64,000 nt of DNA from Fodinibius roseus (GTDB lineage Bacteria > Bacteroidota > Rhodothermia > Balneolales > Balneolaceae). The translations under genes and the position numbers were made by a program. Below the pieces are notes generated by a model, which searched no databases, was not told the DNA's origin, and worked only from the letters and a program-made list of their open reading frames with translations. This document shows positions 1 through 64,000 of this stretch, one piece after another. The DNA lies in contig NZ_FQUS01000002.1 in NCBI RefSeq assembly GCF_900129315.1, positions 1 to 64,000 of the forward strand. The letters run 5' to 3'. How positions within the stretch are numbered: position 1 is the first letter of the stretch; each line of letters starts with the position of its first letter.

Positions 1-83
1 CCCGTTCCCATCCCGAACACGGCCGTGACCCTGCTCAGCGCCGATGGTACTGCCCTCAGGGCGGAAGCGTAGGTCCCCTCCTG
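1..83 (+). rRNA. rrf: 5S ribosomal RNA, 3' part
   Basis: The first bases match the conserved 5S core (CCGTTCCCATCCCGAACACG), followed by the loop E/helix IV region and a GTAGGTCCCCTCCTG-like 3' strand. The 5' part of the molecule is outside the window. The exact 3' end is estimated to within a few bases. An rRNA operon on the plus strand therefore lies immediately to the left. Confidence 0.93.
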
Positions 84-102
84 CTCCCTTTTTTTTCTCC
101 AC

Positions 103-137
103 GGCCCTTCATGGATTCCCCATGAAGGGCCTTTTTT
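103..137 (+). terminator. Rho-independent terminator of the rRNA operon
   Basis: A perfect 12-bp stem (GGCCCTTCATGG at 103-114 with CCATGAAGGGCC at 120-131) with a 5-base loop is followed by six T residues. It lies about 20 bases after the 5S end, which is where an rrn operon terminator is expected. Confidence 0.92.
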
Positions 138-259
138 GTTGCAGCAATACACCACAAACCTTTGAAGTCATACAAAGGTTTGTACCAATAAGTTCAAAAT
201 CAGTATATTATACTAAAGCCAAAGCTTATTTAGGCTTTTAAAAGAACAGGAAGGCTTTA

Positions 260-310
260 ATGAAAAAGCTTTTATTTTCAATTATGGGCATTATATATGG
301 AATTTTCTAA
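260..310 (+). other. possible 16-codon leader ORF overlapping the next gene
   Basis: The only good ribosome binding site before the acyl-CoA dehydrogenase, CAGGAAGG at 249-256, is placed for the ATG at 260, not for the gene's own ATG at 297. The frame from 260 reads MKKLLFSIMGIIYGIF and stops at 308-310, overlapping the start of the downstream gene by 14 bases in another frame. It could couple translation of the two frames, or be chance. There is no other coding evidence. Confidence 0.3.
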
Positions 311-1811
311 GTTTATTAGTCGATATAAGACGAAACTGAATGAGCTGTTTAATAAGGAAGAAGATATTAATGAGCTCAGTTTAAGCCGGGGACTGCCTGA
401 GGATATCTTCCAGCAGGTGATGGAATGCAAGCCGCTCAGCGTGTTTATCCCGAAAGAATACGGGGGACGTGGCGCTCTCACCCATGAGGCGCTGGCCCTG
501 TTGGAAGCAAGCTCATATGAATCGCTTCCGCTCTCCCTGATGATGGGAATAAACGGCGCCCTTTTTTTACAGCCCGTTGCAAACTATGGGTCCGAAGAAA
601 TCAAGAAGCCTATATTTGATCGGTTTCTCAATGAACAAAATATGGGGGGACTGATGATTACGGAGCCCGATTTCGGATCGGATGCCCTTCGTATGGAAAC
701 TTCTTTTGACAAGGTTCAAAATGGAGACGATATTGTGTATAACGTCAAGGGAACGAAGCATTGGGCCGGGTTAACAGGTGCCGCTGATTTCTGGCTTATT
801 ACTGCCCGGAGAAAAAGTAATTCCGGGAAGTTAGGCCGTGATATCGGCTTTTTTATCCATGACAGTAAGCGGGGGGGCATAGAAGTAGAGGAGTATTACA
901 AGAATCTGGGACTATATATGCTTCCTTACGGCAGAAATAAAATCAACATTACAGTGCCTGAAGCCTACCGGCTACAGCCCAAATCAACAGGCATAAAAAT
1001 GATGTTGGATACCCTCCACAGAAGCCGTCTTCAGTTTCCGGGAATGGGTATTGGATTTCTCAAACGTATGATGGTTGAAGGAGTTACGCATTGCAAAGAT
1101 CGTTCGGTGGGGGGACAAAGTTTATTTAACTACGACCAGGTTAAAAAGCGACTCAACCGTTTACAGTCCTCTTTTACTGTTTGTTCGGCTATGTGTGCGT
1201 ATACCAGCAAAAATGTGCCGATAGACAAGGATGTATCCGGCATGGATATCGCTGCAAATACGATCAAAACTTATACGACAGATTTGATGCAGCAGGCAGC
1301 CCAGTCGTTGTTGCAGCTGACGGGAGCTAAAGGTTATCGTCTTGATCATATAGCGGGACGCGCCCTGATCGACAGCCGACCCTTTCAAATTTTTGAGGGA
1401 TCCAACGATATTCTGTATCAGCAAATTTCGGAATCCGTGCTGAAGCGGATGAGAAGGATGAAACTGGATAACTTGTATCAGTTTTTGAGTGACTTTAAGC
1501 TCACTGAGCGTGCTTCAGACTATTTTAGTGAGTTACTTGATTTTAAGATCGATAACAAACTCGCACAGGATCGACTCGTTGAATTGGGAAGAATACTCAG
1601 CAGAGTGATCTCACTGGAGTTTACGCTGCGGCTGAGCGATAAAGGTTTCAACCAGCAGCTGATTGAAAATACGATCCAAACGCTCCGGGGAGATGTGGAG
1701 CGGATGGTTACGACCTTTATCAATGAAAATGCGCCCGATGTGGTGGAAAATTATGAAGAATCCAGCTCCTGGCTTGAGTCGATTGCCCCCAAATACGCAC
1801 ATTCATCATAA
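297..1811 (+). CDS. acyl-CoA dehydrogenase family protein
   Basis: Likely FAD-dependent oxidation of an acyl-CoA thioester to the enoyl-CoA, with electrons passed to ETF. The 504-aa protein has the family order: helical N-domain (to about 115), beta-barrel middle domain with ITEPDFGSD at 121-129 and a GTKHWAG...AD segment at 152-164, then the C-terminal helical domain with IFEGSND at 365-371, where E367 is placed like the catalytic glutamate of the IYEGTNxIQ motif. The roughly 120 residues after that motif are longer than in short- and medium-chain enzymes of about 380 aa. The upstream frame is closed by a TGA at 261, so ATG 297 is the first available start, but it has no good Shine-Dalgarno of its own. 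The substrate cannot be told from sequence. It stands alone after the rRNA operon. Confidence 0.9.
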   Translation: MEFSKFISRYKTKLNELFNKEEDINELSLSRGLPEDIFQQVMECKPLSVFIPKEYGGRGALTHEALALLEASSYESLPLSLMMGINGALFLQPVANYGSEEIKKPIFDRFLNEQNMGGLMITEPDFGSDALRMETSFDKVQNGDDIVYNVKGTKHWAGLTGAADFWLITARRKSNSGKLGRDIGFFIHDSKRGGIEVEEYYKNLGLYMLPYGRNKINITVPEAYRLQPKSTGIKMMLDTLHRSRLQFPGMGIGFLKRMMVEGVTHCKDRSVGGQSLFNYDQVKKRLNRLQSSFTVCSAMCAYTSKNVPIDKDVSGMDIAANTIKTYTTDLMQQAAQSLLQLTGAKGYRLDHIAGRALIDSRPFQIFEGSNDILYQQISESVLKRMRRMKLDNLYQFLSDFKLTERASDYFSELLDFKIDNKLAQDRLVELGRILSRVISLEFTLRLSDKGFNQQLIENTIQTLRGDVERMVTTFINENAPDVVENYEESSSWLESIAPKYAHSS

Positions 1812-1823
1812 TGTTTAGTCATA

Positions 1824-1999
1824 GAGGCCTTTTGCCCACTCCTGCGGTATCATGCTGAATCATGACGGCAGTTCGAGGCGCTTCGTGTTCAGCATCAGTT
1901 ACAACGGGGTGTTAGATGCTGTAACTCTTATTGTTATCCGGATTTGCAGATCCCTTCCCGGGGATTCGAAAAGGAGTACACGCGTTTTGCAAAGACTTC
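1824..1999 (+). repeat. intergenic TIR repeat, diverged copy F
   Basis: The ends are inverted relatives: GAGGCCTTTTGC at 1824-1835 and GTTTTGCAAAGACTTC at 1984-1999. The right third (GGATTTGCAGATCCCTTCC, from 1940) lines up with the GGTTTTAAAATCCCTCCGG part of the copy at 24790-24925. It is longer than the other members (176 bp) and the left half is hardly alignable, so membership is tentative. It fills nearly the whole gap between the dehydrogenase and the sirtuin gene. Confidence 0.45.
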
Positions 2000-2028
2000 T
2001 TATAGAAATTCAATTCCATTAACTTAAT

Positions 2029-2715
2029 ATGGAGAAAATAGTTGTACTGACGGGTGCCGGAATGAGTGCCGATAGCGGACTCAAAACATTTCGTGATTCC
2101 GATGGCCTCTGGGAAGGACATGAGATAAGTCAGGTAGCAACCCCCCAGGCCTGGGAAAGAGATAGAGAACTGGTGCTTGATTTTTATAACCAACGCCGCA
2201 AACAGGCCTGTGAAGCCGATCCCCACCGGGGACATCAGGCGCTTGCAGAGCTTGAAGAGAAGTACGAGGTTACCATTATTACCCAAAATGTGGATTCCCT
2301 TCATGAACGGGCGGGGTCTACGGATGTCGTTCACCTGCATGGTGAGCTGTCCAAAGTTCGAAGCGAAGAAGATCCGTCGCTAATCTATGATATCGGGGGA
2401 GAGGCTGTTGAAGTGGGAGATACGGCTGAAGACGGCGCCCAGTTAAGGCCCCATGTGGTCTGGTTTGGCGAACCGGTGCCCCGGATGCAAAAAGCATCTG
2501 CAATCGTACCCGAAGCTGATATTTTGATGGTCATCGGTACCTCCCTGGTGGTATATCCGGCGGCGGGACTGACAGACCTGGCCCGGCCCGGAATACCGAA
2601 ATACATTATTGATCCCGCCAACCCCGAATTGGTCGATTATTCCGGGTGGAAGCATATCCGGAAAACCGCTGAAAAAGGGACGCCTCCCTTGGCGAGCGAA
2701 TTATTAGACAGGTAA
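2029..2715 (+). CDS. cobB: NAD-dependent protein deacylase, class III sirtuin without zinc cysteines
   Basis: Removes acyl groups from lysine using NAD+. Visible in the 228-aa protein are the NAD-binding GAGMSADSG (9-17), TQNVDSLHERAG (85-96), the catalytic histidine in HLHG (H104) and GTSLVVYPAAG (170-180). The YNQR motif (Y53, R56) corresponds to the Tyr/Arg pair that selects succinyl or malonyl lysine in class III enzymes such as CobB and SIRT5, so a desuccinylase activity is inferred. The four zinc-ligand cysteines expected between about 110 and 145 are absent; the only cysteine is C61. Loss of the tetrad also occurs in some other bacterial sirtuins. Starts at ATG 2029, 30 bases after the repeat. 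Confidence 0.93.
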   Translation: MEKIVVLTGAGMSADSGLKTFRDSDGLWEGHEISQVATPQAWERDRELVLDFYNQRRKQACEADPHRGHQALAELEEKYEVTIITQNVDSLHERAGSTDVVHLHGELSKVRSEEDPSLIYDIGGEAVEVGDTAEDGAQLRPHVVWFGEPVPRMQKASAIVPEADILMVIGTSLVVYPAAGLTDLARPGIPKYIIDPANPELVDYSGWKHIRKTAEKGTPPLASELLDR

Positions 2716-2761
2716 AGTAGTTTAGTGGTATCTGCAATCATTTTAATAGACTAAAAAGTTC

Positions 2762-3715
2762 ATGTCTGAAGATTATAAAGCAAGTGAAGAAGAGCAGGAA
2801 GTGTTAGAAAAGTACCTGCTGCAATTTTTAAACCTTGAGAAGCGATATCCCTTACTGCCGGGCATCGAAAACGAGGAAGCCATTGCCGGCCTGATGGGTA
2901 TTGAAAAAGATGAACTGTTGAAGCTGAGAGGCCGGTTCTCCGCAAATGCCAGGCAGGCTGCTGTTGAGATGCTGGAGGACCCGGAGGTTGCTGAGTGGAT
3001 CGAAGATCTTCCGTTTGAGGAAGGAGACACCATCGTGGCTCTGGGCGATTCCATTACCGATGACCTGCAAGGCTGGTTCCATATTTTTCAGCATGTACTG
3101 GAAATCGGATTGGACCAGCCGGACTTTACCTTCATTAACAGCGGCGTTTCCTATGATACTTCAACCGATGCCTTAAAGCGGCTGAATCGCGATGTGTTGG
3201 ACCATCAACCCGACTGGGTAATCGTAGCCCTGGGTACCTTTGACGCCCAGCGGTTGCATGTGGCGCCCGACCGGCCGCTGGTTTCGCTTGCCGACTACTG
3301 GGAAAACCTGAATACCATCGAGTCTGCGGTATCGGAGGTAACGGATAATCCGCTTATCTGGATGAGCCCTCCCCCCGTAATTCCTGAAATGCTGCAACAG
3401 ATCAGGCTTTTTAATTTTGACCTTTTTGAAGAAGATCTGAGCCGTATCCGGGAAATTCTTTCCGGCAAAAAAGGCTATATCGTCGATCCGCTTGGTGAAC
3501 GCATGCACGAAGAAGAAGGAGATCAGGAGCAGGAAGCGGGGGACGAAAGTGATCTTCCGGCGGCCTGGAACTACCTGAGTGACGGGCTGCATCCCTCGCT
3601 TTCGGGTCACGTCAATACCGTTAAAGAACTTATCCGCTTTTTAGCGTTAGCCAGGGATCCGGAAGAGGGGAGCAGTTTTGAAACGCCCGATGACTACAAA
3701 GGTGGAGAAGCTTAG
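2762..3715 (+). CDS. SGNH/GDSL-family hydrolase
   Basis: A serine esterase or lipase-like hydrolase of 317 aa with no signal peptide, so probably cytoplasmic. Block I is LGDSITD (94-100, nucleophile S97), and block V is DGLHPSLSGH (274-283), giving D274 and H277 of the catalytic triad. Block III is GTFDA near 158, a variant of GTND. The first 90 residues form an acidic helical extension not needed for the fold, and a Glu/Asp-rich stretch (248-264) interrupts the region before block V. It follows the sirtuin gene by 46 bp and may be co-transcribed. Substrate unknown. Confidence 0.85.
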   Translation: MSEDYKASEEEQEVLEKYLLQFLNLEKRYPLLPGIENEEAIAGLMGIEKDELLKLRGRFSANARQAAVEMLEDPEVAEWIEDLPFEEGDTIVALGDSITDDLQGWFHIFQHVLEIGLDQPDFTFINSGVSYDTSTDALKRLNRDVLDHQPDWVIVALGTFDAQRLHVAPDRPLVSLADYWENLNTIESAVSEVTDNPLIWMSPPPVIPEMLQQIRLFNFDLFEEDLSRIREILSGKKGYIVDPLGERMHEEEGDQEQEAGDESDLPAAWNYLSDGLHPSLSGHVNTVKELIRFLALARDPEEGSSFETPDDYKGGEA

Positions 3716-3932
3716 CCCGGGATCATTCTCTAAACAATTTGATTGTGTGCAAGGCGAAGTTGAACCAGGGAATAGAAATATAGACCATATACGTCGATTG
3801 CCTTTCGAAAAGACAACAACGTCGCCCACAAGTACATGTCGCAGTATTTTTCTGTCTTTCTCTCAAAGGTAAGCTTAATAATAATATGACATACATAAAG
3901 GTTATGTCGCATTCACGGCGAATAGTATGGAT

Positions 3933-4604
3933 TTAAAGGTTCACACTTACATTCATCACCGTCAAAGAAGGAGTCCAGGAAGTTGAAAGTGCATTGGCAG
4001 AAACCGTGGTCTGTTTAACCATGGAGGGACTGATCATCCCGATTTCTACGGACCTTGAAGCATTTTCGTAGGTGATGAATCCATCCACATTCGAAGGGCT
4101 GGGCGTAGAGGCCTGGCTAAAATCAGGTCCCTCTGCCAGGAAAAAGGCGTCAACCAGTCCAAAACCGAATCCGGCCCACGCCCCGATACCGGAGCCGTAT
4201 TGAAGGGCATCCGTCAGCGGTTCTTTGATGATCAGCGCTACGGAAGAGGCTATCAATGCCCCGCCTGCTGCTCCGTAAATAGTATCCAACAGTGGAATGA
4301 CAGAAGAGTTGGTAGCGTCGTTGAAGGTCCCGGAAAGATAAAACTGCTGGCCCTTGTCGATCAGGGAAACATCATGAATACCCACACCAATACCGTAGAG
4401 CGTCCCGCTCCCGAGCCCCACGCGTATCGGGCCGAATTTGTCGTTGTCCTGGAGCGCCATTGTGGCCCCACCAAGCAGCACGCCGTTAATAGCTCCGTTC
4501 AGGGTATTTTGGCCTACCAGCTTGATAGACTGTGCCTTTGATTGTTGAGGAAGAACGGAAACAAATAGTGCGAAAATAAACAGTAGCTGTAGATATCTTT
4601 TCAT
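3933..4604 (-). CDS. exported glycine-rich hypothetical protein
   Basis: I do not recognise a family. The 223-aa product begins with a clear Sec signal peptide (MKRYLQLLFIFALFVSVLPQ, cleavage probable after SKA near 24). The rest is rich in Gly, Ala and small hydrophobics, with segments around 35-60, 105-125 and 135-155 that could be short membrane or beta elements. No catalytic motif or charge cluster stands out. It may be an outer-membrane or periplasmic protein. It lies 63 bp downstream of the SDR gene on the same strand and could share its transcript. Confidence 0.7.
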   Translation of the reverse strand: MKRYLQLLFIFALFVSVLPQQSKAQSIKLVGQNTLNGAINGVLLGGATMALQDNDKFGPIRVGLGSGTLYGIGVGIHDVSLIDKGQQFYLSGTFNDATNSSVIPLLDTIYGAAGGALIASSVALIIKEPLTDALQYGSGIGAWAGFGFGLVDAFFLAEGPDFSQASTPSPSNVDGFITYENASRSVEIGMISPSMVKQTTVSANALSTSWTPSLTVMNVSVNL

Positions 4605-4667
4605 GTCTTGAAAGGTAATGGTTTTAATGTTAGCCGTATTTTAGGCAGATGCAGTATAATTCCAAAA

Positions 4668-5363
4668 TTATTCGGGATCTTCCAGGGCAACCGGTAAGAT
4701 CTTCCCATTATAAAAAGCAGACCCGTTGAGGGAAAAGTCTGCTATATACTCCCCCATTTCTTCGGGGGAGACGGGCGCCTTAATGCCGGGGAATGCCTGC
4801 TCCAGCATCTCGGTCTGTACAGCGCCGAGGCACAATGCATTAACACTGATTCCTTGTCCCCCAAGCTCCCTCGAAAGACATTCCGTTAAAATACTCAGGG
4901 CTCCTTTGGACACGCTGTAGGCCGAAAGCCCGGGAAATTTAGCACTTCCCTGGAACCCGCCCATGCTGCTGATGTTAATGATATGTGCATTTGTATTAAA
5001 GTGAGGCAGCAATTGTTTCGTAATATTTACGGCGCTAATCAGATTGCCTTCGATCTGAGCACGCCAATCTTTCAATGATAGGTCCTCAAACGGCTTGTTT
5101 ATAAGTGTGCCCGCATTATTGATGAGGATATCCACGCCCTCGAAAGTTGATGAAACAGTGCGAACAAGCTGATCCACGGCATCCTGGTCGGTCAAATCCG
5201 CGGGAATATCGGAAATAAAGGCGGGGTATTGTTGGCGTAGCCTTTTCAGTGGTCCCGCGGACCGCGCCACAGCCACCACCTGGTGACTCCGGTTTGCGAG
5301 CTGTTGACAGACTTCATAGCCGATTCCGCGGCTGGCTCCGGTAACAATAATAACTTTTGACAT
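4668..5363 (-). CDS. short-chain dehydrogenase/reductase (classical SDR, FabG-like)
   Basis: NAD(P)-dependent oxidoreductase of 231 aa. The Rossmann motif TGASRGIG is at 8-15, NNAG at 82-85, and the catalytic set is S132 or S133 (ISSMGG), Y149 and K153 in YSVSK. ARS at 33-35 after beta-2 suggests an NADP preference. It is close to 3-oxoacyl-ACP reductases, but the C-terminal end lacks the usual GG-x-G tail after ADF-LNGSAFYNG, so the substrate is uncertain. It is divergent from purF across a 341-bp gap. Confidence 0.88.
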   Translation of the reverse strand: MSKVIIVTGASRGIGYEVCQQLANRSHQVVAVARSAGPLKRLRQQYPAFISDIPADLTDQDAVDQLVRTVSSTFEGVDILINNAGTLINKPFEDLSLKDWRAQIEGNLISAVNITKQLLPHFNTNAHIINISSMGGFQGSAKFPGLSAYSVSKGALSILTECLSRELGGQGISVNALCLGAVQTEMLEQAFPGIKAPVSPEEMGEYIADFSLNGSAFYNGKILPVALEDPE

Positions 5364-5704
5364 AGAGGGCTTTTTGTTGGTGAAAGTAAGAAGACCACAG
5401 GGATCTCACAACGTATAATATAATTGCGTTTACATAGAAGGCAGGTATTGTTTCATAGGGTTTATTTGGACCAATCCATTTTGCTCCCCTGCCATGTCAT
5501 GGGAAAACCCGGCAGTCGGAAGCAGTGCATCAATATGATAAAAGGCATTCACAGGACGCTCCCGTCGAGCGGCTCACGATGTCTGGCATCCCGGTGTCCC
5601 GCAATATCGAATTGGTGTACTACCCATTTATTTTTGTTACTAATTCGCCGTCGATTTTATTAACTTTATGTCCATCGAAAATATATGACCACGCAAATAA
5701 ATTA
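5364..5704. other. divergent intergenic region between SDR and purF
   Basis: 341 bp that must hold promoters for both flanking genes. An open frame runs into purF from 5525 but encodes no family sequence ahead of residue 61, so it is not counted as coding. I see no recognisable purine riboswitch core or strong hairpin. The segment from about 5640 to 5700 is AT-rich and is the likeliest site of the purF promoter. Confidence 0.5.
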
Positions 5705-7207
5705 ATGATCGATAAGCCACGAGATTATTGCGGTATTTTTGGGATTCAAAATCATCCTGATGCAGCCCTCCTTTCTTATTACGGGCTACACGCCCTGCAG
5801 CACAGGGGACAGGAATCGGCTGGTATAGTAACATCTTATTTTGACGAAGAAAAAAAACGATGGGTGATGCCCGCCCATCGCGACTTTGGCTTGGTGTTGA
5901 AAGTCTTTGACGACCAGAAAATGTTCAAAAACGAGCTGAAGGGACGCGCTGCCATCGGCCATAACCGGTATTCCACCACCGGAGCCGCCCGGAATCCTGC
6001 CAACATACAACCCTTTCGCGTGCATTATCACAAAGGCAATATTGCCATCGGACATAACGGAAACCTCGCCAACGCCCAACAGCTTCGCAATCGCTTTCGG
6101 CAAGAAGGCGTGCTCTTTCAGAGTACCTCTGATACCGAACTGATTCTGCACCTGATATCCCACAGCCAGAAGGCCACACAGATTGAGCAGGTACTGGATG
6201 CGCTCGAGCAGATTGAGGGAGCGTACAGCCTGGTGATGCTTACCGATGACAAGCTGATTGCGGTTCGTGATCCCAATGGATTTCGTCCCCTGGCCCTCGG
6301 CAAGGTAGACGGCAGTTACTGCATAGCCAGCGAAACCTGTGCTTTTGACATCATCGATGCCGAGTATATTCGCGATATTGACCCGGGCGAGGTGCTGGTG
6401 ATCGACCAGGAAGCCGGCAGCGACTCGGAGCCGGATTCCTATCATCTCGAACCGGAATACGGGACCGATACCAGCCAGTGTATTTTTGAATACGTCTATT
6501 TTTCTCGTCCCGACAGCAAGATTTTTGGCGAGAATGTGGATAAAGTACGCCGAAATCTCGGGAAACACCTGGCCAAAGAGCATCCGATCAGTGAAGTCGT
6601 CCGCAGGGATACCGGCGACACCAAGCCGATTGTTATTTCGGTACCCGATTCCAGCAATACGGCGGCATTGGGGTATGTGCATGAAAACCAAAAACTGGGC
6701 TACGAATGTAAATTTGAGATCGGCTTGATTCGCAATCACTATGTAGGCAGAACATTTATTTCGCCCGGACAAAAATCCCGGGAGCAGAAAGTGCGGACGA
6801 AGTTTAACACGGTCAAAGGCGTTATTGAGGGTCGTTCGGTCATTATTGTCGATGATTCCATTGTCCGGGGGACGACCTCGCGGTACCTGGTGAACATGAT
6901 CCGCCAGGCGAATCCCGCCGAAGTACACTTTCTGGTGAGTTCGCCGCCGGTTATCGGTCCCTGTTTTTACGGGCTGGATTTTCCCGATCCCAAAGAGCTG
7001 ATCGCCAATCGATACGGTCGCGATATCGATGCAATGGCAAGAGAGATCGGAGTTGACAGTCTTCGTTATTTATCCGCGAAGGGATTGGTTGAGGCGGTCA
7101 GGGAATCGAATCCTTCCTCCGGCGGTTACTGTACCGCCTGCTTTACGGAAGATTACCCGGTGCCGGTCAATTTCGGAATTGGGAAAGAAGAAAATGAGAT
7201 TGTTTGA
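5705..7207 (+). CDS. purF: amidophosphoribosyltransferase, [4Fe-4S] type
   Basis: Catalyses the first committed step of purine synthesis, PRPP plus glutamine to 5-phosphoribosylamine. The 500-aa protein has an N-terminal Ntn glutaminase (nucleophile C9 in YCGIFG, HRGQESAG at 33-40, GHNGNLAN at 116-123) and a C-terminal PRTase domain with VIIVDDSIVRGTT at 379-391. C259, C420, C476 and C479 sit in the four positions that bind the iron-sulfur cluster in the Bacillus enzyme. C9 must be exposed by removal of an 8-residue propeptide. The ATG at 5705 is chosen because homology begins there, although the frame is open further upstream. The stop overlaps the engB start (TGATG). Confidence 0.96.
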   Translation: MIDKPRDYCGIFGIQNHPDAALLSYYGLHALQHRGQESAGIVTSYFDEEKKRWVMPAHRDFGLVLKVFDDQKMFKNELKGRAAIGHNRYSTTGAARNPANIQPFRVHYHKGNIAIGHNGNLANAQQLRNRFRQEGVLFQSTSDTELILHLISHSQKATQIEQVLDALEQIEGAYSLVMLTDDKLIAVRDPNGFRPLALGKVDGSYCIASETCAFDIIDAEYIRDIDPGEVLVIDQEAGSDSEPDSYHLEPEYGTDTSQCIFEYVYFSRPDSKIFGENVDKVRRNLGKHLAKEHPISEVVRRDTGDTKPIVISVPDSSNTAALGYVHENQKLGYECKFEIGLIRNHYVGRTFISPGQKSREQKVRTKFNTVKGVIEGRSVIIVDDSIVRGTTSRYLVNMIRQANPAEVHFLVSSPPVIGPCFYGLDFPDPKELIANRYGRDIDAMAREIGVDSLRYLSAKGLVEAVRESNPSSGGYCTACFTEDYPVPVNFGIGKEENEIV

Positions 7208-7794
7208 TGGAGTTTAAAAAAGCCCATTTCGTAACCGGTGCTCCTTCCCTGGACGTATGCCCGGATGCCTACTATCCTGAAATCTGTTTGGCCGGACGCT
7301 CGAATGTGGGAAAATCGTCGCTTATAAACGCGCTGGTCAATCACAAGGGGCTGGCCCGGACCAGTAACACGCCGGGAAAGACGCAGCAGATGAACTACTA
7401 CCTGGTAGATGACAAGGCCTACCTGGTGGACCTGCCCGGCTTTGGGTATGCCAAAGTATCCAAAAAGGAGCGGGAGCGATGGGGCCGGGATATCCGTGAA
7501 TACCTGTTGGAGCGGACTACCCTGCGACTGGTGGTCCACCTGGTGGATATCCGCCACAAGCCCAGCAAGCTGGATGAAGAATTTTTTTACTGGCTCGGTG
7601 CCAATCGTCTCCCGTTCATCGTCGTATTGAGCAAAGGCGATAAAATTTCCCGCAATAAGCGCCAGCAGTCCAAAGCACGGGTCAAGCGCATTTTAGATGA
7701 AATGAATATAGAAGTACCTATTGTTATAAGTTCCGTAAAAGAGGATATAGGTACCAGCGAAGTAAAAGACTTGATATCTGAATTTGTATCGTGA
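7207..7794 (+). CDS. engB: ribosome biogenesis GTPase EngB/YsxC
   Basis: A small GTPase needed for 50S subunit assembly. In 195 aa it shows G1 GRSNVGKSS (30-38), the G2 threonine in NTPGKTQ (54-60), G3 DLPGFG (75-80), and a G4 that reads LSKGDK rather than the usual TKxD. Length fits the family. The ATG at 7207 overlaps the purF TGA by one base, a sign of translational coupling. A TTG one codon earlier is less likely. Its pairing with purF is probably shared transcription rather than shared function. Confidence 0.95.
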   Translation: MEFKKAHFVTGAPSLDVCPDAYYPEICLAGRSNVGKSSLINALVNHKGLARTSNTPGKTQQMNYYLVDDKAYLVDLPGFGYAKVSKKERERWGRDIREYLLERTTLRLVVHLVDIRHKPSKLDEEFFYWLGANRLPFIVVLSKGDKISRNKRQQSKARVKRILDEMNIEVPIVISSVKEDIGTSEVKDLISEFVS

Positions 7795-7835
7795 TATAAA
7801 TATAAAACCTAACGTTAAACGTATAATCGATCTCC

Positions 7836-9434
7836 ATGTCATTTAGCATTCTTATCCTGGATAATGTTGACCCGCTCGCCGAAAAAGTTTTTGAAGAGCG
7901 CGGTATTAAAGTAACACGTAATCACAACCTGAGCGGAGAAGAGCTGCATCGCGAAATAAAAAAATACGACGGTATCGTCGTTCGCAGTTCAACGACCGTC
8001 AGTCCTGAAATCCTCCAATCGGCTGAGAAGCTGAAAGTAGTGGGACGGGCCGGCGTAGGCGTCGACAATATTGATATCGAGGCTGCCACCGCCCGCGGCG
8101 TACTGGTGATGAATACCCCCGACGGCAATACGGTCTCTACCGCGGAGCATACCTGTGGGATGATTTTAGCTATCGCCCGGAATATTCCCCAGTCGGTGCA
8201 GAAAGTGAAAAGCGGCGGATGGGATCGAAAAAAGTATATGGGTACGGAAGTTCATAATAAGACCCTCGGCATTATTGGGTTGGGAAAAATAGGGGGCGAA
8301 GTGGCCAAACGGATGAAGAAGTTCGGCATGAATATAAAAGCATACGATCCGTTCGCCTCCGTGGAAAAAGCGGACAGCCTCAATGTAGAATTGCTGGAGC
8401 TGGATGAGCTGCTGGGCGTTGCCGATTTTCTGACCGTGCATACCCCGCTTACCGAAAAGACCAAAGGGCTGGTCTCTATGGATAATGCTGACAAGCTGAA
8501 GAAAGGGGTATTTTTGATAAACTGCGCCCGCGGCGGTATTTATAAAGAGGAAGATTTGCCCCGGCTGATTGATGAAGGATACGTAGCCGGTGTCGCCGTA
8601 GATGCCTATTCCACGGAGCCGCCCAACGCCGGGCTGTATGAAATACTGGAGCACCCCAACATTATCTGTACCCCGCATTTGGGAGCTTCCACCGAAGAGG
8701 CCCAGGAAAAAGTAGCCGAGCAGATTGCGTATCAGATGTCCGACGCCCTGGAGCAAAAAAGTTTTAAGGGAAGCCTGAACGGCAAGTCCATTTCACTGAC
8801 AACCAACAAAGAAGTACAGCCCTACCTGGAGCTGGCGCAAAGACTGGGAAGCGTGGCTATCCAGCTGGCTCCCGAGCACGCCAACGAGTTTTCGTTCGAA
8901 TACAGCGGAGCCTGTTCCAGGTTCTCCGACGTGCTGACCGATTCGATCCTGAAAGGGATCCTCTCGCATCACGTAAGCGAAGCCGTGAACCTGATTAATG
9001 CCCGTCACTATGCCGATGAGCGGGGCATGAAGATCAAGGAAACCAAGGCCGGCGAGACCAAAACGTTTAACGACCTGATCACCATCCGGCTGGGCGAAGG
9101 AGCTGAGTACCAGAACATTTCGGCCACTGTCTTCGGGGAGAATGACTATCGCATCGTAGAAATTGACGGCTACGGTATTGAGCTTCGCCTGGAAGGGGAT
9201 ATCGTAATGTACCAGAATGTGGATAAGCCGGGAATGCTGGCCGGTGTCAGCAGCACCATGGCCGAGCAGGGCATCAACATCGGTTCCCTGAGCCTTGGAA
9301 GAACCGGTAAAGGCTCTAATGCCATTACGGCGATTTCGGTGGATAAGCCGCTGGATGAGGAAGAGCTCGAGCCGATCATCGGCATTGACGGCGTTAACGC
9401 ATTGAAGTACATCAGCCTGACGAACGGAAAATAA
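7836..9434 (+). CDS. serA: D-3-phosphoglycerate dehydrogenase
   Basis: First step of serine synthesis, 3-phosphoglycerate to 3-phosphohydroxypyruvate with NAD+. The 532-aa protein has the long (type I) architecture: catalytic lobe, Rossmann domain with GLGKIGG (148-154), active-site R232 (ARGG), E261 (TEPP) and H281 (HLGAST), an intervening domain (about 310-450) and a C-terminal ACT domain (about 460-530) that in other members binds serine for feedback control. It starts 41 bp after engB and is probably in the same transcript. Confidence 0.96.
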   Translation: MSFSILILDNVDPLAEKVFEERGIKVTRNHNLSGEELHREIKKYDGIVVRSSTTVSPEILQSAEKLKVVGRAGVGVDNIDIEAATARGVLVMNTPDGNTVSTAEHTCGMILAIARNIPQSVQKVKSGGWDRKKYMGTEVHNKTLGIIGLGKIGGEVAKRMKKFGMNIKAYDPFASVEKADSLNVELLELDELLGVADFLTVHTPLTEKTKGLVSMDNADKLKKGVFLINCARGGIYKEEDLPRLIDEGYVAGVAVDAYSTEPPNAGLYEILEHPNIICTPHLGASTEEAQEKVAEQIAYQMSDALEQKSFKGSLNGKSISLTTNKEVQPYLELAQRLGSVAIQLAPEHANEFSFEYSGACSRFSDVLTDSILKGILSHHVSEAVNLINARHYADERGMKIKETKAGETKTFNDLITIRLGEGAEYQNISATVFGENDYRIVEIDGYGIELRLEGDIVMYQNVDKPGMLAGVSSTMAEQGINIGSLSLGRTGKGSNAITAISVDKPLDEEELEPIIGIDGVNALKYISLTNGK

Positions 9435-9546
9435 AGGAAAAATCCGGAATTCAGAATCCGGGATCCGGGGATGTGTGGCATTATATTAAGAATAATAGCT
9501 TTCCATATGACTACAGACGCCCGGCCACTCCAAGGTATATTATGAT

Positions 9547-9954
9547 ATGGATATGAAATATCTCGATCATATCGGCATAGCGGTGGCGGACCTCGAGGAG
9601 GCGATCGAGACCTATGAAAAGCTGCTTGGGGCGGAATGCTACAAGCGCGAGACGGTCGATCAGCAGCAGGTAGAGACCGCCTTTTTCCGTGCCGGAGAGT
9701 CCAAGGTAGAGCTTCTGGGAGCCACCGGCTCCGATTCGGTTATTGCCGGATATATTGCCAAAAAAGGCGAAGGCATGCACCATGTGGCTTTTGAAGTGGA
9801 GGATATCCGCGGCGAGATGGAGCGGCTGCGCGGGGAAGGCTTTAGCGTGCTCTCCGAAGAACCCAGCCGCGGGGCCGATAATAAACTGGTCGCTTTCGTG
9901 CATCCCAAAGACAATCACGGCGTGCTGGTGGAGCTGTGTGAGTCGCTTGATTGA
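9547..9954 (+). CDS. mce: methylmalonyl-CoA epimerase
   Basis: Interconverts (2R)- and (2S)-methylmalonyl-CoA in propionyl-CoA metabolism. The 135-aa VOC-fold protein has two beta-alpha-beta-beta-beta units. Metal-ligand candidates are H8 (LDHIGIAV), H78 or H79 (GMHHVAFEV) and E129 (VLVELCE). Length and motif spacing match the family. ATG 9547 and ATG 9553 are both possible; the latter gives MKYLDHIGIAV, closer to most homologues. It is 112 bp after serA, with the direct-repeat-like AATCCGGAATTC/AATCCGGGATCC text between them. Confidence 0.93.
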   Translation: MDMKYLDHIGIAVADLEEAIETYEKLLGAECYKRETVDQQQVETAFFRAGESKVELLGATGSDSVIAGYIAKKGEGMHHVAFEVEDIRGEMERLRGEGFSVLSEEPSRGADNKLVAFVHPKDNHGVLVELCESLD

Positions 9955-10036
9955 GGTAGAGGCCAAAAGGGGAAAAGGAAGCGGGGTCGGATGCGGCGAG
10001 TATTCCCTGAAGATTTCCTGACAGTCAGCGTAGGAG

Positions 10037-11878
10037 TTATCTCGTAAGTTTTAGTAACAGATCGAACTGAGCAGATATCAGCCGATCCGTACTGCCTTCT
10101 TCTTTTAGGCTAATATTGTGGAAGTATGCCCTGGCGGACCAACGATCGTTTGAAGTCTCTGTGATCATCCGCTCAGTCGGCAAATCGGTCGTTTGAGCAT
10201 TCTGAAATAGCCTTATGGCCAGGGTATCCACTCCAAGGTTGAGGGCCCTCTCTTGTTGTCCCTCCAGCGAAAGCAGAATATTCAGCGAATCTGGGGCTAT
10301 GCGGACCACCACCCTGTAATTGCCTGCCTGGAGGGTATCCGAGGGAGTGTCCGGCCGCAGGTGAATATCCCGCAACAGCCAGTCAAACTCATCGACTGCA
10401 AGGGAGCGGTTCGGCGTTGCTGAAAAATACCTGGCGGGGGTCACTCCCTCCCCCGGGCGGGGACTGAGCGTATATTCTATCCCCATCAGTTCAGCTATCT
10501 TTTGGGGACGCTCATGCCGGGCCAGCACCCGGGTGGAGTCGTTTTCCCCGACCGAAGTTGTTAACGAACTCAGATCCTGTTCAAACCACGGCTGAATACG
10601 CTCCAGTCCGTGGGTACTGTTAAGATAGTGAAGGATACTGCTGATCTCTCTCCGATCTTCAAAAGGGACAGCTTCCGAAGTTTGATGGATCGTACCCTCC
10701 TTCAGGAGGTTATGCTCCCGGGCAAAGTGCTGCAGGCGATTTACCTGGCTCCGTTCCGCTACCGAAAAGGCACCCCACGGGCCGAAAGAAATGAGAAAGG
10801 CCACCACAGCCAGCGATGCGGGGACAACCTTAATGTTTTCTGTTTTGCTGAGGATAAAGTAGCCGACAACGCCGGCGAGCCATAATCCCAATACCAGAAC
10901 AAAATACCGGTTGACCGTAATGCCGTATTCGTTAATGCGCACCCAGATGGCGAGCAGCAGCAGGATCACCAGCGGTATCAGGGCACGGAAATAGCTGCGT
11001 GAAAACCGTTTGATCCACCGGTTCTCCACCTGCTCCCGGATCGGATGCAACAACAAGAGTGCCAATATGCCCGCTACCGAAAAGCTTAGCACAAGGTAGG
11101 CCACCCAGCCTTCCGGCCAGGACCATTGGAGAATGATTTTACCCGTATAGAGGTAGAGGATGACCAGGTATACGATAACGAGCGGTAAAAGTATGTGCTG
11201 CGTAAAAACTTTCAGTCCTTTGGGATATGCATGCATGGCATCGAGCTGCTGCAGCGATGAAGGGATTCCGGCCAAAAAGAACCAGGTATTGAAAATACCG
11301 CCAATGAGCACGAACAGCTGCAGGTACAGATCTCCTTCTATATCCACCCCGAAAAGCACATCGATGGAGCCGAGGGCGACGGCAAGTCCGACAAAGAGCA
11401 CGCCCGAAAAGAGAACGGCGGTTAAAATCCGCAGGAACAGCGTTTTATTATACTGCCAGAAACCATTCATATTTCCTTTACCCCAAAAAGGAGCAATAGC
11501 GACCACCAGATGCAGAGCTATAAAATAGAGGATATACCGGAGCAGGGGTTCGGATGGAGCCCCATCGAGGGCAGCGGGGAGCAGGAAGTAATAGATAAGA
11601 AGCACGGCCGCCCCCGCAGTGCTGGCTATCATTACTGTTGTCCCGCCCCACCTGTGCTGTTCTCCGACCAGCGGAAGGGCGGTAAACAACGGGATACCCA
11701 GCACCAGAACAAAGAGGACGTTATACAAAAAACTCACTCCCTCGAGCTGCTGGTGAGGCAAGGCGATTAGATACACCGCAAGAAGAGCCGCTGAGATGGC
11801 CGAAGCGATAGCAAACGGAAAGCGGCTAAGCGTGGAAAAAGACTGTTTTACAATATGTTCCAGCGAAGGAAATTTCAT
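10037..11878 (-). CDS. DUF4153 multi-pass membrane protein
   Basis: A 613-aa inner-membrane protein. The first 380 residues carry about ten to twelve hydrophobic helices, with short polar loops; the last 230 residues are soluble and probably extracytoplasmic. The arrangement and sequence style match DUF4153 proteins, whose biochemical role is not established. It is transcribed toward mce (convergent). The ATG at 11878 gives a normal N-terminus, with the first helix at about 20-40. Confidence 0.75.
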   Translation of the reverse strand: MKFPSLEHIVKQSFSTLSRFPFAIASAISAALLAVYLIALPHQQLEGVSFLYNVLFVLVLGIPLFTALPLVGEQHRWGGTTVMIASTAGAAVLLIYYFLLPAALDGAPSEPLLRYILYFIALHLVVAIAPFWGKGNMNGFWQYNKTLFLRILTAVLFSGVLFVGLAVALGSIDVLFGVDIEGDLYLQLFVLIGGIFNTWFFLAGIPSSLQQLDAMHAYPKGLKVFTQHILLPLVIVYLVILYLYTGKIILQWSWPEGWVAYLVLSFSVAGILALLLLHPIREQVENRWIKRFSRSYFRALIPLVILLLLAIWVRINEYGITVNRYFVLVLGLWLAGVVGYFILSKTENIKVVPASLAVVAFLISFGPWGAFSVAERSQVNRLQHFAREHNLLKEGTIHQTSEAVPFEDRREISSILHYLNSTHGLERIQPWFEQDLSSLTTSVGENDSTRVLARHERPQKIAELMGIEYTLSPRPGEGVTPARYFSATPNRSLAVDEFDWLLRDIHLRPDTPSDTLQAGNYRVVVRIAPDSLNILLSLEGQQERALNLGVDTLAIRLFQNAQTTDLPTERMITETSNDRWSARAYFHNISLKEEGSTDRLISAQFDLLLKLTR

Positions 11879-12135
11879 GGGTCGGGGAATTAGGTCACCT
11901 GACTATCAATCGGACGGCCCGGTAATGGCGCAGGCCGCCCTGCATGTTAAGCAACAATATCAGATAAGCAGACAAAAATAACAATCGGTAGTTTGAAGTT
12001 GAGTTTTGTGGCGAATGATGATATCTTTGGTCTCACTAATTCGGAACTCTATCAGACCAGGGGGGCGAGGTCTCCGAACTTTAGCGACGGGGAATTTCGC
12101 AGAGTTGCGATTTAGTGCTTGTGATTGATGTATTT
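11879..12135. other. intergenic region before tRNA-Pro
   Basis: 257 bp between the DUF4153 start and the tRNA. I see no gene or strong hairpin. It should contain the DUF4153 promoter (minus strand) and the tRNA promoter, with an AT-rich stretch around 11960-12040. Confidence 0.4.
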
Positions 12136-12212
12136 CGGGACGTGGCGCAGTCCGGTAGCGCACACGACTGGGGGTCGTGGGGTCGCAGGTTCAAATCCTG
12201 TCGTCCCGACCA
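12136..12212 (+). tRNA. tRNA-Pro (anticodon GGG)
   Basis: 77 bases fold as a full cloverleaf: acceptor CGGGACG/CGTCCCG (12136-12142, 12202-12208), D arm GCGC-type, anticodon stem CACGA/TCGTG around loop CTGGGGG giving anticodon GGG, a short variable loop and T arm GCAGG/CCTGT with loop TTCAAAT. A discriminator A (12209) and an encoded CCA (12210-12212) follow. GGG reads CCC and CCU codons. The 3' end is also an apparent integration target (see the copy at 13662). Confidence 0.97.
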
Positions 12213-12214
12213 CG
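12188..12214 (+). repeat. tRNA-Pro 3' end, left member of a direct repeat (attL-like)
   Basis: 27 bases spanning the T arm, acceptor strand and CCA of tRNA-Pro plus two more bases. The same 27 bases occur at 13662-13688 with one mismatch (C12192 against T13666). Duplicated tRNA 3' ends bracketing foreign DNA are the normal footprint of tyrosine-recombinase integration. Confidence 0.8.
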
Positions 12215-12217
12215 AAA

Positions 12218-12254
12218 AAGCCCTGTAATGGCAGTATAAGCCGTTACAGGGCTT
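12218..12254 (+). terminator. terminator after tRNA-Pro
   Basis: AAGCCCTGTAA and TTACAGGGCTT form an 11-bp stem starting six bases after the CCA, with a further GG/CC pair toward the loop, followed by TTATTATTTTT. It is a strong Rho-independent signal for the tRNA transcript. Confidence 0.85.
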
Positions 12255-12298
12255 TATTATTTTTAAGATATTTTGAGGCAGGGCAGGCTGATCTGATT

Positions 12299-12324
12299 GC
12301 TGATGTTCCGAAGCCATGCTTCGG
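12299..12324 (+). repeat. 26-base hairpin repeat, copy 1
   Basis: GCTGATGTTCCGAAGCCATG followed by CTTCGG; the last 17 bases form a 7-bp stem CCGAAGC/GCTTCGG. An almost identical copy (25 of 26 bases) lies in the same orientation at 13636-13661. Both are inside the tRNA-bounded segment, near its two ends. Confidence 0.7.
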
Positions 12325-12631
12325 CTAATTTCTCCTTCATTCCATAATCCAATGAGAGGTATATCAAGCGGTATCTCAATTGTTAGGCCAAAGCTAACTG
12401 GCCAAGTATGGGGAAATATCCAATTATCGACACCTTATCCAAACCTGCTGTTGTGGGTATAGCTACAAAATAGGGGTACTCCATTGGGAAAGGGAATCAC
12501 TGAATAGCTATCGCAATTTTTATTTTTTGGGATATTTCTACTTCCCTTATAGGCAAATTTTTTTAACTATGAGTCCTTGGAAAAGCTGGTTATTTTCTGG
12601 CCGGCACAGTTTCCGTAATAGATCTAATAAT

Positions 12632-12724
12632 AAGCTCTTAAATGGATACGTGGCTTGTCTACATGATACGCTGCAAGACGATAGTCTGTATACTGGAAGC
12701 ACGAATCATGTGATACGGCGCTGG
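12632..12724 (+). pseudogene. remnant of a GIY-YIG nuclease
   Basis: The translated stretch GYVACLHDTLQDDSLYTGST followed by NHVIRR fits the start of small GIY-YIG proteins (YVYxLxSxxDxSLYxGxT..xxRR). The upstream residues are not family-like, and after RRWDFIYN the frame runs into a hydrophobic stretch and then antisense to ferritin, so the conserved helix and the catalytic glutamate further on are missing. The family includes free-standing nucleases carried by mobile DNA. Decay is inferred; the similarity is by eye. Confidence 0.5.
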
Positions 12725-12737
12725 GATTTCATTTATA

Positions 12738-12769
12738 ACCAACTAATAATATTCTTGTTATTAGTTGGT
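12738..12769 (-). terminator. hairpin just after ferritin, possible terminator
   Basis: A perfect 12-bp inverted repeat, ACCAACTAATAA (12738-12749) and TTATTAGTTGGT (12758-12769), with an 8-base loop, lying 7 bases beyond the ferritin stop. On the ferritin strand it is followed by TATAAAT rather than a clean T tract, so termination is plausible but not certain. Confidence 0.45.
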
Positions 12770-12776
12770 CTTCTCT

Positions 12777-13289
12777 TTATTCTGTTTCTTTTCCACCTTG
12801 GCTTTGTCTTTCACCCATCTCGCGATCCAGAAGGTACAGTCCAGAGCCGTCTTCTCCAACTAATTTTAGTTTGTCAATAATATCTTGCACCATCTCTTCT
12901 TCCTCTACCTGTTCATCAATAAACCAAAGTAACAAACTTTCGAGCGGATAATCGCCTTCCTCCCTGGCAAGATTATACATCTTGTGAATACGTTTCGTGA
13001 TATGCTGCTCCTGTTTAAGAGCCAATTCGAACGCTTTTCGCGGAGAATCAAACTGCACTTTTGGTTTTTCAATATCTTGCAATATTGGTCGACCGTTTCT
13101 TTGAATCAAGTGATTATAGAATTTCATGCCATGTTCTATTTCCTCTTGCCACTGGGCTTTCAGCCAGCTTGCAAAGCCACCAAGGTTTTTCTCTTCAAAC
13201 CACGCCGATATTGCCAAGTAAGCGTACGCGGACTGAAATTCTTCTTGAATCTGATTGTTTATTTCTTCTTCTATGTTTTGCTTAATCAT
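12777..13289 (-). CDS. ftnA: non-heme ferritin
   Basis: Iron storage protein that oxidises Fe(II) and stores Fe(III) in a 24-mer cage in the cytoplasm. The 170-aa chain keeps the ferroxidase residues at the same numbers as E. coli FtnA: E17, Y24, E49, E50, H53, E94, Q127 and E130. The four-helix bundle covers about 5-145 and the last 12 residues form a polar tail. It sits between the two tRNA-Pro 3' copies together with AT-rich non-coding DNA, so it may be cargo of a small integrated element. The upstream region has two adjacent hairpins (13365-13414). No obvious Fur box or TTAGA-N5-TCTAA site precedes it. Confidence 0.95.
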   Translation of the reverse strand: MIKQNIEEEINNQIQEEFQSAYAYLAISAWFEEKNLGGFASWLKAQWQEEIEHGMKFYNHLIQRNGRPILQDIEKPKVQFDSPRKAFELALKQEQHITKRIHKMYNLAREEGDYPLESLLLWFIDEQVEEEEMVQDIIDKLKLVGEDGSGLYLLDREMGERQSQGGKETE

Positions 13290-13364
13290 AGTATCAAATA
13301 TTCAATTTTAATTATTGACTGATTTTTTATCTATTATAAATATACCATTTTGCTGCTATATTAT

Positions 13365-13414
13365 CCTATATATACTTACTATTAAGTATATATAGGGCCT
13401 TTATTGAAAAGGCC
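13365..13414. repeat. two abutting perfect hairpins upstream of ferritin
   Basis: The first is a 14-bp perfect inverted repeat, CCTATATATACTTA (13365-13378) and TAAGTATATATAGG (13383-13396), with loop CTAT. The second begins at its last base: GGCCTTT (13396-13402) with AAAGGCC (13408-13414) and a 5-base loop. They lie about 75 bp upstream of the ferritin start. Role unknown: operator, terminator or element end. Confidence 0.6.
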
Positions 13415-13635
13415 GTATGGAATCTCAGGCACTTAAAAATTCCTACTTACACTTCCAAAAGTCCAGCAACCGAGCCTACCTTTAAACCGACAGGACTCGC
13501 TATCTCCTTGCCTACTTTTCATTAATTAGTTAACCTATCACTTTCAACTAATTCAACATTAAGGGCCTGTTGGAAACTTGTTTTAAGTTTATTCGGGTAG
13601 CTTTATGGAGTGTTGAAAAAGCTATAAACCCGAGC

Positions 13636-13661
13636 GCTGATGTTCCGAAGCCGTGCTTCGG
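13636..13661 (+). repeat. 26-base hairpin repeat, copy 2
   Basis: Same sequence as 12299-12324 except G for A at 13653. Here the hairpin directly abuts the tRNA-Pro 3' copy, and a larger imperfect stem can form between TAAACCCGAGC (13625-13635) and GCTTCGGGGTTTA (13654-13666). Confidence 0.7.
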
Positions 13662-13688
13662 GGTTTAAATCCTGTCGTCCCGACCACG
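13662..13688 (+). repeat. tRNA-Pro 3' end duplicate (attR-like)
   Basis: 26 of 27 bases match tRNA-Pro positions 12188-12214, including the CCA and two more bases. No tRNA 5' half precedes it; a hairpin repeat does. A weak hairpin with a T7 tract follows (GGCTTCAAG to GTTTGAGC, 13695-13733), the counterpart of the terminator behind the intact tRNA. The two copies are 1,474 bp apart. Confidence 0.8.
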
Positions 13689-14159
13689 TAAAAAGGCTTC
13701 AAGACGCTGTAAAGCAGGTTTGAGCTTTTTTTGTTTTGTAGCTATAGTCGCTGCTTCTTATTTCAGTGTAAGTTGCTCCAGCTATTTTCTTTTTTCTACA
13801 ATTATTGCATATTGGTAAAAAGATATACTCGTAAGACGTGTGCGAATGGGATCCGTTACCAATATAACCTGAAGACATTTGTGAAAGTATTTGGGCCGGT
13901 TATACCAGGTAATATGGCTTGAAATCGTTTGGGCACTCGGCCGGAGAGGACTACCGCCGCCGGCCGCAAGCCGCAAAGACATCGAGGCAGTTTTCTCTAA
14001 GTAGAGCATTATCGAAGTAAATGCCTACACCGCTCAATCAACGCTACCACCGCGGTTAAAAAACATAAAAACCTGCCCTTTTACCAGCTTCACAATGAGG
14101 TTCACCGGTAGTTAAATCGCTTAAAGCTCTCGACCCTTATACAGCTAAATAATGCATTT
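13689..14159. other. non-coding stretch right of the tRNA-bounded segment
   Basis: About 470 bp without a gene I can support. A terminator-like T tract occurs at about 13727-13735 and a GC-rich patch (GGACTACCGCCGCCGGCCGC) at 13948-13967. The frame ending TAG at 14113-14115 reads LPFYQLHNEVHR and might be the tail of a lost gene, but I cannot assign it. Confidence 0.35.
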
Positions 14160-14750
14160 ATGGTACAATTAGATAGAATATTGTTTCTGCTATTTATCTT
14201 TACACTACCCATGGTTGTGATGGCACAACATCCTTTACCCCTTACTATGGATATCGAAAATAATGAGAGGGATTTAAATTTCGAGAGTTCGAATGCATAT
14301 AATACCAATGACCCGAACAATAAAAACAGTTTTTGGATCAATGCCGGTATAGGGGTAGGGACGCCTGGTATTGCCGGCATTGCCAGTGCATCCTACCAGT
14401 TTTTGGGTTCAAATTTATTGTCATTACGCGGAGCCATAACGGGAGAACTTTTTGGTGATGAATTATGGGATATTGGCCTGCTTTATGGAAGGGCAACGAC
14501 AGCACAAGATTACCATGCCTCCATTTCAGCTGGATTGGCTGTCATGGGGGGAAGCCGATCCAGTGGCGGATTGTTTTCAGATACCCCTCGTGAAGAGGTT
14601 TCTCGTCAAGTTGGTTTTCCAATTGGGGGACAACTATTCTGGCTTCCTTCAAGATTCATTGGTCTTGGCCTGTCTGGTTTTGCAAACCTTAACGGAGAAA
14701 GATCCTTTGCCGGGCTTGCGTTCTCCCTTCAAATTGGTAAATTAAAATAG
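14160..14750 (+). CDS. exported hypothetical protein, probable small outer-membrane barrel
   Basis: I do not recognise a family. The 196-aa product starts with a signal peptide (cleavage after VVMAQ near 23), then a polar segment to about 55, then alternating glycine/aromatic strands (FWINAGIGVGTPG, YQFLGSNLLSLRGAITGEL, LFWLPSRFIGLGLSGFANL, AGLAFSLQIGKLK). A C-terminal strand like this is typical of beta-barrel proteins. The long AT-rich gap upstream leaves room for its own promoter. Confidence 0.65.
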   Translation: MVQLDRILFLLFIFTLPMVVMAQHPLPLTMDIENNERDLNFESSNAYNTNDPNNKNSFWINAGIGVGTPGIAGIASASYQFLGSNLLSLRGAITGELFGDELWDIGLLYGRATTAQDYHASISAGLAVMGGSRSSGGLFSDTPREEVSRQVGFPIGGQLFWLPSRFIGLGLSGFANLNGERSFAGLAFSLQIGKLK

Positions 14751-15047
14751 CGTTATCAACTACCACTTTCGCCTAAAAAAGTTTTGTTAAAAAACAACTT
14801 TGGAAACAGTTGAGATTTAATTTGGCATGTTTGTAGCAAAGAAGAATATATATGGAATTATGGACGGGCTTCAATAATAATGCTATTGGAGCGCTTGTAT
14901 CATAAAAACATTCAAAAACCAACAGATCTTCGAATGACTCTTGAATCGCGGTCCGAATCATCTGAAAAGTCTTTTGCTATATCTTCTTTGGTAAAGGAGG
15001 AGCGGAAAGGATTATTGCTCATTTAACATAGAAATCTATTTAAGCTT

Positions 15048-15284
15048 ATGGCTGATCAACCTGACAGAAATGACCCCTGCCACTGCGGGAGCGGGAAAAA
15101 ATATAAGAACTGCTGCCTTGACAAAAACGATTCCCCGCTAAAATCAAATCTGCAGATAGCGGGACTTGCAGTCGCGGTTATTATCGGTCTTTTGATTCTG
15201 GGAATGACGCTGTTCGGCGGTGAGGATACACCCGATTGCCCGCCTGGTTCAAACTGGTCAGTGACGCACCAGCACTGCCATTAA
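15048..15284 (+). CDS. SEC-C motif protein with a membrane helix
   Basis: A 78-aa protein beginning with the zinc-binding SEC-C motif [15 protein letters not shown] (9-23; C11, C13, C22, C23), as found at the SecA C-terminus. It continues with one transmembrane helix (about 37-56) and a short tail containing two more Cys and two His residues ([16 protein letters not shown]). A SEC-C finger tethered to a membrane anchor is unusual. It may dock SecB, ribosomes or other partners at the membrane (inference). The short length and good ATG context make it credible. Confidence 0.7.
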
Positions 15285-15371
15285 ATCCATCCATTCACCC
15301 CGGATTATAAATCAGCTGTTACAATTTTATATATTGGTAGCAGAGATATTCAGAATAACCGCACAGCCGTT

Positions 15372-16061
15372 ATGAGCAAGCGCCGCCGACATGTTCCCTT
15401 TGATCCCTACTATTTTGAGAAGCAGAAAGAGGAGGGGAAAAGGTTGTCCATGCAGGATACCTTCAGCGAAATACATCACAAGAATCATTGGAAAGGGGAG
15501 GAATCCCTGTCCGGCGGTGGGTCGAGTCGCGATCAAACAGACATTCTTATTAAGAGGTTACCCAAAATTCTTCGGGAATTCAATATTGACTCGATGCTCG
15601 ATCTGCCGTGTGGCGACTTCAGCTGGATGAAGCATCTGGATTTACCACCCGAAACATCCTATATAGGGGCGGATATCGTGGCGGAGCTTATTGCTGACAA
15701 TAAGAAGAAATATGCCGGTGGCCAGCGCCGGTTTACCACGCTGGATATTACCTCGGACCCCCTGCCTGAAGTGGACCTCTTGTTCTGCCGCGATTGCCTG
15801 GTCCATCTTTCGTTTGCCGATATCCGCCAGGCTTTGGCCAATATCCGGTCCCACGAGATTCCCTATCTGTTTACCACTACTTTTCCTCTCTGTAAAACAA
15901 ATGAGGATATCACGACCGGCGACTGGCGTCCGCTGAACCTGGAGGCCGAACCCTTTGATCTGCCGGAACCCACCCTCATAATCAGCGAGGAGTGTACGGA
16001 AGGAGAGGGGCGATACCGGGATAAAAGCATGGCACTGTGGGAGACGTCAAGCATTTTTTGA
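15372..16061 (+). CDS. class I SAM-dependent methyltransferase
   Basis: 229 aa with a Rossmann methyltransferase core: motif I MLDLPCGDFSWM (75-86), an acidic residue after beta-2 (GADIV, D101), and the motif IV region LLFCRDCLVHLSF (136-148). The N-terminal 55 residues are basic and helical. The CRDCLVHL pattern resembles a family of uncharacterised methyltransferases rather than known RNA or protein enzymes, so the substrate is open. It is 87 bp from the SEC-C gene on the same strand. Confidence 0.8.
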   Translation: MSKRRRHVPFDPYYFEKQKEEGKRLSMQDTFSEIHHKNHWKGEESLSGGGSSRDQTDILIKRLPKILREFNIDSMLDLPCGDFSWMKHLDLPPETSYIGADIVAELIADNKKKYAGGQRRFTTLDITSDPLPEVDLLFCRDCLVHLSFADIRQALANIRSHEIPYLFTTTFPLCKTNEDITTGDWRPLNLEAEPFDLPEPTLIISEECTEGEGRYRDKSMALWETSSIF

Positions 16062-16165
16062 AGCTTCCAAAAATGGAAAGGGAGAGAGAAAAAAAGCGTG
16101 TTCTATTGATGTTAGTCCTTTTAACGGTCCTTTAACCGTATAAGTATATCAGGATATAACGTTAT

Positions 16166-16927
16166 TCAGGTTGCGCGGGCAATATACTTTGCAAAGAAAC
16201 CGTCCGGTGAATACGCTGCTTCCTCAATACTGAAATTACACCGTTCGATCATGGGCTCTAAAAGCCAGGTGAATGTCGAGTGTTCCTCACGAATGTGTTC
16301 TTCGATGTCGGCCCGGTTCCATTCATCCTCCCCGTCACTGTCGACGGAAGAACACCAGCTTTCGAGGCGGTCTTCTGCTTCAGTGGGCTCGAAGTGATAG
16401 ACCGCATCCCATAACCGGAACACCCCACCCGGTTGCAAAATATTCCTGATTTGCCGGAGAGCCACAGCCTTCCAAAAGTCGGGAAGGTGATGGAGGGCAT
16501 AACGGGAATAGACGAAATCGGCCCTTCGTCCCCGGTGCCGGTAGGTGAGGAATCCGGAGCGGACGATATCAATATTGGACAGATCAGAATTGTCCATTTT
16601 AGCCCGCAGCGCATCCAGCATCACCGGCGAGATATCCACTGCAACTACCCGGTCGCACTCGGAAGCAGCGGCCAGCGTGAATTGCCCGGTCCCGGCCCCC
16701 ATGTCCACAACCAGCGACTGCTGGGTCAGCCCCCTTTTTTTGAGGAGGTTCACCTCGTGGGTGGCCTCCGCGTCCTCTTTCCTGTCATACTTTGTTACAT
16801 GATCGGCATCAAGATTTTCCCGACCGGCACTATCCATTTCATCAAGTAGCCAGTCAGGACGTTCCGGAGTAGCATCTTCTCCGTCTTGTTTGAATTCTTT
16901 GTATCGCCGGGATTTGTCTTTGTGCAT
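16166..16927 (-). CDS. class I SAM-dependent methyltransferase
   Basis: 253 aa from the chosen ATG at 16927 (MHKDKSRRYKEF); the frame is open 17 codons further but those residues look non-coding. Motif I is VVDMGAGTGQFT (73-84), with D98 ending beta-2 (VAVDIS) and SRYALHHLPD (141-150) at motif IV, as in UbiE/Methyltransf_11 enzymes. An extended N-terminal 55 residues of charged sequence precede the core. Convergent with the other methyltransferase gene. Substrate unknown. Confidence 0.83.
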   Translation of the reverse strand: MHKDKSRRYKEFKQDGEDATPERPDWLLDEMDSAGRENLDADHVTKYDRKEDAEATHEVNLLKKRGLTQQSLVVDMGAGTGQFTLAAASECDRVVAVDISPVMLDALRAKMDNSDLSNIDIVRSGFLTYRHRGRRADFVYSRYALHHLPDFWKAVALRQIRNILQPGGVFRLWDAVYHFEPTEAEDRLESWCSSVDSDGEDEWNRADIEEHIREEHSTFTWLLEPMIERCNFSIEEAAYSPDGFFAKYIARAT

Positions 16928-16997
16928 TTGTAGTGTTTTTAAAGTTGTACATCCACACTGCGCAAAAGCAGTAAGCATATGGTAATTATGCTACAGA

Positions 16998-17138
16998 TTA
17001 AATTGTAAGCATAGAACATTTCCCTTTTCTTATCCAATAAGCCCAGTCTGACCGCCCGTTATTTTCTGCCTGTTTTGCGGCTTGCAGGGCCAGGTTGTTG
17101 CGGTGAATATCGGAGATTACCGCAATTCTTTTCGGCAT
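16998..17138 (-). pseudogene. truncated metallophosphoesterase N-terminus
   Basis: Reading the minus strand from the ATG at 17138 gives MPKRIAVISDIHRNNLALQA, which is the metal-binding start of YfcE-like phosphoesterases (ISDIHGNxxAL) with Gly changed to Arg. After about 46 codons the frame stops with unrelated residues, and the remaining GD, GNHD and GH motifs are absent. It is a decayed fragment, 71 bp upstream of the methyltransferase start. Confidence 0.6.
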
Positions 17139-17207
17139 ACTATTTTTTTTAAAAGTATAGTTCAGTTTTTTTAATCTGTAGATTACAGGAGACTGGTACC
17201 TGTATGA

Positions 17208-17349
17208 GAGGGCTTAGAAAACCAGGATCTTTTTAAAACCAATCTTTGAGCAATTTCAAGACCGTAGTGTATATAATAAGCCTCCAGCTGAGGATATTAA
17301 ATCGCGAAAATGCAGTCCTTGGACAAAACAATGGTTATGTAAAGGCCTC
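17208..17349 (-). repeat. intergenic TIR repeat, copy A
   Basis: Ends are inverted relatives: GAGGGCTTAGAAAACC (17208-17223) and GGTTATGTAAAGGCCTC (17333-17349). Read on the minus strand it aligns with copy B along its length, for example ACTGCATTTTCGCG against CCTGCATTTTCGTG and GATCCTGGTTTTCTAAG against ATTCCTGGTTTTTCAAA. Its right end touches the stop codon of the zinc-ribbon gene. Confidence 0.75.
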
Positions 17350-17642
17350 TATGATTTAAAAGTCAATCCCTCTGACGCTAATGCCTCGTTCAATTTGGGC
17401 AGGGTGCTTGGACCCATACCGTGCAGCTCGAGGACTTCCTCTTCCGTTAATTCAGAAAGTTGTTGCAGTGTTATTATGCCCTTATGTTCGAGAGCGCGTC
17501 TTGCAGGCGCCCCAATTTTGCTGAAAAAGCCATCTGCAGGTTTGTTTTCCTGTTCACATATGGGACATACCGGACAATCACTGCTCTTGTAATACTCATG
17601 GCCTTTTGCGCACGTTCTGAGCGTTCCCTTATTTGCTGACAT
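17349..17642 (-). CDS. zinc-ribbon plus helix-hairpin-helix (RpoA-CTD-like) protein
   Basis: A 97-aa protein with two parts. Residues 11-29 form a Cys/His knuckle (C11, H15, C23, C26, C29). Residues 43-95 (IGAPARRALEHKGI, ELTEEEVLELHGMG, LPKLNEAL) are a helix-hairpin-helix of the kind found in the RNA polymerase alpha C-terminal domain, which binds DNA non-specifically. A small DNA- or polymerase-associated factor is inferred; no function is known to me. It has its own promoter region on the right and ends at repeat copy A. Confidence 0.72.
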   Translation of the reverse strand: MSANKGTLRTCAKGHEYYKSSDCPVCPICEQENKPADGFFSKIGAPARRALEHKGIITLQQLSELTEEEVLELHGMGPSTLPKLNEALASEGLTFKS

Positions 17643-18215
17643 AATGGTTGGGTTTTAATTATCAAATTTAGCGTTTGTATAAACTGCAACTTTTAGATTA
17701 TAAAAACTTAGATGATACCATTACTATTTTAGTTTCAGCAATTCATTGGGAAGTTTTAGCTTATACCCCATCGTTAAATAAATTGGAGCCGGGCTGCATG
17801 CAATAGGTTTAACAAGCCTACGGCTATAATAGAAGACAATTGCTCTCCATTCCTAAAATTTTCTGAGTGTGTACTATTTAAGGCTGGCACAGTAGCCGGG
17901 TTGTGTTAATGATTAAATAGGTGATATAGCTCAATTTTATCCATCTTGATATTTATAGTATGTATCGGATAGATAATATTCAAGAAGAGGGTTTGTACGG
18001 AGGATGACGGCAGGTAATGACTATGTTATTTTTCATGTGATCCGAAGGAGAGTCCATCTCTGTTAATTTCGCCTCTCTATGTACCAATTTCGACCAAATA
18101 GGGAGGGGCAAAATAGCACATAATATCCTAAGGGAGGAATCCCATACTGTTTGCGCAAGGCTTTGTCTCGCTATATTTCTTAGGTTAAGCCTGAAAGTTA
18201 CAAATAAACGGATAG
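17643..18215. other. non-coding region between zinc-ribbon gene and repeats
   Basis: About 570 bp. Open frames exist but show no family-like sequence or ribosome sites, and their codon use is unlike the neighbours. The left end should hold the promoter of the zinc-ribbon gene. The right end runs into repeat copy B. I see no tRNA, no strong terminator and no tandem repeat. Confidence 0.4.
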
Positions 18216-18353
18216 GAGGTTTTGAAAAACCAGGAATTTTAGTCAATATCAACCCCTGGGCGCATTCAAAACCATCCCGTATAAGAGATAAATGAGGATT
18301 TTGAAGGCACGAAAATGCAGGGATTGGCCAAAAAATGGTTTTACAAAGCCTTC
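18216..18353 (-). repeat. intergenic TIR repeat, copy B
   Basis: Terminal inverted repeats GAGGTTTTGAAAAACC (18216-18231) and GGTTTTACAAAGCCTTC (18337-18353) agree at most positions. Read on the minus strand, the interior GGTTTTGAATGCGCCCAGGG and TTGATATTGACTAAAA match the corresponding parts of copy C. 138 bp. Confidence 0.8.
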
Positions 18354-18405
18354 GGATAACATGTTGATTTTGCATAACGACTTACGGATTATAGATTTAC
18401 AAGAT

Positions 18406-18531
18406 AAGCTTTGAAAAACGGTGTAAAGCTGTGATTTTGCGTCTGTCGAAGAAATTTATGAATATCGTTATTGCTCTTGAAAGTAATCCCTTAACCACAG
18501 TCAGGATGACATTCCGCTTTTCAAAGCCTCC
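18406..18531 (+). repeat. intergenic TIR repeat, diverged copy G
   Basis: AAGCTTTGAAAAACGG (18406-18421) and CCGCTTTTCAAAGCCTCC (18514-18531) are terminal inverted repeats of the family type. The interior is more diverged, but ATGAATATCGTTATTGCTC and AAAGTAATCCCTT can be placed on the central part of copy C. It lies 72 bp upstream of the TolC start and only 52 bp after copy B. Confidence 0.65.
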
Positions 18532-18603
18532 TGCAAACAAAGGGATATCAGGACTAATACCCGTTTCTGTTAATGGAATTATCATTCATTGGAGTTGAAG
18601 ATT

Positions 18604-19956
18604 ATGCGCCATTTATACCTTTATCCTGTTATTATATGGTTCGGAGCCGGGCTGTTTGCTCTGCCGGCACAGGCACAAACCGGCAACCGACTAACCGTCG
18701 CAGAGAGCGTAAAAATGGGATTGGAGCACAGCTACCGGCTGCGGGCCGCCGGGGCGGAGGTGGAGGGAGCGGAGGCCGCATATCGGCAAAGCCGTTCCGG
18801 TCGCCTGCCCGCAATCCGGGGTCAGGCCAGCTACATGCGGCTGAGCGACAATATCCCGGAAGTGGATTATGAGCTTCCGGGAATGGATACGACGTATACC
18901 CTTCTCCCGGTCGAACTGGACCGGTTTTATACGGAGTTGAGCGTCGAACAGCTGCTTTTTGCCGGGGGACGTCTGAACAAGCGGATCGAGGCCGCCGACC
19001 ACCAGGCCGAGGCTGCGGGACTGATGGAAAAGCAGGAGCGGGTGGAAGTGGCGTTTCAGGTCCGGGAGGCCTACTGGAATCTATACCGCGCGCAGGGTGC
19101 CCACGAGGTTCTCAAGTCAGCGCAGGAGCGGGTGTATACCCACCTTCGGAATGTGCGAAACAGGGTGGAGGAGGGAGCGGCCCTGCAGACGGAGCTGCTG
19201 AATGCGAAAACCCGCCGATCCGAGGTACGGCTGGATCAGGTGGAAAGCCGGAGCCGGGTAAAAGTGGCGCGGCTCGAACTGAACCGGCTGCTGGGCCTGC
19301 CGGGGGATGCACAAACTGTGCCTGCCGCTCCGGATGAACCCGGCGCGTCGCCTTTCGGGAGGAGGGAGATGAAAGAACGCGCTCCCGCCCAGCGTCCGGA
19401 CCTGCAGGCGCTCTCGGAGCGGGTCGAGGCTCGGGAGGCAGAGATTGATGCCGTCCAGGGCGAGTGGTTTCCGCAGGTCAGTCTTGTGGGACGGTATGTC
19501 TATGCGCGGCCCAACCAGTATTTCTTTGCCGAGCAGGACCAGTTCAGGGGGACCTGGGAGGCGGGCGTGAGGCTGCAGTGGAATATATGGTCCGGGGGAC
19601 AACGCTCCGCGGAGGCCAGCCGGGCCCGGGCGCAACTGCGCAAGGCGGAAGCGCAGCTGGCTGACAGGAGATCGCAGGCCCGCGTGGAGATTTCGCGGCA
19701 GTACCTGGAACTGGAACGAGCCGCGGAAGCAATTGAGGTCGCTGCCAGCAGCGTAGATGCTGCGAGAGAGGCTTTTCAGTCGGCCCGACGGGAGTATGAA
19801 GAGGGCGTAGCGCTATCAGAGCAGGTACTGGATGCCGAACACGCCTACCGGAAGGCACAGGCCCGCCAGGCCGAAGCCGTCGCTGACTATGAGATTGCCC
19901 GGGCTGCGGTACTGAGCGCAAGGGGACAAATATGGGGGAGTGATGGAGGGAACTGA
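18604..19956 (+). CDS. TolC-family outer membrane efflux protein
   Basis: Outer-membrane channel of a tripartite exporter. The 450-aa product has a signal peptide ([20 protein letters not shown], cleavage after AQAQ near 25) and two repeats of the OEP fold rich in long Glu/Arg/Ala coiled-coil helices (about 75-235 and 265-440). ATG 18604 is preferred over in-frame TTG codons at 18589 and 18595 because GGAG at 18591-18594 is correctly spaced and the signal peptide then begins properly. The end overlaps the ATPase gene by 14 bp. It is the first gene of the operon. Confidence 0.92.
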
Positions 19957-20662
19957 TGCTGAGGTAGTATTTGAGACCCGGGGCCTGGCAAAGGTATACG
20001 ATATGGGCGAAGTGCAGGTGCACGCCCTGCGCGGCATTGACCTGGAGCTCTACAGGAGCGAACTGGTGGTGCTTCTGGGCGCTTCCGGCAGCGGCAAATC
20101 GACGCTGGTCAATATTCTCGGGGGACTCGATACGGCGACGGATGGAGAGGTTTTTTACCGCGACCGTGATCTTACGAAGGCTTCCGAGCGGGAGCTGACC
20201 GACTACCGCCGCCATTATGTGGGTTTCATCTTCCAGTTTTATAACCTGATTCCGAGTCTTACCGCGCTGGAAAATGTGGAGATTGTCACGGAGATTGCAA
20301 GTGACCCGATGGACCCGAAGGAGGCGCTCGAACTCGTAAAAATGGGGGACCGGGCGGATCACTTTCCTTCGCAGCTTTCCGGGGGAGAGCAGCAGCGCGT
20401 GGCTATCGCCCGCGCCATTGCCAAGCGTCCCGCCGTGCTGCTGTGCGACGAACCCACCGGCGCGCTGGACTCGGAAACCGGGGTCATCGTGCTGGAGGCG
20501 CTGGACCGGGTGAACCGTGAGCTGGGGACTACCACCGTCATCATTACGCATAATGTCGTACAGGGCGATATGGCCGAGCGCATTATCCGGCTTAAAGATG
20601 GACAGATAACGGATATCCGGCGGAATGAAGACAAGAAAGCACCCCGTGAATTGAAATGGTAA
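19943..20662 (+). CDS. ABC transporter ATP-binding protein (LolD/MacB type)
   Basis: Nucleotide-binding subunit of the exporter. In 239 aa: Walker [10 protein letters not shown] (46-54), Q-loop Q98 (FIFQFYNL), signature LSGGEQQ (145-151), Walker B VLLCDE (165-170) and H-loop H203. Sequence style fits the MacB/LolD class that pairs with FtsX-type permeases and acts by mechanotransmission. The ATG at 19943 lies inside the end of the TolC gene; a GTG one codon before is also possible. The overlap points to translational coupling. Confidence 0.95.
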
Positions 20663-20731
20663 GCCGGATGATAAGAAATCTTCTTTGCAGGAAATCTATT
20701 AACGGTACAACTTATTAGAAATCTGTAACTC

Positions 20732-23095
20732 ATGAAAATTATTGACCTCAAAATGATACGCGACCTGTGGAATATGCGCGGGCAGGTCATTGCCATTGGT
20801 TTCGTAATCATTGCCGGGGTCTCTGTGTATGTAAGCATGTCGAGCGTGGCGGATACACTGCAGGGAACGCTGAAAACCTATTACGAAGAGTACACATTTG
20901 CCGACGGCTTTGCATCGGTCCGCCGCGCCCCCGAAAGCCTGGGGGACCGGCTCCGCAGGGTTGAGGGGGTCAATCAGGTAGAAACCCGGGTAGCTGCCTC
21001 GGTCAATCTGGAAATCCCCGGCTTTGACGAGCCGGTGACGGGACAGATTGTGTCGGTCCCGGAAGGAGACCAGCCCCGCCTGAACCGGCTGTTTATCCGT
21101 GAGGGACGACTGGTGGAGTCTGGTCGTGGGGATGAAGTTATCCTGAATGAAGTATTTGCAGAAGCGCACAGCCTGACGCCCGGCGATGAATTGACGGCTA
21201 TTATCAACGGGCACCGGCGGTCGCTGACGGTGGTGGGCATTGCTCTTTCGCCGGAATTCCTCTTTCAGTTACAGCCGGGGAGCCTTTTCCCGGACCCGCA
21301 GCGATACGGGGTCATGTGGATGGGACAAAGGGCTTTGTCTGCAGCCTATGACATGGAAGGGGCGTTCAACGATCTGTCCTTTACCCTCGCCCCCGGGGCC
21401 AGTATCGATAATGTCACAGACCGCATGGATCTCCTGCTGGATCCATACGGCGGGTCGGGTTCCTACCCGCGGGAGGACCAGGCGTCTCACAACTTAATTA
21501 GTGAAGAACTCAATCAGCTTGCGGCGATGGCTTTTTTGCTCCCCATGATCTTCCTCGGGGTAGCCGCCTTCCTGTTGAATATTGTCGTCAGCCGTCTGAT
21601 TGCCCTCCAGCGCGAGCAGATAGCCATCTTGAAAGCCTTCGGCTACAGTGACTGGGCAGTGGCCATGCACTATACAAAGCTCGTGGTTATCGTCGCCCTG
21701 GCCGGAGTCGTTGTCGGTACGGGACTGGGCATCTGGATGGGCGGAGCGATGGCAGAGATGTACCTGCAATATTACAAATTTCCCTTTCTCAACTACACCC
21801 TGCAGTGGCCGGTGGTGCTGACAGCCTTCCTGTTGACGGTCGGGGCCTCGCTCGGGGGGGCGTTGATGTCTATCCGCCGCGCCTTGCGGCTTCCTCCCGC
21901 CGAAGCGATGAGGCCCGAACCGCCCCCCTCATACCGCATGACCCTCGTTGAACGTCTCGGTCTTCAAAAGCTGCTGGATCAACCCACCCGCATCATTCTT
22001 AGGAACCTGGAAAGGCAGTGGGTGAAATCGGCGTTAACGGTGATCGGGATCGCCAGTTCCTGTGCTATCCTGATCATGGGGCTCTTTTGGGGGGATGCCT
22101 TTGATTATATCATCCAGGTGCAATACGGCATTGCCCAGCGGGAGGATATCACCGTTACGTTTAACGAGCCGACCTCCGCCTCCGCCGTGTATGAGATCAG
22201 CAGTCTGCCGGGCGTACAGCATGCGGAGCCGTTCCGGTCCGTTCCGGTTCGCCTGAAAAGCGGACATCGCAGCTACGATACGGGTATTGAAGGTATTCCG
22301 CCGGAGCCGTACCTGCGGCGCATTATCAATACGGAGCTTCAGCCTATTACGATTCCCCGGGAGGGTATTGTGCTAACCCAAAATCTTGCCGGAATCCTGC
22401 AGGTTCGTCCCGGCGACAAGATTACGGTGGAGGTAAAAGAGGGAAGGCGGTACGAGCGGGAGGTTCCCGTCGTCAGTCTCGCAGAGCAGTACCTGGGACT
22501 GGGGGCCTATATGAACCTGCGGTCGGCCAATCGGCTGGTCGGGGGAGGAAGTGCCATTTCGGGCGTCTTTCTCATGATCGATGAACAGTATGAAGATGAG
22601 CTGACCCAAGCGCTCCAGGACCGGCCGCGGGTAGCCAGCATCGTATCACAGGACCGCGCCATTGAATCGTTTATGGAAACCTCCGCCGAAAGCATGCTCA
22701 CCATGACGTTCGTCCTGAGTCTTTTTGCCGGGGTCATTGCCTTGGGCGTGGTATACAACAGCGTTCGTATTTCCCTTTCGGAGCGGGACCGTGAACTGGC
22801 CAGCATGCGTGTGTTGGGCTTTACACGGGGGGAGATCGCCTATATCCTGCTGGGAGAAATGGCCCTGCTGGTGCTGCTCTCCATCCCGATCGGATTGGGA
22901 ATAGGGGCCCTGCTAAGCAGGTGGTCGGCCCAGTCGCTGCAGACCGAGATGTACCGGATCCCGGTCATTCTGGGGAGCGATACCTTTTCCCTGGCGGCGG
23001 CCATCGTACTCATAGCAGCCATCATATCGGCGCTGCTTATGCGTCGCCGGTTAAACAAACTGGATCTGACAGCCGTTTTAAAAACCAGAGAATAG
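20732..23095 (+). CDS. ABC transporter permease with two FtsX-like units
   Basis: A 787-aa membrane subunit. Helix 1 is at about 12-32, followed by a large extracytoplasmic domain (about 35-255), three helices (about 260-385), then a second unit with helix at about 435, a second periplasmic domain (about 460-640) and three final helices (about 655-785). This duplicated FtsX layout (COG0577) occurs in exporters of lipids, peptides or toxic compounds. It is 69 bp after the ATPase gene. Substrate unknown. Confidence 0.92.
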   Translation: MKIIDLKMIRDLWNMRGQVIAIGFVIIAGVSVYVSMSSVADTLQGTLKTYYEEYTFADGFASVRRAPESLGDRLRRVEGVNQVETRVAASVNLEIPGFDEPVTGQIVSVPEGDQPRLNRLFIREGRLVESGRGDEVILNEVFAEAHSLTPGDELTAIINGHRRSLTVVGIALSPEFLFQLQPGSLFPDPQRYGVMWMGQRALSAAYDMEGAFNDLSFTLAPGASIDNVTDRMDLLLDPYGGSGSYPREDQASHNLISEELNQLAAMAFLLPMIFLGVAAFLLNIVVSRLIALQREQIAILKAFGYSDWAVAMHYTKLVVIVALAGVVVGTGLGIWMGGAMAEMYLQYYKFPFLNYTLQWPVVLTAFLLTVGASLGGALMSIRRALRLPPAEAMRPEPPPSYRMTLVERLGLQKLLDQPTRIILRNLERQWVKSALTVIGIASSCAILIMGLFWGDAFDYIIQVQYGIAQREDITVTFNEPTSASAVYEISSLPGVQHAEPFRSVPVRLKSGHRSYDTGIEGIPPEPYLRRIINTELQPITIPREGIVLTQNLAGILQVRPGDKITVEVKEGRRYEREVPVVSLAEQYLGLGAYMNLRSANRLVGGGSAISGVFLMIDEQYEDELTQALQDRPRVASIVSQDRAIESFMETSAESMLTMTFVLSLFAGVIALGVVYNSVRISLSERDRELASMRVLGFTRGEIAYILLGEMALLVLLSIPIGLGIGALLSRWSAQSLQTEMYRIPVILGSDTFSLAAAIVLIAAIISALLMRRRLNKLDLTAVLKTRE

Positions 23096-23106
23096 AGCAT
23101 AACACA

Positions 23107-24261
23107 ATGAATACACCAACTCGCAAACAAATCATTCTTATTATCGCAGGCATACTCATCGTTGCAGTCGTCGCGTACGGGTTTTTCCCGGGAGCGGTGA
23201 CGGTGGAGACGGCGACGGTTCAACCGGATTCGCTGCAGGTGACTGTCGAGGAGGAGGGGAGGACGCAGGTTAAAGAGCATTACAGGCTCTCCTCACCCGT
23301 AACGGCTTATCTCCGCCGCATTGACCTTGAAGAGGGAGTGACAGTAGAAGCGGGCGACCCTGTGGTACAGCTGGAGCCGCCCCGGTCAACGATGCTGGAC
23401 CCGCGCAGCCAGGCGGAAGCCAGGGCTCGGGTGGAAGCCGCCGAGGCTTCGCTTGAAGAAGCCGAGACCCGGGCTGAGCAGGCCGCGAGGGAGCGCGATC
23501 GGGTAGCGCGGCTTGCCGGGGGTGGATCGGCTACGCAGCGTCAGCTTGAAAATGCGCGCACAGAGGCTACCCGGGCTACGGCTGCGCTCAATGCTGCCCG
23601 TGCTGAGCTGGCGGCCGCCCGCGCTGCTCTCCATTCCACTGATGACGGGTCCGGTTCTCAGCCTGAATCCTATGTGCTGAGGGCACCGGTAACGGGGAGC
23701 GTACTCACCATTCACCGCAAGAGTGAAGGGCCTGTCAATGCAGGGGAACCGCTTATCGAGATCGGGAATATCGACAGCCTCGAAGTGCGTGTGGATCTGC
23801 TCTCGGAGGATGCCGTGCGTATTGCCCCGGGCATGCGGGTTGTTCTTGCTCAGTGGGGCGGCGAAACCCCTCTTGAGGCTTCGGTAACCCGCGTTGAGCA
23901 CCAGGGTGAGGTAGAGGTCTCAGCCCTCGGGGTGGAGGAGCAACGCGTGGAGGTAATTGCCGAACTGGAATCTCCTCCGGAAAAATGGAACAGGCTGGGG
24001 TCCGGCTACCGCGTGCTGGCCAGGTTCATCGTCTGGGAGGGTGAGAACGTACTACAGGTGCCTACGAGTGCACTGTTCAGGACCGGAGAGGGCTGGGGGG
24101 TGTTTGCCGTTCAGGATGGCGAGGCCGTCCGCCGGACGGTAAAAGTGGGACGCCAGACCGGGCTGTCCGCCCAGGTGCTCGAAGGGCTTTCGGAAGGGGA
24201 CGAAGTGATTGTGCATCCGGGTTCCGAGATTGAGGACGGGGTAAAAATTGAGTCCAACTGA
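23107..24261 (+). CDS. HlyD/RND-type periplasmic adaptor
   Basis: Membrane fusion protein joining the permease to the TolC channel. The 384-aa product has an N-terminal anchor helix (about 8-26), a lipoyl/barrel-sandwich half (about 45-95), a Glu/Ala/Arg-rich coiled coil (about 98-180, ARVEAAEASLEEAETRAEQ), the second lipoyl half (RAPVTGSVLTIH near 200), a beta-barrel and a membrane-proximal domain. The ATG at 23107, 11 bp after the permease stop, is chosen; the frame is open further upstream inside the permease gene, but those residues are not family-like. Confidence 0.93.
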   Translation: MNTPTRKQIILIIAGILIVAVVAYGFFPGAVTVETATVQPDSLQVTVEEEGRTQVKEHYRLSSPVTAYLRRIDLEEGVTVEAGDPVVQLEPPRSTMLDPRSQAEARARVEAAEASLEEAETRAEQAARERDRVARLAGGGSATQRQLENARTEATRATAALNAARAELAAARAALHSTDDGSGSQPESYVLRAPVTGSVLTIHRKSEGPVNAGEPLIEIGNIDSLEVRVDLLSEDAVRIAPGMRVVLAQWGGETPLEASVTRVEHQGEVEVSALGVEEQRVEVIAELESPPEKWNRLGSGYRVLARFIVWEGENVLQVPTSALFRTGEGWGVFAVQDGEAVRRTVKVGRQTGLSAQVLEGLSEGDEVIVHPGSEIEDGVKIESN

Positions 24262-24313
24262 AGTTGGGCAGATCAGCTCATCAACCGGGGGATATCGCCT
24301 GTGCGGGAGTGAG

Positions 24314-24766
24314 TTAAACCACTTCTTCCCGGCGGCTGCCCCTCGATAATATATAGGCGCCAATGACCAGAAGAATCAGCACCCCGTTCCGCAGAAGCGT
24401 GAACTCGAGTCCCGATGCAAAGCCCAGGGCGCCAAAGCACCCGCAGTTTTCCACGTTCATTCCCTGTAAGTAGAAATAGGAAAGCACCGAAGAAAATCCC
24501 CCCAGCATAAGCAGGGCACCACCGAGCGCCCATTTGAGATATCGTCCCCAGAGCAGAAAGAGGGCGATGGCCAGCTCGAGGACGGAGGTAAGGGTAACGA
24601 TAAGACTGCTGTACTCGATCAGCCAGTAAAATTCCGTTGCCAGCAGCTCCACCAGGTACTGTGCCTCGGATCCGCTGATCAGCTTGCCGATGCCCGACGC
24701 CAGAAAAACAAGTCCCAATAAAATACGGAGGGTGGTTAACAGGATGCGCTTGTGTTTGGGCTTCAT
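24314..24766 (-). CDS. DoxX/MauE-like membrane protein
   Basis: 150 aa with four transmembrane helices (about 8-28, 50-72, 76-98, 122-142). The pattern RILLGLVFLASGIGKL near the start and NCGCFGALG (107-115) between helices 3 and 4 are typical of the MauE/DoxX group, where the paired cysteines suggest a thiol-redox role. The gene is convergent with the efflux operon, and its promoter side faces repeat copy C. Confidence 0.82.
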   Translation of the reverse strand: MKPKHKRILLTTLRILLGLVFLASGIGKLISGSEAQYLVELLATEFYWLIEYSSLIVTLTSVLELAIALFLLWGRYLKWALGGALLMLGGFSSVLSYFYLQGMNVENCGCFGALGFASGLEFTLLRNGVLILLVIGAYILSRGSRREEVV

Positions 24767-24789
24767 TATTATATAGTGTTACCTTATGG

Positions 24790-24925
24790 GAAGGCTTTGC
24801 AAAACGGCCTTTTCCCAAGTTCTTCCGTTTCGGGAGGTTCAAATCCTTGCATATGCTCAATATGCTGCGGTTTTAAAATCCCTCCGGCTTGATTTTGAGC
24901 AAAAACCTTCTTTAGCAAAGCCTTC
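24790..24925 (+). repeat. intergenic TIR repeat, copy C (best-preserved example)
   Basis: Terminal inverted repeat GAAGGCTTTGC (24790-24800) and GCAAAGCCTTC (24915-24925), perfect over 11 bp. The interior has GTTCAAATCCT, CATATGCTCAATATGC and GGTTTTAAAATCCC, all mirrored in the copy at 38963-39092. It sits between the divergent DoxX and epimerase genes, so it is not simply a terminator. Confidence 0.85.
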
Positions 24926-24987
24926 TATGGAATGAATATCTGCTTTTTAATGTAATGGTTGAACAGCACAATATAGAAAACAATTTT

Positions 24988-25884
24988 ATGAAAATTTTTA
25001 TATCCGGCGGAACGGGTTTCATCGGCAGTTACCTGCGCATCATGTTGTTGCAAGAGGGACATCTGCTGACGGTGGTCACGCGCCGTCCTGAAGCGTATGA
25101 AAGCGAAACGGCCCGGAACCAGCAGTTTGTCTCCTGGGAGGATGACCTGGCTGCGGAGATGGAGCAGGCCGATGCGGTGATTAACCTGGCCGGGTCTTCT
25201 ATTTTTGGGCAGCGGTGGAATAAAGAGGTAAAAGAGCGGATCTACTCCAGCCGCATTGAGAGTACCCGGCAGCTGGTACAGGCAATCAGGGCGGCGGAAA
25301 GTCCTCCGGAAGTGATGGTATCGGCTTCCGGGGCTAATTACTACGAGGCCAAAGGAGATCAGGTGCTGGATGAGTCTGCTGAGGCCGGCGAAAATTTTCT
25401 CGCCCGGGTGTGTGTGGACTGGGAAAAGGAAGCCCGGAAGGTTACCGAAGCCGGTGTGCGCCTGACCATCTCACGCATCGGCGTGGTACTGCAGGAGGAT
25501 GGGGGAGCTCTCGACCAGATGCTGACGCCGTTCAAACTGTTTGTAGGGGGACCTATTGGCAGCGGGGACCAGTACTTTCCTTGGATTCATATGCACGACC
25601 TGTGCCGGGGGCTGCTTTTTGCCATCCGGGAAAAAAGCATGGAGGGACCCTTTAATTTGAATGCCCCCAACCCTGTAACGATGCGGACCTTTGCGGATGA
25701 GCTGGGGGACCAGCTAAATCGTCCTTCTCTGTTCAGGGTCCCCGAATTTGCCCTTCAGATCGCCATCGGGGAAGCGGCTACCCTTATCACCGAAAGCTTG
25801 CGGATGCAGCCCAAAAAACTACAGCAGCACGGATTCGAATTTCAGTATAACTACCTTACCGAAGCGCTTTCAGATATTTTATAA
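24988..25884 (+). CDS. TIGR01777-family NAD(P)-binding epimerase-like protein
   Basis: 298-aa extended SDR of the YfcH/SDR39U1 group. GGTGFIGSYL at 7-16 binds the cofactor, INLAGSSIFGQRW (about 66-78) is the family signature region, SASGANYYEAKG (about 111-122) carries the catalytic tyrosine area, and a C-terminal DUF1731-like domain ends the protein (LRMQPKKLQQHGFEFQY). The ATG at 24988 is preferred to one 11 codons upstream because it places the Rossmann strand at the N-terminus. Substrate unknown; these proteins are near-universal but poorly characterised. Confidence 0.88.
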   Translation: MKIFISGGTGFIGSYLRIMLLQEGHLLTVVTRRPEAYESETARNQQFVSWEDDLAAEMEQADAVINLAGSSIFGQRWNKEVKERIYSSRIESTRQLVQAIRAAESPPEVMVSASGANYYEAKGDQVLDESAEAGENFLARVCVDWEKEARKVTEAGVRLTISRIGVVLQEDGGALDQMLTPFKLFVGGPIGSGDQYFPWIHMHDLCRGLLFAIREKSMEGPFNLNAPNPVTMRTFADELGDQLNRPSLFRVPEFALQIAIGEAATLITESLRMQPKKLQQHGFEFQYNYLTEALSDIL

Positions 25885-25899
25885 TTATGCCGCCTTGTT

Positions 25900-27531
25900 T
25901 TATTCTTCCTCCATATAGGGATACGTCCAATCCTTCGCCGGCACGGTCGTTTCTTTGATAGAGCGGACCGACATCCAGCGCATCAGGTTGGCGGCACTGC
26001 CGGCTTTGTCGTTGGTCCCCGATTTGCGAGCGCCCCCGAACGGCTGTTGGTTGACAATGGCCGCCGTCGGCTTGTCATTGATATAGAAATTGCCGGCCGC
26101 CTGTCGCAGGTAATCCGACATCTTCTTCAGGACATGCCGGTCCCGGGCAAAAATAGCCCCGGTGAGCGCATAGGGAGAGGTGGTATCGCAAAGCTCAAGA
26201 GTCTCGTCAAGCTGATCATCTTCATAGACGTAGACCGTGAGTACCGGACCAAAGATCTCTTCTTCCATGGTCTTGAATTTCGGATCATGGGCGAGCACCA
26301 GAGTAGGCTCGACGAAATACCCTTCGGAATCGTCATAATGTCCGCCGAAGAGAACCTCCCCGTCATCGGAGTCCCTGACGTAGTCGATGTACGAGGTGAT
26401 GTTGTCGAAGGCCTTCCGATCAATGACCGCCCCCATAAAATTACTAAAGTCCTCTACATCGCCATATTTAACATCCTGAACTTCTTTCAGGAAATCATCC
26501 CTGAAATCCGGCCAGATGGATTCCGGGATATACATACGCGAGGCCGCCGAGCATTTTTGTCCCTGGTACTCATAAGCAGCCCGGATTGCAGCGACCACCA
26601 GGGCATCCACATCCGCAGAATTATGGGCAAAAATAAAATCTTTCCCGCCCGTTTCTCCGACGATCCGGGGATATGTTTTATATTGTTCAATATTTTCGGC
26701 AATGCTTTTCCACAGGTACTGGAAGGTGTTTGTAGAGCCGGTAAAGTGCAGGCCGGCGAGGAGCTCGCTTTCAATAACGGGATCTCCCACATCCGCACCG
26801 CTGCCCGGCAGAAAGTTGATGACGCCGTCCGGCATGCCTGCTTCTTTGAGCACCTTCATAATATAGTAGCTTGAATAGATCGAGGAAGTGGCCGGCTTCC
26901 ACAGCGAGACATTCCCGCACAGGGCAGGAGCCAGGGGCAGGTTGCCGGCAATGGCGGTAAAATTAAACGGGGTTACCGCAAAGATAAAGCCTTCGAGGGG
27001 ACGGTATTCCATGCGATTCCACATGCCGCCGGGCGAGTAGGGTTGTTTCTCATACAGCTCCTGCAGGTAGTAGGCGTTAAACCGCAGGAAGTCGGCCAGC
27101 TCGCCGACTGCCTCAATTTCCGACTGGTGCGGGGTTTTGGACTGTCCGAGCATCGTGGACGCATTCATTGTATAGCGATAGGGACCCGTAATGAGATCAG
27201 CGGCCTTCAAAAAAATGGAAGCCCGTTCCTCCCACGGCAGGGTCGCCCACTCCCGGCGGGCTTCCTGGGAGGCCGCTATAGCCCTCTGTACTTCTTCCTC
27301 GCCGCAGAGGTGGACATCGGCCAGCTTGTGCCGGTGATTGTGAGGCATCACGACATCCTGGAGATTTCCGGTTTTTACCTCCTGCCCCCCTATGATGGCG
27401 GGGATCTCAATTTCCTGGTTTTTCAGGTGGTCAATCTCCTCACGCAATGCCTTGCGCTCGGGCGTACCGGGAGCATAAGAATTGTAGGACTCGTTCTCGG
27501 GTTCGCGGATCTTAAAAAATGCGTTAGCCAT
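25900..27531 (-). CDS. pruA: L-glutamate gamma-semialdehyde dehydrogenase (P5C dehydrogenase)
   Basis: Second step of proline catabolism, glutamate semialdehyde plus NAD+ to glutamate. The 543-aa monofunctional enzyme belongs to the ALDH4 form also found in eukaryotes, not to the PutA fusion. Catalytic C327 lies in GQKCSA, E293 in GETGGKD, and the substrate pocket FNFTAIAGN is at 189-197. The C-terminal FGGARKSGTNDKAGS is typical. No putA/prodh gene adjoins it. It converges with the epimerase gene with only 15 bp between stops. Confidence 0.95.
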   Translation of the reverse strand: MANAFFKIREPENESYNSYAPGTPERKALREEIDHLKNQEIEIPAIIGGQEVKTGNLQDVVMPHNHRHKLADVHLCGEEEVQRAIAASQEARREWATLPWEERASIFLKAADLITGPYRYTMNASTMLGQSKTPHQSEIEAVGELADFLRFNAYYLQELYEKQPYSPGGMWNRMEYRPLEGFIFAVTPFNFTAIAGNLPLAPALCGNVSLWKPATSSIYSSYYIMKVLKEAGMPDGVINFLPGSGADVGDPVIESELLAGLHFTGSTNTFQYLWKSIAENIEQYKTYPRIVGETGGKDFIFAHNSADVDALVVAAIRAAYEYQGQKCSAASRMYIPESIWPDFRDDFLKEVQDVKYGDVEDFSNFMGAVIDRKAFDNITSYIDYVRDSDDGEVLFGGHYDDSEGYFVEPTLVLAHDPKFKTMEEEIFGPVLTVYVYEDDQLDETLELCDTTSPYALTGAIFARDRHVLKKMSDYLRQAAGNFYINDKPTAAIVNQQPFGGARKSGTNDKAGSAANLMRWMSVRSIKETTVPAKDWTYPYMEEE

Positions 27532-28061
27532 AATACTTGGGTCGGTTTGTTATCAATTATCGTATCTGTTGTTCTTTCTATATCAATATCTATTCTGTAT
27601 CAGTTGCTTACATCCTACAGAGACGTCTTTCCAAAATCGTTCTTTTGGCCAATGTCGGCCTTATCGGTCAGTTGAAATTTTCATATATGGGCGATATGCT
27701 GCGAGAGCAACCTCCCTTTCGTCTTGACCTTGAACAACATTCCCGGTTTTCAAAGACTTCTCTGACTGTTTCCACCGAATCCCTGTTGCTGCAGCGCAGA
27801 GCTGCCGGGTTGTTCTGCGTGCTACCTGGAAGCTTTTCGATCGCCCGGCATCCCGGATCTGAAATCCGGGATAAGAACGCCGCGGCGCCAAAGATGACAC
27901 AGAGCCGGTTTTCATAAAGGTCGGCCCTCCCCGGTAGCGACAGCCGCAGGGGCAGTTGCTACTGACCCCGGTTCTTCGGGTGTATGAGATTCAGGGGTAC
28001 TCTTAAAGGTACTAATTTTTTTGGGGAATTTAGAGCCCCCTGCCCATCCTTCGGACGGCTG
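27532..28061. other. intergenic region between pruA and hemG
   Basis: 530 bp. The pruA promoter should lie at 27535-27620. Repeat copy E fills 27622-27760, and an 8-bp hairpin TCCCGGAT/ATCCGGGA lies at 27851-27871. The rest is moderately GC-rich with no gene I can support. Confidence 0.5.
27622..27760 (+). repeat. intergenic TIR repeat, copy E
   Basis: GACGTCTTTCCAAAAT (27622-27637) and CGGTTTTCAAAGACTTC (27744-27760) form the terminal inverted repeat. Interior text GTTGAAATTTTCATATATGG and CGATATGCTGCGAG aligns with GTTCAAATCCTTGCATATGC and CAATATGCTGCGG of copy C. 139 bp, upstream of pruA. Confidence 0.72.
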
Positions 28062-29426
28062 TTATGTTCTCCATTGGGTCGCTCTCCGGGCGACGGTAAA
28101 GCCCGACCTGATACAGTCGGGCACAGACACGCCGTGGCGAAAATTCCCGGACAGCAGCAGCCCCGGGTACTGCTCTTCGAGCATGCTCATGGCGGACAAA
28201 TACCGGTGGTATCCCACTTCATACTGGGGAATTGCGTGCTTCCAAAACCGGTGATGGGTGAAAACAGGATCTCCTTCCACCCCCAAAAGGGTATTGAGTT
28301 CCGGAAGCAGCAGTTCCGTAAGCTCGGCCCTGGATTTCCCGGCCAGGCCGGGCTGGCGTGCTCCGCCTACAAAGCAGGTGAGCAGGTGGTGCCGGTCGGG
28401 GGCGCGGCCGGGAAAGAGGGTAGAGGAAAAGAGCATTCCCAGCGCATGATGGTGTTCAACTTCCGGTATCAGCATGCCGAATCCGTTCAGGGAATGCCGC
28501 ACCTGCTCATGGGTAAATCCCAGGGCGATCACGCTTAAGGGTACATAAGGTATGTCGGTCAGCAGGTCGAAGAGGTCGGACTCAAATATTGGGGATAGCT
28601 TGTGAGACGGCACGGTTGAAATAAGGACCTCGTGTTTTGCCTGGAAAGCATGCCCCTCCTGCTTTCCGCTGATCGTCCAGTGAGCACTGGAACGGGTAGC
28701 GGCCTGAACCTCGCAGGAGGTCCGCACCGGCTGGTCCAGTGCCCGGGCCAGCGCCCGGGGAAGCATCTGGTTGCCTTCCGTGAAAGAGACCAGGGACTTG
28801 TCGGCCGGGGATGCTGATTTCTCTTTTTCTTTCTTTTTTTTGATGAGTCCTTTCAGCAGTGAACCATGGCGCTGTTCCATCTCCCACAGGTCAGCAAACG
28901 TATGCTTGACGGACAGCTTTTTGGGATCTCCGGCATAGACGCCTGAAACAAAGGGATTTATGCCATAATCCAGGGGTTCCTGGCCCAGCCGGCGCTGTAT
29001 GAAAGAGGCGATGGACTCGTCATCCGCATCAGAGGGAGCAATAAAGGGTTCTTTTAACAGGCGCAGCTTGGCACCGGCCGAAATCAACGGTGACTTGAGA
29101 AACGTACCGATGGAAGAGGGGAGGGCTACCGGGGTGTTGTTTTGGGCGATAAAGCGTCGCCGGGCTTCACGGTTGGCCCGGATTGTATCATCTGTGAGGC
29201 TGAGCTCCCGGAGCAAATCCCAGACCTGCTGCGATTTCACCATCAGAGTATTGGGTCCTTCTTCCACCAGCCATCCATCTTGCCGGACCGACTTGATCGC
29301 CCCGCCCACTTGATCGCTTTGTTCATAGACCGTAACGGAGATCCCTTCCTTCTGCAGGGCATAGGCGGTCGTCAATCCGGAGATGCCGGCACCTAATATA
29401 CCGGCAAATGTTTTTTTATTGGTCAT
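28062..29426 (-). CDS. hemG: oxygen-dependent protoporphyrinogen oxidase (HemY/HemG-type)
   Basis: FAD enzyme oxidising protoporphyrinogen (or coproporphyrinogen) IX in heme synthesis. 454 aa with the FAD-binding GAGISGLTTAYAL near 11-23, an acidic residue at VYEQSD (about 34-39) and the C-terminal GNFRHGVSVPDCIRSG region where the family closes the FAD site. A Lys-rich insert (LIKKKKEKEKSASPADKS, about 200-217) is not usual. Its start is 29 bp from a perfect inverted repeat shared with the divergent iron-binding lipoprotein gene, suggesting common control by metal. Confidence 0.9.
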   Translation of the reverse strand: MTNKKTFAGILGAGISGLTTAYALQKEGISVTVYEQSDQVGGAIKSVRQDGWLVEEGPNTLMVKSQQVWDLLRELSLTDDTIRANREARRRFIAQNNTPVALPSSIGTFLKSPLISAGAKLRLLKEPFIAPSDADDESIASFIQRRLGQEPLDYGINPFVSGVYAGDPKKLSVKHTFADLWEMEQRHGSLLKGLIKKKKEKEKSASPADKSLVSFTEGNQMLPRALARALDQPVRTSCEVQAATRSSAHWTISGKQEGHAFQAKHEVLISTVPSHKLSPIFESDLFDLLTDIPYVPLSVIALGFTHEQVRHSLNGFGMLIPEVEHHHALGMLFSSTLFPGRAPDRHHLLTCFVGGARQPGLAGKSRAELTELLLPELNTLLGVEGDPVFTHHRFWKHAIPQYEVGYHRYLSAMSMLEEQYPGLLLSGNFRHGVSVPDCIRSGFTVARRATQWRT

Positions 29427-29449
29427 TGTGGAATAAATTCAATACTTTC
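29419..29449 (+). promoter_or_regulatory. possible promoter of the iron-binding lipoprotein gene
   Basis: TTG at 29419-29421 and TACTTTCG at 29442-29449 resemble the Bacteroidota housekeeping promoter (TTG near -33, TAnnTTTG near -7), with a spacing of 20 bases that is slightly long. If real, the transcript would start near 29456, inside the operator. Weak evidence. Confidence 0.3.
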
Positions 29450-29455
29450 GTCCTA

Positions 29456-29480
29456 CTTACTTAGAATTGGTCTAAGTAAG
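29456..29480. promoter_or_regulatory. inverted-repeat operator between hemG and iron-binding lipoprotein
   Basis: Perfect 10-bp arms CTTACTTAGA (29456-29465) and TCTAAGTAAG (29471-29480) around ATTGG. The core TTAGA-N5-TCTAA recurs in altered form before the DUF4856 operon (36960-37017). The position between two iron/heme genes and the roughly 19-25 bp dyad size suggest a DtxR/Fur-superfamily repressor site (inference). It is not a classic Fur box. Confidence 0.65.
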
Positions 29481-29549
29481 CATTATAAGTGGAATGTCCA
29501 GCCAAGCCATAATACAGATATAATATAAATGTCAAATGAAGACTCAAGT

Positions 29550-30614
29550 ATGAACATAGTAAAAGAGCTATCAAAATTAGTGACCGGTCTGTTCGTCATT
29601 CTACTGATGAGTTCTTGCGGGGAAACCAGCAGCGACCAGCTGGTGGTCTATTCAGGGAGGAGCCAGGCGCTTGTTGAGCAGCTGGTGGCCGATTTTAAAG
29701 CGGAGACCGGCGTTGACATTGAAGTCCGGTATGGAAATGATGCGGAGCTGCTGGCCGTGCTCAGTGAAGAGGGGGATCAAAGTCCCGCTGATGTGTACTG
29801 GGCCAATACAACGGGAGCCCTCGCCAATGCCTCCCAGCAGGGAAGATTGGCGACGCTACCCGACACCCTGGCCAATAAACCTGATTCCTATACTGCGGCC
29901 TCGGGAGAATGGGTGCCGGTTACGGTCCGATTTCGTGTGCTGGCGTATAATCCTTCAGCAGTAGATGCTGATGATTTGCCTGATTCGGTGCTCGACCTCC
30001 CCGAAATGAATGAGCTTGATGGACGCATAGGATGGACGCCCACCTATTCCAGCTTTTATGATTTTATGACGACCATGCGCCTGAATGAAGGAGAAGATGA
30101 CGCACGTGAGTGGCTCAATGAGATGCAGGAGCTGAATCCCAAGGCTTATAGTTCAAATACACCAATGATACAGGCTATCCTGGGCGGAGAAATAGACGTG
30201 GGACTGACAAATCATTATTATGTAATTCAGACAAAATACGGGGGGAAAGAAGGTTATTTTGAAGATCACGAACACTACGGGGAAGAAGGCCCGGATCCCG
30301 ACGCCAATATTGAGACCTATCATTTTGCCGAGGGAGATATCGGTAATTTGGCGCTGGTAACCGGGGCTTCGGTGCTGCAGACGGCTGATCATCCGGAGTT
30401 AGGCCACCGGTTCCTGGACTTCCTGCTTTCAAAAAAGGCCCAGGAGTATGCGGCCACATCCGTCAATGAATATCCGGTTATGGACAATGTAACGCTTCCG
30501 GATTATATGCTGGATGCTGAAAAAGCTATACGGTTAAGTCCCGATTATGACTACGAGCAGCTGCAGCAGCTGGAGGGGACGCTTAATCTCTTGCGTGAAG
30601 CAGGAATTATTTGA
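29550..30614 (+). CDS. iron(III) ABC transporter substrate-binding lipoprotein
   Basis: Captures ferric iron outside the cytoplasmic membrane for an ABC importer. From ATG 29550 the product is 354 aa with a lipoprotein signal (VILLMSSC, lipidated Cys at residue 23). The mature part matches FbpA/AfuA-type proteins: LVVYSGRSQALVEQLVADF, a PADVYWANTTGAL loop, NHYYVIQTKYGG with paired tyrosines suited to iron binding, and AKKAQEYAA-like C-terminal text. An ATG at 29529 adds SNEDSS before the signal and is less likely. No permease or ATPase gene follows, so the partner must be elsewhere. A terminator follows at once. Confidence 0.88.
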   Translation: MNIVKELSKLVTGLFVILLMSSCGETSSDQLVVYSGRSQALVEQLVADFKAETGVDIEVRYGNDAELLAVLSEEGDQSPADVYWANTTGALANASQQGRLATLPDTLANKPDSYTAASGEWVPVTVRFRVLAYNPSAVDADDLPDSVLDLPEMNELDGRIGWTPTYSSFYDFMTTMRLNEGEDDAREWLNEMQELNPKAYSSNTPMIQAILGGEIDVGLTNHYYVIQTKYGGKEGYFEDHEHYGEEGPDPDANIETYHFAEGDIGNLALVTGASVLQTADHPELGHRFLDFLLSKKAQEYAATSVNEYPVMDNVTLPDYMLDAEKAIRLSPDYDYEQLQQLEGTLNLLREAGII

Positions 30615-30632
30615 GCAAGTATATCCCCCAAG

Positions 30633-30663
30633 ATCCCGCATTTATAGTGCGGGATTTCTTTTA
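30633..30663 (+). terminator. terminator after the iron-binding lipoprotein gene
   Basis: 8-bp stem ATCCCGCA (30633-30640) and TGCGGGAT (30648-30655) with a 7-base loop, followed by TTCTTTT. It lies 19 bases after the stop. Confidence 0.82.
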
Positions 30664-30683
30664 GGCGAGGGGGATAGGTCTTT

Positions 30684-33173
30684 CTAAATTTGAATGCCCG
30701 CGGTAATATAAAAATTACGGATTTTGGCGGGAATAATACCCGGTCCGGGATAGCCGGTAGCACGGCGTGTAAAGTATTTTTCATTCGTCAGATTATTGAT
30801 TCCGCCTTCCAGGGTAAACCGATCGAAACGGTATTTTGCGGATAGATCCATCACCTTGTAGGAGGGGATTATTCCCTCAATAGCCGTTGGCGTTTGCCGG
30901 GCATTCGTAGCGTCGGAAAAATGCTCAGCCACATAGCTGAACTGATAAGAAGCCTCAAAGCTTCCTTGTGAAAATGTGAGACCGGTTTTGAAGTTAAAAG
31001 GGGGAACGAGTTCTACGTCATTTCCTTCGATACCCGGTTCATCCGTATTGGTATAGGTGGCTTCGATGAGTGACAAGTTGGTAAAAAGCGAAAGTCTCGC
31101 TTTGCTGTTATACCCCATAAGGGTAAAAAGGTCCGCTTCTGCAAAGGACTCGATCCCGTAGATGCCGGCATCCGCTATGTTAGTTCGATAGCGAAAGGTG
31201 CGTTCGACCAGATTGTTGAATTTGGGGTTGGGTTCGGTGCGCAACACGGTGCCGATACGATCTTCATAGGAAAGATGAAAAGCAGTCAAATCATAGCTGA
31301 ACAGCTTACCAACCTGTCCGCGAATACCGAGATCCACATTGAAACCGCGCTCATCCTGAATATCGGGATCTACTTCGAGACTGCCTATATCAACGCGGAT
31401 GTCGTTGAAGTTGATGGCCCGGTAGTTTTGTGAAAAGTTGCCATATATTTCGAGCTGTCTGCCGGGACGATAACTCGATCCTATGCCAAAAAACAGAAAA
31501 GATCGATCCCTGCTCCGCTGCTCTGCAATGCGCTCATCCACCAAAATGTTACCAGCCAGATCACGGACGATATTTCGGTAGTACCCTTCAGCTTCGGTCC
31601 TGATATATTCGAAGCGGGCGCCGGGTGTAATACTGAATTTGGGCGTAATATTAAAAATATTTTCTACGAATACTGACCGGTTTTGACTCGGCAAGTCAAA
31701 ATCAGAGCCCGTTACGTTATCCGGATTCAGGTAGCGAAACGTGGGATCGCTGCCATCTCCGCCGCTGCCCTGCCGCCGGTGCGTATAGCCGTTATAGAAT
31801 CGCGTACCTGCTAAGATGACCGAAATTCCGTCGATAAAGTGATAACGGTGAATCAGGCGGGTTTCGTTGCCCCAGTTCTCAAAATCATCTTTAAGCAGGT
31901 TTCGTTTTCCGCCATGATCGAGCCGGTCGATGCGCTGGAGGTTTCCGAGGGCATCACGTCCCCCGAGCAACCCGAAAAAACGGGTATTGAGCCTGGTCAT
32001 GCTGCTGAAGTCGTAATCGGCTTTTAGCGCAAAAAGATTCCAGTTAACGCGGAACCAATTACGATCGCGATTCGACTGACTGGGATCATCCCGGAACTGG
32101 GCGTCGGTCAGTCCCCCGGGCTGATGCGCCAGGTAATACATGTAGGTATATTCTGGCGTGATGGTAAGATCTGGTGTGAGATCGAGATCGAACGAGAGAT
32201 ATGCGGTGTGCTGATCCAGCTCGGCGTTCGGCCGCCAGCCGTCGCTGGTTTTGTATTGATAAAACCCGTAGTAGCCTATCTCATCAATGGTACCGCCCAC
32301 GCTGTTAAAGGAGTTGAATAATCCGAAGGAGCCATACGACTGTTTACTGCTGAACCGGAAAGGGGTGTTATCGGGACCATCTTTAAATTCAAAATTGAGC
32401 ATACCTCCAAACTGCGTGCCGTACTGCAGCGACGCGGCCCCGCGTATGATTTCAATTCGTTCAAGAGCCTGGACTGGGGGGGTGTAATAGCTTTCGGGAT
32501 AGCCAAGCGCATCGGCGGCAATATCGTATCCATTTTGGCGGGTGTTGAAGTTAGAATTGCGCTTGGGACTCAGGCCACGTCCCCCTACGCTGGTTTGGAC
32601 CCCTGCATCATCGGTTTGCCAGATATTAAGTCCCGGCACTTTGGCGTATACCTGACGGCTGTTGTTTGTCGCTTTATTGACCGTCATATCATCGATGACG
32701 AGCACCTCATTCTTTTTGCTCTCGTTGATGGTAACACCTTCAACAGATCGCAACCGGGTAATACCACTTGTACGCTCCGTTTGCCCGCCAATAACAACCT
32801 CATCCATCATATCTTCAAATTTCTCAAGCTTAAAATTTTGGACGGCATCCCTGTGATCAATCGTAATTTGTTTGGACTGCGTCCGCTTGCCCGGATAGTA
32901 GGCTATGAGCTGGTAGGGACCGGCCGATACATTTTTAATGGAATATCTACCGTTACGGTTCGTCACCGTTTTGGATTCATAGTTAAGCGGTATGGTGCGG
33001 TCGCTGCTTTGCGGCTGCTCCTCCGCAAGATATATGCTGACATTTTCAACAGGAGTTCCACTTTGGTCTGTTACGGTACCCGACAAGGTATACTGCTGGG
33101 CTAACGCCATATCGATATCGGTACAAAAAAAGATCAAGAGGATGACCAGGAAGGAGAATGTGCGATACTTCAT
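30684..33173 (-). CDS. TonB-dependent siderophore receptor, FecA-like
   Basis: Outer-membrane importer, probably for ferric citrate or a similar chelate. The product of about 829 aa has a signal peptide, a carboxypeptidase-regulatory-like domain (YTLSGTVTDQSGTPVENVSI, about 27-100), a plug domain with the TonB-box region and ERIEIIRGAASLQYGTQFGG (about 235-255), then a 22-strand barrel ending in IRNFYITAGIQI. The YTPPVQALERIEIIRG segment is typical of FecA (COG4772). ATG 33173 is chosen; a TTG eight codons upstream would abut the HTTM stop. It is the last gene of the DUF4856-imelysin-HTTM operon. Confidence 0.92.
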   Translation of the reverse strand: MKYRTFSFLVILLIFFCTDIDMALAQQYTLSGTVTDQSGTPVENVSIYLAEEQPQSSDRTIPLNYESKTVTNRNGRYSIKNVSAGPYQLIAYYPGKRTQSKQITIDHRDAVQNFKLEKFEDMMDEVVIGGQTERTSGITRLRSVEGVTINESKKNEVLVIDDMTVNKATNNSRQVYAKVPGLNIWQTDDAGVQTSVGGRGLSPKRNSNFNTRQNGYDIAADALGYPESYYTPPVQALERIEIIRGAASLQYGTQFGGMLNFEFKDGPDNTPFRFSSKQSYGSFGLFNSFNSVGGTIDEIGYYGFYQYKTSDGWRPNAELDQHTAYLSFDLDLTPDLTITPEYTYMYYLAHQPGGLTDAQFRDDPSQSNRDRNWFRVNWNLFALKADYDFSSMTRLNTRFFGLLGGRDALGNLQRIDRLDHGGKRNLLKDDFENWGNETRLIHRYHFIDGISVILAGTRFYNGYTHRRQGSGGDGSDPTFRYLNPDNVTGSDFDLPSQNRSVFVENIFNITPKFSITPGARFEYIRTEAEGYYRNIVRDLAGNILVDERIAEQRSRDRSFLFFGIGSSYRPGRQLEIYGNFSQNYRAINFNDIRVDIGSLEVDPDIQDERGFNVDLGIRGQVGKLFSYDLTAFHLSYEDRIGTVLRTEPNPKFNNLVERTFRYRTNIADAGIYGIESFAEADLFTLMGYNSKARLSLFTNLSLIEATYTNTDEPGIEGNDVELVPPFNFKTGLTFSQGSFEASYQFSYVAEHFSDATNARQTPTAIEGIIPSYKVMDLSAKYRFDRFTLEGGINNLTNEKYFTRRATGYPGPGIIPAKIRNFYITAGIQI

Positions 33174-33193
33174 TATTAATGCTGACTTCTGAA

Positions 33194-34576
33194 TCAATTT
33201 TGTTGATTTTCGTTAAAAGGGAGAATCCAGTTTTTATGAGTAAATCCGCGTTCCTGTTTGGTTAGGTCTGCCTTGGGATCAATCAGAAGCTGACTTCGAC
33301 GCCCGTTGAGCGTTACATAAGTTTCAGCCGTTATTTTGACATCGTTAATACCCTGCTTGCGATACTTTTCTTCAAGATGATGGGCAAACTGGAGAATCAT
33401 ATCTGGCTGGGTGGACATCATTTTTTCCTGGTTGGGCGTCAGGTAGTCATAGTTTTGAACCTGCCAGCGGCGATCACTCTCCGGTTCTTTAATGTGAAAA
33501 GTAATGTGTCCCGCTTTTTCCATCAGCATAACGCGCCAGGAGAAACGGTATCCCTGCTCCGTCCAGAACAGGTTGCCGGGATATAAGGCAAAACGCAGCG
33601 GCAGCAAAAGCTGGAGTATAAAATGAATGCCGAGAATCCCGGCTATAATGGTATTACTGCTTTTGCTGAACTGAAAATGTTTCTGCTGGCTCGGGATTGA
33701 GGCTGAAAATGATAATGGCAGATACCTTTTCAGGCCGGATACAGCTGTAATAATCTTTTTGTGAAAATCGGCAGGAAAAAAAATGAGCGTGCATAAAATC
33801 ATGATAAAGGGAAACATTCCGATCTGGAACAGGAAATAGGTCATCATGTGGAAGATGATAACCGTTATGTAGGCAAAAAAGCGGGTGGGCTTCCAGAGCA
33901 GAAAGAAGGCAATAGTGAGATCATAAACCGCACCGGCCCAGCTGAAAATGTAGGCGGTGGAAGTATATTCCAGCAGGGGACCAATAATCGGGAGGTCGGC
34001 CCTGGCGGGCAGCCAGATCCGCATGGGCATGGCGTTGATCAGCCAGTCTGGATTTAGTTTGGCCGCCCCGGCAAAAAAGTAAACGAGCCCGAGCTGTAGT
34101 TTGAATATGTTGATGGTCCAGGCCGCCACGTATTCCCTGCGAATAGCGGGCTTGCGAAGCACATCCAGCGAGAAACTACGGTTGGCCGGAACCCATATCA
34201 GCAGAAAGCTGATAATGCTTACAAAATAATAGTGGTTGAGATAGTTGGTTTTGTCGATGAGCTCCACATACGTAAAGCACAGGAAAAAAAGGATGATTCC
34301 GATGCGGTAACAGCAGCCCAGCATGACCGACAGGGCCGCGAGTCCCATTACCAAAAAAAGCAGGTACATCCCGGTTTCACCCGGCGGAGTAACCCAGTCA
34401 AAGCCGTAGTAGGTGAAGAAATAGTCCGGTTCTACGTACAGCTCATAGATCCACCCCTTGAGCGCAAAGCGGATGACGCTCACCAGCATGATGAATCCGA
34501 AGAGGAAACGGAAAACCGCCAGGGGAGCAATGGAAACCTGCGATGTAATATGCTTTTTTACGGCCTCCGGGATCAT
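33194..34576 (-). CDS. HTTM-domain membrane protein (vitamin K gamma-carboxylase-like)
   Basis: 460 aa with at least eight transmembrane helices between about 20 and 330, followed by a soluble C-terminal part of about 130 residues. The family (HTTM) shares a fold with vitamin K-dependent gamma-carboxylase; bacterial members have no settled activity. The pattern PLAVFRFLFGFIMLVSVIRF near the N-terminus and the FYTYYGFDWV-like lumenal segment are typical. In Bacteroidota it commonly sits between imelysin and TonB receptor genes, as here. It starts 6 bp after the imelysin stop, so they are coupled. Confidence 0.85.
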   Translation of the reverse strand: MIPEAVKKHITSQVSIAPLAVFRFLFGFIMLVSVIRFALKGWIYELYVEPDYFFTYYGFDWVTPPGETGMYLLFLVMGLAALSVMLGCCYRIGIILFFLCFTYVELIDKTNYLNHYYFVSIISFLLIWVPANRSFSLDVLRKPAIRREYVAAWTINIFKLQLGLVYFFAGAAKLNPDWLINAMPMRIWLPARADLPIIGPLLEYTSTAYIFSWAGAVYDLTIAFFLLWKPTRFFAYITVIIFHMMTYFLFQIGMFPFIMILCTLIFFPADFHKKIITAVSGLKRYLPLSFSASIPSQQKHFQFSKSSNTIIAGILGIHFILQLLLPLRFALYPGNLFWTEQGYRFSWRVMLMEKAGHITFHIKEPESDRRWQVQNYDYLTPNQEKMMSTQPDMILQFAHHLEEKYRKQGINDVKITAETYVTLNGRRSQLLIDPKADLTKQERGFTHKNWILPFNENQQN

Positions 34577-34582
34577 GGTCTG

Positions 34583-35710
34583 TTAATCACCGTCGTTGTC
34601 TTGGTAGGTAATTGTAATACCCAGTGCTGAAGTCATATCGGCTTTCAGCATTGAAACGATGGCGTGAAGTTCTTCAAAAGAAGTTAACACCGCTTCATTA
34701 TTATTTTCGATTTGCTGCGAAAGCGGATCGCTGAGCTGTTCAAGCGCTGACTGTGCTTCGTCAATCTGCGACTTGATATCATCAGTAAGCTCTTCCGTAT
34801 CAAAATCCACCCTGTTATTAATGGCCAAAAGGTTATCGTCCAGCCCTTTGCCGCCGGCCCCGGTAAAAATGTGCTCTATCTGATTCAGGTTTGCGATCGC
34901 CAGTTCTGCCGAATATCCGCCGTAATAGGCCTCAACCGCTACAGGGCGTGGGGTACCGGCACTTTTAATACCGGATGGAATGCCTATTTTACCATCGCGC
35001 AGGAATCGCTCGTAATGGCGTACATAGTGGTTGACAAGCCTACCCAGCGAGCTTCCCTTATCTGTTCCGGCATTTTCTTCACTCAAAAACATCCCGATAT
35101 AGTCGCCGCCCGAAGGCTGCCATTCGCCGGCAGCCGTGTCGATCTTATCTTTTACAAACGCGATGTTATCGAGGAGGTACTTCATGCGATTTTCGGCTTC
35201 AGCACCGGTTGTGTACCGGGCCAATATCTCTTCATTGCTGTCGGCTACGCCGTGGAGCAAGTAACCCAGGGCAGGTAACCCCGCTATATCTTGGTTATCA
35301 ATACCACCAAAAGAGTAATCGCCGGAAGAGATATTGTCATCCACTTTATCGGTATCTACCGGATAGGTGTTTATAGATGATCGCAACAGAACAGACTCTG
35401 CCGGGCCAAATTGAAATGGGCTGACCTCCTGCCAGGCTAATCGAGCGTCTTTTAAAGCCGTCTGTACATTTTCCAGCTGCTCTGGCGTCGATTCATTTTC
35501 AAAATTTTCTGCTGCAGTTTGTAAGTCTTCAACTGCGGTTTGCATTTCCTCGAAGGACGGCAAAATAATATTGTTGCCGTAGTTGCTGAGCATCTCGGAT
35601 CGATCAAAATTAATTTGTTGATCCGAGGATGTGCTGTTACTGCATGCCGCAAACAATATCGCGAGTAGCAGTATAGCGGAAAAATAAGTGACTCTTGCGT
35701 GTGCCATCAT
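34583..35710 (-). CDS. imelysin-family lipoprotein
   Basis: Iron-associated surface or periplasmic protein (family of IrpA, EfeO M75 domain, and Psychrobacter ICMP). 375 aa with a lipobox (LLAILFAAC, Cys at about 22) and two helical bundle halves. The segment FGPAESVLLRSSINTYPVDT (about 104-123) and AGLPALGYLLHG (about 143-154) are family landmarks. The GxHxxE motif of classical imelysins is not visible, and GLPALE is GLPALG here, which puts it in the divergent, probably non-peptidase group. Second gene of the iron operon, 76 bp after DUF4856. Confidence 0.88.
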   Translation of the reverse strand: MMAHARVTYFSAILLLAILFAACSNSTSSDQQINFDRSEMLSNYGNNIILPSFEEMQTAVEDLQTAAENFENESTPEQLENVQTALKDARLAWQEVSPFQFGPAESVLLRSSINTYPVDTDKVDDNISSGDYSFGGIDNQDIAGLPALGYLLHGVADSNEEILARYTTGAEAENRMKYLLDNIAFVKDKIDTAAGEWQPSGGDYIGMFLSEENAGTDKGSSLGRLVNHYVRHYERFLRDGKIGIPSGIKSAGTPRPVAVEAYYGGYSAELAIANLNQIEHIFTGAGGKGLDDNLLAINNRVDFDTEELTDDIKSQIDEAQSALEQLSDPLSQQIENNNEAVLTSFEELHAIVSMLKADMTSALGITITYQDNDGD

Positions 35711-35786
35711 GGGAAGCGTGTTTTTAAATGAACCGAACCGTGCCGGAGGTATGCCGGCAAAGTTCGGGTCCGTGGTTCAATACATC

Positions 35787-36944
35787 TTACAGTTGGTCTT
35801 GAACGGGCTCAAGATCGGGATAAGTATCTACGAGCGTAGACTTGGCGTTATTAAGTCCGTCTAAAGTAACATTCCAGAAGCTGCCATTTTCGCCGAAATC
35901 GCTATTGAGGATTTGGTCGATTTGGCCGGGCGTAATGGTTTTATCGGGATTGTACTTCAGTGCATTGACAAAAGCCCAGGCTTCCGAAAGCGCATGAAAT
36001 GCTTCCCCCTGATTCCCTTCATTCCAATGTGAAAGCGTACTGTTTATATAGTGAACGGCGGTAGCTGCCGCCAGCAACTCCAGGTTTTCATACAGCACCT
36101 CAACTTGTTGTTCAAGTTTGCCCTGGTTGTCGTTGATAATAGCCGTACGTCCCTGAATGAAGGCTTCCATAATGGTATCGTTGAATCCAAGCTGGGGATC
36201 TGATCCATTGGAATATTTGCTCCAGAAGCGAAGCTCACCGGTGCGTGAATCCGGCCAATCCGACTCAAAATCCACGGGGGCGTCGAAATAGCCGTAGGCT
36301 TCATCAAAGTGATGTTCCTTGTCGGTGTAATTGGTTCCTTCCCGGAGTGCCTCATTTTCAACATTCGGACCGATGCGATCGTTGGTTAGATAGACGTTAA
36401 AAATTTGATTATAGAAGACAGCGCCCATCAAGCCTTTTTCGACCAGCTGGGTAAATTCCCGGCCTTTGGCATCCACCAGGATATAGCCATCTCCACGCCG
36501 CATCAGGCCCGGAACGCCCTCATCTGCTTCGCCGTTTTCACTGGCAGCTGCTGCTTTAGCAAAAAAGTCTTCAAATAGATTTTCGTCCAGATCCGGACCA
36601 AAGGTTTTGTTCTTAAGCTGCCGCTCGGAGGTAAAGGTGAAGTGCCCGCCACCGTTTCCGTCTGTATTTTCGAACATATCGAGGAGTGCCTGTTCGGAAA
36701 TCGTTTCACCGTCGTGCGCCGTTGCAATGTATGCTTTCATTGCTTCTACCATATCCAGACGATCGGTCTGACCGGGATAGGCGACGGTAGACTCACCATT
36801 GCGGGTGAATTCATAAGTTTCGGGCGGCTCAATAGCATTCTCATCGTTTTTATCATTGCTGTTACTGATGTCACAGCCAGAAACCATCAGGGAAAGAACG
36901 AGAGCAAAAGCAGGTAATAGAAAAGGTCTTGATGTTCGGAGCAT
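35787..36944 (-). CDS. DUF4856 lipoprotein
   Basis: 385-aa lipoprotein (lipobox LVSGC, Cys at about 24) of the DUF4856 family, found next to imelysin genes in Bacteroidota. The sequence opens with an acidic linker, then YEFTRNGESTVAYPGQTDRL, the usual start of the domain, and is mostly helical to the end (LNNAKSTLVDTYPDLEPVQ). Function is not known; the context suggests iron or heme capture at the cell surface. First gene of the operon, behind two tandem operator-like sites. Confidence 0.85.
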   Translation of the reverse strand: MLRTSRPFLLPAFALVLSLMVSGCDISNSNDKNDENAIEPPETYEFTRNGESTVAYPGQTDRLDMVEAMKAYIATAHDGETISEQALLDMFENTDGNGGGHFTFTSERQLKNKTFGPDLDENLFEDFFAKAAAASENGEADEGVPGLMRRGDGYILVDAKGREFTQLVEKGLMGAVFYNQIFNVYLTNDRIGPNVENEALREGTNYTDKEHHFDEAYGYFDAPVDFESDWPDSRTGELRFWSKYSNGSDPQLGFNDTIMEAFIQGRTAIINDNQGKLEQQVEVLYENLELLAAATAVHYINSTLSHWNEGNQGEAFHALSEAWAFVNALKYNPDKTITPGQIDQILNSDFGENGSFWNVTLDGLNNAKSTLVDTYPDLEPVQDQL

Positions 36945-37250
36945 AGTTCTTATTCTTATTTATATTAAATCTAATTAATAGGCGGGAATATAATAACTAT
37001 GTAGATTAGTTCTAAATAATAGGCGGTATTTTTTAGTTCCCCCGGTAAAGCGATGAAATGGTTTTTTTTTCACTATGTTTCACCGGTCGACTGTTTTTCC
37101 GGACGCCTTTCCTGATCAGGGCAACCTGCCGAAAGCAGGCAGTAGAAAACCGTTCGTGATAGAGGTGAGAGCAGGGCCCGAAAGTAAAAGGCAGGCAGAT
37201 CATTCCCGGATAAGGTGTGAAAATGTGCAAAGCTAAAGACTATGTTTAGC
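36945..37250. other. intergenic region upstream of the iron operon
   Basis: 306 bp. The left part (36945-37030) is AT-rich and holds the iron operon promoter and the repeated operator sites. The right part (37040-37250) is GC-richer with no clear gene; AGCTAAA (37231-37237) and TTTAGCT (37245-37251) form a 7-bp hairpin at the stop of the SGNH hydrolase gene, possibly a weak terminator on the minus strand. Confidence 0.45.
36960..37029 (-). promoter_or_regulatory. two tandem operator-like sites before the iron operon
   Basis: Site 1 is TTATA-TTAAA-TCTAA (36960-36974) and site 2 is GTAGA-TTAGT-TCTAA (37001-37015); each differs by one base from TTAGA-N5-TCTAA. Both are the start of a 19-bp direct repeat, TCTAATTAATAGGCGGGAA (36970-36988) and TCTAAATAATAGGCGGTAT (37011-37029), with 16 matches, 41 bp apart, close to four helical turns. 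Cooperative repressor binding is a reasonable inference. Confidence 0.55.
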
Positions 37251-38759
37251 TCAGCTGGAGGAGGAGCGGGCGGAGAAGATATTCATCAGCTGATTCAGCA
37301 GTCCGTTTCCGACGACCGATAGCTTTTCCTGGCGCCCGAGCGACAAAAAGCGTAATAAATTACGCAGTTCGACGAGCAGGTACGGCGGATCGGTGACCAG
37401 GGTATCATTGGCGATGATTCGTTTCCAATTAAGGGGTTTGTCAAAGGTGACACCGTGTTTCTCCATCGCCTGCTTGTACACATGGGCAATCAAACCATAG
37501 CCGATGCTGGTGGGATGAATACCGTCGAGGCTGAAAATACCCCCTTTGTATACTTTGCCGGTATCGCGGTTGATGCGCAGATAGTCCGTACTGAACCGGG
37601 GGTTTTTGCGGTCTTCAAACAGGTGGGAGGTCATCGGGTGTTTATTCATCGCTGCCACAAAGTCGTCGGGAAACGGGATGCGTAATTTTCCGCCCAGACG
37701 GCGCCGCGCAAAACCACTCAGGTACCGGTTCAGCGGCACGACCAGCCACCCGTACTCATCTGCTATTTCCCGGATAATGACATTGTATTCGTCCACATGC
37801 TGATCGAGTGTAATAGCTTCATCTTTAGTAAGGTGCGGATGCTTGTCGGGGTTAAAGTCGTCGTCCCATACCCAGAATCGCGTGTAATAATCAAAATAGC
37901 CGGTATGTCCTTCGCGTGATTTATCGGCGTTTACTCCCCGGGTGACCGGGGGAATGGTAACATAGGGAATCGTTTGTGTGATGATTCTTTCAGCCCCGAT
38001 ATCGCTTACCTTTTCGGCGAGTTTCCGGTATTCCTGCTCGAAATGTTCGGGACGATATACGGTATATTTGCGCCTGGACGGAAATTCGTCCAGGTCTTCT
38101 TCTCTTGAAAAGACAAACTTCAAATCCGACACCGCCCCGATAATGTTATTATGTCCCATCGTGACAATAAGATTTTCGATGCCCCCCTTTTCCTGCAGAT
38201 GCCGGATGTTGTCTATCTGGGTAGCGTGGGCAAACTGTTCGTTGAAGGAGGGGTTCAGCACCAGGCTTGCGGTCACATACATCGCGTGATCGGGCAGCAT
38301 ATCAAAGATGGAGTATGTTTCCGGCTGCGTTTTGATAAACCTGCGACTCAGGCGGTCCGTAACCATCCAGGCGTCATTCATCGCAAAACCCCAGACCGAT
38401 TGATTGTGATAGGGCGTGGTTTGGTCCGGCTGGTCCAGCGGTTTCAGTCCTCCCTCCCAATAGCGTTTTACCCGCCGAAGGGTCGAGTAAAGGTGCGAAA
38501 GGGCGGGCAGGTATTCATCCCATTCGATGCTTTCTCCATACCGGTCGGATAAACCGCGAAGCAGCACTTCAAGGTTCAGGGGGATGCCTGCCTGTGCGGT
38601 GAAGCGCGGCTGGTCGAACGGGGGAGCCGGCTCCCAGCAATCGGCCAACAGGGCGGGGAAATTGAGGTCGGTCCGGTAAATTCCGCCATTATTAAACCCC
38701 TGGCTAAGGCTGTCCCCGATAACGGCCAGCTTATGTTTGGGCTGAGATTTATTGTTCAC
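37251..38759 (-). CDS. large SGNH/GDSL-family hydrolase
   Basis: 502-aa protein with the SGNH block I VIGDSLSQGF (13-22, Ser nucleophile in GDS), a block III TMGHNNIIGA (about 200-209, HNN for GxND) and block V SLDGIHPTSIGYG (about 409-421; D and H). It is about twice the usual catalytic-domain length, with helical insertions between blocks, and has no signal peptide. Substrate unknown. The N-terminal start MNNKSQPKHKLAVIGDS puts the fold at the beginning, supporting ATG 38759. Confidence 0.82.
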   Translation of the reverse strand: MNNKSQPKHKLAVIGDSLSQGFNNGGIYRTDLNFPALLADCWEPAPPFDQPRFTAQAGIPLNLEVLLRGLSDRYGESIEWDEYLPALSHLYSTLRRVKRYWEGGLKPLDQPDQTTPYHNQSVWGFAMNDAWMVTDRLSRRFIKTQPETYSIFDMLPDHAMYVTASLVLNPSFNEQFAHATQIDNIRHLQEKGGIENLIVTMGHNNIIGAVSDLKFVFSREEDLDEFPSRRKYTVYRPEHFEQEYRKLAEKVSDIGAERIITQTIPYVTIPPVTRGVNADKSREGHTGYFDYYTRFWVWDDDFNPDKHPHLTKDEAITLDQHVDEYNVIIREIADEYGWLVVPLNRYLSGFARRRLGGKLRIPFPDDFVAAMNKHPMTSHLFEDRKNPRFSTDYLRINRDTGKVYKGGIFSLDGIHPTSIGYGLIAHVYKQAMEKHGVTFDKPLNWKRIIANDTLVTDPPYLLVELRNLLRFLSLGRQEKLSVVGNGLLNQLMNIFSARSSSS

Positions 38760-39154
38760 GATCCCGGAATGCCTGAATCAATTTTGGATTCCTTGTTAGA
38801 GTTCCTGAGAATATATAGTATCTTGATACGGATCTTTGCAACCTGAATGTACCAAATTGATGGCCAAAATAGAAAGTAATCGGTCGGATTCCTTGTTATC
38901 CACTATAATGTTATGGCCGGAAAATATTTTACTGGTCCGGGCAGGACCGTATTATCATAGAAGAAGGTTTTGCAAAACAAGAACTTTTGGTCAGGGCCAC
39001 AGCGATTTTAAAAACCCGGCATAATGAGTATGTGTGAGGGTTTGAACATTCCGATAACGAATAAATTGGAAAAAGACCGCTTTGCAAAGGCCACGGAAGA
39101 GGTATCTCGCTTGACTTTCTTTTTCATTAAAGCCTTATAGAATTGTAGATACTG
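38760..39154. other. divergent intergenic region with repeat copy D
   Basis: 395 bp between the divergently oriented SGNH hydrolase and Omp85-like genes. Repeat copy D occupies 38963-39092. The remaining AT-rich flanks must contain both promoters. No gene seen. Confidence 0.5.
38963..39092 (-). repeat. intergenic TIR repeat, copy D
   Basis: Terminal inverted repeat GAAGGTTTTGCAAAAC (38963-38978) and GCTTTGCAAAGGCC (39079-39092). Read on the minus strand the interior GTTCAAACCCTCACACATAC and GGGTTTTTAAAATCGC closely follow copy C. 130 bp, about 60 bp before the Omp85-like start. Confidence 0.85.
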
Positions 39155-40300
39155 ATGATGATAAGAACGCTACTTTTATTGTTGAGTATTGCTTGTATAT
39201 CTTCAACGGGAGCTTCGGCGCAGGATAACAGCGGGGAGGCAAATACTGATTCACTGACCAGCGCCTTCGTACCGGCTTTGGGCTATAGTTCAAATGAGGG
39301 ATTGGTAGGGGGACTCATTTACAGCCGGTATGATAATTCCGGCGATGTGGAGCCTTTTACAAGCCACCTCAAGTCCTCTGCCATGGTATCAACCAATGGC
39401 TATGTAAAGGTGAGAGCAGATTATGAGCGGACACAGAATTTTGGACGCCCCATTCGGTCGACGCTGAATGCCTATTTTAATCGATTTACGACTAATAACT
39501 TTTTTGGAATCGGGAATGACGTACCGTTTGACCAGCAGCAATGGGAAAATGAATACTACTATTTTGAATCCGTCGGGTTCGGGGTAGGCTATGACCTGCG
39601 CAAGCCGGTCTACCGGAATCAAAACAGCCACCTGGATCTGATGGGGGGCATAGAAACAGAATACCAGATCCCGTACATCCGGAAAACTCCTTCTTCTTTT
39701 GAACAGCGAAGACCTCTGGGCCGGGAGGGGGGATGGTTGAATTTTGTAAAGACCGGCCTGATTTGGGAAAACCGGGATCGGGAATTTGATCCCCGCCGGG
39801 GCAATCGATTTGCGCTGGAATTGCGGTATGCCCCGGAGCTGGTCAGCCGCTATGGGTTGGGAACAGCCCGGCTGGAGCTGCGCCAGTATTTTCAGTTGTT
39901 CAACAGCATTACGGTAGCCAATTTTTTTGAGGCCCGTCACGTTGAGGGCGATATACCGTACTGGGAGCTGTCTACGTTGGCGGATGAAAATACCCTTCGG
40001 GGCTATCCGCGAAATCGTTTTCAGGGGAATTCATCGGTTGCCTATACCCTCGAACTACGGAGCTGGCTGTTTGAATTTCCCCAGTTTTACAGGTTAAAGT
40101 TGGGAATGCAGCTTTTTACGGATACGGGTCGCGTATTCACCCCAGGCGATGATATTCAGGATCTGTTTGAGGGCTACAAGCAGACAATCGGCATCGGCGG
40201 AGCGATGTCCGTTATCAGTCCCGACTTTATTTTACGGGGAGAAATCGGCTTTTCAGAAGAGGTAAGCCGTATTTATGTGGGGGTCGGTTATCTCTTTTGA
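39155..40300 (+). CDS. Omp85-superfamily beta-barrel protein without POTRA domains
   Basis: 381-aa outer-membrane protein: signal peptide (cleavage after GASAQ near 23), then directly a barrel of about 16 strands in the BamA/TamA 'surface antigen' style. LRGYPRNRFQG (about 288-298) is the equivalent of the VRGF lid-lock motif in loop 6, and the chain ends with the strand IYVGVGYLF. No POTRA domain precedes the barrel, which marks the short, function-unknown Omp85 group (compare PlpD barrels and noNterm-Omp85). Confidence 0.83.
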   Translation: MMIRTLLLLLSIACISSTGASAQDNSGEANTDSLTSAFVPALGYSSNEGLVGGLIYSRYDNSGDVEPFTSHLKSSAMVSTNGYVKVRADYERTQNFGRPIRSTLNAYFNRFTTNNFFGIGNDVPFDQQQWENEYYYFESVGFGVGYDLRKPVYRNQNSHLDLMGGIETEYQIPYIRKTPSSFEQRRPLGREGGWLNFVKTGLIWENRDREFDPRRGNRFALELRYAPELVSRYGLGTARLELRQYFQLFNSITVANFFEARHVEGDIPYWELSTLADENTLRGYPRNRFQGNSSVAYTLELRSWLFEFPQFYRLKLGMQLFTDTGRVFTPGDDIQDLFEGYKQTIGIGGAMSVISPDFILRGEIGFSEEVSRIYVGVGYLF

Positions 40301-40713
40301 TGCGTATTTTAAATAAGATGCGCCTCTTTATACGTGTGCCTCCGCCTGCCACGCAGGGACAGGCGCGGTATCTGTAATATAAAAAAGAAAGCATCAATCG
40401 CACCGATGCGGGGGAATGACATTTCAGAAGGAAACCACGGACGTTTGTCCCGCTGCCGGAAGCACATGGGAATCGGTTGTTAGTCCCTGAAGATAATTTT
40501 CCGTACCTTCCGGTTAGGAGCTGGTTGGACTTGGGGCACAGGGAGAATCAGATGATTTGAGTCCCGTTTTGGGGCTTTTGAAGCGAGTAGCGGGCCTGTT
40601 TAACGAAGAGAAGCTCGGAATTTGGTTAATTTCGAGGGACTCGAAGCAGGCTTTGCCAAGTCCGGCAGGCTCCTGTCATTAAAATGAGAATCGCTGGTAT
40701 CAGGACAGTAATT
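40301..40713. other. intergenic region before hemD-like gene
   Basis: 413 bp. A GC-rich inverted repeat GCCTG/CAGGC lies near 40347-40367. GGACTTGG (about 40530) and CCAAGTCC (about 40655) are inverted but the text between does not follow the TIR-repeat family. No gene seen; the AT-poor composition suggests the promoter is near 40680. Confidence 0.35.
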
Positions 40714-41454
40714 ATGAGTCAATCTGTTTTGCTCACGGCCGCCGTTGAGGACACGGAAGTGGTGCGGTCGGAGCTTAAAAAGCTAAAAATAACGCCCTTG
40801 CATTACCCGCTTGAGCGATACGAAGCCGTGGAAGCGGATAAGGATACTGTCGAGACATTGGAGCTGGTGGGTGAGTTTGAGAATATCGTATACGGGAGCA
40901 AGCGAAACGCCCGGTTTTTTGTAGAAAAAGTCAAAGCGTATGACAAGCTGGAGGAGGTCCGTGAGCAGCTGAACCTGGCGGCAGATCAGCATACGGCCGA
41001 TTATCTTGAAGGAGAGGGTATCCCGGCCGTACACCCCCATTCGGATGGTAATTCCATTGATTTGATGGAGTTTATGTTGCGTATCCGCCGGATCGGGGAG
41101 ACCCTGTACCCGTGCGGCGATAAAACAGCCGAAGACCTTCCCGGGTTACTGAAAGAGCTGGATGTGCCGGTGGAAGAGTTGGTGTTATTTACGCTCGAAG
41201 GCCCCAAAGAAGAGGACCTGCAGGCCTACCGCAAGGATCTGTCCGCCCACGAACCGGAGATTGTGATCTTTCATTCCCGCCGGTCCGTGAATCGTACGCT
41301 GGCAGCCTTTCCAAGCCTGAATTACGGCAAGGTTCAAGTTATTTCGGGTGATCAGGCCGTTACCGATAAGCTGAAAAGGGAGGATATTGAGACCGATCGC
41401 CAGGCCACCGGAAACTGGAATTCTATTTTGGAAGAAATGGCTGAATCGGGATGA
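40714..41454 (+). CDS. hemD: uroporphyrinogen-III synthase (HemD-like)
   Basis: Would cyclise hydroxymethylbilane to uroporphyrinogen III in heme and siroheme synthesis. 246 aa with the two-domain HemD layout: strand-helix start SVLLTAAVEDTEVVRSELKK, the YPLERYEAVEAD segment, FENIVYGSKRNARFFVEKV (where HemD has a TSxNGV-like loop), and PEIVIFHSRRSVNRTLAAF in the second lobe. HemD proteins are very divergent, so the call rests on fold-level pattern. ATG 40714 with AGGA at 40702-40705 is preferred to the ATG at 40684. Confidence 0.68.
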   Translation: MSQSVLLTAAVEDTEVVRSELKKLKITPLHYPLERYEAVEADKDTVETLELVGEFENIVYGSKRNARFFVEKVKAYDKLEEVREQLNLAADQHTADYLEGEGIPAVHPHSDGNSIDLMEFMLRIRRIGETLYPCGDKTAEDLPGLLKELDVPVEELVLFTLEGPKEEDLQAYRKDLSAHEPEIVIFHSRRSVNRTLAAFPSLNYGKVQVISGDQAVTDKLKREDIETDRQATGNWNSILEEMAESG

Positions 41455-41471
41455 GCTTTCAGACAGGATAT

Positions 41472-43634
41472 TTAGCAATTTAATCCCCAGTCTTCGTTGA
41501 TCTGTTGTATAATTTGTCTGCTGCGTGCATCGTCTCGAATGGGTTCCAGCAGCTTAGGAAAAAAATACCTGAACAGGGCTGTAGAAAAGTATCCCCAGTT
41601 TTTGATTTTGTTGAAAGCCTTAAATGTATCTTTATCTTCACCGAGAGCGGCATGCACCAGGCCGGAAGAAAACCAATCCTCCATCTTGTTTATTTTAGGC
41701 AGTAGTTTCTCTGCTTTGGTTGGGTTGTCAGAAGCAATATAATTTAACGCAAGAATGGCCAGGATTTCTGTTTCAGCAGGGGTGCCTTTTGAACGTACCA
41801 AAGATTGTGCTTCTTTCATAGCTAACAGGGCTTCAGAGAATCTGTCCAGATGATAAAGTGCAAGTCCCTCCATATAATGATTTAAAGTAAATTCGGGCTG
41901 CATCTGCCGGGCACTTTTTGCCTCGTAAAGTCCCTTTTCATATTGCCCGTCTGCCAGGTATGTTTTTCCCAAATATACTCGTGTATAGGGAGCCCTGGGG
42001 TCAAGCTCCGCTGCACGTTCTGCAGGTTTTAGTGCTTCTTTTAGTCTTCCTGTTATCATATATGTCCAGCCCAGCCAGGCGTGGGCTTCTGCGTAGCCGG
42101 GCTGAAATTTGATAGCTTGTTCTAATTCCCTAATAGCTTCTGGTCCCTCTTGGAGGCTCGCATGTAGAATACCCAGAGAGGCATGTGCTTCTCCCAGCTC
42201 CGGATCAAGTTCCAGAGCATGCCGAACTGCCTCCATAGCATCAGGTGTGTTTTCCGGCAAAGGGTACTCGTAGAATTTGAGCAACACGAGAGATTCGGCT
42301 ATTCCGGCCCATGCCAGTGCATAGCTTGAATCTATTTCGACAGCGCGTTGAAAGTATTTGAGTGCACGATTGATGCCACGCTCGGTACGGTGAGCGAGAT
42401 GTGTTTGTCCCTGAACGTACATATGATAAGCCTCAAGATTTTCAGTGGGTTTCTCTTGAATCCTTTTTTTCTCTTCTGGGGTGAGTTGTGCCTGAAGCGT
42501 GTCTGTAACTTTTTCTGCCAGCTCACTCTGTATTTGGAAAAGATTTTCTGCCGTTAGCTCACGTTCGTAGGTTTCGGCCCAAAGGAGTTGTTCGTTCCTG
42601 GTATCGGTAAGTTGTACGTTGAGCCGTACCCGGTTTCTGGCTTGCTGCACCGTACCTTCCACAATGGTTCCGACGACCAGTTCGCGTGCCACTTTCGCAA
42701 CAGATGCCTCTGTACCACGGTAGCGAAGTACGGAATTGCGGGCAATGACCGTCAGTGCTGATATGTTGGAGAGTTTAGTAAGCAGATCGTTGTGGATGCC
42801 GGTTGCCAGCGGTTTGATTTCACCGTTGCTGTCCAGGGTCTCAAAAGGAAGAACGGCGATCGTGCGGGTATTCAGATCGCCTGGTTGAGACGTTTCCCGC
42901 CTGTCCTTGAATTTTGCAGCCGCCTTTTCAAGTCCGCCGGTTAGTTTTTCGGTTTTTTCTGTCGCACTGGCCCCGAACTCCTTCTTTAAAAGCCCGGCAT
43001 GATTTTCTGCTATGCGGATGGCTTCAGGCCGTTTGTCTGCGGCGACCAGCGCCTCCATCAGGCGTCGTGTGGCACGCGAATCATAAGGATCTTCAGCGAT
43101 ATATTTATACCACCATTTTGCAGCGGCTTCAGGATCTCCCCTTTTTTCTGCTTGTTGAGCCAGCTTCTCTAGCACTTCCCGATAGCCGCGTTGCACCCGA
43201 CGGCGTTCGAGATCGAGCCATTGACCGAACTCCGGAGACGCATCCGGTACGTGGAATCCCTCAAGCAGGTTGCTCCGGTATAATTCCAATGCTCTTTTGT
43301 ACTCTTCTTTTTTTCGTGCTTCTTCAAAGGCCGTTACATCACACCAGATTGAGCCGACTTCGATCTCTTCTTTCCCGCGGTTTATGATGATTTCGTTGCC
43401 TAACGCCTTACGTATCTGATAAAGCATATTACTGAGAGCATTGCGGGCACTTTTCTGTCCGAGGTTCGGCCAGAATAACGGCAGCAGACTATCGCGGCGT
43501 TTGAAACCACGGGGACGGTCCAGCGTCAGGTATACAAGCAGGGCCAGCCTCTTGGGGCCGGAAAGGAAAGATTGTACCAATTCCCCGCTCTCATCGCGGA
43601 GCTCAGCGGGACCAAGCAGGTGAAACTCAACCAT
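41472..43634 (-). CDS. SARP/BTAD-type transcriptional regulator with TolB-like and TPR domains
   Basis: 720 aa. Residues 1-95 are a winged-helix OmpR-type DNA-binding domain (FHLLGPAELRDESGE, then RDSLLPLFWPNLGQKSARNA). Residues 100-245 are a bacterial transcriptional activator domain (BTAD). About 260-390 (TIAVLPFETLDSNGEIKPLA) is the TolB_N/FlgO-like domain often seen in adenylate-cyclase-type regulators, but no cyclase catalytic motif is present. From about 400 to 690 there are at least six TPR units (AYALAWAGIAESLVLLKF, AEAHAWLGWTYMITGRL). The ATG at 43634 is chosen over an upstream TTG. It is divergent from the exported two-domain protein gene. Ligand unknown. Confidence 0.87.
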   Translation of the reverse strand: MVEFHLLGPAELRDESGELVQSFLSGPKRLALLVYLTLDRPRGFKRRDSLLPLFWPNLGQKSARNALSNMLYQIRKALGNEIIINRGKEEIEVGSIWCDVTAFEEARKKEEYKRALELYRSNLLEGFHVPDASPEFGQWLDLERRRVQRGYREVLEKLAQQAEKRGDPEAAAKWWYKYIAEDPYDSRATRRLMEALVAADKRPEAIRIAENHAGLLKKEFGASATEKTEKLTGGLEKAAAKFKDRRETSQPGDLNTRTIAVLPFETLDSNGEIKPLATGIHNDLLTKLSNISALTVIARNSVLRYRGTEASVAKVARELVVGTIVEGTVQQARNRVRLNVQLTDTRNEQLLWAETYERELTAENLFQIQSELAEKVTDTLQAQLTPEEKKRIQEKPTENLEAYHMYVQGQTHLAHRTERGINRALKYFQRAVEIDSSYALAWAGIAESLVLLKFYEYPLPENTPDAMEAVRHALELDPELGEAHASLGILHASLQEGPEAIRELEQAIKFQPGYAEAHAWLGWTYMITGRLKEALKPAERAAELDPRAPYTRVYLGKTYLADGQYEKGLYEAKSARQMQPEFTLNHYMEGLALYHLDRFSEALLAMKEAQSLVRSKGTPAETEILAILALNYIASDNPTKAEKLLPKINKMEDWFSSGLVHAALGEDKDTFKAFNKIKNWGYFSTALFRYFFPKLLEPIRDDARSRQIIQQINEDWGLNC

Positions 43635-43807
43635 CGTCTTGGATTGATTTGAAAACAAGTTCTACTCTTAGATGGTAATCTAAGAAAGAACACGGAGTGG
43701 GGAAAGAGTTGATTTATACATTGCAGCAGATTACGGACAGAATATATTTCTATCCATCAATGATTCGGTTTAACAGATAAAATATAAATCCCCCAATGAG
43801 GTGCATT

Positions 43808-44767
43808 ATGAGATATCTAAACACAACAAATCCCCAAAAGCTGTATGGACTATTTTTTTCCATATTGGCAGCGTCAATCGTCATTATAGCCTGTACGGAT
43901 TCAACAACATCCAAACAGCGGAACCCTGAACCAGCCAAGGCGATAGTGGTGACATCCACCGGCATGAATTTCGATCTGCCTGGTCAGATTCCTTCGGGTT
44001 GGACGACGTTTCGCTATCAAAACAAGACGGATATTACCCACTTTTTCGTAATCGAAAAGATGCCAGAGTTTGAAGGCGACCAAAAGACGGTCGAAGACAG
44101 CAAAGAAGAGATAGTACCGGTTTTCCAGAACATCATGGATGATATCAACGGAAAAGATCCAAGCTTCCCGGATGCTGGTTTCGAGCTTCCCGAATGGTAT
44201 CCAAACGTGCTGTTTGTGGGCGGCCCCGGTTTGATCGGCCCTAACGGGACCGCTGAGACCACGATTCGTTTATCACCTGGAACATATGTGATTGAGTGTT
44301 ATGTGAAGATGCCCGACGGCACATTCCATTCAACGGAGGGAATGATTAAAGGATTAGAGGTCACAGAAGAGATCTCCGATATCGATCCGCCGGATCCCAA
44401 TGTGGAAATGACACTTTCCAGCACCAACGGCATTGAGGTAGACGGGAATCTGACAGCAGGCGAAAATATTGTAAGCGTCATTTATGATGATCAAAAAGCA
44501 CAGGAGCATTTCCTCGGTTTTGACGTGCACCTGGCGCGCTTGGAAGACGATACCGACATGGATGAGTTGGGCGCATGGATGAACTGGAGTACGCCAAATG
44601 GGCTTACTACAATTGCACCGGTAGAGTTTTTAGGTGGCGCTCAGGAAATGCCTATGGGTGGTACCGCTTACGTTAAAGTAAATCTTGAACCGGGTGAATA
44701 TGCCTGGATTGCTGAAGTTCCCAACCCCGCCGAAAAGGGCATGCTCAAAACGTTTACCGTGGAATAA
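43808..44767 (+). CDS. exported two-domain (cupredoxin-like?) lipoprotein
   Basis: 319 aa with a lipoprotein signal (ASIVIIAC, Cys at about 28). Two beta-rich halves follow. The first (AIVVTSTGMNFDLPGQIPSG, ITHFFVIEKMPEF, GGPGLIGPNGTAETTIRL, PGTYVIECYVKMPDG) has the strand order and G-x-Y-x-x-x-C spacing of cupredoxin-like folds; the second (GIEVDGNLTAGENIVSVIY, EPGEYAWIAEVPNPAEKGM) resembles it without Cys. Copper binding is not assured. ATG 43808 has GAGG at 43798-43801; ATG 43796 is less likely. It may be controlled by the adjacent divergent regulator. Confidence 0.65.
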   Translation: MRYLNTTNPQKLYGLFFSILAASIVIIACTDSTTSKQRNPEPAKAIVVTSTGMNFDLPGQIPSGWTTFRYQNKTDITHFFVIEKMPEFEGDQKTVEDSKEEIVPVFQNIMDDINGKDPSFPDAGFELPEWYPNVLFVGGPGLIGPNGTAETTIRLSPGTYVIECYVKMPDGTFHSTEGMIKGLEVTEEISDIDPPDPNVEMTLSSTNGIEVDGNLTAGENIVSVIYDDQKAQEHFLGFDVHLARLEDDTDMDELGAWMNWSTPNGLTTIAPVEFLGGAQEMPMGGTAYVKVNLEPGEYAWIAEVPNPAEKGMLKTFTVE

Positions 44768-44819
44768 TTTTTAACCTTCAATAAACAATTACTTATGTAT
44801 AAGACAAAAACACTGGTTA

Positions 44820-45213
44820 ATACTGCGCCAAAGGCGCTCCCGAGGAGAGGGTTGAGCGTAGCTTTGACGCCGCGGACGCGGAGACTCGAATTTGTTAACG
44901 GCAACTGGGAGGTCGTCGAATGGCAGGCCGGCGCTTCCTGCACAATACGTCCAACCCGTGCGCTTTCAAGGTGCCGTTGTCTGAGACGCTGCCGGAGCCG
45001 CTTCACTATCGAGTTCGAAGCGCACTTCAAGCACGGCAACCAGCAGCGGGCTGTTGCTACGGTGGAGCCGGAGGGTCGCGGAGGCGCGAGAACGTACGCC
45101 GAGGGTCGAGGTCAGCCCCGCCGCCATCTGTCTGAGACCCGGGCAGCGACTGGATGTGATGCCTCATGGATGCCGCGGGCGTAGGAGGCGGCCCTTGACC
45201 GCAGGCTGCGGTC
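44820..45213. other. GC-rich anomalous non-coding island
   Basis: About 390 bp that are visibly GC-richer than both neighbours, dominated by CG-rich words such as GACGCCGCGGACGCGGAG. Frames open on both strands encode Arg/Ser/Ala/Pro-rich sequence without family patterns. It ends with a perfect 8-bp hairpin GACCGCAG/CTGCGGTC (45197-45213), four bases from the oxidase stop. It may be foreign DNA, a decayed gene or a structured RNA; I cannot tell. Confidence 0.45.
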
Positions 45214-45216
45214 AGA

Positions 45217-46572
45217 TCAGCCGGCCGGCGGAACGTTGTGGTTCATCCGGAACAGGTTTTCCGGGTCCCATTTTTTCTTCAACTCAGTCAGGCGATTCCA
45301 GTGCTGTCCGTATGCATCCCGTGCCGGTTCATCTCCAACCTCGTCCAGATAGTTTACATACACGCCGTCAGCCGCATAGGGTTTTAGAGCGTTGAATAGT
45401 TCATCCGCCCAGGCCATCATTTCTTCATCTCGATTTTCATCGTCCCATTTGGGCACAGCGGTGATACAGAATTTTCGTTCCCGGTGAGGAAAGGCCGTAG
45501 CATGCGTATCTCTTCGGGCAATAGCTCCACCCAGCGGCTCCAAAAAGATGCTTGAAAACGGTGAAGGAATAGGTGCCGCTTTTTCAACAAAAGTGTCAAT
45601 CGCTTCATCGGGTATTGAATCAAAGAACGCCGATCGATAGTAATTGCGATCACCGGACCGGTACATCTCGTCAAGCTCTGAAAGAAGATCCGCGTAGGAG
45701 GTAGCTTCGATGCCATCCGAGAGGGGGGTTCCTATTTCTCTAAAAGGTTTAATCACGCTTTCTCCCTCAGCAGGGTTGCCGGCATAAAGTGGATAGAGGC
45801 AAAAAACGGTTTCACTTTCTGGTGTATTAAACATAACGGGCATACACTGGAGCTCGTCAGGGGCATCGAGCATGTAGTCCCGCCAGAAACGAAGAAGTCT
45901 CGGGGCTTCCTCTATTGGGTGAACTATGGGGCCGGCCAGTACGTCAGGTCCCATCTCGTGAAGCTGAAATTCAAACGAAGTCACAACACCAAAGTTACCG
46001 CTTCCGCCCCGTATGCCCCAGAATAGGTTGGGGTATTTATCTTCGCTTGCATGAATCAATTCTCCTTCGGCGGTAACAACATCGACCGAGATAAGGTTAT
46101 CGCAGGCAAGGCCGTGTTTGCGGGAGGTCCATCCAAGGCCGCCGCCGAGTGTATAACCGGCAATTCCGACGGTTGAAACCGGAGCACCGGTGATAACCAG
46201 TCCAAACTTTTGGGTTTCATGATCAAGATCGCGAACGCTGGTGCCGGGTCCTGCCTTTGCTATTTTAATAGTGGGATCTACGTAGATCTCATTCATCAGG
46301 GAAAGGTCGATCATTAGTCCGCCATCGCTTACAGCGTGGCCTGCCGCGTGATGACCGCCGCCGCGAATGGAAACGAGCAGTTGATGATCTCGTGCAAAAT
46401 TAATGGAGGCTATTACATCGCTTGTGTCCTTGCACCGAGCAATGGCCATCGGCTTGCGGTCAATTCTTCCGTTCCAGACTGAACGGGCTTCATGGTATCC
46501 CGAATCTCTCGGGAAAAGTAAAGATCCGTGTAATTTTTCTCGAAACTTTTTGATTGCAGATTGATGAACCAT
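45217..46572 (-). CDS. FAD-linked oxidase, berberine-bridge-enzyme type
   Basis: 451-aa oxidoreductase with a PCMH FAD-binding domain (about 40-215) and a C-terminal BBE segment (YVNYLDEVGDEPARDAYGQH, then WDPENLFRMNHNV). The RGGGHHAAGH motif (about 70-79) carries the histidine that links FAD covalently in this family, and LGGGLGWTSRKHGLACDN follows at about 141-158. No signal peptide. Members oxidise sugars or alkaloid-like alcohols; the substrate is unknown here. Single-gene transcript. Confidence 0.9.
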   Translation of the reverse strand: MVHQSAIKKFREKLHGSLLFPRDSGYHEARSVWNGRIDRKPMAIARCKDTSDVIASINFARDHQLLVSIRGGGHHAAGHAVSDGGLMIDLSLMNEIYVDPTIKIAKAGPGTSVRDLDHETQKFGLVITGAPVSTVGIAGYTLGGGLGWTSRKHGLACDNLISVDVVTAEGELIHASEDKYPNLFWGIRGGSGNFGVVTSFEFQLHEMGPDVLAGPIVHPIEEAPRLLRFWRDYMLDAPDELQCMPVMFNTPESETVFCLYPLYAGNPAEGESVIKPFREIGTPLSDGIEATSYADLLSELDEMYRSGDRNYYRSAFFDSIPDEAIDTFVEKAAPIPSPFSSIFLEPLGGAIARRDTHATAFPHRERKFCITAVPKWDDENRDEEMMAWADELFNALKPYAADGVYVNYLDEVGDEPARDAYGQHWNRLTELKKKWDPENLFRMNHNVPPAG

Positions 46573-46720
46573 TGCGTTTTCCCGTTCATTTAATTCTCTT
46601 TATAACACTAATATGGTTTTTTTGCTTAGATTTGGCAATTAAAAAAATTAAATGCAAGCTGTATGGGTCGAGATTCCAAACTATTTTTTAATCCGTATAA
46701 ATCTTCGGCCTGTAATATTT

Positions 46721-49126
46721 TTATTTAAACTCCACGACCGTACAGCCCGCTCCACCTTGCTGTATGGGAGCCATCCCGTAACTCTTCACCTCTTTGCGTT
46801 TATCCAGATATTCGTGCACCAACCCTTTCAGAATTCCCTCCCCCTTGCCGTGGATGATATGAACCTGCTCTCGTCCCGCCGCTATGGCGTCATCCAGGTA
46901 GTTCTGTACTTCCTTCATCGCCTCGCGTCCCCGCATGCCCCGAATTTCGATCTGAGGCTGCACCATCTTATACCGGTTGCCGCCCTCAATAGTTACGTTG
47001 ATCTGCTGTTTCTCCTTTTTCCGGGGAGCATCTTCCACTTTAATCAGATTGTCATACTTGGTTTTGAGGCGAAGTCCCCCGGCCATAACGACTGCTCTCC
47101 GGCCGTTGATCTCCTTGAGCTCGCCGGTGGTCCGGGCATCCCTGAGGCGTACGCGGTCGCCCACTTCCGGCTCGTCAGCAGTATCCCGAACAGCGGGTTC
47201 CTCGTCCTCCATTTCTTCGAGTCCGCTATCCACCTGCTCGCGAAACTCCTCCACCTCGCGGCGGGCCTGCCTGATGACTTCCTCATCTTTTTCACCCTGT
47301 TGGACAATGCGTTCAACTGCCTGTTCAATCTTTTGGTTGGCGGAATCAATAATTGATTTCGCCTCTTCCAGGGCCTTCTCCCGGATCTTCTTTTCTTCTT
47401 TCTCAATAGCAGATCGTTTCTCCTCATAGCGGTGGCGTGCTTTTTCCGTGCCGGATTTTAACGCGTCATATTTCTTTTTAAGCTGTTCGGCTTCCTGGGT
47501 TTTGGCTTCAAGCTCGGAAATTAAGGTCTCCATATCTCTTTTGCCTTCGCCCAGCATCCGGCGCGCTTTGTCCAGGAGCTGATGCTGCAGCTGCATTCGC
47601 CCGGCAATTTCAAAAGCGTAACTACTGCCCGGAACCCCCTTTTTGAAGCGATAGGTGGGGGAGAGCGTATCCTGGTCAAATTCCATGGATCCATTGACGG
47701 CAAAATCGTGCTCGTGGGCAAAAACCTTCAGCGATCCGTGGTGTGTGGTCACCAGTACCTTGGCTTCCCGCGCCATCAGCAGTTCAATCAGGGATTGAAA
47801 CAGAGCCCCGCCTTCCTCGGGATCGGTCCCGGCGGCCGCCTCGTCAATGAGTACCAGGCTGTGTTTATCGGCATGCCTGATGGTGTGCTTCATCCATTCA
47901 AGACGCGAGGAGAAGGTGCTCAGGTCATTTTCAATGGATTGGTCGTCGCCCATATCGACAAATATGCTGTTGTAGACCGGCAGCTCGGAACTATCGCGGG
48001 CGGGAATGGCGTAGCCGGACTGGATCATCAGGCAGCAAAGCCCCAGGGTCTTGAGAGCTACTGACTTGCCGCCGGCGTTGGGACCCGTAATCACCAGGCA
48101 TCGTTCCTCTTCGGAGAGTTCCATATCCAGCGGAACAACCTGTTCCCGCCCGGCCTCCGGAATGTCCCTGTTTTTGAGCAGGAGCAGCGGGTTATAGGCC
48201 TCCTTGAGGTAGAGATGCGAGGTTTCGGAAATAACGGGCACGAATCCCTCCAGGTCAATGCTGAGCCGGGCTTTTGAAGCGATGACATCGAGGGTCGTCA
48301 GGACGTCGAGGTTTTGACGGATCGCCTCCCGGTTCTGACCGACTTCGGCGGTCAGTGCGCGCAGGATCCGCTCGATTTCACTCTGTTCCTCCGACTCCAT
48401 CTGACGGATTTCATTGTTGATATTCAACGCCTCGACCGGCTCGAGATAGACCGTTTGTCCCGACGATGAAACGTCATGTACAAATCCCCTGACCTTGCGC
48501 TTATACTCGGCCAGGACCGGAATGACCATACGCCCGTTGCGAATCGTGGGACCTTCGTCGGAAGTACGGCCCCGCTTGGAAAGGCGTCCCATTACCCGGT
48601 TGATGGTATTGCGCAGGTCATGACGCTTGTTGTTCAATCGTTTCCGGATGGATTGCAGCCGGGGACTGGCATCACTGCGAAGTTCCCCGTTTTCGGTAAG
48701 CACATCCTGCAGGGTCTCTTCCAGCTGCGGCAGGGGGATGAGTCCGATGGCAATCTCTTTGAGCTCAGGGTAGCGCTCCTCCCGGTCATCCAGGTACGAT
48801 TTGATGCGCCGGGACGTAATACAGACCTCCAGGATGTCAATAAAAGCGGGCAGGGGAAGGATCCGGTTTTCGGTACGTGATTTTTTGAGCTGCTCCCTGA
48901 TATCGTGGAGGTTATACAGGGGAAAGGCCGCGTCATTTTGAAGCAGGTCCATCATCTCCCGGGTTTGGCCGAGCCGCCGCTTGATTACCTGTGGATCCGA
49001 GAAGGGTTGCATCCTGGCAAGTTGCTCACGAGCCATAACGGAGCGAGTGTTTTTCAAGGTCGCCGTTCTGACGGTTTCGAATCCGATTTTTTTACTCAGT
49101 TGTTCCGGGAATAGATGCATGGACAT
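46721..49126 (-). CDS. mutS2: endonuclease MutS2
   Basis: 801 aa, about the family's length. The N-terminal clamp/lever region (1-310) lacks the mismatch-recognition domain I of MutS. The ABC-type ATPase has Walker A GPNAGGKSVALKT (about 334-346), Walker B LVLIDEAAAGTDPEEG, and then a long coiled coil (about 510-620). A C-terminal Smr nuclease domain ends it (IEIRGMRGREAMKEV, HIIHGKGEGILKGLVHEYL). It acts in suppressing recombination or rescuing collided ribosomes in other bacteria. Monocistronic, separated from the dcw region. Confidence 0.95.
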   Translation of the reverse strand: MSMHLFPEQLSKKIGFETVRTATLKNTRSVMAREQLARMQPFSDPQVIKRRLGQTREMMDLLQNDAAFPLYNLHDIREQLKKSRTENRILPLPAFIDILEVCITSRRIKSYLDDREERYPELKEIAIGLIPLPQLEETLQDVLTENGELRSDASPRLQSIRKRLNNKRHDLRNTINRVMGRLSKRGRTSDEGPTIRNGRMVIPVLAEYKRKVRGFVHDVSSSGQTVYLEPVEALNINNEIRQMESEEQSEIERILRALTAEVGQNREAIRQNLDVLTTLDVIASKARLSIDLEGFVPVISETSHLYLKEAYNPLLLLKNRDIPEAGREQVVPLDMELSEEERCLVITGPNAGGKSVALKTLGLCCLMIQSGYAIPARDSSELPVYNSIFVDMGDDQSIENDLSTFSSRLEWMKHTIRHADKHSLVLIDEAAAGTDPEEGGALFQSLIELLMAREAKVLVTTHHGSLKVFAHEHDFAVNGSMEFDQDTLSPTYRFKKGVPGSSYAFEIAGRMQLQHQLLDKARRMLGEGKRDMETLISELEAKTQEAEQLKKKYDALKSGTEKARHRYEEKRSAIEKEEKKIREKALEEAKSIIDSANQKIEQAVERIVQQGEKDEEVIRQARREVEEFREQVDSGLEEMEDEEPAVRDTADEPEVGDRVRLRDARTTGELKEINGRRAVVMAGGLRLKTKYDNLIKVEDAPRKKEKQQINVTIEGGNRYKMVQPQIEIRGMRGREAMKEVQNYLDDAIAAGREQVHIIHGKGEGILKGLVHEYLDKRKEVKSYGMAPIQQGGAGCTVVEFK

Positions 49127-49216
49127 GAATGATTCGGTTCAACAGCAGGGACCTATGGGATGACACCCTAAAAACTATCTGCTTAACACTATCTGTCAGT
49201 ATCATGGGTTGTTTGC

Positions 49217-49238
49217 CTCAAATATAAGCTTATTTGAG
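49217..49238. repeat. short palindrome upstream of mutS2
   Basis: CTCAAATA (49217-49224) and TATTTGAG (49231-49238) form a perfect 8-bp inverted repeat with a 6-base centre, in the gap between mutS2 and the decayed phzF. It could be an operator for either. TATCTTTG at 49273-49280 resembles the Bacteroidota -7 element for the rightward gene. Confidence 0.4.
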
Positions 49239-49330
49239 CGGAATGATGAATGGGATTTCTTACAACTTTCCCTATCTTTGAGCAAGTTCTATTCCAATAA
49301 AATCAAGAATTTATATCCAGCTCACTAACC

Positions 49331-49695
49331 ATGGAGATACCGGTCTGCCAGGTTGATGCCTTTGCACCCGAGGCTTTCCAAGGCGATCCCGCTGCGGTAT
49401 GCCCGCTCCATGAGCGGTTGTCATACGATATGATGCAGAACATCGCGGCTGAAGAGGGAGAAGAAGCCGATTTCGTATCCCTCTTGTTTGCTCCTGCAGC
49501 CGGTATTACTGAAGATCCCGTTACCGGGTCGGCCCATACCATGTTGACGCCCTACTGGAGTACGCGACCGGGCAAGCATGAACCGGGCGGCAGATATCGA
49601 AACGATGGGGGACGGTGTTATGTAAGAAAAAGGGCAGCCGGGTGACCCGGGCCGGTAAGGCGTATACCAATATGAAAGAAACGATCAGAATATAG
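49331..49695 (+). pseudogene. phzF-family isomerase gene, internally deleted and frameshifted
   Basis: The start VCQVDAFAPEAFQGDPAAVC (residues 5-24) is the PhzF N-terminus and FAPAAGITEDPVTGSAHTML (about 53-72) is the C-lobe signature, but they are only about 30 residues apart instead of about 150; the NLSETAF region with the catalytic glutamate is gone. After GKHEPGGRYRNDGG the frame ends early, while the natural tail AGKAYTNMKETIRI continues in another frame to a TAG at 49693-49695. One deletion plus at least one indel make it a pseudogene. Confidence 0.8.
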
Positions 49696-49707
49696 CGCAT
49701 ACAGAAT

Positions 49708-50520
49708 ATGATGGAACTGCTGCTTCTTTTTTTGCTGGGGATTCTGGCCGGGATCGTAGCCGGGCTGTTCGGTTTGGGCGGCGGTATCCTGTTTACGCCT
49801 ATCCTGTTTGTGGTTTTTAACGATGCGGGGATTGCCCAACCCGTGGTATTGACGATCGGCAGTTCCCTTTTCTGTACTTTCATTGCCGCTCTGGGAAGCT
49901 CTGTTCGGCAGTATCAGCAGCGCAATTTTTATTGGGGGGAAGGCCTCAGAGTGGGCCTGTTGGGGGCTGTGGGCGTTTATGCGGGCAAGCTCGTTATTAC
50001 CTCGGAGTATTACAGCCAGCAGGAGTTCGTAATTTTTTTCAGCGTACTTCTGATCTATGTCGCGTATATGTTTTATCGCCGTGGCGCCCGACTGCCTAAA
50101 GAGATGCTGCGTAGCAGCAGTCCCCTCTCCCTGCGGGAGTCGACCGTTACCGGCGGACTGGGAGGCTTTGTGGCGGCCCTGGCGGGCATCGGGGGCGGGG
50201 GCGTGATGGTGCCGCTGATGAATCTCTGGTACAAGAAGGATTTTGTGAAATCCGTGAGCGTATCATCCCTGGCGATTGTCCTGATTTCGCTCTCAGGGTG
50301 GGGACAGCTGGCCTTCTTCAACGGGGAGACCGCAACACTGAGCTCATTTTCCGCCGGTTACGTGGATTTTGGGGCCGCTTTCCCGCTTGCTGCCGGGGGA
50401 TTGCTGGGCGGTTTCGGGGGCGCGCTGTTTAACCTGAAGATTAAGCGCCGCTACCTGCAATACGGCTTTGCCGTGTTAGCGGTGGCAATGGCGGTTAAGT
50501 TACTGAGCGAAGTTTTTTAA
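49708..50520 (+). CDS. TauE/SafE-family sulfite exporter-like protein
   Basis: 270-aa inner-membrane protein with about eight helices in two inverted halves, each with a glycine-rich motif: VAGLFGLGGGILFTPILFVV (about 14-33) and GFVAALAGIGGGGVMVPLMN (about 152-171), the signature repeats of the family. Members export sulfite, sulfoacetate or other organosulfur anions; the substrate here is unknown. It starts 12 bp after the phzF remnant. Confidence 0.9.
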   Translation: MMELLLLFLLGILAGIVAGLFGLGGGILFTPILFVVFNDAGIAQPVVLTIGSSLFCTFIAALGSSVRQYQQRNFYWGEGLRVGLLGAVGVYAGKLVITSEYYSQQEFVIFFSVLLIYVAYMFYRRGARLPKEMLRSSSPLSLRESTVTGGLGGFVAALAGIGGGGVMVPLMNLWYKKDFVKSVSVSSLAIVLISLSGWGQLAFFNGETATLSSFSAGYVDFGAAFPLAAGGLLGGFGGALFNLKIKRRYLQYGFAVLAVAMAVKLLSEVF

Positions 50521-50816
50521 AACGGTTTCCACCACGGCATTTATACCATGATATTGACTTATTTCCAAGAGCCGGTTGGTTGAGATCCTCAAGTTCCCTT
50601 CCGCTTTGGTAGGGGAGGCAGGCTTTGACCATCGGGAAGGGCAAAGCGGGTGAGGATAATAGCGGTATTGAAATAAAAAAAGGGAGTCCCGTTCAAAAGA
50701 CTCCCTTTATAGTTTAGCAATCAATCCCGCATATAGCGGGAAGGTAAACTGATATATGTGTATCAGCTTATTTCATCAGAGCAAAGCAATCTAAGTATAT
50801 CCGTCATCAGCTCGTC
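50521..50816. other. convergent intergenic region between tauE-like gene and ftsZ
   Basis: 296 bp between two convergent stops. It contains the dcw terminator at 50673-50708 and a second small hairpin TCCCGC/GCGGGA at about 50728-50743. No gene. Confidence 0.6.
50673..50708 (-). terminator. terminator of the dcw cluster after ftsZ
   Basis: On the minus strand a 10-bp stem AAAGGGAGTC/GACTCCCTTT (arms 50699-50708 and 50679-50688) with a 10-base loop is followed by TTTTTTTAT. It lies 109 bp past the ftsZ stop. Confidence 0.87.
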
Positions 50817-52154
50817 CTAATCCATTATTTTGCGGAGGAAAGCCGGCTGGTCGGAATCCGATTTATCTATTCGCTCGCGTCGGTTATTAAGTAATTTATC
50901 ACCTTTTTGCTGCTTTTTGGATTGCTCATCTTGCTGTTTTTCCTCCTTTTTATCCAGTGAGTGAATGTTCTTGAGTCCCCGGCGGTGAATGGCCGGCTGG
51001 TCCATATGCTTAAGGTTTTTCTCCCCCTTGTAAAAAGGCTGGTCAGCAGATTTGGAATAGCGGGTTTGTCCCGTCACCTCACTGGTGGTGGGCATCTTCA
51101 GATCGTCTGATGACGACTGCTTGGTTGAACTGCTGCTCTCCTTTTTGTTGGGAGCGACACGGGCCTCGTTGCGGTTATCCGCCAGGTCAAATCCCGTGGC
51201 GATGACCGTCACCCGAAGCTCGTCATCAAAACTCTCATCGAGAACGGTCCCCAGGATGATCTCGGCGTCTTCGCCGGCCTCCTGCTGGATGATGCTGGTA
51301 GCGGTGGTTGTTTCCTTCATACCCAGGTTGGCACCGGAGGAAATGTTGACCAGCACATTACGGGCCCCGCGGATGCTTACGCCGTCGAGCAGGGGCGAGT
51401 TAATGGCTTCGCGCGCAGCTATTTCCGCACGGTCTTCGCCGGTGGCATTGGCGGCACCCATGATGGCCGCCCCCCCGTCGAGCATGGTCGTGCGCACATC
51501 GGCGAAGTCGAGATTAATGAGTCCGGGCATCAGGATAAGATCCGAGATACCACGGGTCGCATTATAAAGCACCTGGTTGGCATGCTCGAAGGCTTCAAGC
51601 AGGGTGGTATCTTCATCCGCGATATTCATGAGCCGTTCATTGGGAATAACGATAACGGTGTCGCTGTTCTTTTTAAGTTCGGTAATCCCCTCGCGTGCGT
51701 ATTTCATCCGCTTGGGTCCCTCGCATTCAAAAGGAGTGGTAATAATGCCTACCGTGAGGATGCCTTTCCGTTTGGCAATACCGGACACCACGGGAGCGCC
51801 CCCGGTACCGGTTCCGCCTCCCATTCCGGCGGTCACGAAGACCATGTCGGCTCCTTCGATCGCCTCTTCTATTTCATGTCGATTTTCTTCTACGGCTTCA
51901 CGCCCGATTTCGGGACGTGCACCGGCACCCAGTCCGTTGGTAAGGTTTGCGCCTACCTGGATGGTGATATCGGCTGTGCTGTTTTTAAGCGCCTGGGCGT
52001 CGGTGTTCAGTGCGATATACTCTACACTGGTGAGACCTTTATGGATCATGTTGTTGACGGCATTGCCTCCGCCGCCGCCAACGCCCACGACTTTTATTTT
52101 TGCGTTGTCCTGACTGTCGATGTCAAAACTAAAACGAGAATTTAAGTTGCTCAT
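50817..52154 (-). CDS. ftsZ: cell division GTPase FtsZ with extended tail
   Basis: Tubulin homologue that forms the Z ring. The 445-aa protein has the glycine loop GVGGGGGNAV (24-33), the tubulin signature GGGTGTG (112-118) and the T7 region NLDFADV (214-220). The globular part ends near 325. A charged, disordered linker (about 330-430) leads to the C-terminal peptide SDQPAFLRKIMD, the site that binds FtsA in other species. Two shorter look-alikes, DQPFYKG (371-377) and DQPAIHRRG (385-393), occur inside the linker. Last gene of the cluster, 63 bp after ftsA. Confidence 0.97.
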   Translation of the reverse strand: MSNLNSRFSFDIDSQDNAKIKVVGVGGGGGNAVNNMIHKGLTSVEYIALNTDAQALKNSTADITIQVGANLTNGLGAGARPEIGREAVEENRHEIEEAIEGADMVFVTAGMGGGTGTGGAPVVSGIAKRKGILTVGIITTPFECEGPKRMKYAREGITELKKNSDTVIVIPNERLMNIADEDTTLLEAFEHANQVLYNATRGISDLILMPGLINLDFADVRTTMLDGGAAIMGAANATGEDRAEIAAREAINSPLLDGVSIRGARNVLVNISSGANLGMKETTTATSIIQQEAGEDAEIILGTVLDESFDDELRVTVIATGFDLADNRNEARVAPNKKESSSSTKQSSSDDLKMPTTSEVTGQTRYSKSADQPFYKGEKNLKHMDQPAIHRRGLKNIHSLDKKEEKQQDEQSKKQQKGDKLLNNRRERIDKSDSDQPAFLRKIMD

Positions 52155-52217
52155 AATTGACTCCTTGTTTAGATTGCTTTTTGTTTTTTTACTTGATTGC
52201 TATGCTATTATTTATTT

Positions 52218-53483
52218 TTAAAGTTCTTTGAACCAGCTTTTCATCCGGTCCGCCAGCCGTTCCATCACTTTTTCCACACTGGATCCCTTGGTGGAGGATG
52301 GTACGATGGCCTGGTTCTGTGGACCGCTTCCTGTTTTGATGGCGTGCATGACCAGCCCCACGCCGGTGGCAAAAATGGGATTGTTCACTTCCTCGGTTAA
52401 GCCCCCGCTGAGTCCCATCGGTTTCCCGACTTTGGCGTCCATGCCGAGCACTTCGTTGGCGAGGGGACATATGTTCTTGATGAGCGATCCGCCGCCGCTC
52501 AGCACAACCCCTGCGCTGAGGGCATCGGCATATCCGCTTCGTTTTGTTTCGATGGCAACGATCTCCAGGATCTCTTCCATGCGCGCCTGGATGATTTTGC
52601 CTAAAATACTTTTGGTGATCTCTTTAGGGGGACGTCCGGCGATGCCCGGTACTGTGATCGCTTCATCCTCTTCAATCAGGTCGATATAGGCTTCCCCGTG
52701 GTTGCACTTCAGCTTTTCGGCCTGGTCGTCCAGCACGCTGAGACCCATGCGGATGTCATCGGTCACTTTTTTACCCGCAATGGCAATGACGGCGGTATGG
52801 CGGATGGTATTATCCTGGAAGATAGCCACATCGGTGGTTCCCCCGCCGATATCCACGAGTACGACTCCGGCTTCCTTTTCTTCGTCGTCGAGCACGGAAT
52901 AGGAGGAGGCCAGCGGCTCCAGAATGATATCGGCCACCTGGTATCCGGCGCGTTCCACGCATCGGTAGATGTTTTTGGCGGCCGAGACGAGTCCCGTGAT
53001 AATATGCACCTCCGCCTCCATCCGCATGCCGCTCATGCCGACCGGATCACTGATTCCATCCTGTCCGTCGACCACAAATTCCTGGGGGATAACATGAAGA
53101 ATTTGCTGATCGGTCGGCAGCATAATGCGCTGGCAGTCCTCCAGGAGACGCTCCACGTCATCCACCGTAATTTCGTTGTCTTTGTTATTGATCGTGATGA
53201 CCCCCTTGCTGCGCATGCTGCGGATATGATCGCCGGCGATTCCCACATTTACGGAGTTTACCTCGATACCCGATGCCAGCTGGGCCTGTTCGACGGCCGT
53301 TTTGATGGCATTTACGGTTTTGTCGATGTTGACGACCACCCCGCGGTTGAGTCCTTCGTTCGAGGCCTTCCCCACCCCTAAAATGTGGATTCGATCCTGT
53401 GGATCGATTGAAGCAACGACGGCACACACCTTAGTCGTTCCGATATCCAGTCCAACTACAATTCTGTCTTCTTGCTCTTCCAT
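52218..53483 (-). CDS. ftsA: cell division protein FtsA
   Basis: Actin-like ATPase that tethers FtsZ to the membrane and recruits the divisome. The product (421 aa from ATG 53483) has GLDIGTTKVCAVV (about 10-22), phosphate-2 VDIGGGTTDVAIF (about 208-220) and the adenosine motif AGVVLSGGGSLI (about 335-346). The C-terminal VEKVMERLADRMKSWFKEL is the amphipathic membrane-targeting helix. A GTG four codons upstream (53495) is the alternative start. Confidence 0.96.
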   Translation of the reverse strand: MEEQEDRIVVGLDIGTTKVCAVVASIDPQDRIHILGVGKASNEGLNRGVVVNIDKTVNAIKTAVEQAQLASGIEVNSVNVGIAGDHIRSMRSKGVITINNKDNEITVDDVERLLEDCQRIMLPTDQQILHVIPQEFVVDGQDGISDPVGMSGMRMEAEVHIITGLVSAAKNIYRCVERAGYQVADIILEPLASSYSVLDDEEKEAGVVLVDIGGGTTDVAIFQDNTIRHTAVIAIAGKKVTDDIRMGLSVLDDQAEKLKCNHGEAYIDLIEEDEAITVPGIAGRPPKEITKSILGKIIQARMEEILEIVAIETKRSGYADALSAGVVLSGGGSLIKNICPLANEVLGMDAKVGKPMGLSGGLTEEVNNPIFATGVGLVMHAIKTGSGPQNQAIVPSSTKGSSVEKVMERLADRMKSWFKEL

Positions 53484-53607
53484 AATGTTATCCACGTACG
53501 GTTATATGATTATTTAATCTCAATGTTCTTATGTGTCGTCCTGATCGTGCGCTATGACGCTGAAGCGAGTTCGGTGCAATACACACTGCAGTTTTAAAAT
53601 TATCATT

Positions 53608-54342
53608 TCATTGTTCGCGCGTTACGATCTGTTCCTGAAATCTCAGATCGATCGATTGCATGGTTTCAATTCCTTTTTGTTTGATGATTTCTGCGTAAAA
53701 AGCTTCCCAGTTTCGCAGCCGGGTGCCAAAATCTTCTTTCCCGAAGATGAGCTTTACGCCATGGTCATTCGTCAGAGCAACAATACCATTCTCCGTCCAT
53801 GCTACTTCGCTGATGGTTGCGTTGCTGACCGGTTTCTCCCGGAGCCGACCCAAAAAATCGGTGACCGGTCCCGCCTGCCGTCCGCTCAGCGTATCGCCGG
53901 GGGAACGGGCATCAAAGCCGTATAAAAGAGGTACATTTACGGTTTTGCCCAGGACCATCGGCAGCAGGATACCGTCGCGGTCGATATACATTTCACTGCC
54001 TTCGCCGGTTAGCATCGCGACGGGCTGCCGTTCGGTAATATGTATGGTAATATTGCCGCTGGGTTTCACATCCACGGCCGCCCGTTTCACGTAAGGCATC
54101 TGTTCAAAACGGCTGATGATATCCAGCGAATTCAGGCTATCCGGGTGGATACCCGTGGGGATATCGACTTCGCGAAGCTGTTCCCGGGAGACAAAATGAT
54201 GGCCTTCAAAATAAACTTCCTGTACCTTCATCTGTGCACTCCAGTAGAAACCCGCTACGACGGCCAACCCGAGCACAAAAAGAGCAGCTCCGACCCAGGG
54301 GAGCGGATTGATAGTGCCGGTATGTGATTCTTTTTTTGCCAT
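53608..54342 (-). CDS. ftsQ: cell division protein FtsQ/DivIB
   Basis: Bitopic divisome protein of 244 aa: short cytoplasmic start, one transmembrane helix (WVGAALFVLGLAVVAGFYW, about 15-33), a POTRA domain (VQEVYFEGHHFVSREQLREV, about 36-105) and a beta domain (about 110-225). Sequence conservation is low in this family, so the call leans on domain layout and its place between murC and ftsA. Confidence 0.9.
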   Translation of the reverse strand: MAKKESHTGTINPLPWVGAALFVLGLAVVAGFYWSAQMKVQEVYFEGHHFVSREQLREVDIPTGIHPDSLNSLDIISRFEQMPYVKRAAVDVKPSGNITIHITERQPVAMLTGEGSEMYIDRDGILLPMVLGKTVNVPLLYGFDARSPGDTLSGRQAGPVTDFLGRLREKPVSNATISEVAWTENGIVALTNDHGVKLIFGKEDFGTRLRNWEAFYAEIIKQKGIETMQSIDLRFQEQIVTREQ

Positions 54343-54409
54343 AACTGTCTTAACTGTTGTCTTTCTGTACCCGGCGGTGCCGGGAAAATGATGTTTCAGA
54401 AGATGCTGT

Positions 54410-55837
54410 TCATTGCTTTAGCGCTGGTATTCCGGATTCCAATTCTTCAACAAATGCTTCGCCGTATTTATAGATGTCGCCGGCTCCCATGGTGATGACC
54501 ACATCGCCGGTTTCGATAATCTCCTTCAGTCGTTCCGGCAGCTTTTCTTTATTGTCCACATAATGCACCTGGCGGTGGCCGTACTCCCTGGCCGCATCCG
54601 CAATAAGCTTGCCATCGACGCCTTCAATAGGATCCTCCCGCGCGGGATAGACGTCCGTGATCACGCAGACCTCCGCATCGAAAAAGGAGAGCCCGAACTC
54701 TTCGTAGAGTGCTTGCGTCCTCGAATAAAGATGCGGCTGGAATACCGCTATGAGCCGGCGGTTTTTCCAACCCTTCCGGGCCGCGTTCAGTGTTGCCTGG
54801 ACTTCCGTGGGATGGTGGGCATAATCATCGATCACCATGACGCCACTATGGTCGGCTTTCAGCTGAAACCGGCGGAAGACGCCTTCAAAACGTTCCAGCC
54901 CCGATTTTATCTGTTTAAAGTCAATATCGAGTTCAAGTCCCACCGCCACCGCTGCCAGGGCATTGCGTACGTTATGCTCGCCGGGCGCCCGGAGTGTAAT
55001 ACTGCCCATTTTTTCTCCATCATTCACCACCGTGAAAATACTGTTAAAATGGTCGGCCTCGATGTCGGTGGCCCGCACTTTTGCCTGGGGGGTCAGCCCG
55101 TAGCTTATGGTACGGCGATCAATGGACGGGATGATACTCCGCACATTGGGATCGTCGAGACACAGCACCACAGCGCCATAGAACGGTACTTTATTGGCAA
55201 AGGCTATAAACGCTTCCTTTACGTCCGCGAGGTTGTCATAAATATCAAGATGCTCTGCTTCGATATTGGTGATGACCGCCAGAGAGGGACGCAGCCGGAG
55301 GAACGTCCGGTCGAACTCATCGGCTTCAACAATGATGATATCGCCTTTGCCGACAACGGCGTTGGTCTCGGAAAAACTGTGTACCTTGCCGCCGACGATG
55401 ATCGTCGGGTCAAAATGACCGTCCTGAATCACATGCCCGGTCATGGTCGTGGTGGTCGTTTTGCCGTGCGTCCCGGCGATTCCGACCCCATACTTCATCC
55501 GCATCAGTTCTGCGAGCATTTCGGCTCGCTTGATGACGGGCAGACCTTTTTCCATGGCCGCCCTGGTTTCAATATTTTCTTTCGCTTTTACGGCGCTGGT
55601 ATATACCACCACGTCGGCGCCCTCAATATTTGCCGCATCGTGACCGATTGCGATCTCGGCCCCCAGCTCGCGCAGCCGCTCAATGGTTTCGCCCATATTG
55701 GCATCCGATCCGGAAACGATATAGTTCTTCTGCAACAGGATCTCGGCCATGCCGCTCATCCCGATTCCCCCGATCCCGACCATGTGAATATGGCGGGTTC
55801 GTCCGAATATGGGTTGTGGTTGAATTTGCTTCGTCAT
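54410..55837 (-). CDS. murC: UDP-N-acetylmuramate--L-alanine ligase
   Basis: Adds L-Ala to UDP-MurNAc, the first amino-acid step of peptidoglycan precursor synthesis. 475 aa with the N-terminal UDP-binding GIGGIGMSG (21-29), ATP-binding GTHGKTTTT (122-130), the central DEFDRTFL segment and DDYAHHPTEV (about 316-325) that opens the C-domain. Length fits. ATG 55837 is followed directly by the family's start; 67 bp precede ftsQ. Confidence 0.97.
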   Translation of the reverse strand: MTKQIQPQPIFGRTRHIHMVGIGGIGMSGMAEILLQKNYIVSGSDANMGETIERLRELGAEIAIGHDAANIEGADVVVYTSAVKAKENIETRAAMEKGLPVIKRAEMLAELMRMKYGVGIAGTHGKTTTTTMTGHVIQDGHFDPTIIVGGKVHSFSETNAVVGKGDIIIVEADEFDRTFLRLRPSLAVITNIEAEHLDIYDNLADVKEAFIAFANKVPFYGAVVLCLDDPNVRSIIPSIDRRTISYGLTPQAKVRATDIEADHFNSIFTVVNDGEKMGSITLRAPGEHNVRNALAAVAVGLELDIDFKQIKSGLERFEGVFRRFQLKADHSGVMVIDDYAHHPTEVQATLNAARKGWKNRRLIAVFQPHLYSRTQALYEEFGLSFFDAEVCVITDVYPAREDPIEGVDGKLIADAAREYGHRQVHYVDNKEKLPERLKEIIETGDVVITMGAGDIYKYGEAFVEELESGIPALKQ

Positions 55838-55884
55838 TACTTGCTTGTTTTAATCAGTTGACTATCCGGTTGTACGACAGCGCC

Positions 55885-55933
55885 GCCCAAAAAGACGCAA
55901 CAGGTGCGCAGAGCTTCTTTTGGTGTTTTGGGC
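55885..55933 (-). other. long-loop inverted repeat between murG and murC
   Basis: GCCCAAAA (55885-55892) and TTTTGGGC (55926-55933) are perfect 8-bp arms about 33 bases apart in the 132-bp gap inside the dcw cluster. With AGAGC/GCTCT words it could fold further and act as an attenuator or RNA-processing site; evidence is slight. Confidence 0.35.
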
Positions 55934-55969
55934 TCTGTTTTTTTAGCCGTTCTTTGGGTCCTAATGATA

Positions 55970-57127
55970 TCATAGCGGCTGTTTATTGCTTACCAGTGTT
56001 ATAATTTCTTCGGCAATGGTTTCGGCGGCTTCGGGCTTCGCCAGTTTCAGCGCTGCTTTTTGCATGCTTTTCAACCGCTGCCGGTCGGTTATCAGCTGCC
56101 TGACCAACCCGGTCAGCGTTTCACTCAGTTGATCGTCCGCAACCCGTTCGGCCGCCCCTTCCTGAACCATCGACTCGGCATTTCTGGTCTGATGGTCGCC
56201 GGCCACGTTGGGCGACGGTACCAGGATGCTTGGCCTGCCGGTCAGGGCCAGCTCCGAGCAGGAGAGGGCCCCGGCACGACTGACCACCAGATCGGCCACC
56301 GCGTAGGCTTCCGGCATTTCATGCAGGAAGTCCGTAAGCAGCAGGTTGTCAAAACGGGCCGGCTTTATATCTTCCCGCAGCCGGTCGTAATACCGTTTGC
56401 CGCACTGCCAGATAATCTGCAGCTGCATATCATCGTGCAGCGTCGAAACATGGGTTGCCATTGCTTCATTAATACTCCGGGCGCCGCCGCTTCCGCCGAG
56501 AATCAGCAGGGTGGACTTATCCGGATCAAAACGGAAGTGCTCGTAGGCTTGTTTCGTATCGGCACTGGTCAGTGATTTTCTCGTCGGGTTGCCGGCCGGC
56601 ACAACACGATCCTCCGGGAAAAACTGTTCCGCATCTTTAAAAGCCGTAAAAATGAGTTCTGCGCTTTTACCCAGCAGCCGGTTCGTGACGCCCGGAAAAC
56701 TATTTTGCTCCTGTATAACCAGGGGATAGCCGCTTTTTGCAGCAACCCAGCCCACGGGTCCCGCAACATACCCCCCGCAGGAGATGACAACATCCGGCTT
56801 GAAGGTATGGACAATGCGCAGGCTTTGAACCAGGCTGGTGCCCAGCTTGACCGGGAATAGCAGGTTCTTGACGGTTAACCGCCGGTGAAAGCCGCTGATC
56901 CAGATACTGGTGATGTCGTAGCCGGCCCGCGGGACCGCTTCCCATTCCATATGATTTTTGGTGCCGACAAAAAGAAACTCCGAGTCGGCATACGCTTTCC
57001 CGAGCGCATCAGCAATGGCTATGGCCGGGTATACGTGTCCCCCGGTGCCCCCGGCCGCTATAAGAAACTTCAGCGTACCCCCGGAGGCAGCAGTTGAATC
57101 TGCTATGTCAGCTGTATTCTTATGCAT
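55970..57127 (-). CDS. murG: UDP-GlcNAc:lipid-I N-acetylglucosaminyltransferase
   Basis: Converts lipid I to lipid II on the inner face of the membrane. 385 aa, GT-B fold: GGTGGHVYPA (27-36) is the family's first G loop, GGYVAGPVGWVA (about 118-129) the second, and GGSGGARSINE (about 208-218) with the acceptor-side SRAGALSCSE (about 284-293) complete the UDP-GlcNAc site. The start overlaps the ftsW stop by 8 bp. Ahead of the G loop there is a short 20-residue polar extension. Confidence 0.96.
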   Translation of the reverse strand: MHKNTADIADSTAASGGTLKFLIAAGGTGGHVYPAIAIADALGKAYADSEFLFVGTKNHMEWEAVPRAGYDITSIWISGFHRRLTVKNLLFPVKLGTSLVQSLRIVHTFKPDVVISCGGYVAGPVGWVAAKSGYPLVIQEQNSFPGVTNRLLGKSAELIFTAFKDAEQFFPEDRVVPAGNPTRKSLTSADTKQAYEHFRFDPDKSTLLILGGSGGARSINEAMATHVSTLHDDMQLQIIWQCGKRYYDRLREDIKPARFDNLLLTDFLHEMPEAYAVADLVVSRAGALSCSELALTGRPSILVPSPNVAGDHQTRNAESMVQEGAAERVADDQLSETLTGLVRQLITDRQRLKSMQKAALKLAKPEAAETIAEEIITLVSNKQPL

Positions 57128-58271
57128 AAAACACGCTATTCTTACCGTTACTGTATTTGGAGATATTCATGAGTATTCCGATCATTATTCCTGAAAACAG
57201 CGTACTGGTCCCGCCATAGCTTACAAACGGCATCGGTAGTCCCGTGACCGGAAGCAGTCCGCTGGCAACACCGGCATTTACAAAACCGTAGAGGACGATC
57301 GCCAGGGTACAGCCCACCGCCATCAGCATTCCGAGGGTATCCGGCGCGTTCTTAGCAATTTTGCCGATACCGCGGAACAGGATGACGGTAAAAAGCAGTA
57401 AGAGCAGGACTGCCCCTACCAACCCGTATTCTTCGGCGATAATGGCAAAAATAAAATCATTATAGGGAGCCGGGAGAAAATCGCGCTGGGTGCTTTTGCC
57501 GATGCCCACCCCGAACAGTTCCCCCTGGGCGATAGCGATGTGAGCCTGCTGGGCCTGGTATCCTTCTTCGACATTAAACTCATTGCTTTTGATTTGCACG
57601 ACCTGTTCGATGTAGTTATCAATCCGGCTTTGACGTTCCGGCGACTGCCAGATCAGCAAAGATGCCCCCAGCAGACCGATGATAACCAGGGCGCCCAGCT
57701 GTAATGAACTTATACGGCCTACAAACATCAGCAGCATGGAAAGTCCCATAAGGATCGCCGCACTACTGAAATCCTCGATGCCAATGAGTCCGCAGGTTAT
57801 AACCACCCAAAACATAATGGGAAGAAAAGCGCGCTTGAAATCCTTGATATAGTCCTGTTTTTCATCCAGAAGCACCGAGACATGAATCAGCAGGGCAACG
57901 GTGGCAAAGGACGAAGGCTGAAAGGAGAATCCCCCGATATCCAGCGATCGTTTGGCACCGAATACTTCCGTGCCGAAGACCATGACGGCGATGAGAAAAA
58001 TCCAGCTGATGATCATACCGAAGCGGCTGAACCTGGCCAGGTTGTGATAATTGATTTTTGAGGCGATGAGCATGCCCAGGAAAGCGATACTCAGCTTCAG
58101 AATATGTCCCATAACCAGGCTGCCGGCCGAGGTATGCTTGCTTTCCGCAAAAAAGGCAATGGCAGAATACACCGCCAGGGTTCCGAAAATCATAAGCAGG
58201 ACGACCGACACCAGCAGTACCCGGTCGCTGCCCTGGCTGGGCGTATCGATCTCATCCGGGCTGGTGCCCAT
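57120..58271 (-). CDS. ftsW: peptidoglycan polymerase/lipid II-handling SEDS protein FtsW
   Basis: SEDS-family membrane protein that makes septal glycan together with a class B PBP. About 383 aa from ATG 58271, with ten hydrophobic helices. Family landmarks visible: GGFSFQPSSFATVALLI (about 107-123), ERQSRIDNYIEQ, GYQAQQAHIAIAQGELFGVG (about 230-249, the SEDS loop) and LPMPFVSYGGTSTLFSG near the end. A GTG at 58310 would extend it by 13 residues. 149 bp separate it from murD. Confidence 0.95.
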   Translation of the reverse strand: MGTSPDEIDTPSQGSDRVLLVSVVLLMIFGTLAVYSAIAFFAESKHTSAGSLVMGHILKLSIAFLGMLIASKINYHNLARFSRFGMIISWIFLIAVMVFGTEVFGAKRSLDIGGFSFQPSSFATVALLIHVSVLLDEKQDYIKDFKRAFLPIMFWVVITCGLIGIEDFSSAAILMGLSMLLMFVGRISSLQLGALVIIGLLGASLLIWQSPERQSRIDNYIEQVVQIKSNEFNVEEGYQAQQAHIAIAQGELFGVGIGKSTQRDFLPAPYNDFIFAIIAEEYGLVGAVLLLLLFTVILFRGIGKIAKNAPDTLGMLMAVGCTLAIVLYGFVNAGVASGLLPVTGLPMPFVSYGGTSTLFSGIMIGILMNISKYSNGKNSVFYA

Positions 58272-58420
58272 GATGGAGGATATGTTGTTATTGGGTGTTG
58301 TAAAGATCACTTCGCTGTAAATTCCAAAGGGTTACGTTTCAACGGTCGCACAAATGCGCCTGATGCAGGCATCGGTCGTAAAGGTGGTCGTGGTTGCTGT
58401 TTGTCATGTATTCACGGTAT

Positions 58421-59794
58421 TTATAGTCTGTTTACGGCTTTCTTAAATTCATTGCCCCGATGCTGGTAATTCTCATACATATCAAAGGAGGAGCAGGCGG
58501 GACTTAGCAAGACGACTTCTCCCCGTTTTGCGTTTCGTTTTCCCAGCCGAACGGCCTCGTTCATCGTATCGGCCGTTTTAAAATGAGGTACGATCGCCTT
58601 GAGCTGTTCTTCGATCATCGGCGTTGCTTCGCCGATGGCGATGACGGTGTGTACCTTTTCACGAATCTGATCCGCCAGCTCCCGGTAATCGTTTCCTTTG
58701 TCCCGCCCCCCCAAAATAAGGGTGAGGGGCACCTTGAAACTATCCAGGGCATACCAAACGGCATTGATATTGGTAGCCTTGCTGTCGTTGACATATCGCA
58801 CGCCCCCGACGGTACGGACCTGTTCGAGGCGATGTTCAACCCCTTCAAAAGAGCTGAGGCTTTCCCGGATAACATCGCTTTTGATCTCCGATGCACGGGC
58901 GGCCAATGCCGTGGCCAGTCCATTGTTCAGATTGTGTTTTCCCGAAAGGTTTACATCAGTTGTAGGCATCAGAATCTCTTCTTCTCGGTTAAAGGTTAGT
59001 ATGATCTGTTGATCGCGGACAAACGCCCCGTCGATCCCGGAAAGCTCCTGCCGGCCGGAAAACGCCAGCAGCCGTGGAGCATCTTCTTTTTTTTTAAGGG
59101 ATTCCACGTGCCCGGCAATGGTCTTGTCGTCATAATTATAGATCAGCCAGTCGCCGGAGGACTGATTTTCCGTGATGCGGAATTTGGCCGCGGCATATTT
59201 GTCGAAATTATGCTCGTAACGGTCCAGGTGGTCAGGGGTGATATTCAACAGCAAGCTGATACGAGGATGAAAACTGCGGATATGGTCCAGCTGAAAACTG
59301 CTGACCTCCAGCAATACCGCTTGTTTCTCTTGTGCGGTATCGATGGTATCGGAAAAAGCATAGCCGATATTTCCGGCTGTATGATGGTCAATCTCTGCCA
59401 GATTCCACGTATGGTCCATCCAGTTGGTGACCGTTGTCTTGCCGTTGCTGCCGGTGACAGCCACGACAGGCGTCCGGTTAAACCAGCTTGCAACTTCAAT
59501 CTCTGAGAAAACCTCTTTGCCGGAATTCAGGTAACGCTGAACCAGCGGGGCCTCCGTGGGCACGCCCGGACTGAGGACGGCGAAATCGCCCTGCTCCGCC
59601 TTTTCGGTGTGTCCCCGGTGCTCAAACGGGATCTCCTGCCCGGCGAGCCGGGAGCAAACGGACGGTTCCAGCTCGTTTCGGTCCGTGACAAACGGCTTTG
59701 CTCCTTTCCGTTTCAGCAGGGAAGCGACAGCCAACCCGCTGCGGGCGGCACCGATCACAACGATATGTTTGTTTTGCACGTCCATTATCATCAT
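58421..59794 (-). CDS. murD: UDP-MurNAc-L-alanine--D-glutamate ligase
   Basis: Adds D-Glu to the precursor. From ATG 59794 the product is 457 aa: Rossmann start VVIGAARSGLAVA, ATP-binding TGSNGKTTVTNW, NITPDHLDRYE with the ATP/Mg region, and VNDSKATN at the C-domain entrance. The ATG overlaps the mraY stop by one base (TAATG), favouring this start; an ATG at 59785 is also possible. The frame is open further upstream, but those residues are not family-like. Confidence 0.96.
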   Translation of the reverse strand: MMIMDVQNKHIVVIGAARSGLAVASLLKRKGAKPFVTDRNELEPSVCSRLAGQEIPFEHRGHTEKAEQGDFAVLSPGVPTEAPLVQRYLNSGKEVFSEIEVASWFNRTPVVAVTGSNGKTTVTNWMDHTWNLAEIDHHTAGNIGYAFSDTIDTAQEKQAVLLEVSSFQLDHIRSFHPRISLLLNITPDHLDRYEHNFDKYAAAKFRITENQSSGDWLIYNYDDKTIAGHVESLKKKEDAPRLLAFSGRQELSGIDGAFVRDQQIILTFNREEEILMPTTDVNLSGKHNLNNGLATALAARASEIKSDVIRESLSSFEGVEHRLEQVRTVGGVRYVNDSKATNINAVWYALDSFKVPLTLILGGRDKGNDYRELADQIREKVHTVIAIGEATPMIEEQLKAIVPHFKTADTMNEAVRLGKRNAKRGEVVLLSPACSSFDMYENYQHRGNEFKKAVNRL

Positions 59795-60930
59795 TATCGC
59801 AGCTTCAGGGTTAACAGTCCGAGGATTCCAAGCAGCACGGCTATAATCCAGAATCGTACCACGATCTTGGATTCCGGCCATCCCTTTTTTTCAAAATGAT
59901 GGTGGATGGGAGCCATCAGAAAAAATCGCCTGCCTTCGCCGTACTTGCGGCGCGTATATTTGAAGTAGGTCGTCTGGATAATCACGGAGAGGGTCTCCAG
60001 AAAAAAGATACCGCATACGACAGGCAGCAGCAGCTCTTTGTGGAGCATCAATCCCAGCGCACCAAAGGCCCCCCCGATCGCAAGGGAGCCGGTATCGCCC
60101 ATGAAAACCGAGGCGGGATAGGTATTGTACCAGAGGAAACCCATACAGGCTCCAACCAGGGAAGCGGTAAAAATCGTCAGTTCCCCGGCGCCGGGCAGGT
60201 ACATAATATTCAGAAAGCTCGAAAAGTCCGTTCGTCCCGACACATACGCAAAAATCCCCAAAATGAGTCCCGCTATAGCTGAGGTCCCGGCAGCCAGTCC
60301 ATCAAGTCCGTCGGTAAGGTTGGTGGCATTACTGACGGCGGTAATGACGAAAATGACGACCGGTATATAGATGACCCAGCCCAGGGCTTCTCCCAAAAAG
60401 GCATAATCAATATTGACATTCTTCAGGAAAGGGACCGTCGTGAGGGTATTAAATTCCTGAAAATCCGGCCAGAAGTAGAGCACGCAGCCCAGAAGGAGTC
60501 CCACGGTCACCTGTCCCGCTATTTTGAGACGCCCGCTGAGTCCCGATTTATCTTTTTTAACGACTTTGATATAATCATCCACAAAGCCGACGACGCCCAA
60601 TATGAGGGTAACCAGGACGATCATCCAGGTGTAAATGCTGTCCATCCTCATCCAGAGCAGGGCGGGAATAAGCACCGCCAGCAGGATGATGATTCCCCCC
60701 ATGGTTGGCGTATGAGCTTTGCCCAGGTGGGTGTCGAGGCCTATGTCATCGCGAATAATCTCGCGAAGCTGCATCTGTTCCAGCCACGTGATAATCTGCC
60801 GGCCGATCATGATGCTGATAAACAGGGCCATCGCCGCGGCTACCGCAGCCCGGGTCGTAATAAATTCAAACGCACCAAAGCCGGGCGGCTGGTAATTGAC
60901 TTCAAGCCAGCTGATAAGTTCGTATAACAT
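59794..60930 (-). CDS. mraY: phospho-N-acetylmuramoyl-pentapeptide transferase
   Basis: Makes lipid I by transferring phospho-MurNAc-pentapeptide to undecaprenyl phosphate. 378 aa with about ten transmembrane helices. Signatures: KAHTPTMGGI (about 71-80), LGVVGFVDDYIKVVKKDKSG (about 111-130, DDxxK aspartates), NATNLTDGLDGLAAG (about 205-219) and MAPIHHHFEKKGWPE (about 339-353). Start and stop each overlap a neighbour by one base, so murE-mraY-murD are tightly coupled; murF, usual here in Proteobacteria, is missing. Confidence 0.97.
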   Translation of the reverse strand: MLYELISWLEVNYQPPGFGAFEFITTRAAVAAAMALFISIMIGRQIITWLEQMQLREIIRDDIGLDTHLGKAHTPTMGGIIILLAVLIPALLWMRMDSIYTWMIVLVTLILGVVGFVDDYIKVVKKDKSGLSGRLKIAGQVTVGLLLGCVLYFWPDFQEFNTLTTVPFLKNVNIDYAFLGEALGWVIYIPVVIFVITAVSNATNLTDGLDGLAAGTSAIAGLILGIFAYVSGRTDFSSFLNIMYLPGAGELTIFTASLVGACMGFLWYNTYPASVFMGDTGSLAIGGAFGALGLMLHKELLLPVVCGIFFLETLSVIIQTTYFKYTRRKYGEGRRFFLMAPIHHHFEKKGWPESKIVVRFWIIAVLLGILGLLTLKLR

Positions 60931-62414
60931 CAGGTCCCCGCAGGTTTGGTGTTCCCATTCCTGTTCCTGCCGGCTAATGCTTCGCGCGCCACGCTCCGGT
61001 CATCGAAGTCGCGGCGCTGTCCGCCAATCTCCTGGTAGGTCTCGTGTCCCTTGCCGGCGATCAAAATAATAGTGTCCTGGTCGGCTTGTCGGATCGCCTG
61101 GATGATCGCTTTTTCACGGTCGGCGGTACGGATCACTTTATCCCGGTCTTTGAACCCCTTCATCACCTCGTCAATAATGGCCTCGGGGTCTTCATCCCGG
61201 GGATTGTCGGAGGTGACGGTGATTCTGTCGGCATACCGTTCCGCCACGGACGCCATTTTTGGCCGCTTTGCTCTGTCTCGATTGCCGCCGCAGCCGAATA
61301 CGAGGTGTAGCACCTGCTTATCCTTTTTTATCCCCGAAAGCGTACGTAGCACATTTTCCAGGGCGTCGGGGGTATGGGCATAATCCACCAATACGACCGG
61401 GTCGTCGTCCCCGGGTGTTTTGACGCGCTCCAGGCGCCCGGGCGCTCCGGGGGCCCTTTGGAGGGCCTCCGCTATGGCGTCCTCATCAAAGCCGAGGGCC
61501 CGGCAAATCAAAAAGGTTTCGGTGAGGTTGTAGGCATTGAATTCGCCCATCAACCCGCTTTTGATTAGTCTTTTGCCGATACGGACGAGGAGTCCCTCCG
61601 TACTGTCTTTTAAAATCTGGCATTCCACGTCCAGCGCTTTGTTGAAACTGAACGTGATGGTTTCGGCGGGAGTGCCGGAGATCATAAACAGCGCCTGTTC
61701 GTCATCGCCGTTGATAATGGCAGTCGCCTTCTCATCCAGGGATTCAAACAGCCTTTTTTTGGCGCGGGCATAATCCTGCAGGCTATTATGGTAGTCCAGG
61801 TGATCGTGGCTCAGGTTTGTAAAGGCCGCTACATCAAAACGGATGCCGTTCACCCGCCGCTGGTCGAGGGCATGGGATGAAACTTCCATCACCAGGTGGG
61901 TATGTCCCGTATCCGCCATCTGCCGCATATCCGAAGCCAGTTCGATGGGATCAGAAGTGGTAAGCCTGCTTTTGATAACGCGGTCATCGATATGCTTGCC
62001 CACGGTTCCCAGCAGGGCCGCTTTCGTGTCAAGTGTCCGCAATACCTGGTATGCAAGGGTGGATACGGTGGTCTTGCCGTTGGTACCGGTAATGCCGATC
62101 ACGTTCATCTCATCAGCGGGATTGTTCTCAAAGGCCTGGGCCAGCGGACCGGCCAAAGCCCGCGTATCCGCCACCCTGACTATGGCCACTTGGTTACCCA
62201 GAGGGATCTTCTCTTCACAGATAACGACCGAAGCTCCCTTGTCGACGGCCTCTTCCATAAACAGGTGACCGTCTGCCTGCAGGCCCCGGATGGCCATAAA
62301 GACATCCCCGCCCGTCACTTTGCGCGAGTCTTGGCGAAGCATACCGATCTCGCCCGGCTCCGGTCCGGAGACGTCCATCGGTTCGCAAAGTGCTATGAGT
62401 TGTTTAAAGGTCAA
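60930..62414 (-). CDS. murE: UDP-MurNAc-tripeptide ligase, meso-diaminopimelate type
   Basis: Adds the third residue of the stem peptide. 494 aa: TGTNGKTTVST (about 109-119) binds ATP, HTHLVMEVSSHALDQRRVNG is the central motif, and DNPRDEDP (about 407-414) is the DNPRxExP motif that selects meso-diaminopimelate over lysine. So the wall is inferred to be the Gram-negative A1-gamma type. The start lies 26 bp from the ftsI stop. Confidence 0.96.
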   Translation of the reverse strand: MTFKQLIALCEPMDVSGPEPGEIGMLRQDSRKVTGGDVFMAIRGLQADGHLFMEEAVDKGASVVICEEKIPLGNQVAIVRVADTRALAGPLAQAFENNPADEMNVIGITGTNGKTTVSTLAYQVLRTLDTKAALLGTVGKHIDDRVIKSRLTTSDPIELASDMRQMADTGHTHLVMEVSSHALDQRRVNGIRFDVAAFTNLSHDHLDYHNSLQDYARAKKRLFESLDEKATAIINGDDEQALFMISGTPAETITFSFNKALDVECQILKDSTEGLLVRIGKRLIKSGLMGEFNAYNLTETFLICRALGFDEDAIAEALQRAPGAPGRLERVKTPGDDDPVVLVDYAHTPDALENVLRTLSGIKKDKQVLHLVFGCGGNRDRAKRPKMASVAERYADRITVTSDNPRDEDPEAIIDEVMKGFKDRDKVIRTADREKAIIQAIRQADQDTIILIAGKGHETYQEIGGQRRDFDDRSVAREALAGRNRNGNTKPAGT

Positions 62415-62440
62415 GGTAGTTAATGTCCGGTTGGTTACCG

Positions 62441-64000
62441 TTACTTACTGACTAAGGTGTTGAGGGTTTTTGATTTGCCGCGGACGGTAATCGTTCGCCC
62501 CTTCTTCATCTGGTCGCCGGGGCGCGGAAACTGGGAGTACACCGTCCCCGAGCCGATCATTTTTATGTTAAAGCCTCGTCCGGCAATCAGCCGGGTGGCT
62601 TTGCGCATGCTCATGCCTCCCACATCCGGAATAACAGAATATCCCTCGGGCAGATCTGTTTTATCCGCGACTGTCATTTGTTCCGATAACTCGACCGTAA
62701 CCTCATCGGCAGGGTTCAAAGCGGAGCCGGCGGCGGGATTCTGTGCTGTAATCCAGTCGCCGGCTCCCTCCGCGGTGTATGAAATGCCCTGTTTCTGCAG
62801 GAGTAACTTTGCCTCTTCCAGGGTGAGGCCCTGCAGGTCCGGGGCATAGGCCCAGGCTTCGTTTTCAGTGCCCTGTTCTATAATATGTTTTTCAATTTCA
62901 TTATCCAGTCCCGCAATACGTTTTGCCGTCTGCTGAAACACCGGTCCGGCAGTCCACCCGCCATAGGGAGGATAGGTCTCCGGTTCGTCCAAAATGACGA
63001 GAACCACGTATTTGGGGTCGTCTGCCGGAAAAAAGCCCACGAAGGAGGAGCGGTAGGAATTGCTGTATCGCCCGTTAACCAGCTTTTGGGCCGTCCCCGT
63101 CTTTCCGGCAATCGTCAATCCTGTAACCTGGGCCTTCTCGGCGGTACCGGAGTCAGAAACCACGCGCTGAAAAGAGGGGTACAATTTTTTTAACGTTTCT
63201 TCTTCAGCAATTTGACGGACCACGGTATGCTCCTGTTCCCAGACGAGATTGTCCTCGCTGTCTACAACTTTACGGACCATATAGGGACGCATCATTTGTC
63301 CCCCATTCGCAAAAGCGGCGTATGCTTGTGCCAGTTGAATAGGGGTGACCTGCACTTCGTAGCCGATGGACATCCAGGGAAGGCTTACTTTACTCCATTC
63401 GTAGGGTTTGGGCAAGCGGCCGGTTTCTTCATTGGGCAGGTCGATATTCGTGGGGGTGCCGAACCCCAGGTTCCGGGCATACTGGTAGAAGATATCGTCG
63501 GAAAGCCTCATTGCAATCTGTGAAGTGGCTACGTTGGATGACTGTTCGATCACTTCCGAGAAAGAAAGGGTCCCCAGCGGATCGTGATCCCGCATCCACT
63601 GCCCGTGGATCTGAACCTTCCCGTCTTCCGGGGTTTCGAACTCCTCCTCAAAAGATACTTTCCCCTGCTCAACAGCCGTAATGGCCGTAACCAACTTGAA
63701 CGTCGAGCCCGGTTCGATCATATCCGAAATAGCAAAATTCCGGCGATTGCTTGTATTCAGGGAAGCCGGGTTATTGGGATTGTAGGTGGGGTAGTTTGCC
63801 ATCGCCTTTACGGCCCCGGTCCCGGGATCCATGACAATGGCTGTCCCGTAGTTCGAATCCGTACGTTCGATCCCCGATTTCAGTTCCTCCTCCACAATGG
63901 CCTGGATGTGAGAATCGATGGTGGTATAGAGCGCGTGTCCCCGTTGGGGCTGTTTCCGGGGGGCGCCGACATAGGCGTAAATGCGTCCGTCCCGTCCCCG
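62441..64000 (-). CDS. ftsI: class B penicillin-binding protein with PASTA domains, 5' part outside window
   Basis: Septal transpeptidase partner of FtsW. 519 C-terminal residues are present; the frame runs through the window edge, so the membrane anchor and pedestal are missing. Visible: TTIDSHIQAIVEEEL, the active-site EPGSTFKL (SxxK; serine codon at 63704-63706), SSN of the SxN motif, and GKTGTAQK (KTG). After the transpeptidase come two PASTA units: one from LQGLTLEEAKLLLQKQGISY and one from SVIPDVGGMSMRKATRLIAG. A PASTA-bearing division PBP is common in Bacteroidota relatives and Gram-positives but not in E. coli FtsI. Confidence 0.94.
   Translation of the reverse strand, partial: RGRDGRIYAYVGAPRKQPQRGHALYTTIDSHIQAIVEEELKSGIERTDSNYGTAIVMDPGTGAVKAMANYPTYNPNNPASLNTSNRRNFAISDMIEPGSTFKLVTAITAVEQGKVSFEEEFETPEDGKVQIHGQWMRDHDPLGTLSFSEVIEQSSNVATSQIAMRLSDDIFYQYARNLGFGTPTNIDLPNEETGRLPKPYEWSKVSLPWMSIGYEVQVTPIQLAQAYAAFANGGQMMRPYMVRKVVDSEDNLVWEQEHTVVRQIAEEETLKKLYPSFQRVVSDSGTAEKAQVTGLTIAGKTGTAQKLVNGRYSNSYRSSFVGFFPADDPKYVVLVILDEPETYPPYGGWTAGPVFQQTAKRIAGLDNEIEKHIIEQGTENEAWAYAPDLQGLTLEEAKLLLQKQGISYTAEGAGDWITAQNPAAGSALNPADEVTVELSEQMTVADKTDLPEGYSVIPDVGGMSMRKATRLIAGRGFNIKMIGSGTVYSQFPRPGDQMKKGRTITVRGKSKTLNTLVSK

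What the first reader, a model, noticed from the sequence alone, without database searches (positions are those of the whole stretch)
30684..36944. DUF4856-imelysin-HTTM-FecA-like operon as an uncharacterised iron uptake system
Four exported or membrane proteins in one coupled transcript, with iron-type operators and a facing ferric-iron lipoprotein gene. The roles of DUF4856 and the HTTM carboxylase-like protein are unknown. One idea is that HTTM modifies a surface lipoprotein (for example gamma-carboxylation of acidic residues in DUF4856 or imelysin) to make a metal-binding surface.
Basis: partly seen in the sequence, partly recalled or inferred. Interest (0 to 1): 0.6.

Follow-up and report, generated by a model that had tools for sequence, protein, structure and literature searches.

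The report
Iron operon with vitamin-K-carboxylase-like enzyme
Many bacteria of the Bacteroidota group keep the same four-gene iron-uptake operon, which pairs two probable iron-binding surface proteins and an outer-membrane receptor with a membrane enzyme whose catalytic centre matches the human vitamin K-dependent carboxylase, so these bacteria may chemically modify their own iron-binding proteins.

Summary
DUF4856, imelysin, HTTM and TonB-receptor genes lie head to tail at 30684-36944 (- strand). The same order is kept in 48 of 64 HTTM/VKGC loci of 247 genomes across the phylum (44 with DUF4856 detected) and in 73 of 80 named loci. A palindrome TTTAGAnnnnnTCTAAA lies upstream (at most 1 mismatch in 84 of 117 operons, 0.5% of shuffles). 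In this genome the same core sits before SufB, ferrochelatase, an ABC permease, two TonB receptors and protoporphyrinogen oxidase. It is an iron-regulon operon.

HTTM is a full-length homologue of human gamma-glutamyl carboxylase. The base K218 and the substrate-pocket residues N159 and H160 are invariant in 126 of 126 operon copies.

New point: every imelysin next to HTTM ends exactly in Asp-Gly-Asp. The tail marks the wider IPPA imelysin family (PDB 3pf0 ends in it) and also occurs beside a di-haem peroxidase, so it is not an HTTM-specific tag. HTTM occupies the peroxidase's place; a Persicobacter plasmid has both.

Most likely: an imelysin-type iron system in which a menaquinol-dependent carboxylase-like enzyme replaces the peroxidase and modifies a co-exported lipoprotein. 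Reaction and target are inferred. No HTTM-specific invariant Glu exists; VKOR does not co-occur.

The parts
37000..37016 (.). iron-regulon-type operator, TGTAGATTAGTTCTAAA (1 mismatch to TTTAGAnnnnnTCTAAA)
   Evidence: at most 1 mismatch upstream of 84/117 orthologous operons; 0.5% of shuffles
35787..36944 (-). DUF4856 lipoprotein (385 aa, lipobox C24), probable iron-binding protein
   Evidence: weak reproducible match to FEA1-related lipoprotein; AF2 pLDDT 87.6, no PDB fold match; K170, Y244, E321 near-invariant
34583..35710 (-). imelysin lipoprotein (375 aa, lipobox C23) of the IPPA/PA4372 (GxxxxE) type
   Evidence: AF2 model pLDDT 91, TM 0.80 (target-normalised) to PDB 3pf0
34586..34594 (-). 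codons of the C-terminal Asp-Gly-Asp tail (D373-G374-D375)
   Evidence: present in every imelysin next to HTTM
33194..34576 (-). HTTM / vitamin K-dependent gamma-carboxylase-type membrane enzyme (460 aa); catalytic base K173 (human K218), H115 (H160), N114 (N159)
30684..33197 (-). TonB-dependent receptor with N-terminal CarboxypepD_reg domain (ORF from TTG 33197; ATG at 33170)
30633..30663 (.). intrinsic-terminator-like inverted repeat between the convergent operon and solute-binding protein gene
   Evidence: read directly in sequence: ATCCCGCA-tttatag-TGCGGGAT-TTCTTTT
29529..30614 (+). neighbour, not conserved part: extracellular solute-binding lipoprotein (FbpA-like by inference)
   Evidence: next to the operon only in the same genus
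29460..29476 (.). same operator between divergent PPOX (28062-29426) and the solute-binding protein gene

Best explanation
This is an iron-repressed ferric-iron acquisition operon of the imelysin type. The TonB receptor brings an iron source across the outer membrane; the imelysin and DUF4856 lipoproteins bind and relay the iron. The HTTM protein is an active vitamin K-dependent-carboxylase-type enzyme of the inner membrane. It stands in the genetic place that a di-haem peroxidase (DHOR, EfeB-like) holds in other imelysin operons. It most probably uses menaquinol, O2 and CO2 on its periplasmic side to modify a carboxylate residue of the co-exported lipoprotein, imelysin first, before that protein is moved to the outer membrane; the modification tunes metal binding. 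Shown here: the operon, its conservation, the operator, the homology, the intact catalytic centre, the DGD tail and the swap with DHOR. Inferred: iron as ligand, HTTM chemistry, modification of a partner, and which residue. Sub-estimates: iron module 0.9; HTTM catalytically active with VKGC-like chemistry 0.6; a co-encoded lipoprotein is its substrate 0.45; the DGD tail is the site 0.2.
For: Conserved operon. Conserved operator, and the same operator at SufB, ferrochelatase, PPOX, an ABC permease and TonB receptors. HTTM aligns with human GGCX 61-505 at E about 1e-49. Residues assigned in PMC12589487 map as K218->K173, H160->H115, N159->N114, Y395->Y343, W223->W178, F286/F294/F299->F242/F250/F255, A214->A169, G259->G215. 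All but Y343 (Y 99, F 27) are invariant in 126 operon copies. The imelysin gene is directly upstream of HTTM (median gap 3 bp). The minimal Persicobacter cluster is IME-DHOR-IME(DGD)-HTTM without DUF4856 or receptor, and its HTTM branches first in the operon clade, support 100/100. In 247 genomes all 49 with a DGD imelysin also carry HTTM, including G108 where the two are about 1.8 Mb apart, and the 8 with only other imelysins lack it.
Against: No invariant Glu specific to HTTM-linked DUF4856 or imelysin. The DGD tail also occurs in Shinella, Sinorhizobium and Psychrobacter, with no HTTM in the cluster where it could be read; HTTM elsewhere in those genomes was not tested. VKOR does not co-occur with HTTM (12 shared genomes, 13.4 expected). 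Some GGCX residues differ in all or most operon copies (K217->A, mostly; N158->L, M401->V, N290->T). No GGCX-like C-terminal Arch domain (the match ends at human 505).
Confidence: 0.45

Rival explanations
1. HTTM does not modify proteins. It is a menaquinol/O2 redox partner that oxidises or reduces the iron handled by imelysin, the task proposed for the EfeB or DHOR peroxidase in related systems.
For: HTTM takes the slot next to the DGD imelysin that DHOR holds elsewhere. Xu et al. [quoted passage not shown] No DHOR lies in the four-gene operon. No substrate residue stands out.
Against: The residues that hold the substrate carboxylate in GGCX (N159, H160, Y395) are kept, N and H in 126/126; a pure iron redox enzyme would not need them. 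No haem or metal-binding motif is evident in HTTM. The Persicobacter cluster and L163 keep both enzymes, so the two are not simply interchangeable.
Confidence: 0.27
2. HTTM modifies something outside the two lipoproteins (the TonB receptor, a lipid or an unlinked protein); the lipoproteins act unmodified and the DGD tail is a plain docking or metal-holding tail.
For: HTTM-receptor adjacency is as tight as imelysin-HTTM adjacency (all 46 gaps below 10 bp). The DGD tail is independent of a nearby HTTM in Pseudomonadota. Orphan HTTM paralogues occur in other contexts.
Against: The Persicobacter cluster and its HTTM have no adjacent receptor.
Confidence: 0.18
3. The four genes are neighbours by chance.
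For: None found.
Against: Same order in 73/80 named loci and 48/64 sampled loci over several classes, with a conserved operator.
Confidence: 0.01

Closest known systems
EfeUOB and the PA4370-PA4373 / IPPA imelysin-peroxidase operons (Xu et al. 2011, PMC3143127)
   Same: Imelysin lipoproteins in an iron-regulated operon with one O2/peroxide-type enzyme; the window imelysin is of the IPPA (GxxxxE) type with the same fold and C-terminal DGD.
   Different: The di-haem peroxidase is replaced by HTTM; DUF4856 and a TonB receptor are added; no EfeU permease.
Human gamma-glutamyl carboxylase GGCX and the VKGC family
   Same: Transmembrane HTTM domain plus lumenal domain; base K218, H160, N159, Y395 and the vitamin K pocket conserved.
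   Different: Ends at human residue about 505, without the Arch region; K217, N158, M401, N290 changed; no known propeptide or Gla domain in the partners; no VKOR partner.
FEA1 / phytotransferrin ISIP2a of algae, via NCBIfam NF038033 FEA1-related lipoprotein
   Same: Weak but repeated profile match of the C-terminal half of DUF4856 (E down to 8e-8).
   Different: Far below the family cut-off (about 20-31 of 250 bits); iron binding untested; algal proteins not compared.
FecA ferric dicitrate receptor
   Same: TonB-dependent receptor fold; iron context.
   Different: Only 60.7 bits against a cut-off of 1100; carries a CarboxypepD_reg domain.

Membership tests
Vitamin K-dependent gamma-carboxylase (VKGC/GGCX) homologues | HTTM transmembrane domain followed by VKGC lumenal domain over full length | tested here: met
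   PF05090 5e-85 and PF22777 1.3e-58; GGCX 61-505 at about 1e-49
Vitamin K-dependent gamma-carboxylase (VKGC/GGCX) homologues | Catalytic base K218 and Glu-pocket residues N159, H160, Y395 | tested here: met
   K173, N114, H115 126/126; Y343 Y 99/126, F 27/126
Vitamin K-dependent gamma-carboxylase (VKGC/GGCX) homologues | Carboxylase activity on Glu with vitamin K hydroquinone | not testable with these tools
   needs biochemistry
Vitamin K-dependent gamma-carboxylase (VKGC/GGCX) homologues | Quinone epoxide recycling partner (VKOR) | tested here: not met
   no co-occurrence of PF07884 with PF22777 over 247 genomes (12 against 13.4 expected); the two VKOR hits of this genome lie in frames of over 500 aa
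Imelysin, IPPA/PA4372 family | Imelysin fold with the His of GxHxxE lost | tested here: met
   window GLPALG, no His; TM 0.80 to 3pf0
Imelysin, IPPA/PA4372 family | Partner di-haem peroxidase in the operon | tested here: not met
   no DHOR in the four-gene operon; present in related clusters L143-L145, L163, L297
FEA1 / phytotransferrin | Profile match above family cut-off | tested here: not met
   15/38 members match NF038033 weakly, none over cut-off
FecA | NF041676 equivalog cut-off | tested here: not met
   60.7 against 1100 bits
Iron-repressed regulon | Operator shared with known iron, haem and Fe-S genes and conserved upstream of orthologues | tested here: met
   regulator identity and iron response not tested

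The most novel reading that the evidence does not exclude
HTTM is a bacterial menaquinone-dependent carboxylase that turns acidic residues of the co-encoded imelysin and/or DUF4856 lipoproteins into malonate-type metal ligands (Gla or beta-carboxyaspartate, possibly in the invariant C-terminal DGD tail): a bacterial counterpart of vertebrate Gla chemistry, dedicated to iron uptake and spread through the Bacteroidota and relatives.
Probability: 0.28. Interest if true: 0.9.

Novelty: new variant of a known kind. Interest (0 to 1): 0.64.

Why it matters
Bacterial VKGC/HTTM proteins have, as far as I know, no assigned role. This operon gives one conserved family of them a physiological context (iron), a defined set of candidate partners and a catalytic centre that can be mutated, so the question 'what do bacterial vitamin K-type carboxylases do' becomes directly testable in culturable strains. 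The invariant C-terminal Asp-Gly-Asp of one whole imelysin family, including the solved structure 3pf0, is not mentioned in the main text of the structural paper on the family and gives a precise handle on how these iron proteins work. DUF4856 gains a function candidate.

Tried and rejected
1) DGD as an HTTM-specific recognition tag: attractive at first (46/46, then 77/77 imelysins next to HTTM), but the tail is also in DHOR clusters without a nearby HTTM and in PDB 3pf0, so it belongs to the imelysin family. 2) Poly-Asp lipoproteins next to divergent HTTMs in four loci of the window's family (L101, L102, L254, L256) as a second acidic-tail partner: the same lipoproteins carry such tails in many genomes away from HTTM, so dropped. 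3) VKOR as epoxide-recycling partner: no co-occurrence. 4) DUF4856 as an imelysin-like or known fold: no PDB match. 5) HTTM-specific conserved Glu as Gla site: none. 8) Paper searches for HTTM with imelysin and DUF4856 with imelysin: no paper in the library.
Full report
What is there. The four ORFs lie on the - strand exactly as reported: DUF4856 (35787-36944), imelysin (34583-35710), HTTM (33194-34576) and a TonB-dependent receptor (30684-33197). Profile matches are strong. DUF4856 and imelysin have lipobox cysteines. HTTM carries both the PF05090 transmembrane domain and the PF22777 VKGC lumenal domain. The receptor has a CarboxypepD_reg domain, plug and barrel. The genes are tightly spaced; across 46 relatives the imelysin-HTTM gap has a median of 3 bp and HTTM-receptor overlaps by a median of 23 bp (starts were taken mechanically).

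Is it more than chance. In 247 genomes of the phylum, 56 carry PF22777, with 64 matches. In 48 of these matches the imelysin lies directly upstream and the receptor directly downstream of HTTM, and in 44 DUF4856 was detected before them; several of the others are at contig ends. In 80 named loci from GTDB species the full order was found in 73: Fodinibius, Balneola, Pontibacter, Hymenobacter, Mucilaginibacter, Aquimarina, Polaribacter, Tenacibaculum, Thermochlorobacteriaceae, Kapaibacteria and others. The operon HTTMs form one clade with 100/100 support, separate from orphan HTTMs such as the ribF-linked ones of Flavobacteriia. The flanking solute-binding protein and protoporphyrinogen oxidase accompany the operon only in the same genus.

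Iron regulation. Upstream of DUF4856 lies TGTAGATTAGTTCTAAA (37000-37016). The consensus TTTAGAnnnnnTCTAAA is matched with at most one mismatch in 84 of 117 regions upstream of the operon, against 0.5% of single-base shuffles. In this genome the exact core TTAGAnnnnnTCTAA occurs 10 times, hardly more than a reversed control (7). Six of the ten lie 34-136 bp before a gene for SufB, ferrochelatase, an ABC permease with its ATPase, two TonB receptors, or (29460-29476) the divergent protoporphyrinogen oxidase and solute-binding protein. So the operator reading is right; the regulator (Fur or DtxR type) was not identified and the iron response was not measured.

HTTM is a VKGC-type enzyme with its catalytic centre intact. 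The protein aligns with human GGCX residues 61-505 (E about 1e-49). Using the residue assignments of the 2025 cryo-EM study (PMC12589487), the mapping gives K218->K173 (base that deprotonates the hydroquinone), H160->H115 and N159->N114 (hold the substrate carboxylate), Y395->Y343, W223->W178, F286/F294/F299->F242/F250/F255 (naphthoquinone pocket), A214->A169 and G259->G215 (isoprenyl tunnel). Over 126 operon HTTMs these are invariant except Y343 (99 Y, 27 F). Differences are also systematic: N158->L113, M401->V349 and N290->T246 in essentially all copies, K217 mostly Ala, and no Arch region. The enzyme is probably active, with altered substrate geometry.

The imelysin and its tail. The window imelysin is of the IPPA/PA4372 type described by Xu et al. 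2011 (PMC3143127): no His in the GxHxxE motif, and an AF2 model (pLDDT 91) with TM 0.80 to 3pf0. Every imelysin next to an HTTM ends exactly in Asp-Gly-Asp: 46/46 and two more in the phylum sample, 77/77 in the named loci, and all of the family-level loci L239-L252 (the samples partly overlap). Even the divergent L253, L255 and L257, where the preceding residues changed (DADGKNDGD), keep it. The tail is predicted to be flexible. Only one other ORF in 1854 ended so. None of the 16 imelysins of the canonical type did (L114-L129).

The tail is not an HTTM tag. Clusters imelysin - DHOR (PF06537 di-haem oxidoreductase) - imelysin exist in which the second imelysin ends in DGD without HTTM nearby: L143-L145 in this phylum, Shinella and Sinorhizobium plasmids, and PDB 3pf0 of Psychrobacter itself, whose chain ends ...FNSTDGD and whose last residues were disordered in the crystal. 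So the DGD end is a trait of the IPPA family, apparently not noted in the main text of Xu et al.. Within the 247-genome sample, however, all 49 genomes with a DGD imelysin have an HTTM and the 8 with only other imelysins have none. In G108 the HTTM (L078, inside the operon clade) and the DGD imelysin (L143) are unlinked.

HTTM sits where the peroxidase sits. In Persicobacter a plasmid cluster reads imelysin - DHOR - imelysin(DGD) - HTTM, and Agaribacillus L163 reads imelysin - DHOR - imelysin(DGD) - DUF4856 - imelysin(DGD) - HTTM - receptor. The Persicobacter HTTM is the first branch of the operon clade (the fork above it has only moderate support, 86/71). The simplest history is that HTTM joined an imelysin-DHOR operon, and later HTTM with one imelysin, DUF4856 and a receptor became the present unit without the peroxidase. 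Xu et al. [quoted passage not shown] this operon is a widespread exception with a different enzyme.

DUF4856. It has no PDB fold match (pLDDT 87.6). It gives a weak match in 15 of 38 members to NCBIfam 'FEA1-related lipoprotein'. Almost all weak hits of that model in the phylum are DUF4856 proteins, over the same stretch, but none passes the cut-off. FEA1/phytotransferrin proteins bind ferric iron (PMC7676907). K170, Y244, E321 and D214 are nearly invariant. This is a lead for ferric binding, not a membership.

How it most likely works. Shown: operon, operator, homologies, intact catalytic residues, tail and swap with DHOR. Inferred: the receptor imports an iron source; imelysin and DUF4856 hold iron; HTTM uses menaquinol (the quinone of these bacteria, from general knowledge), O2 and CO2 at the periplasmic face to carboxylate or otherwise modify a carboxylate of a co-exported lipoprotein. 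Against this stand the lack of an HTTM-specific conserved acidic residue, the lack of VKOR co-occurrence and the DGD tail without nearby HTTM. A redox role of HTTM on iron itself, in place of DHOR, is the main rival.

Verdict. A real, conserved, iron-regulated operon and a new variant of the imelysin iron systems. The carboxylase reading is plausible, testable and unproven.

Noticed in passing
window 28062-30614 and 29460-29476: Protoporphyrinogen oxidase and a solute-binding lipoprotein diverge from one shared iron-type operator; an ABC permease and ATPase elsewhere in the genome (L105 3783-6340) have the same operator, so the three may form one split transporter.
   Followed up: partly
L101 6102-6827, L102 6173-6889, L254 1941-2675, L256 7595-8305: Lipoproteins ending in 7-13 aspartates lie directly upstream of divergent orphan HTTM genes; similar tails occur away from HTTM in many genomes of the family.
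   Followed up: yes
L189 2398-3564: An imelysin paralogue in an HTTM operon whose sequence stops at ...VEITY, just before where the DGD tail would be; a natural tail-less copy beside a tailed one.
   Followed up: no
L069, L073, L082, L083, L085, L086, L095, L096: Orphan HTTM genes of Flavobacteriia directly follow a riboflavin-kinase-like gene (IGTFDGVHIGH motif) in a conserved place; their role is unknown and their pocket residues are closer to human GGCX (M401, N290 kept).
   Followed up: no
L231 480-3168 and L179 5950-9800: Reduced versions of the operon: DUF4856-HTTM without imelysin or receptor, and HTTM-receptor without either lipoprotein.
   Followed up: partly
G000 C10:6717-7103 and 9561-9932: Two VKOR domains of this genome lie in open frames of over 500 aa, not next to HTTM.
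   Followed up: no
L297 (Persicobacter psychrovividus plasmid pPP1): Imelysin - DHOR - imelysin(DGD) - HTTM cluster on a megaplasmid, which links the two kinds of operon.
   Followed up: yes
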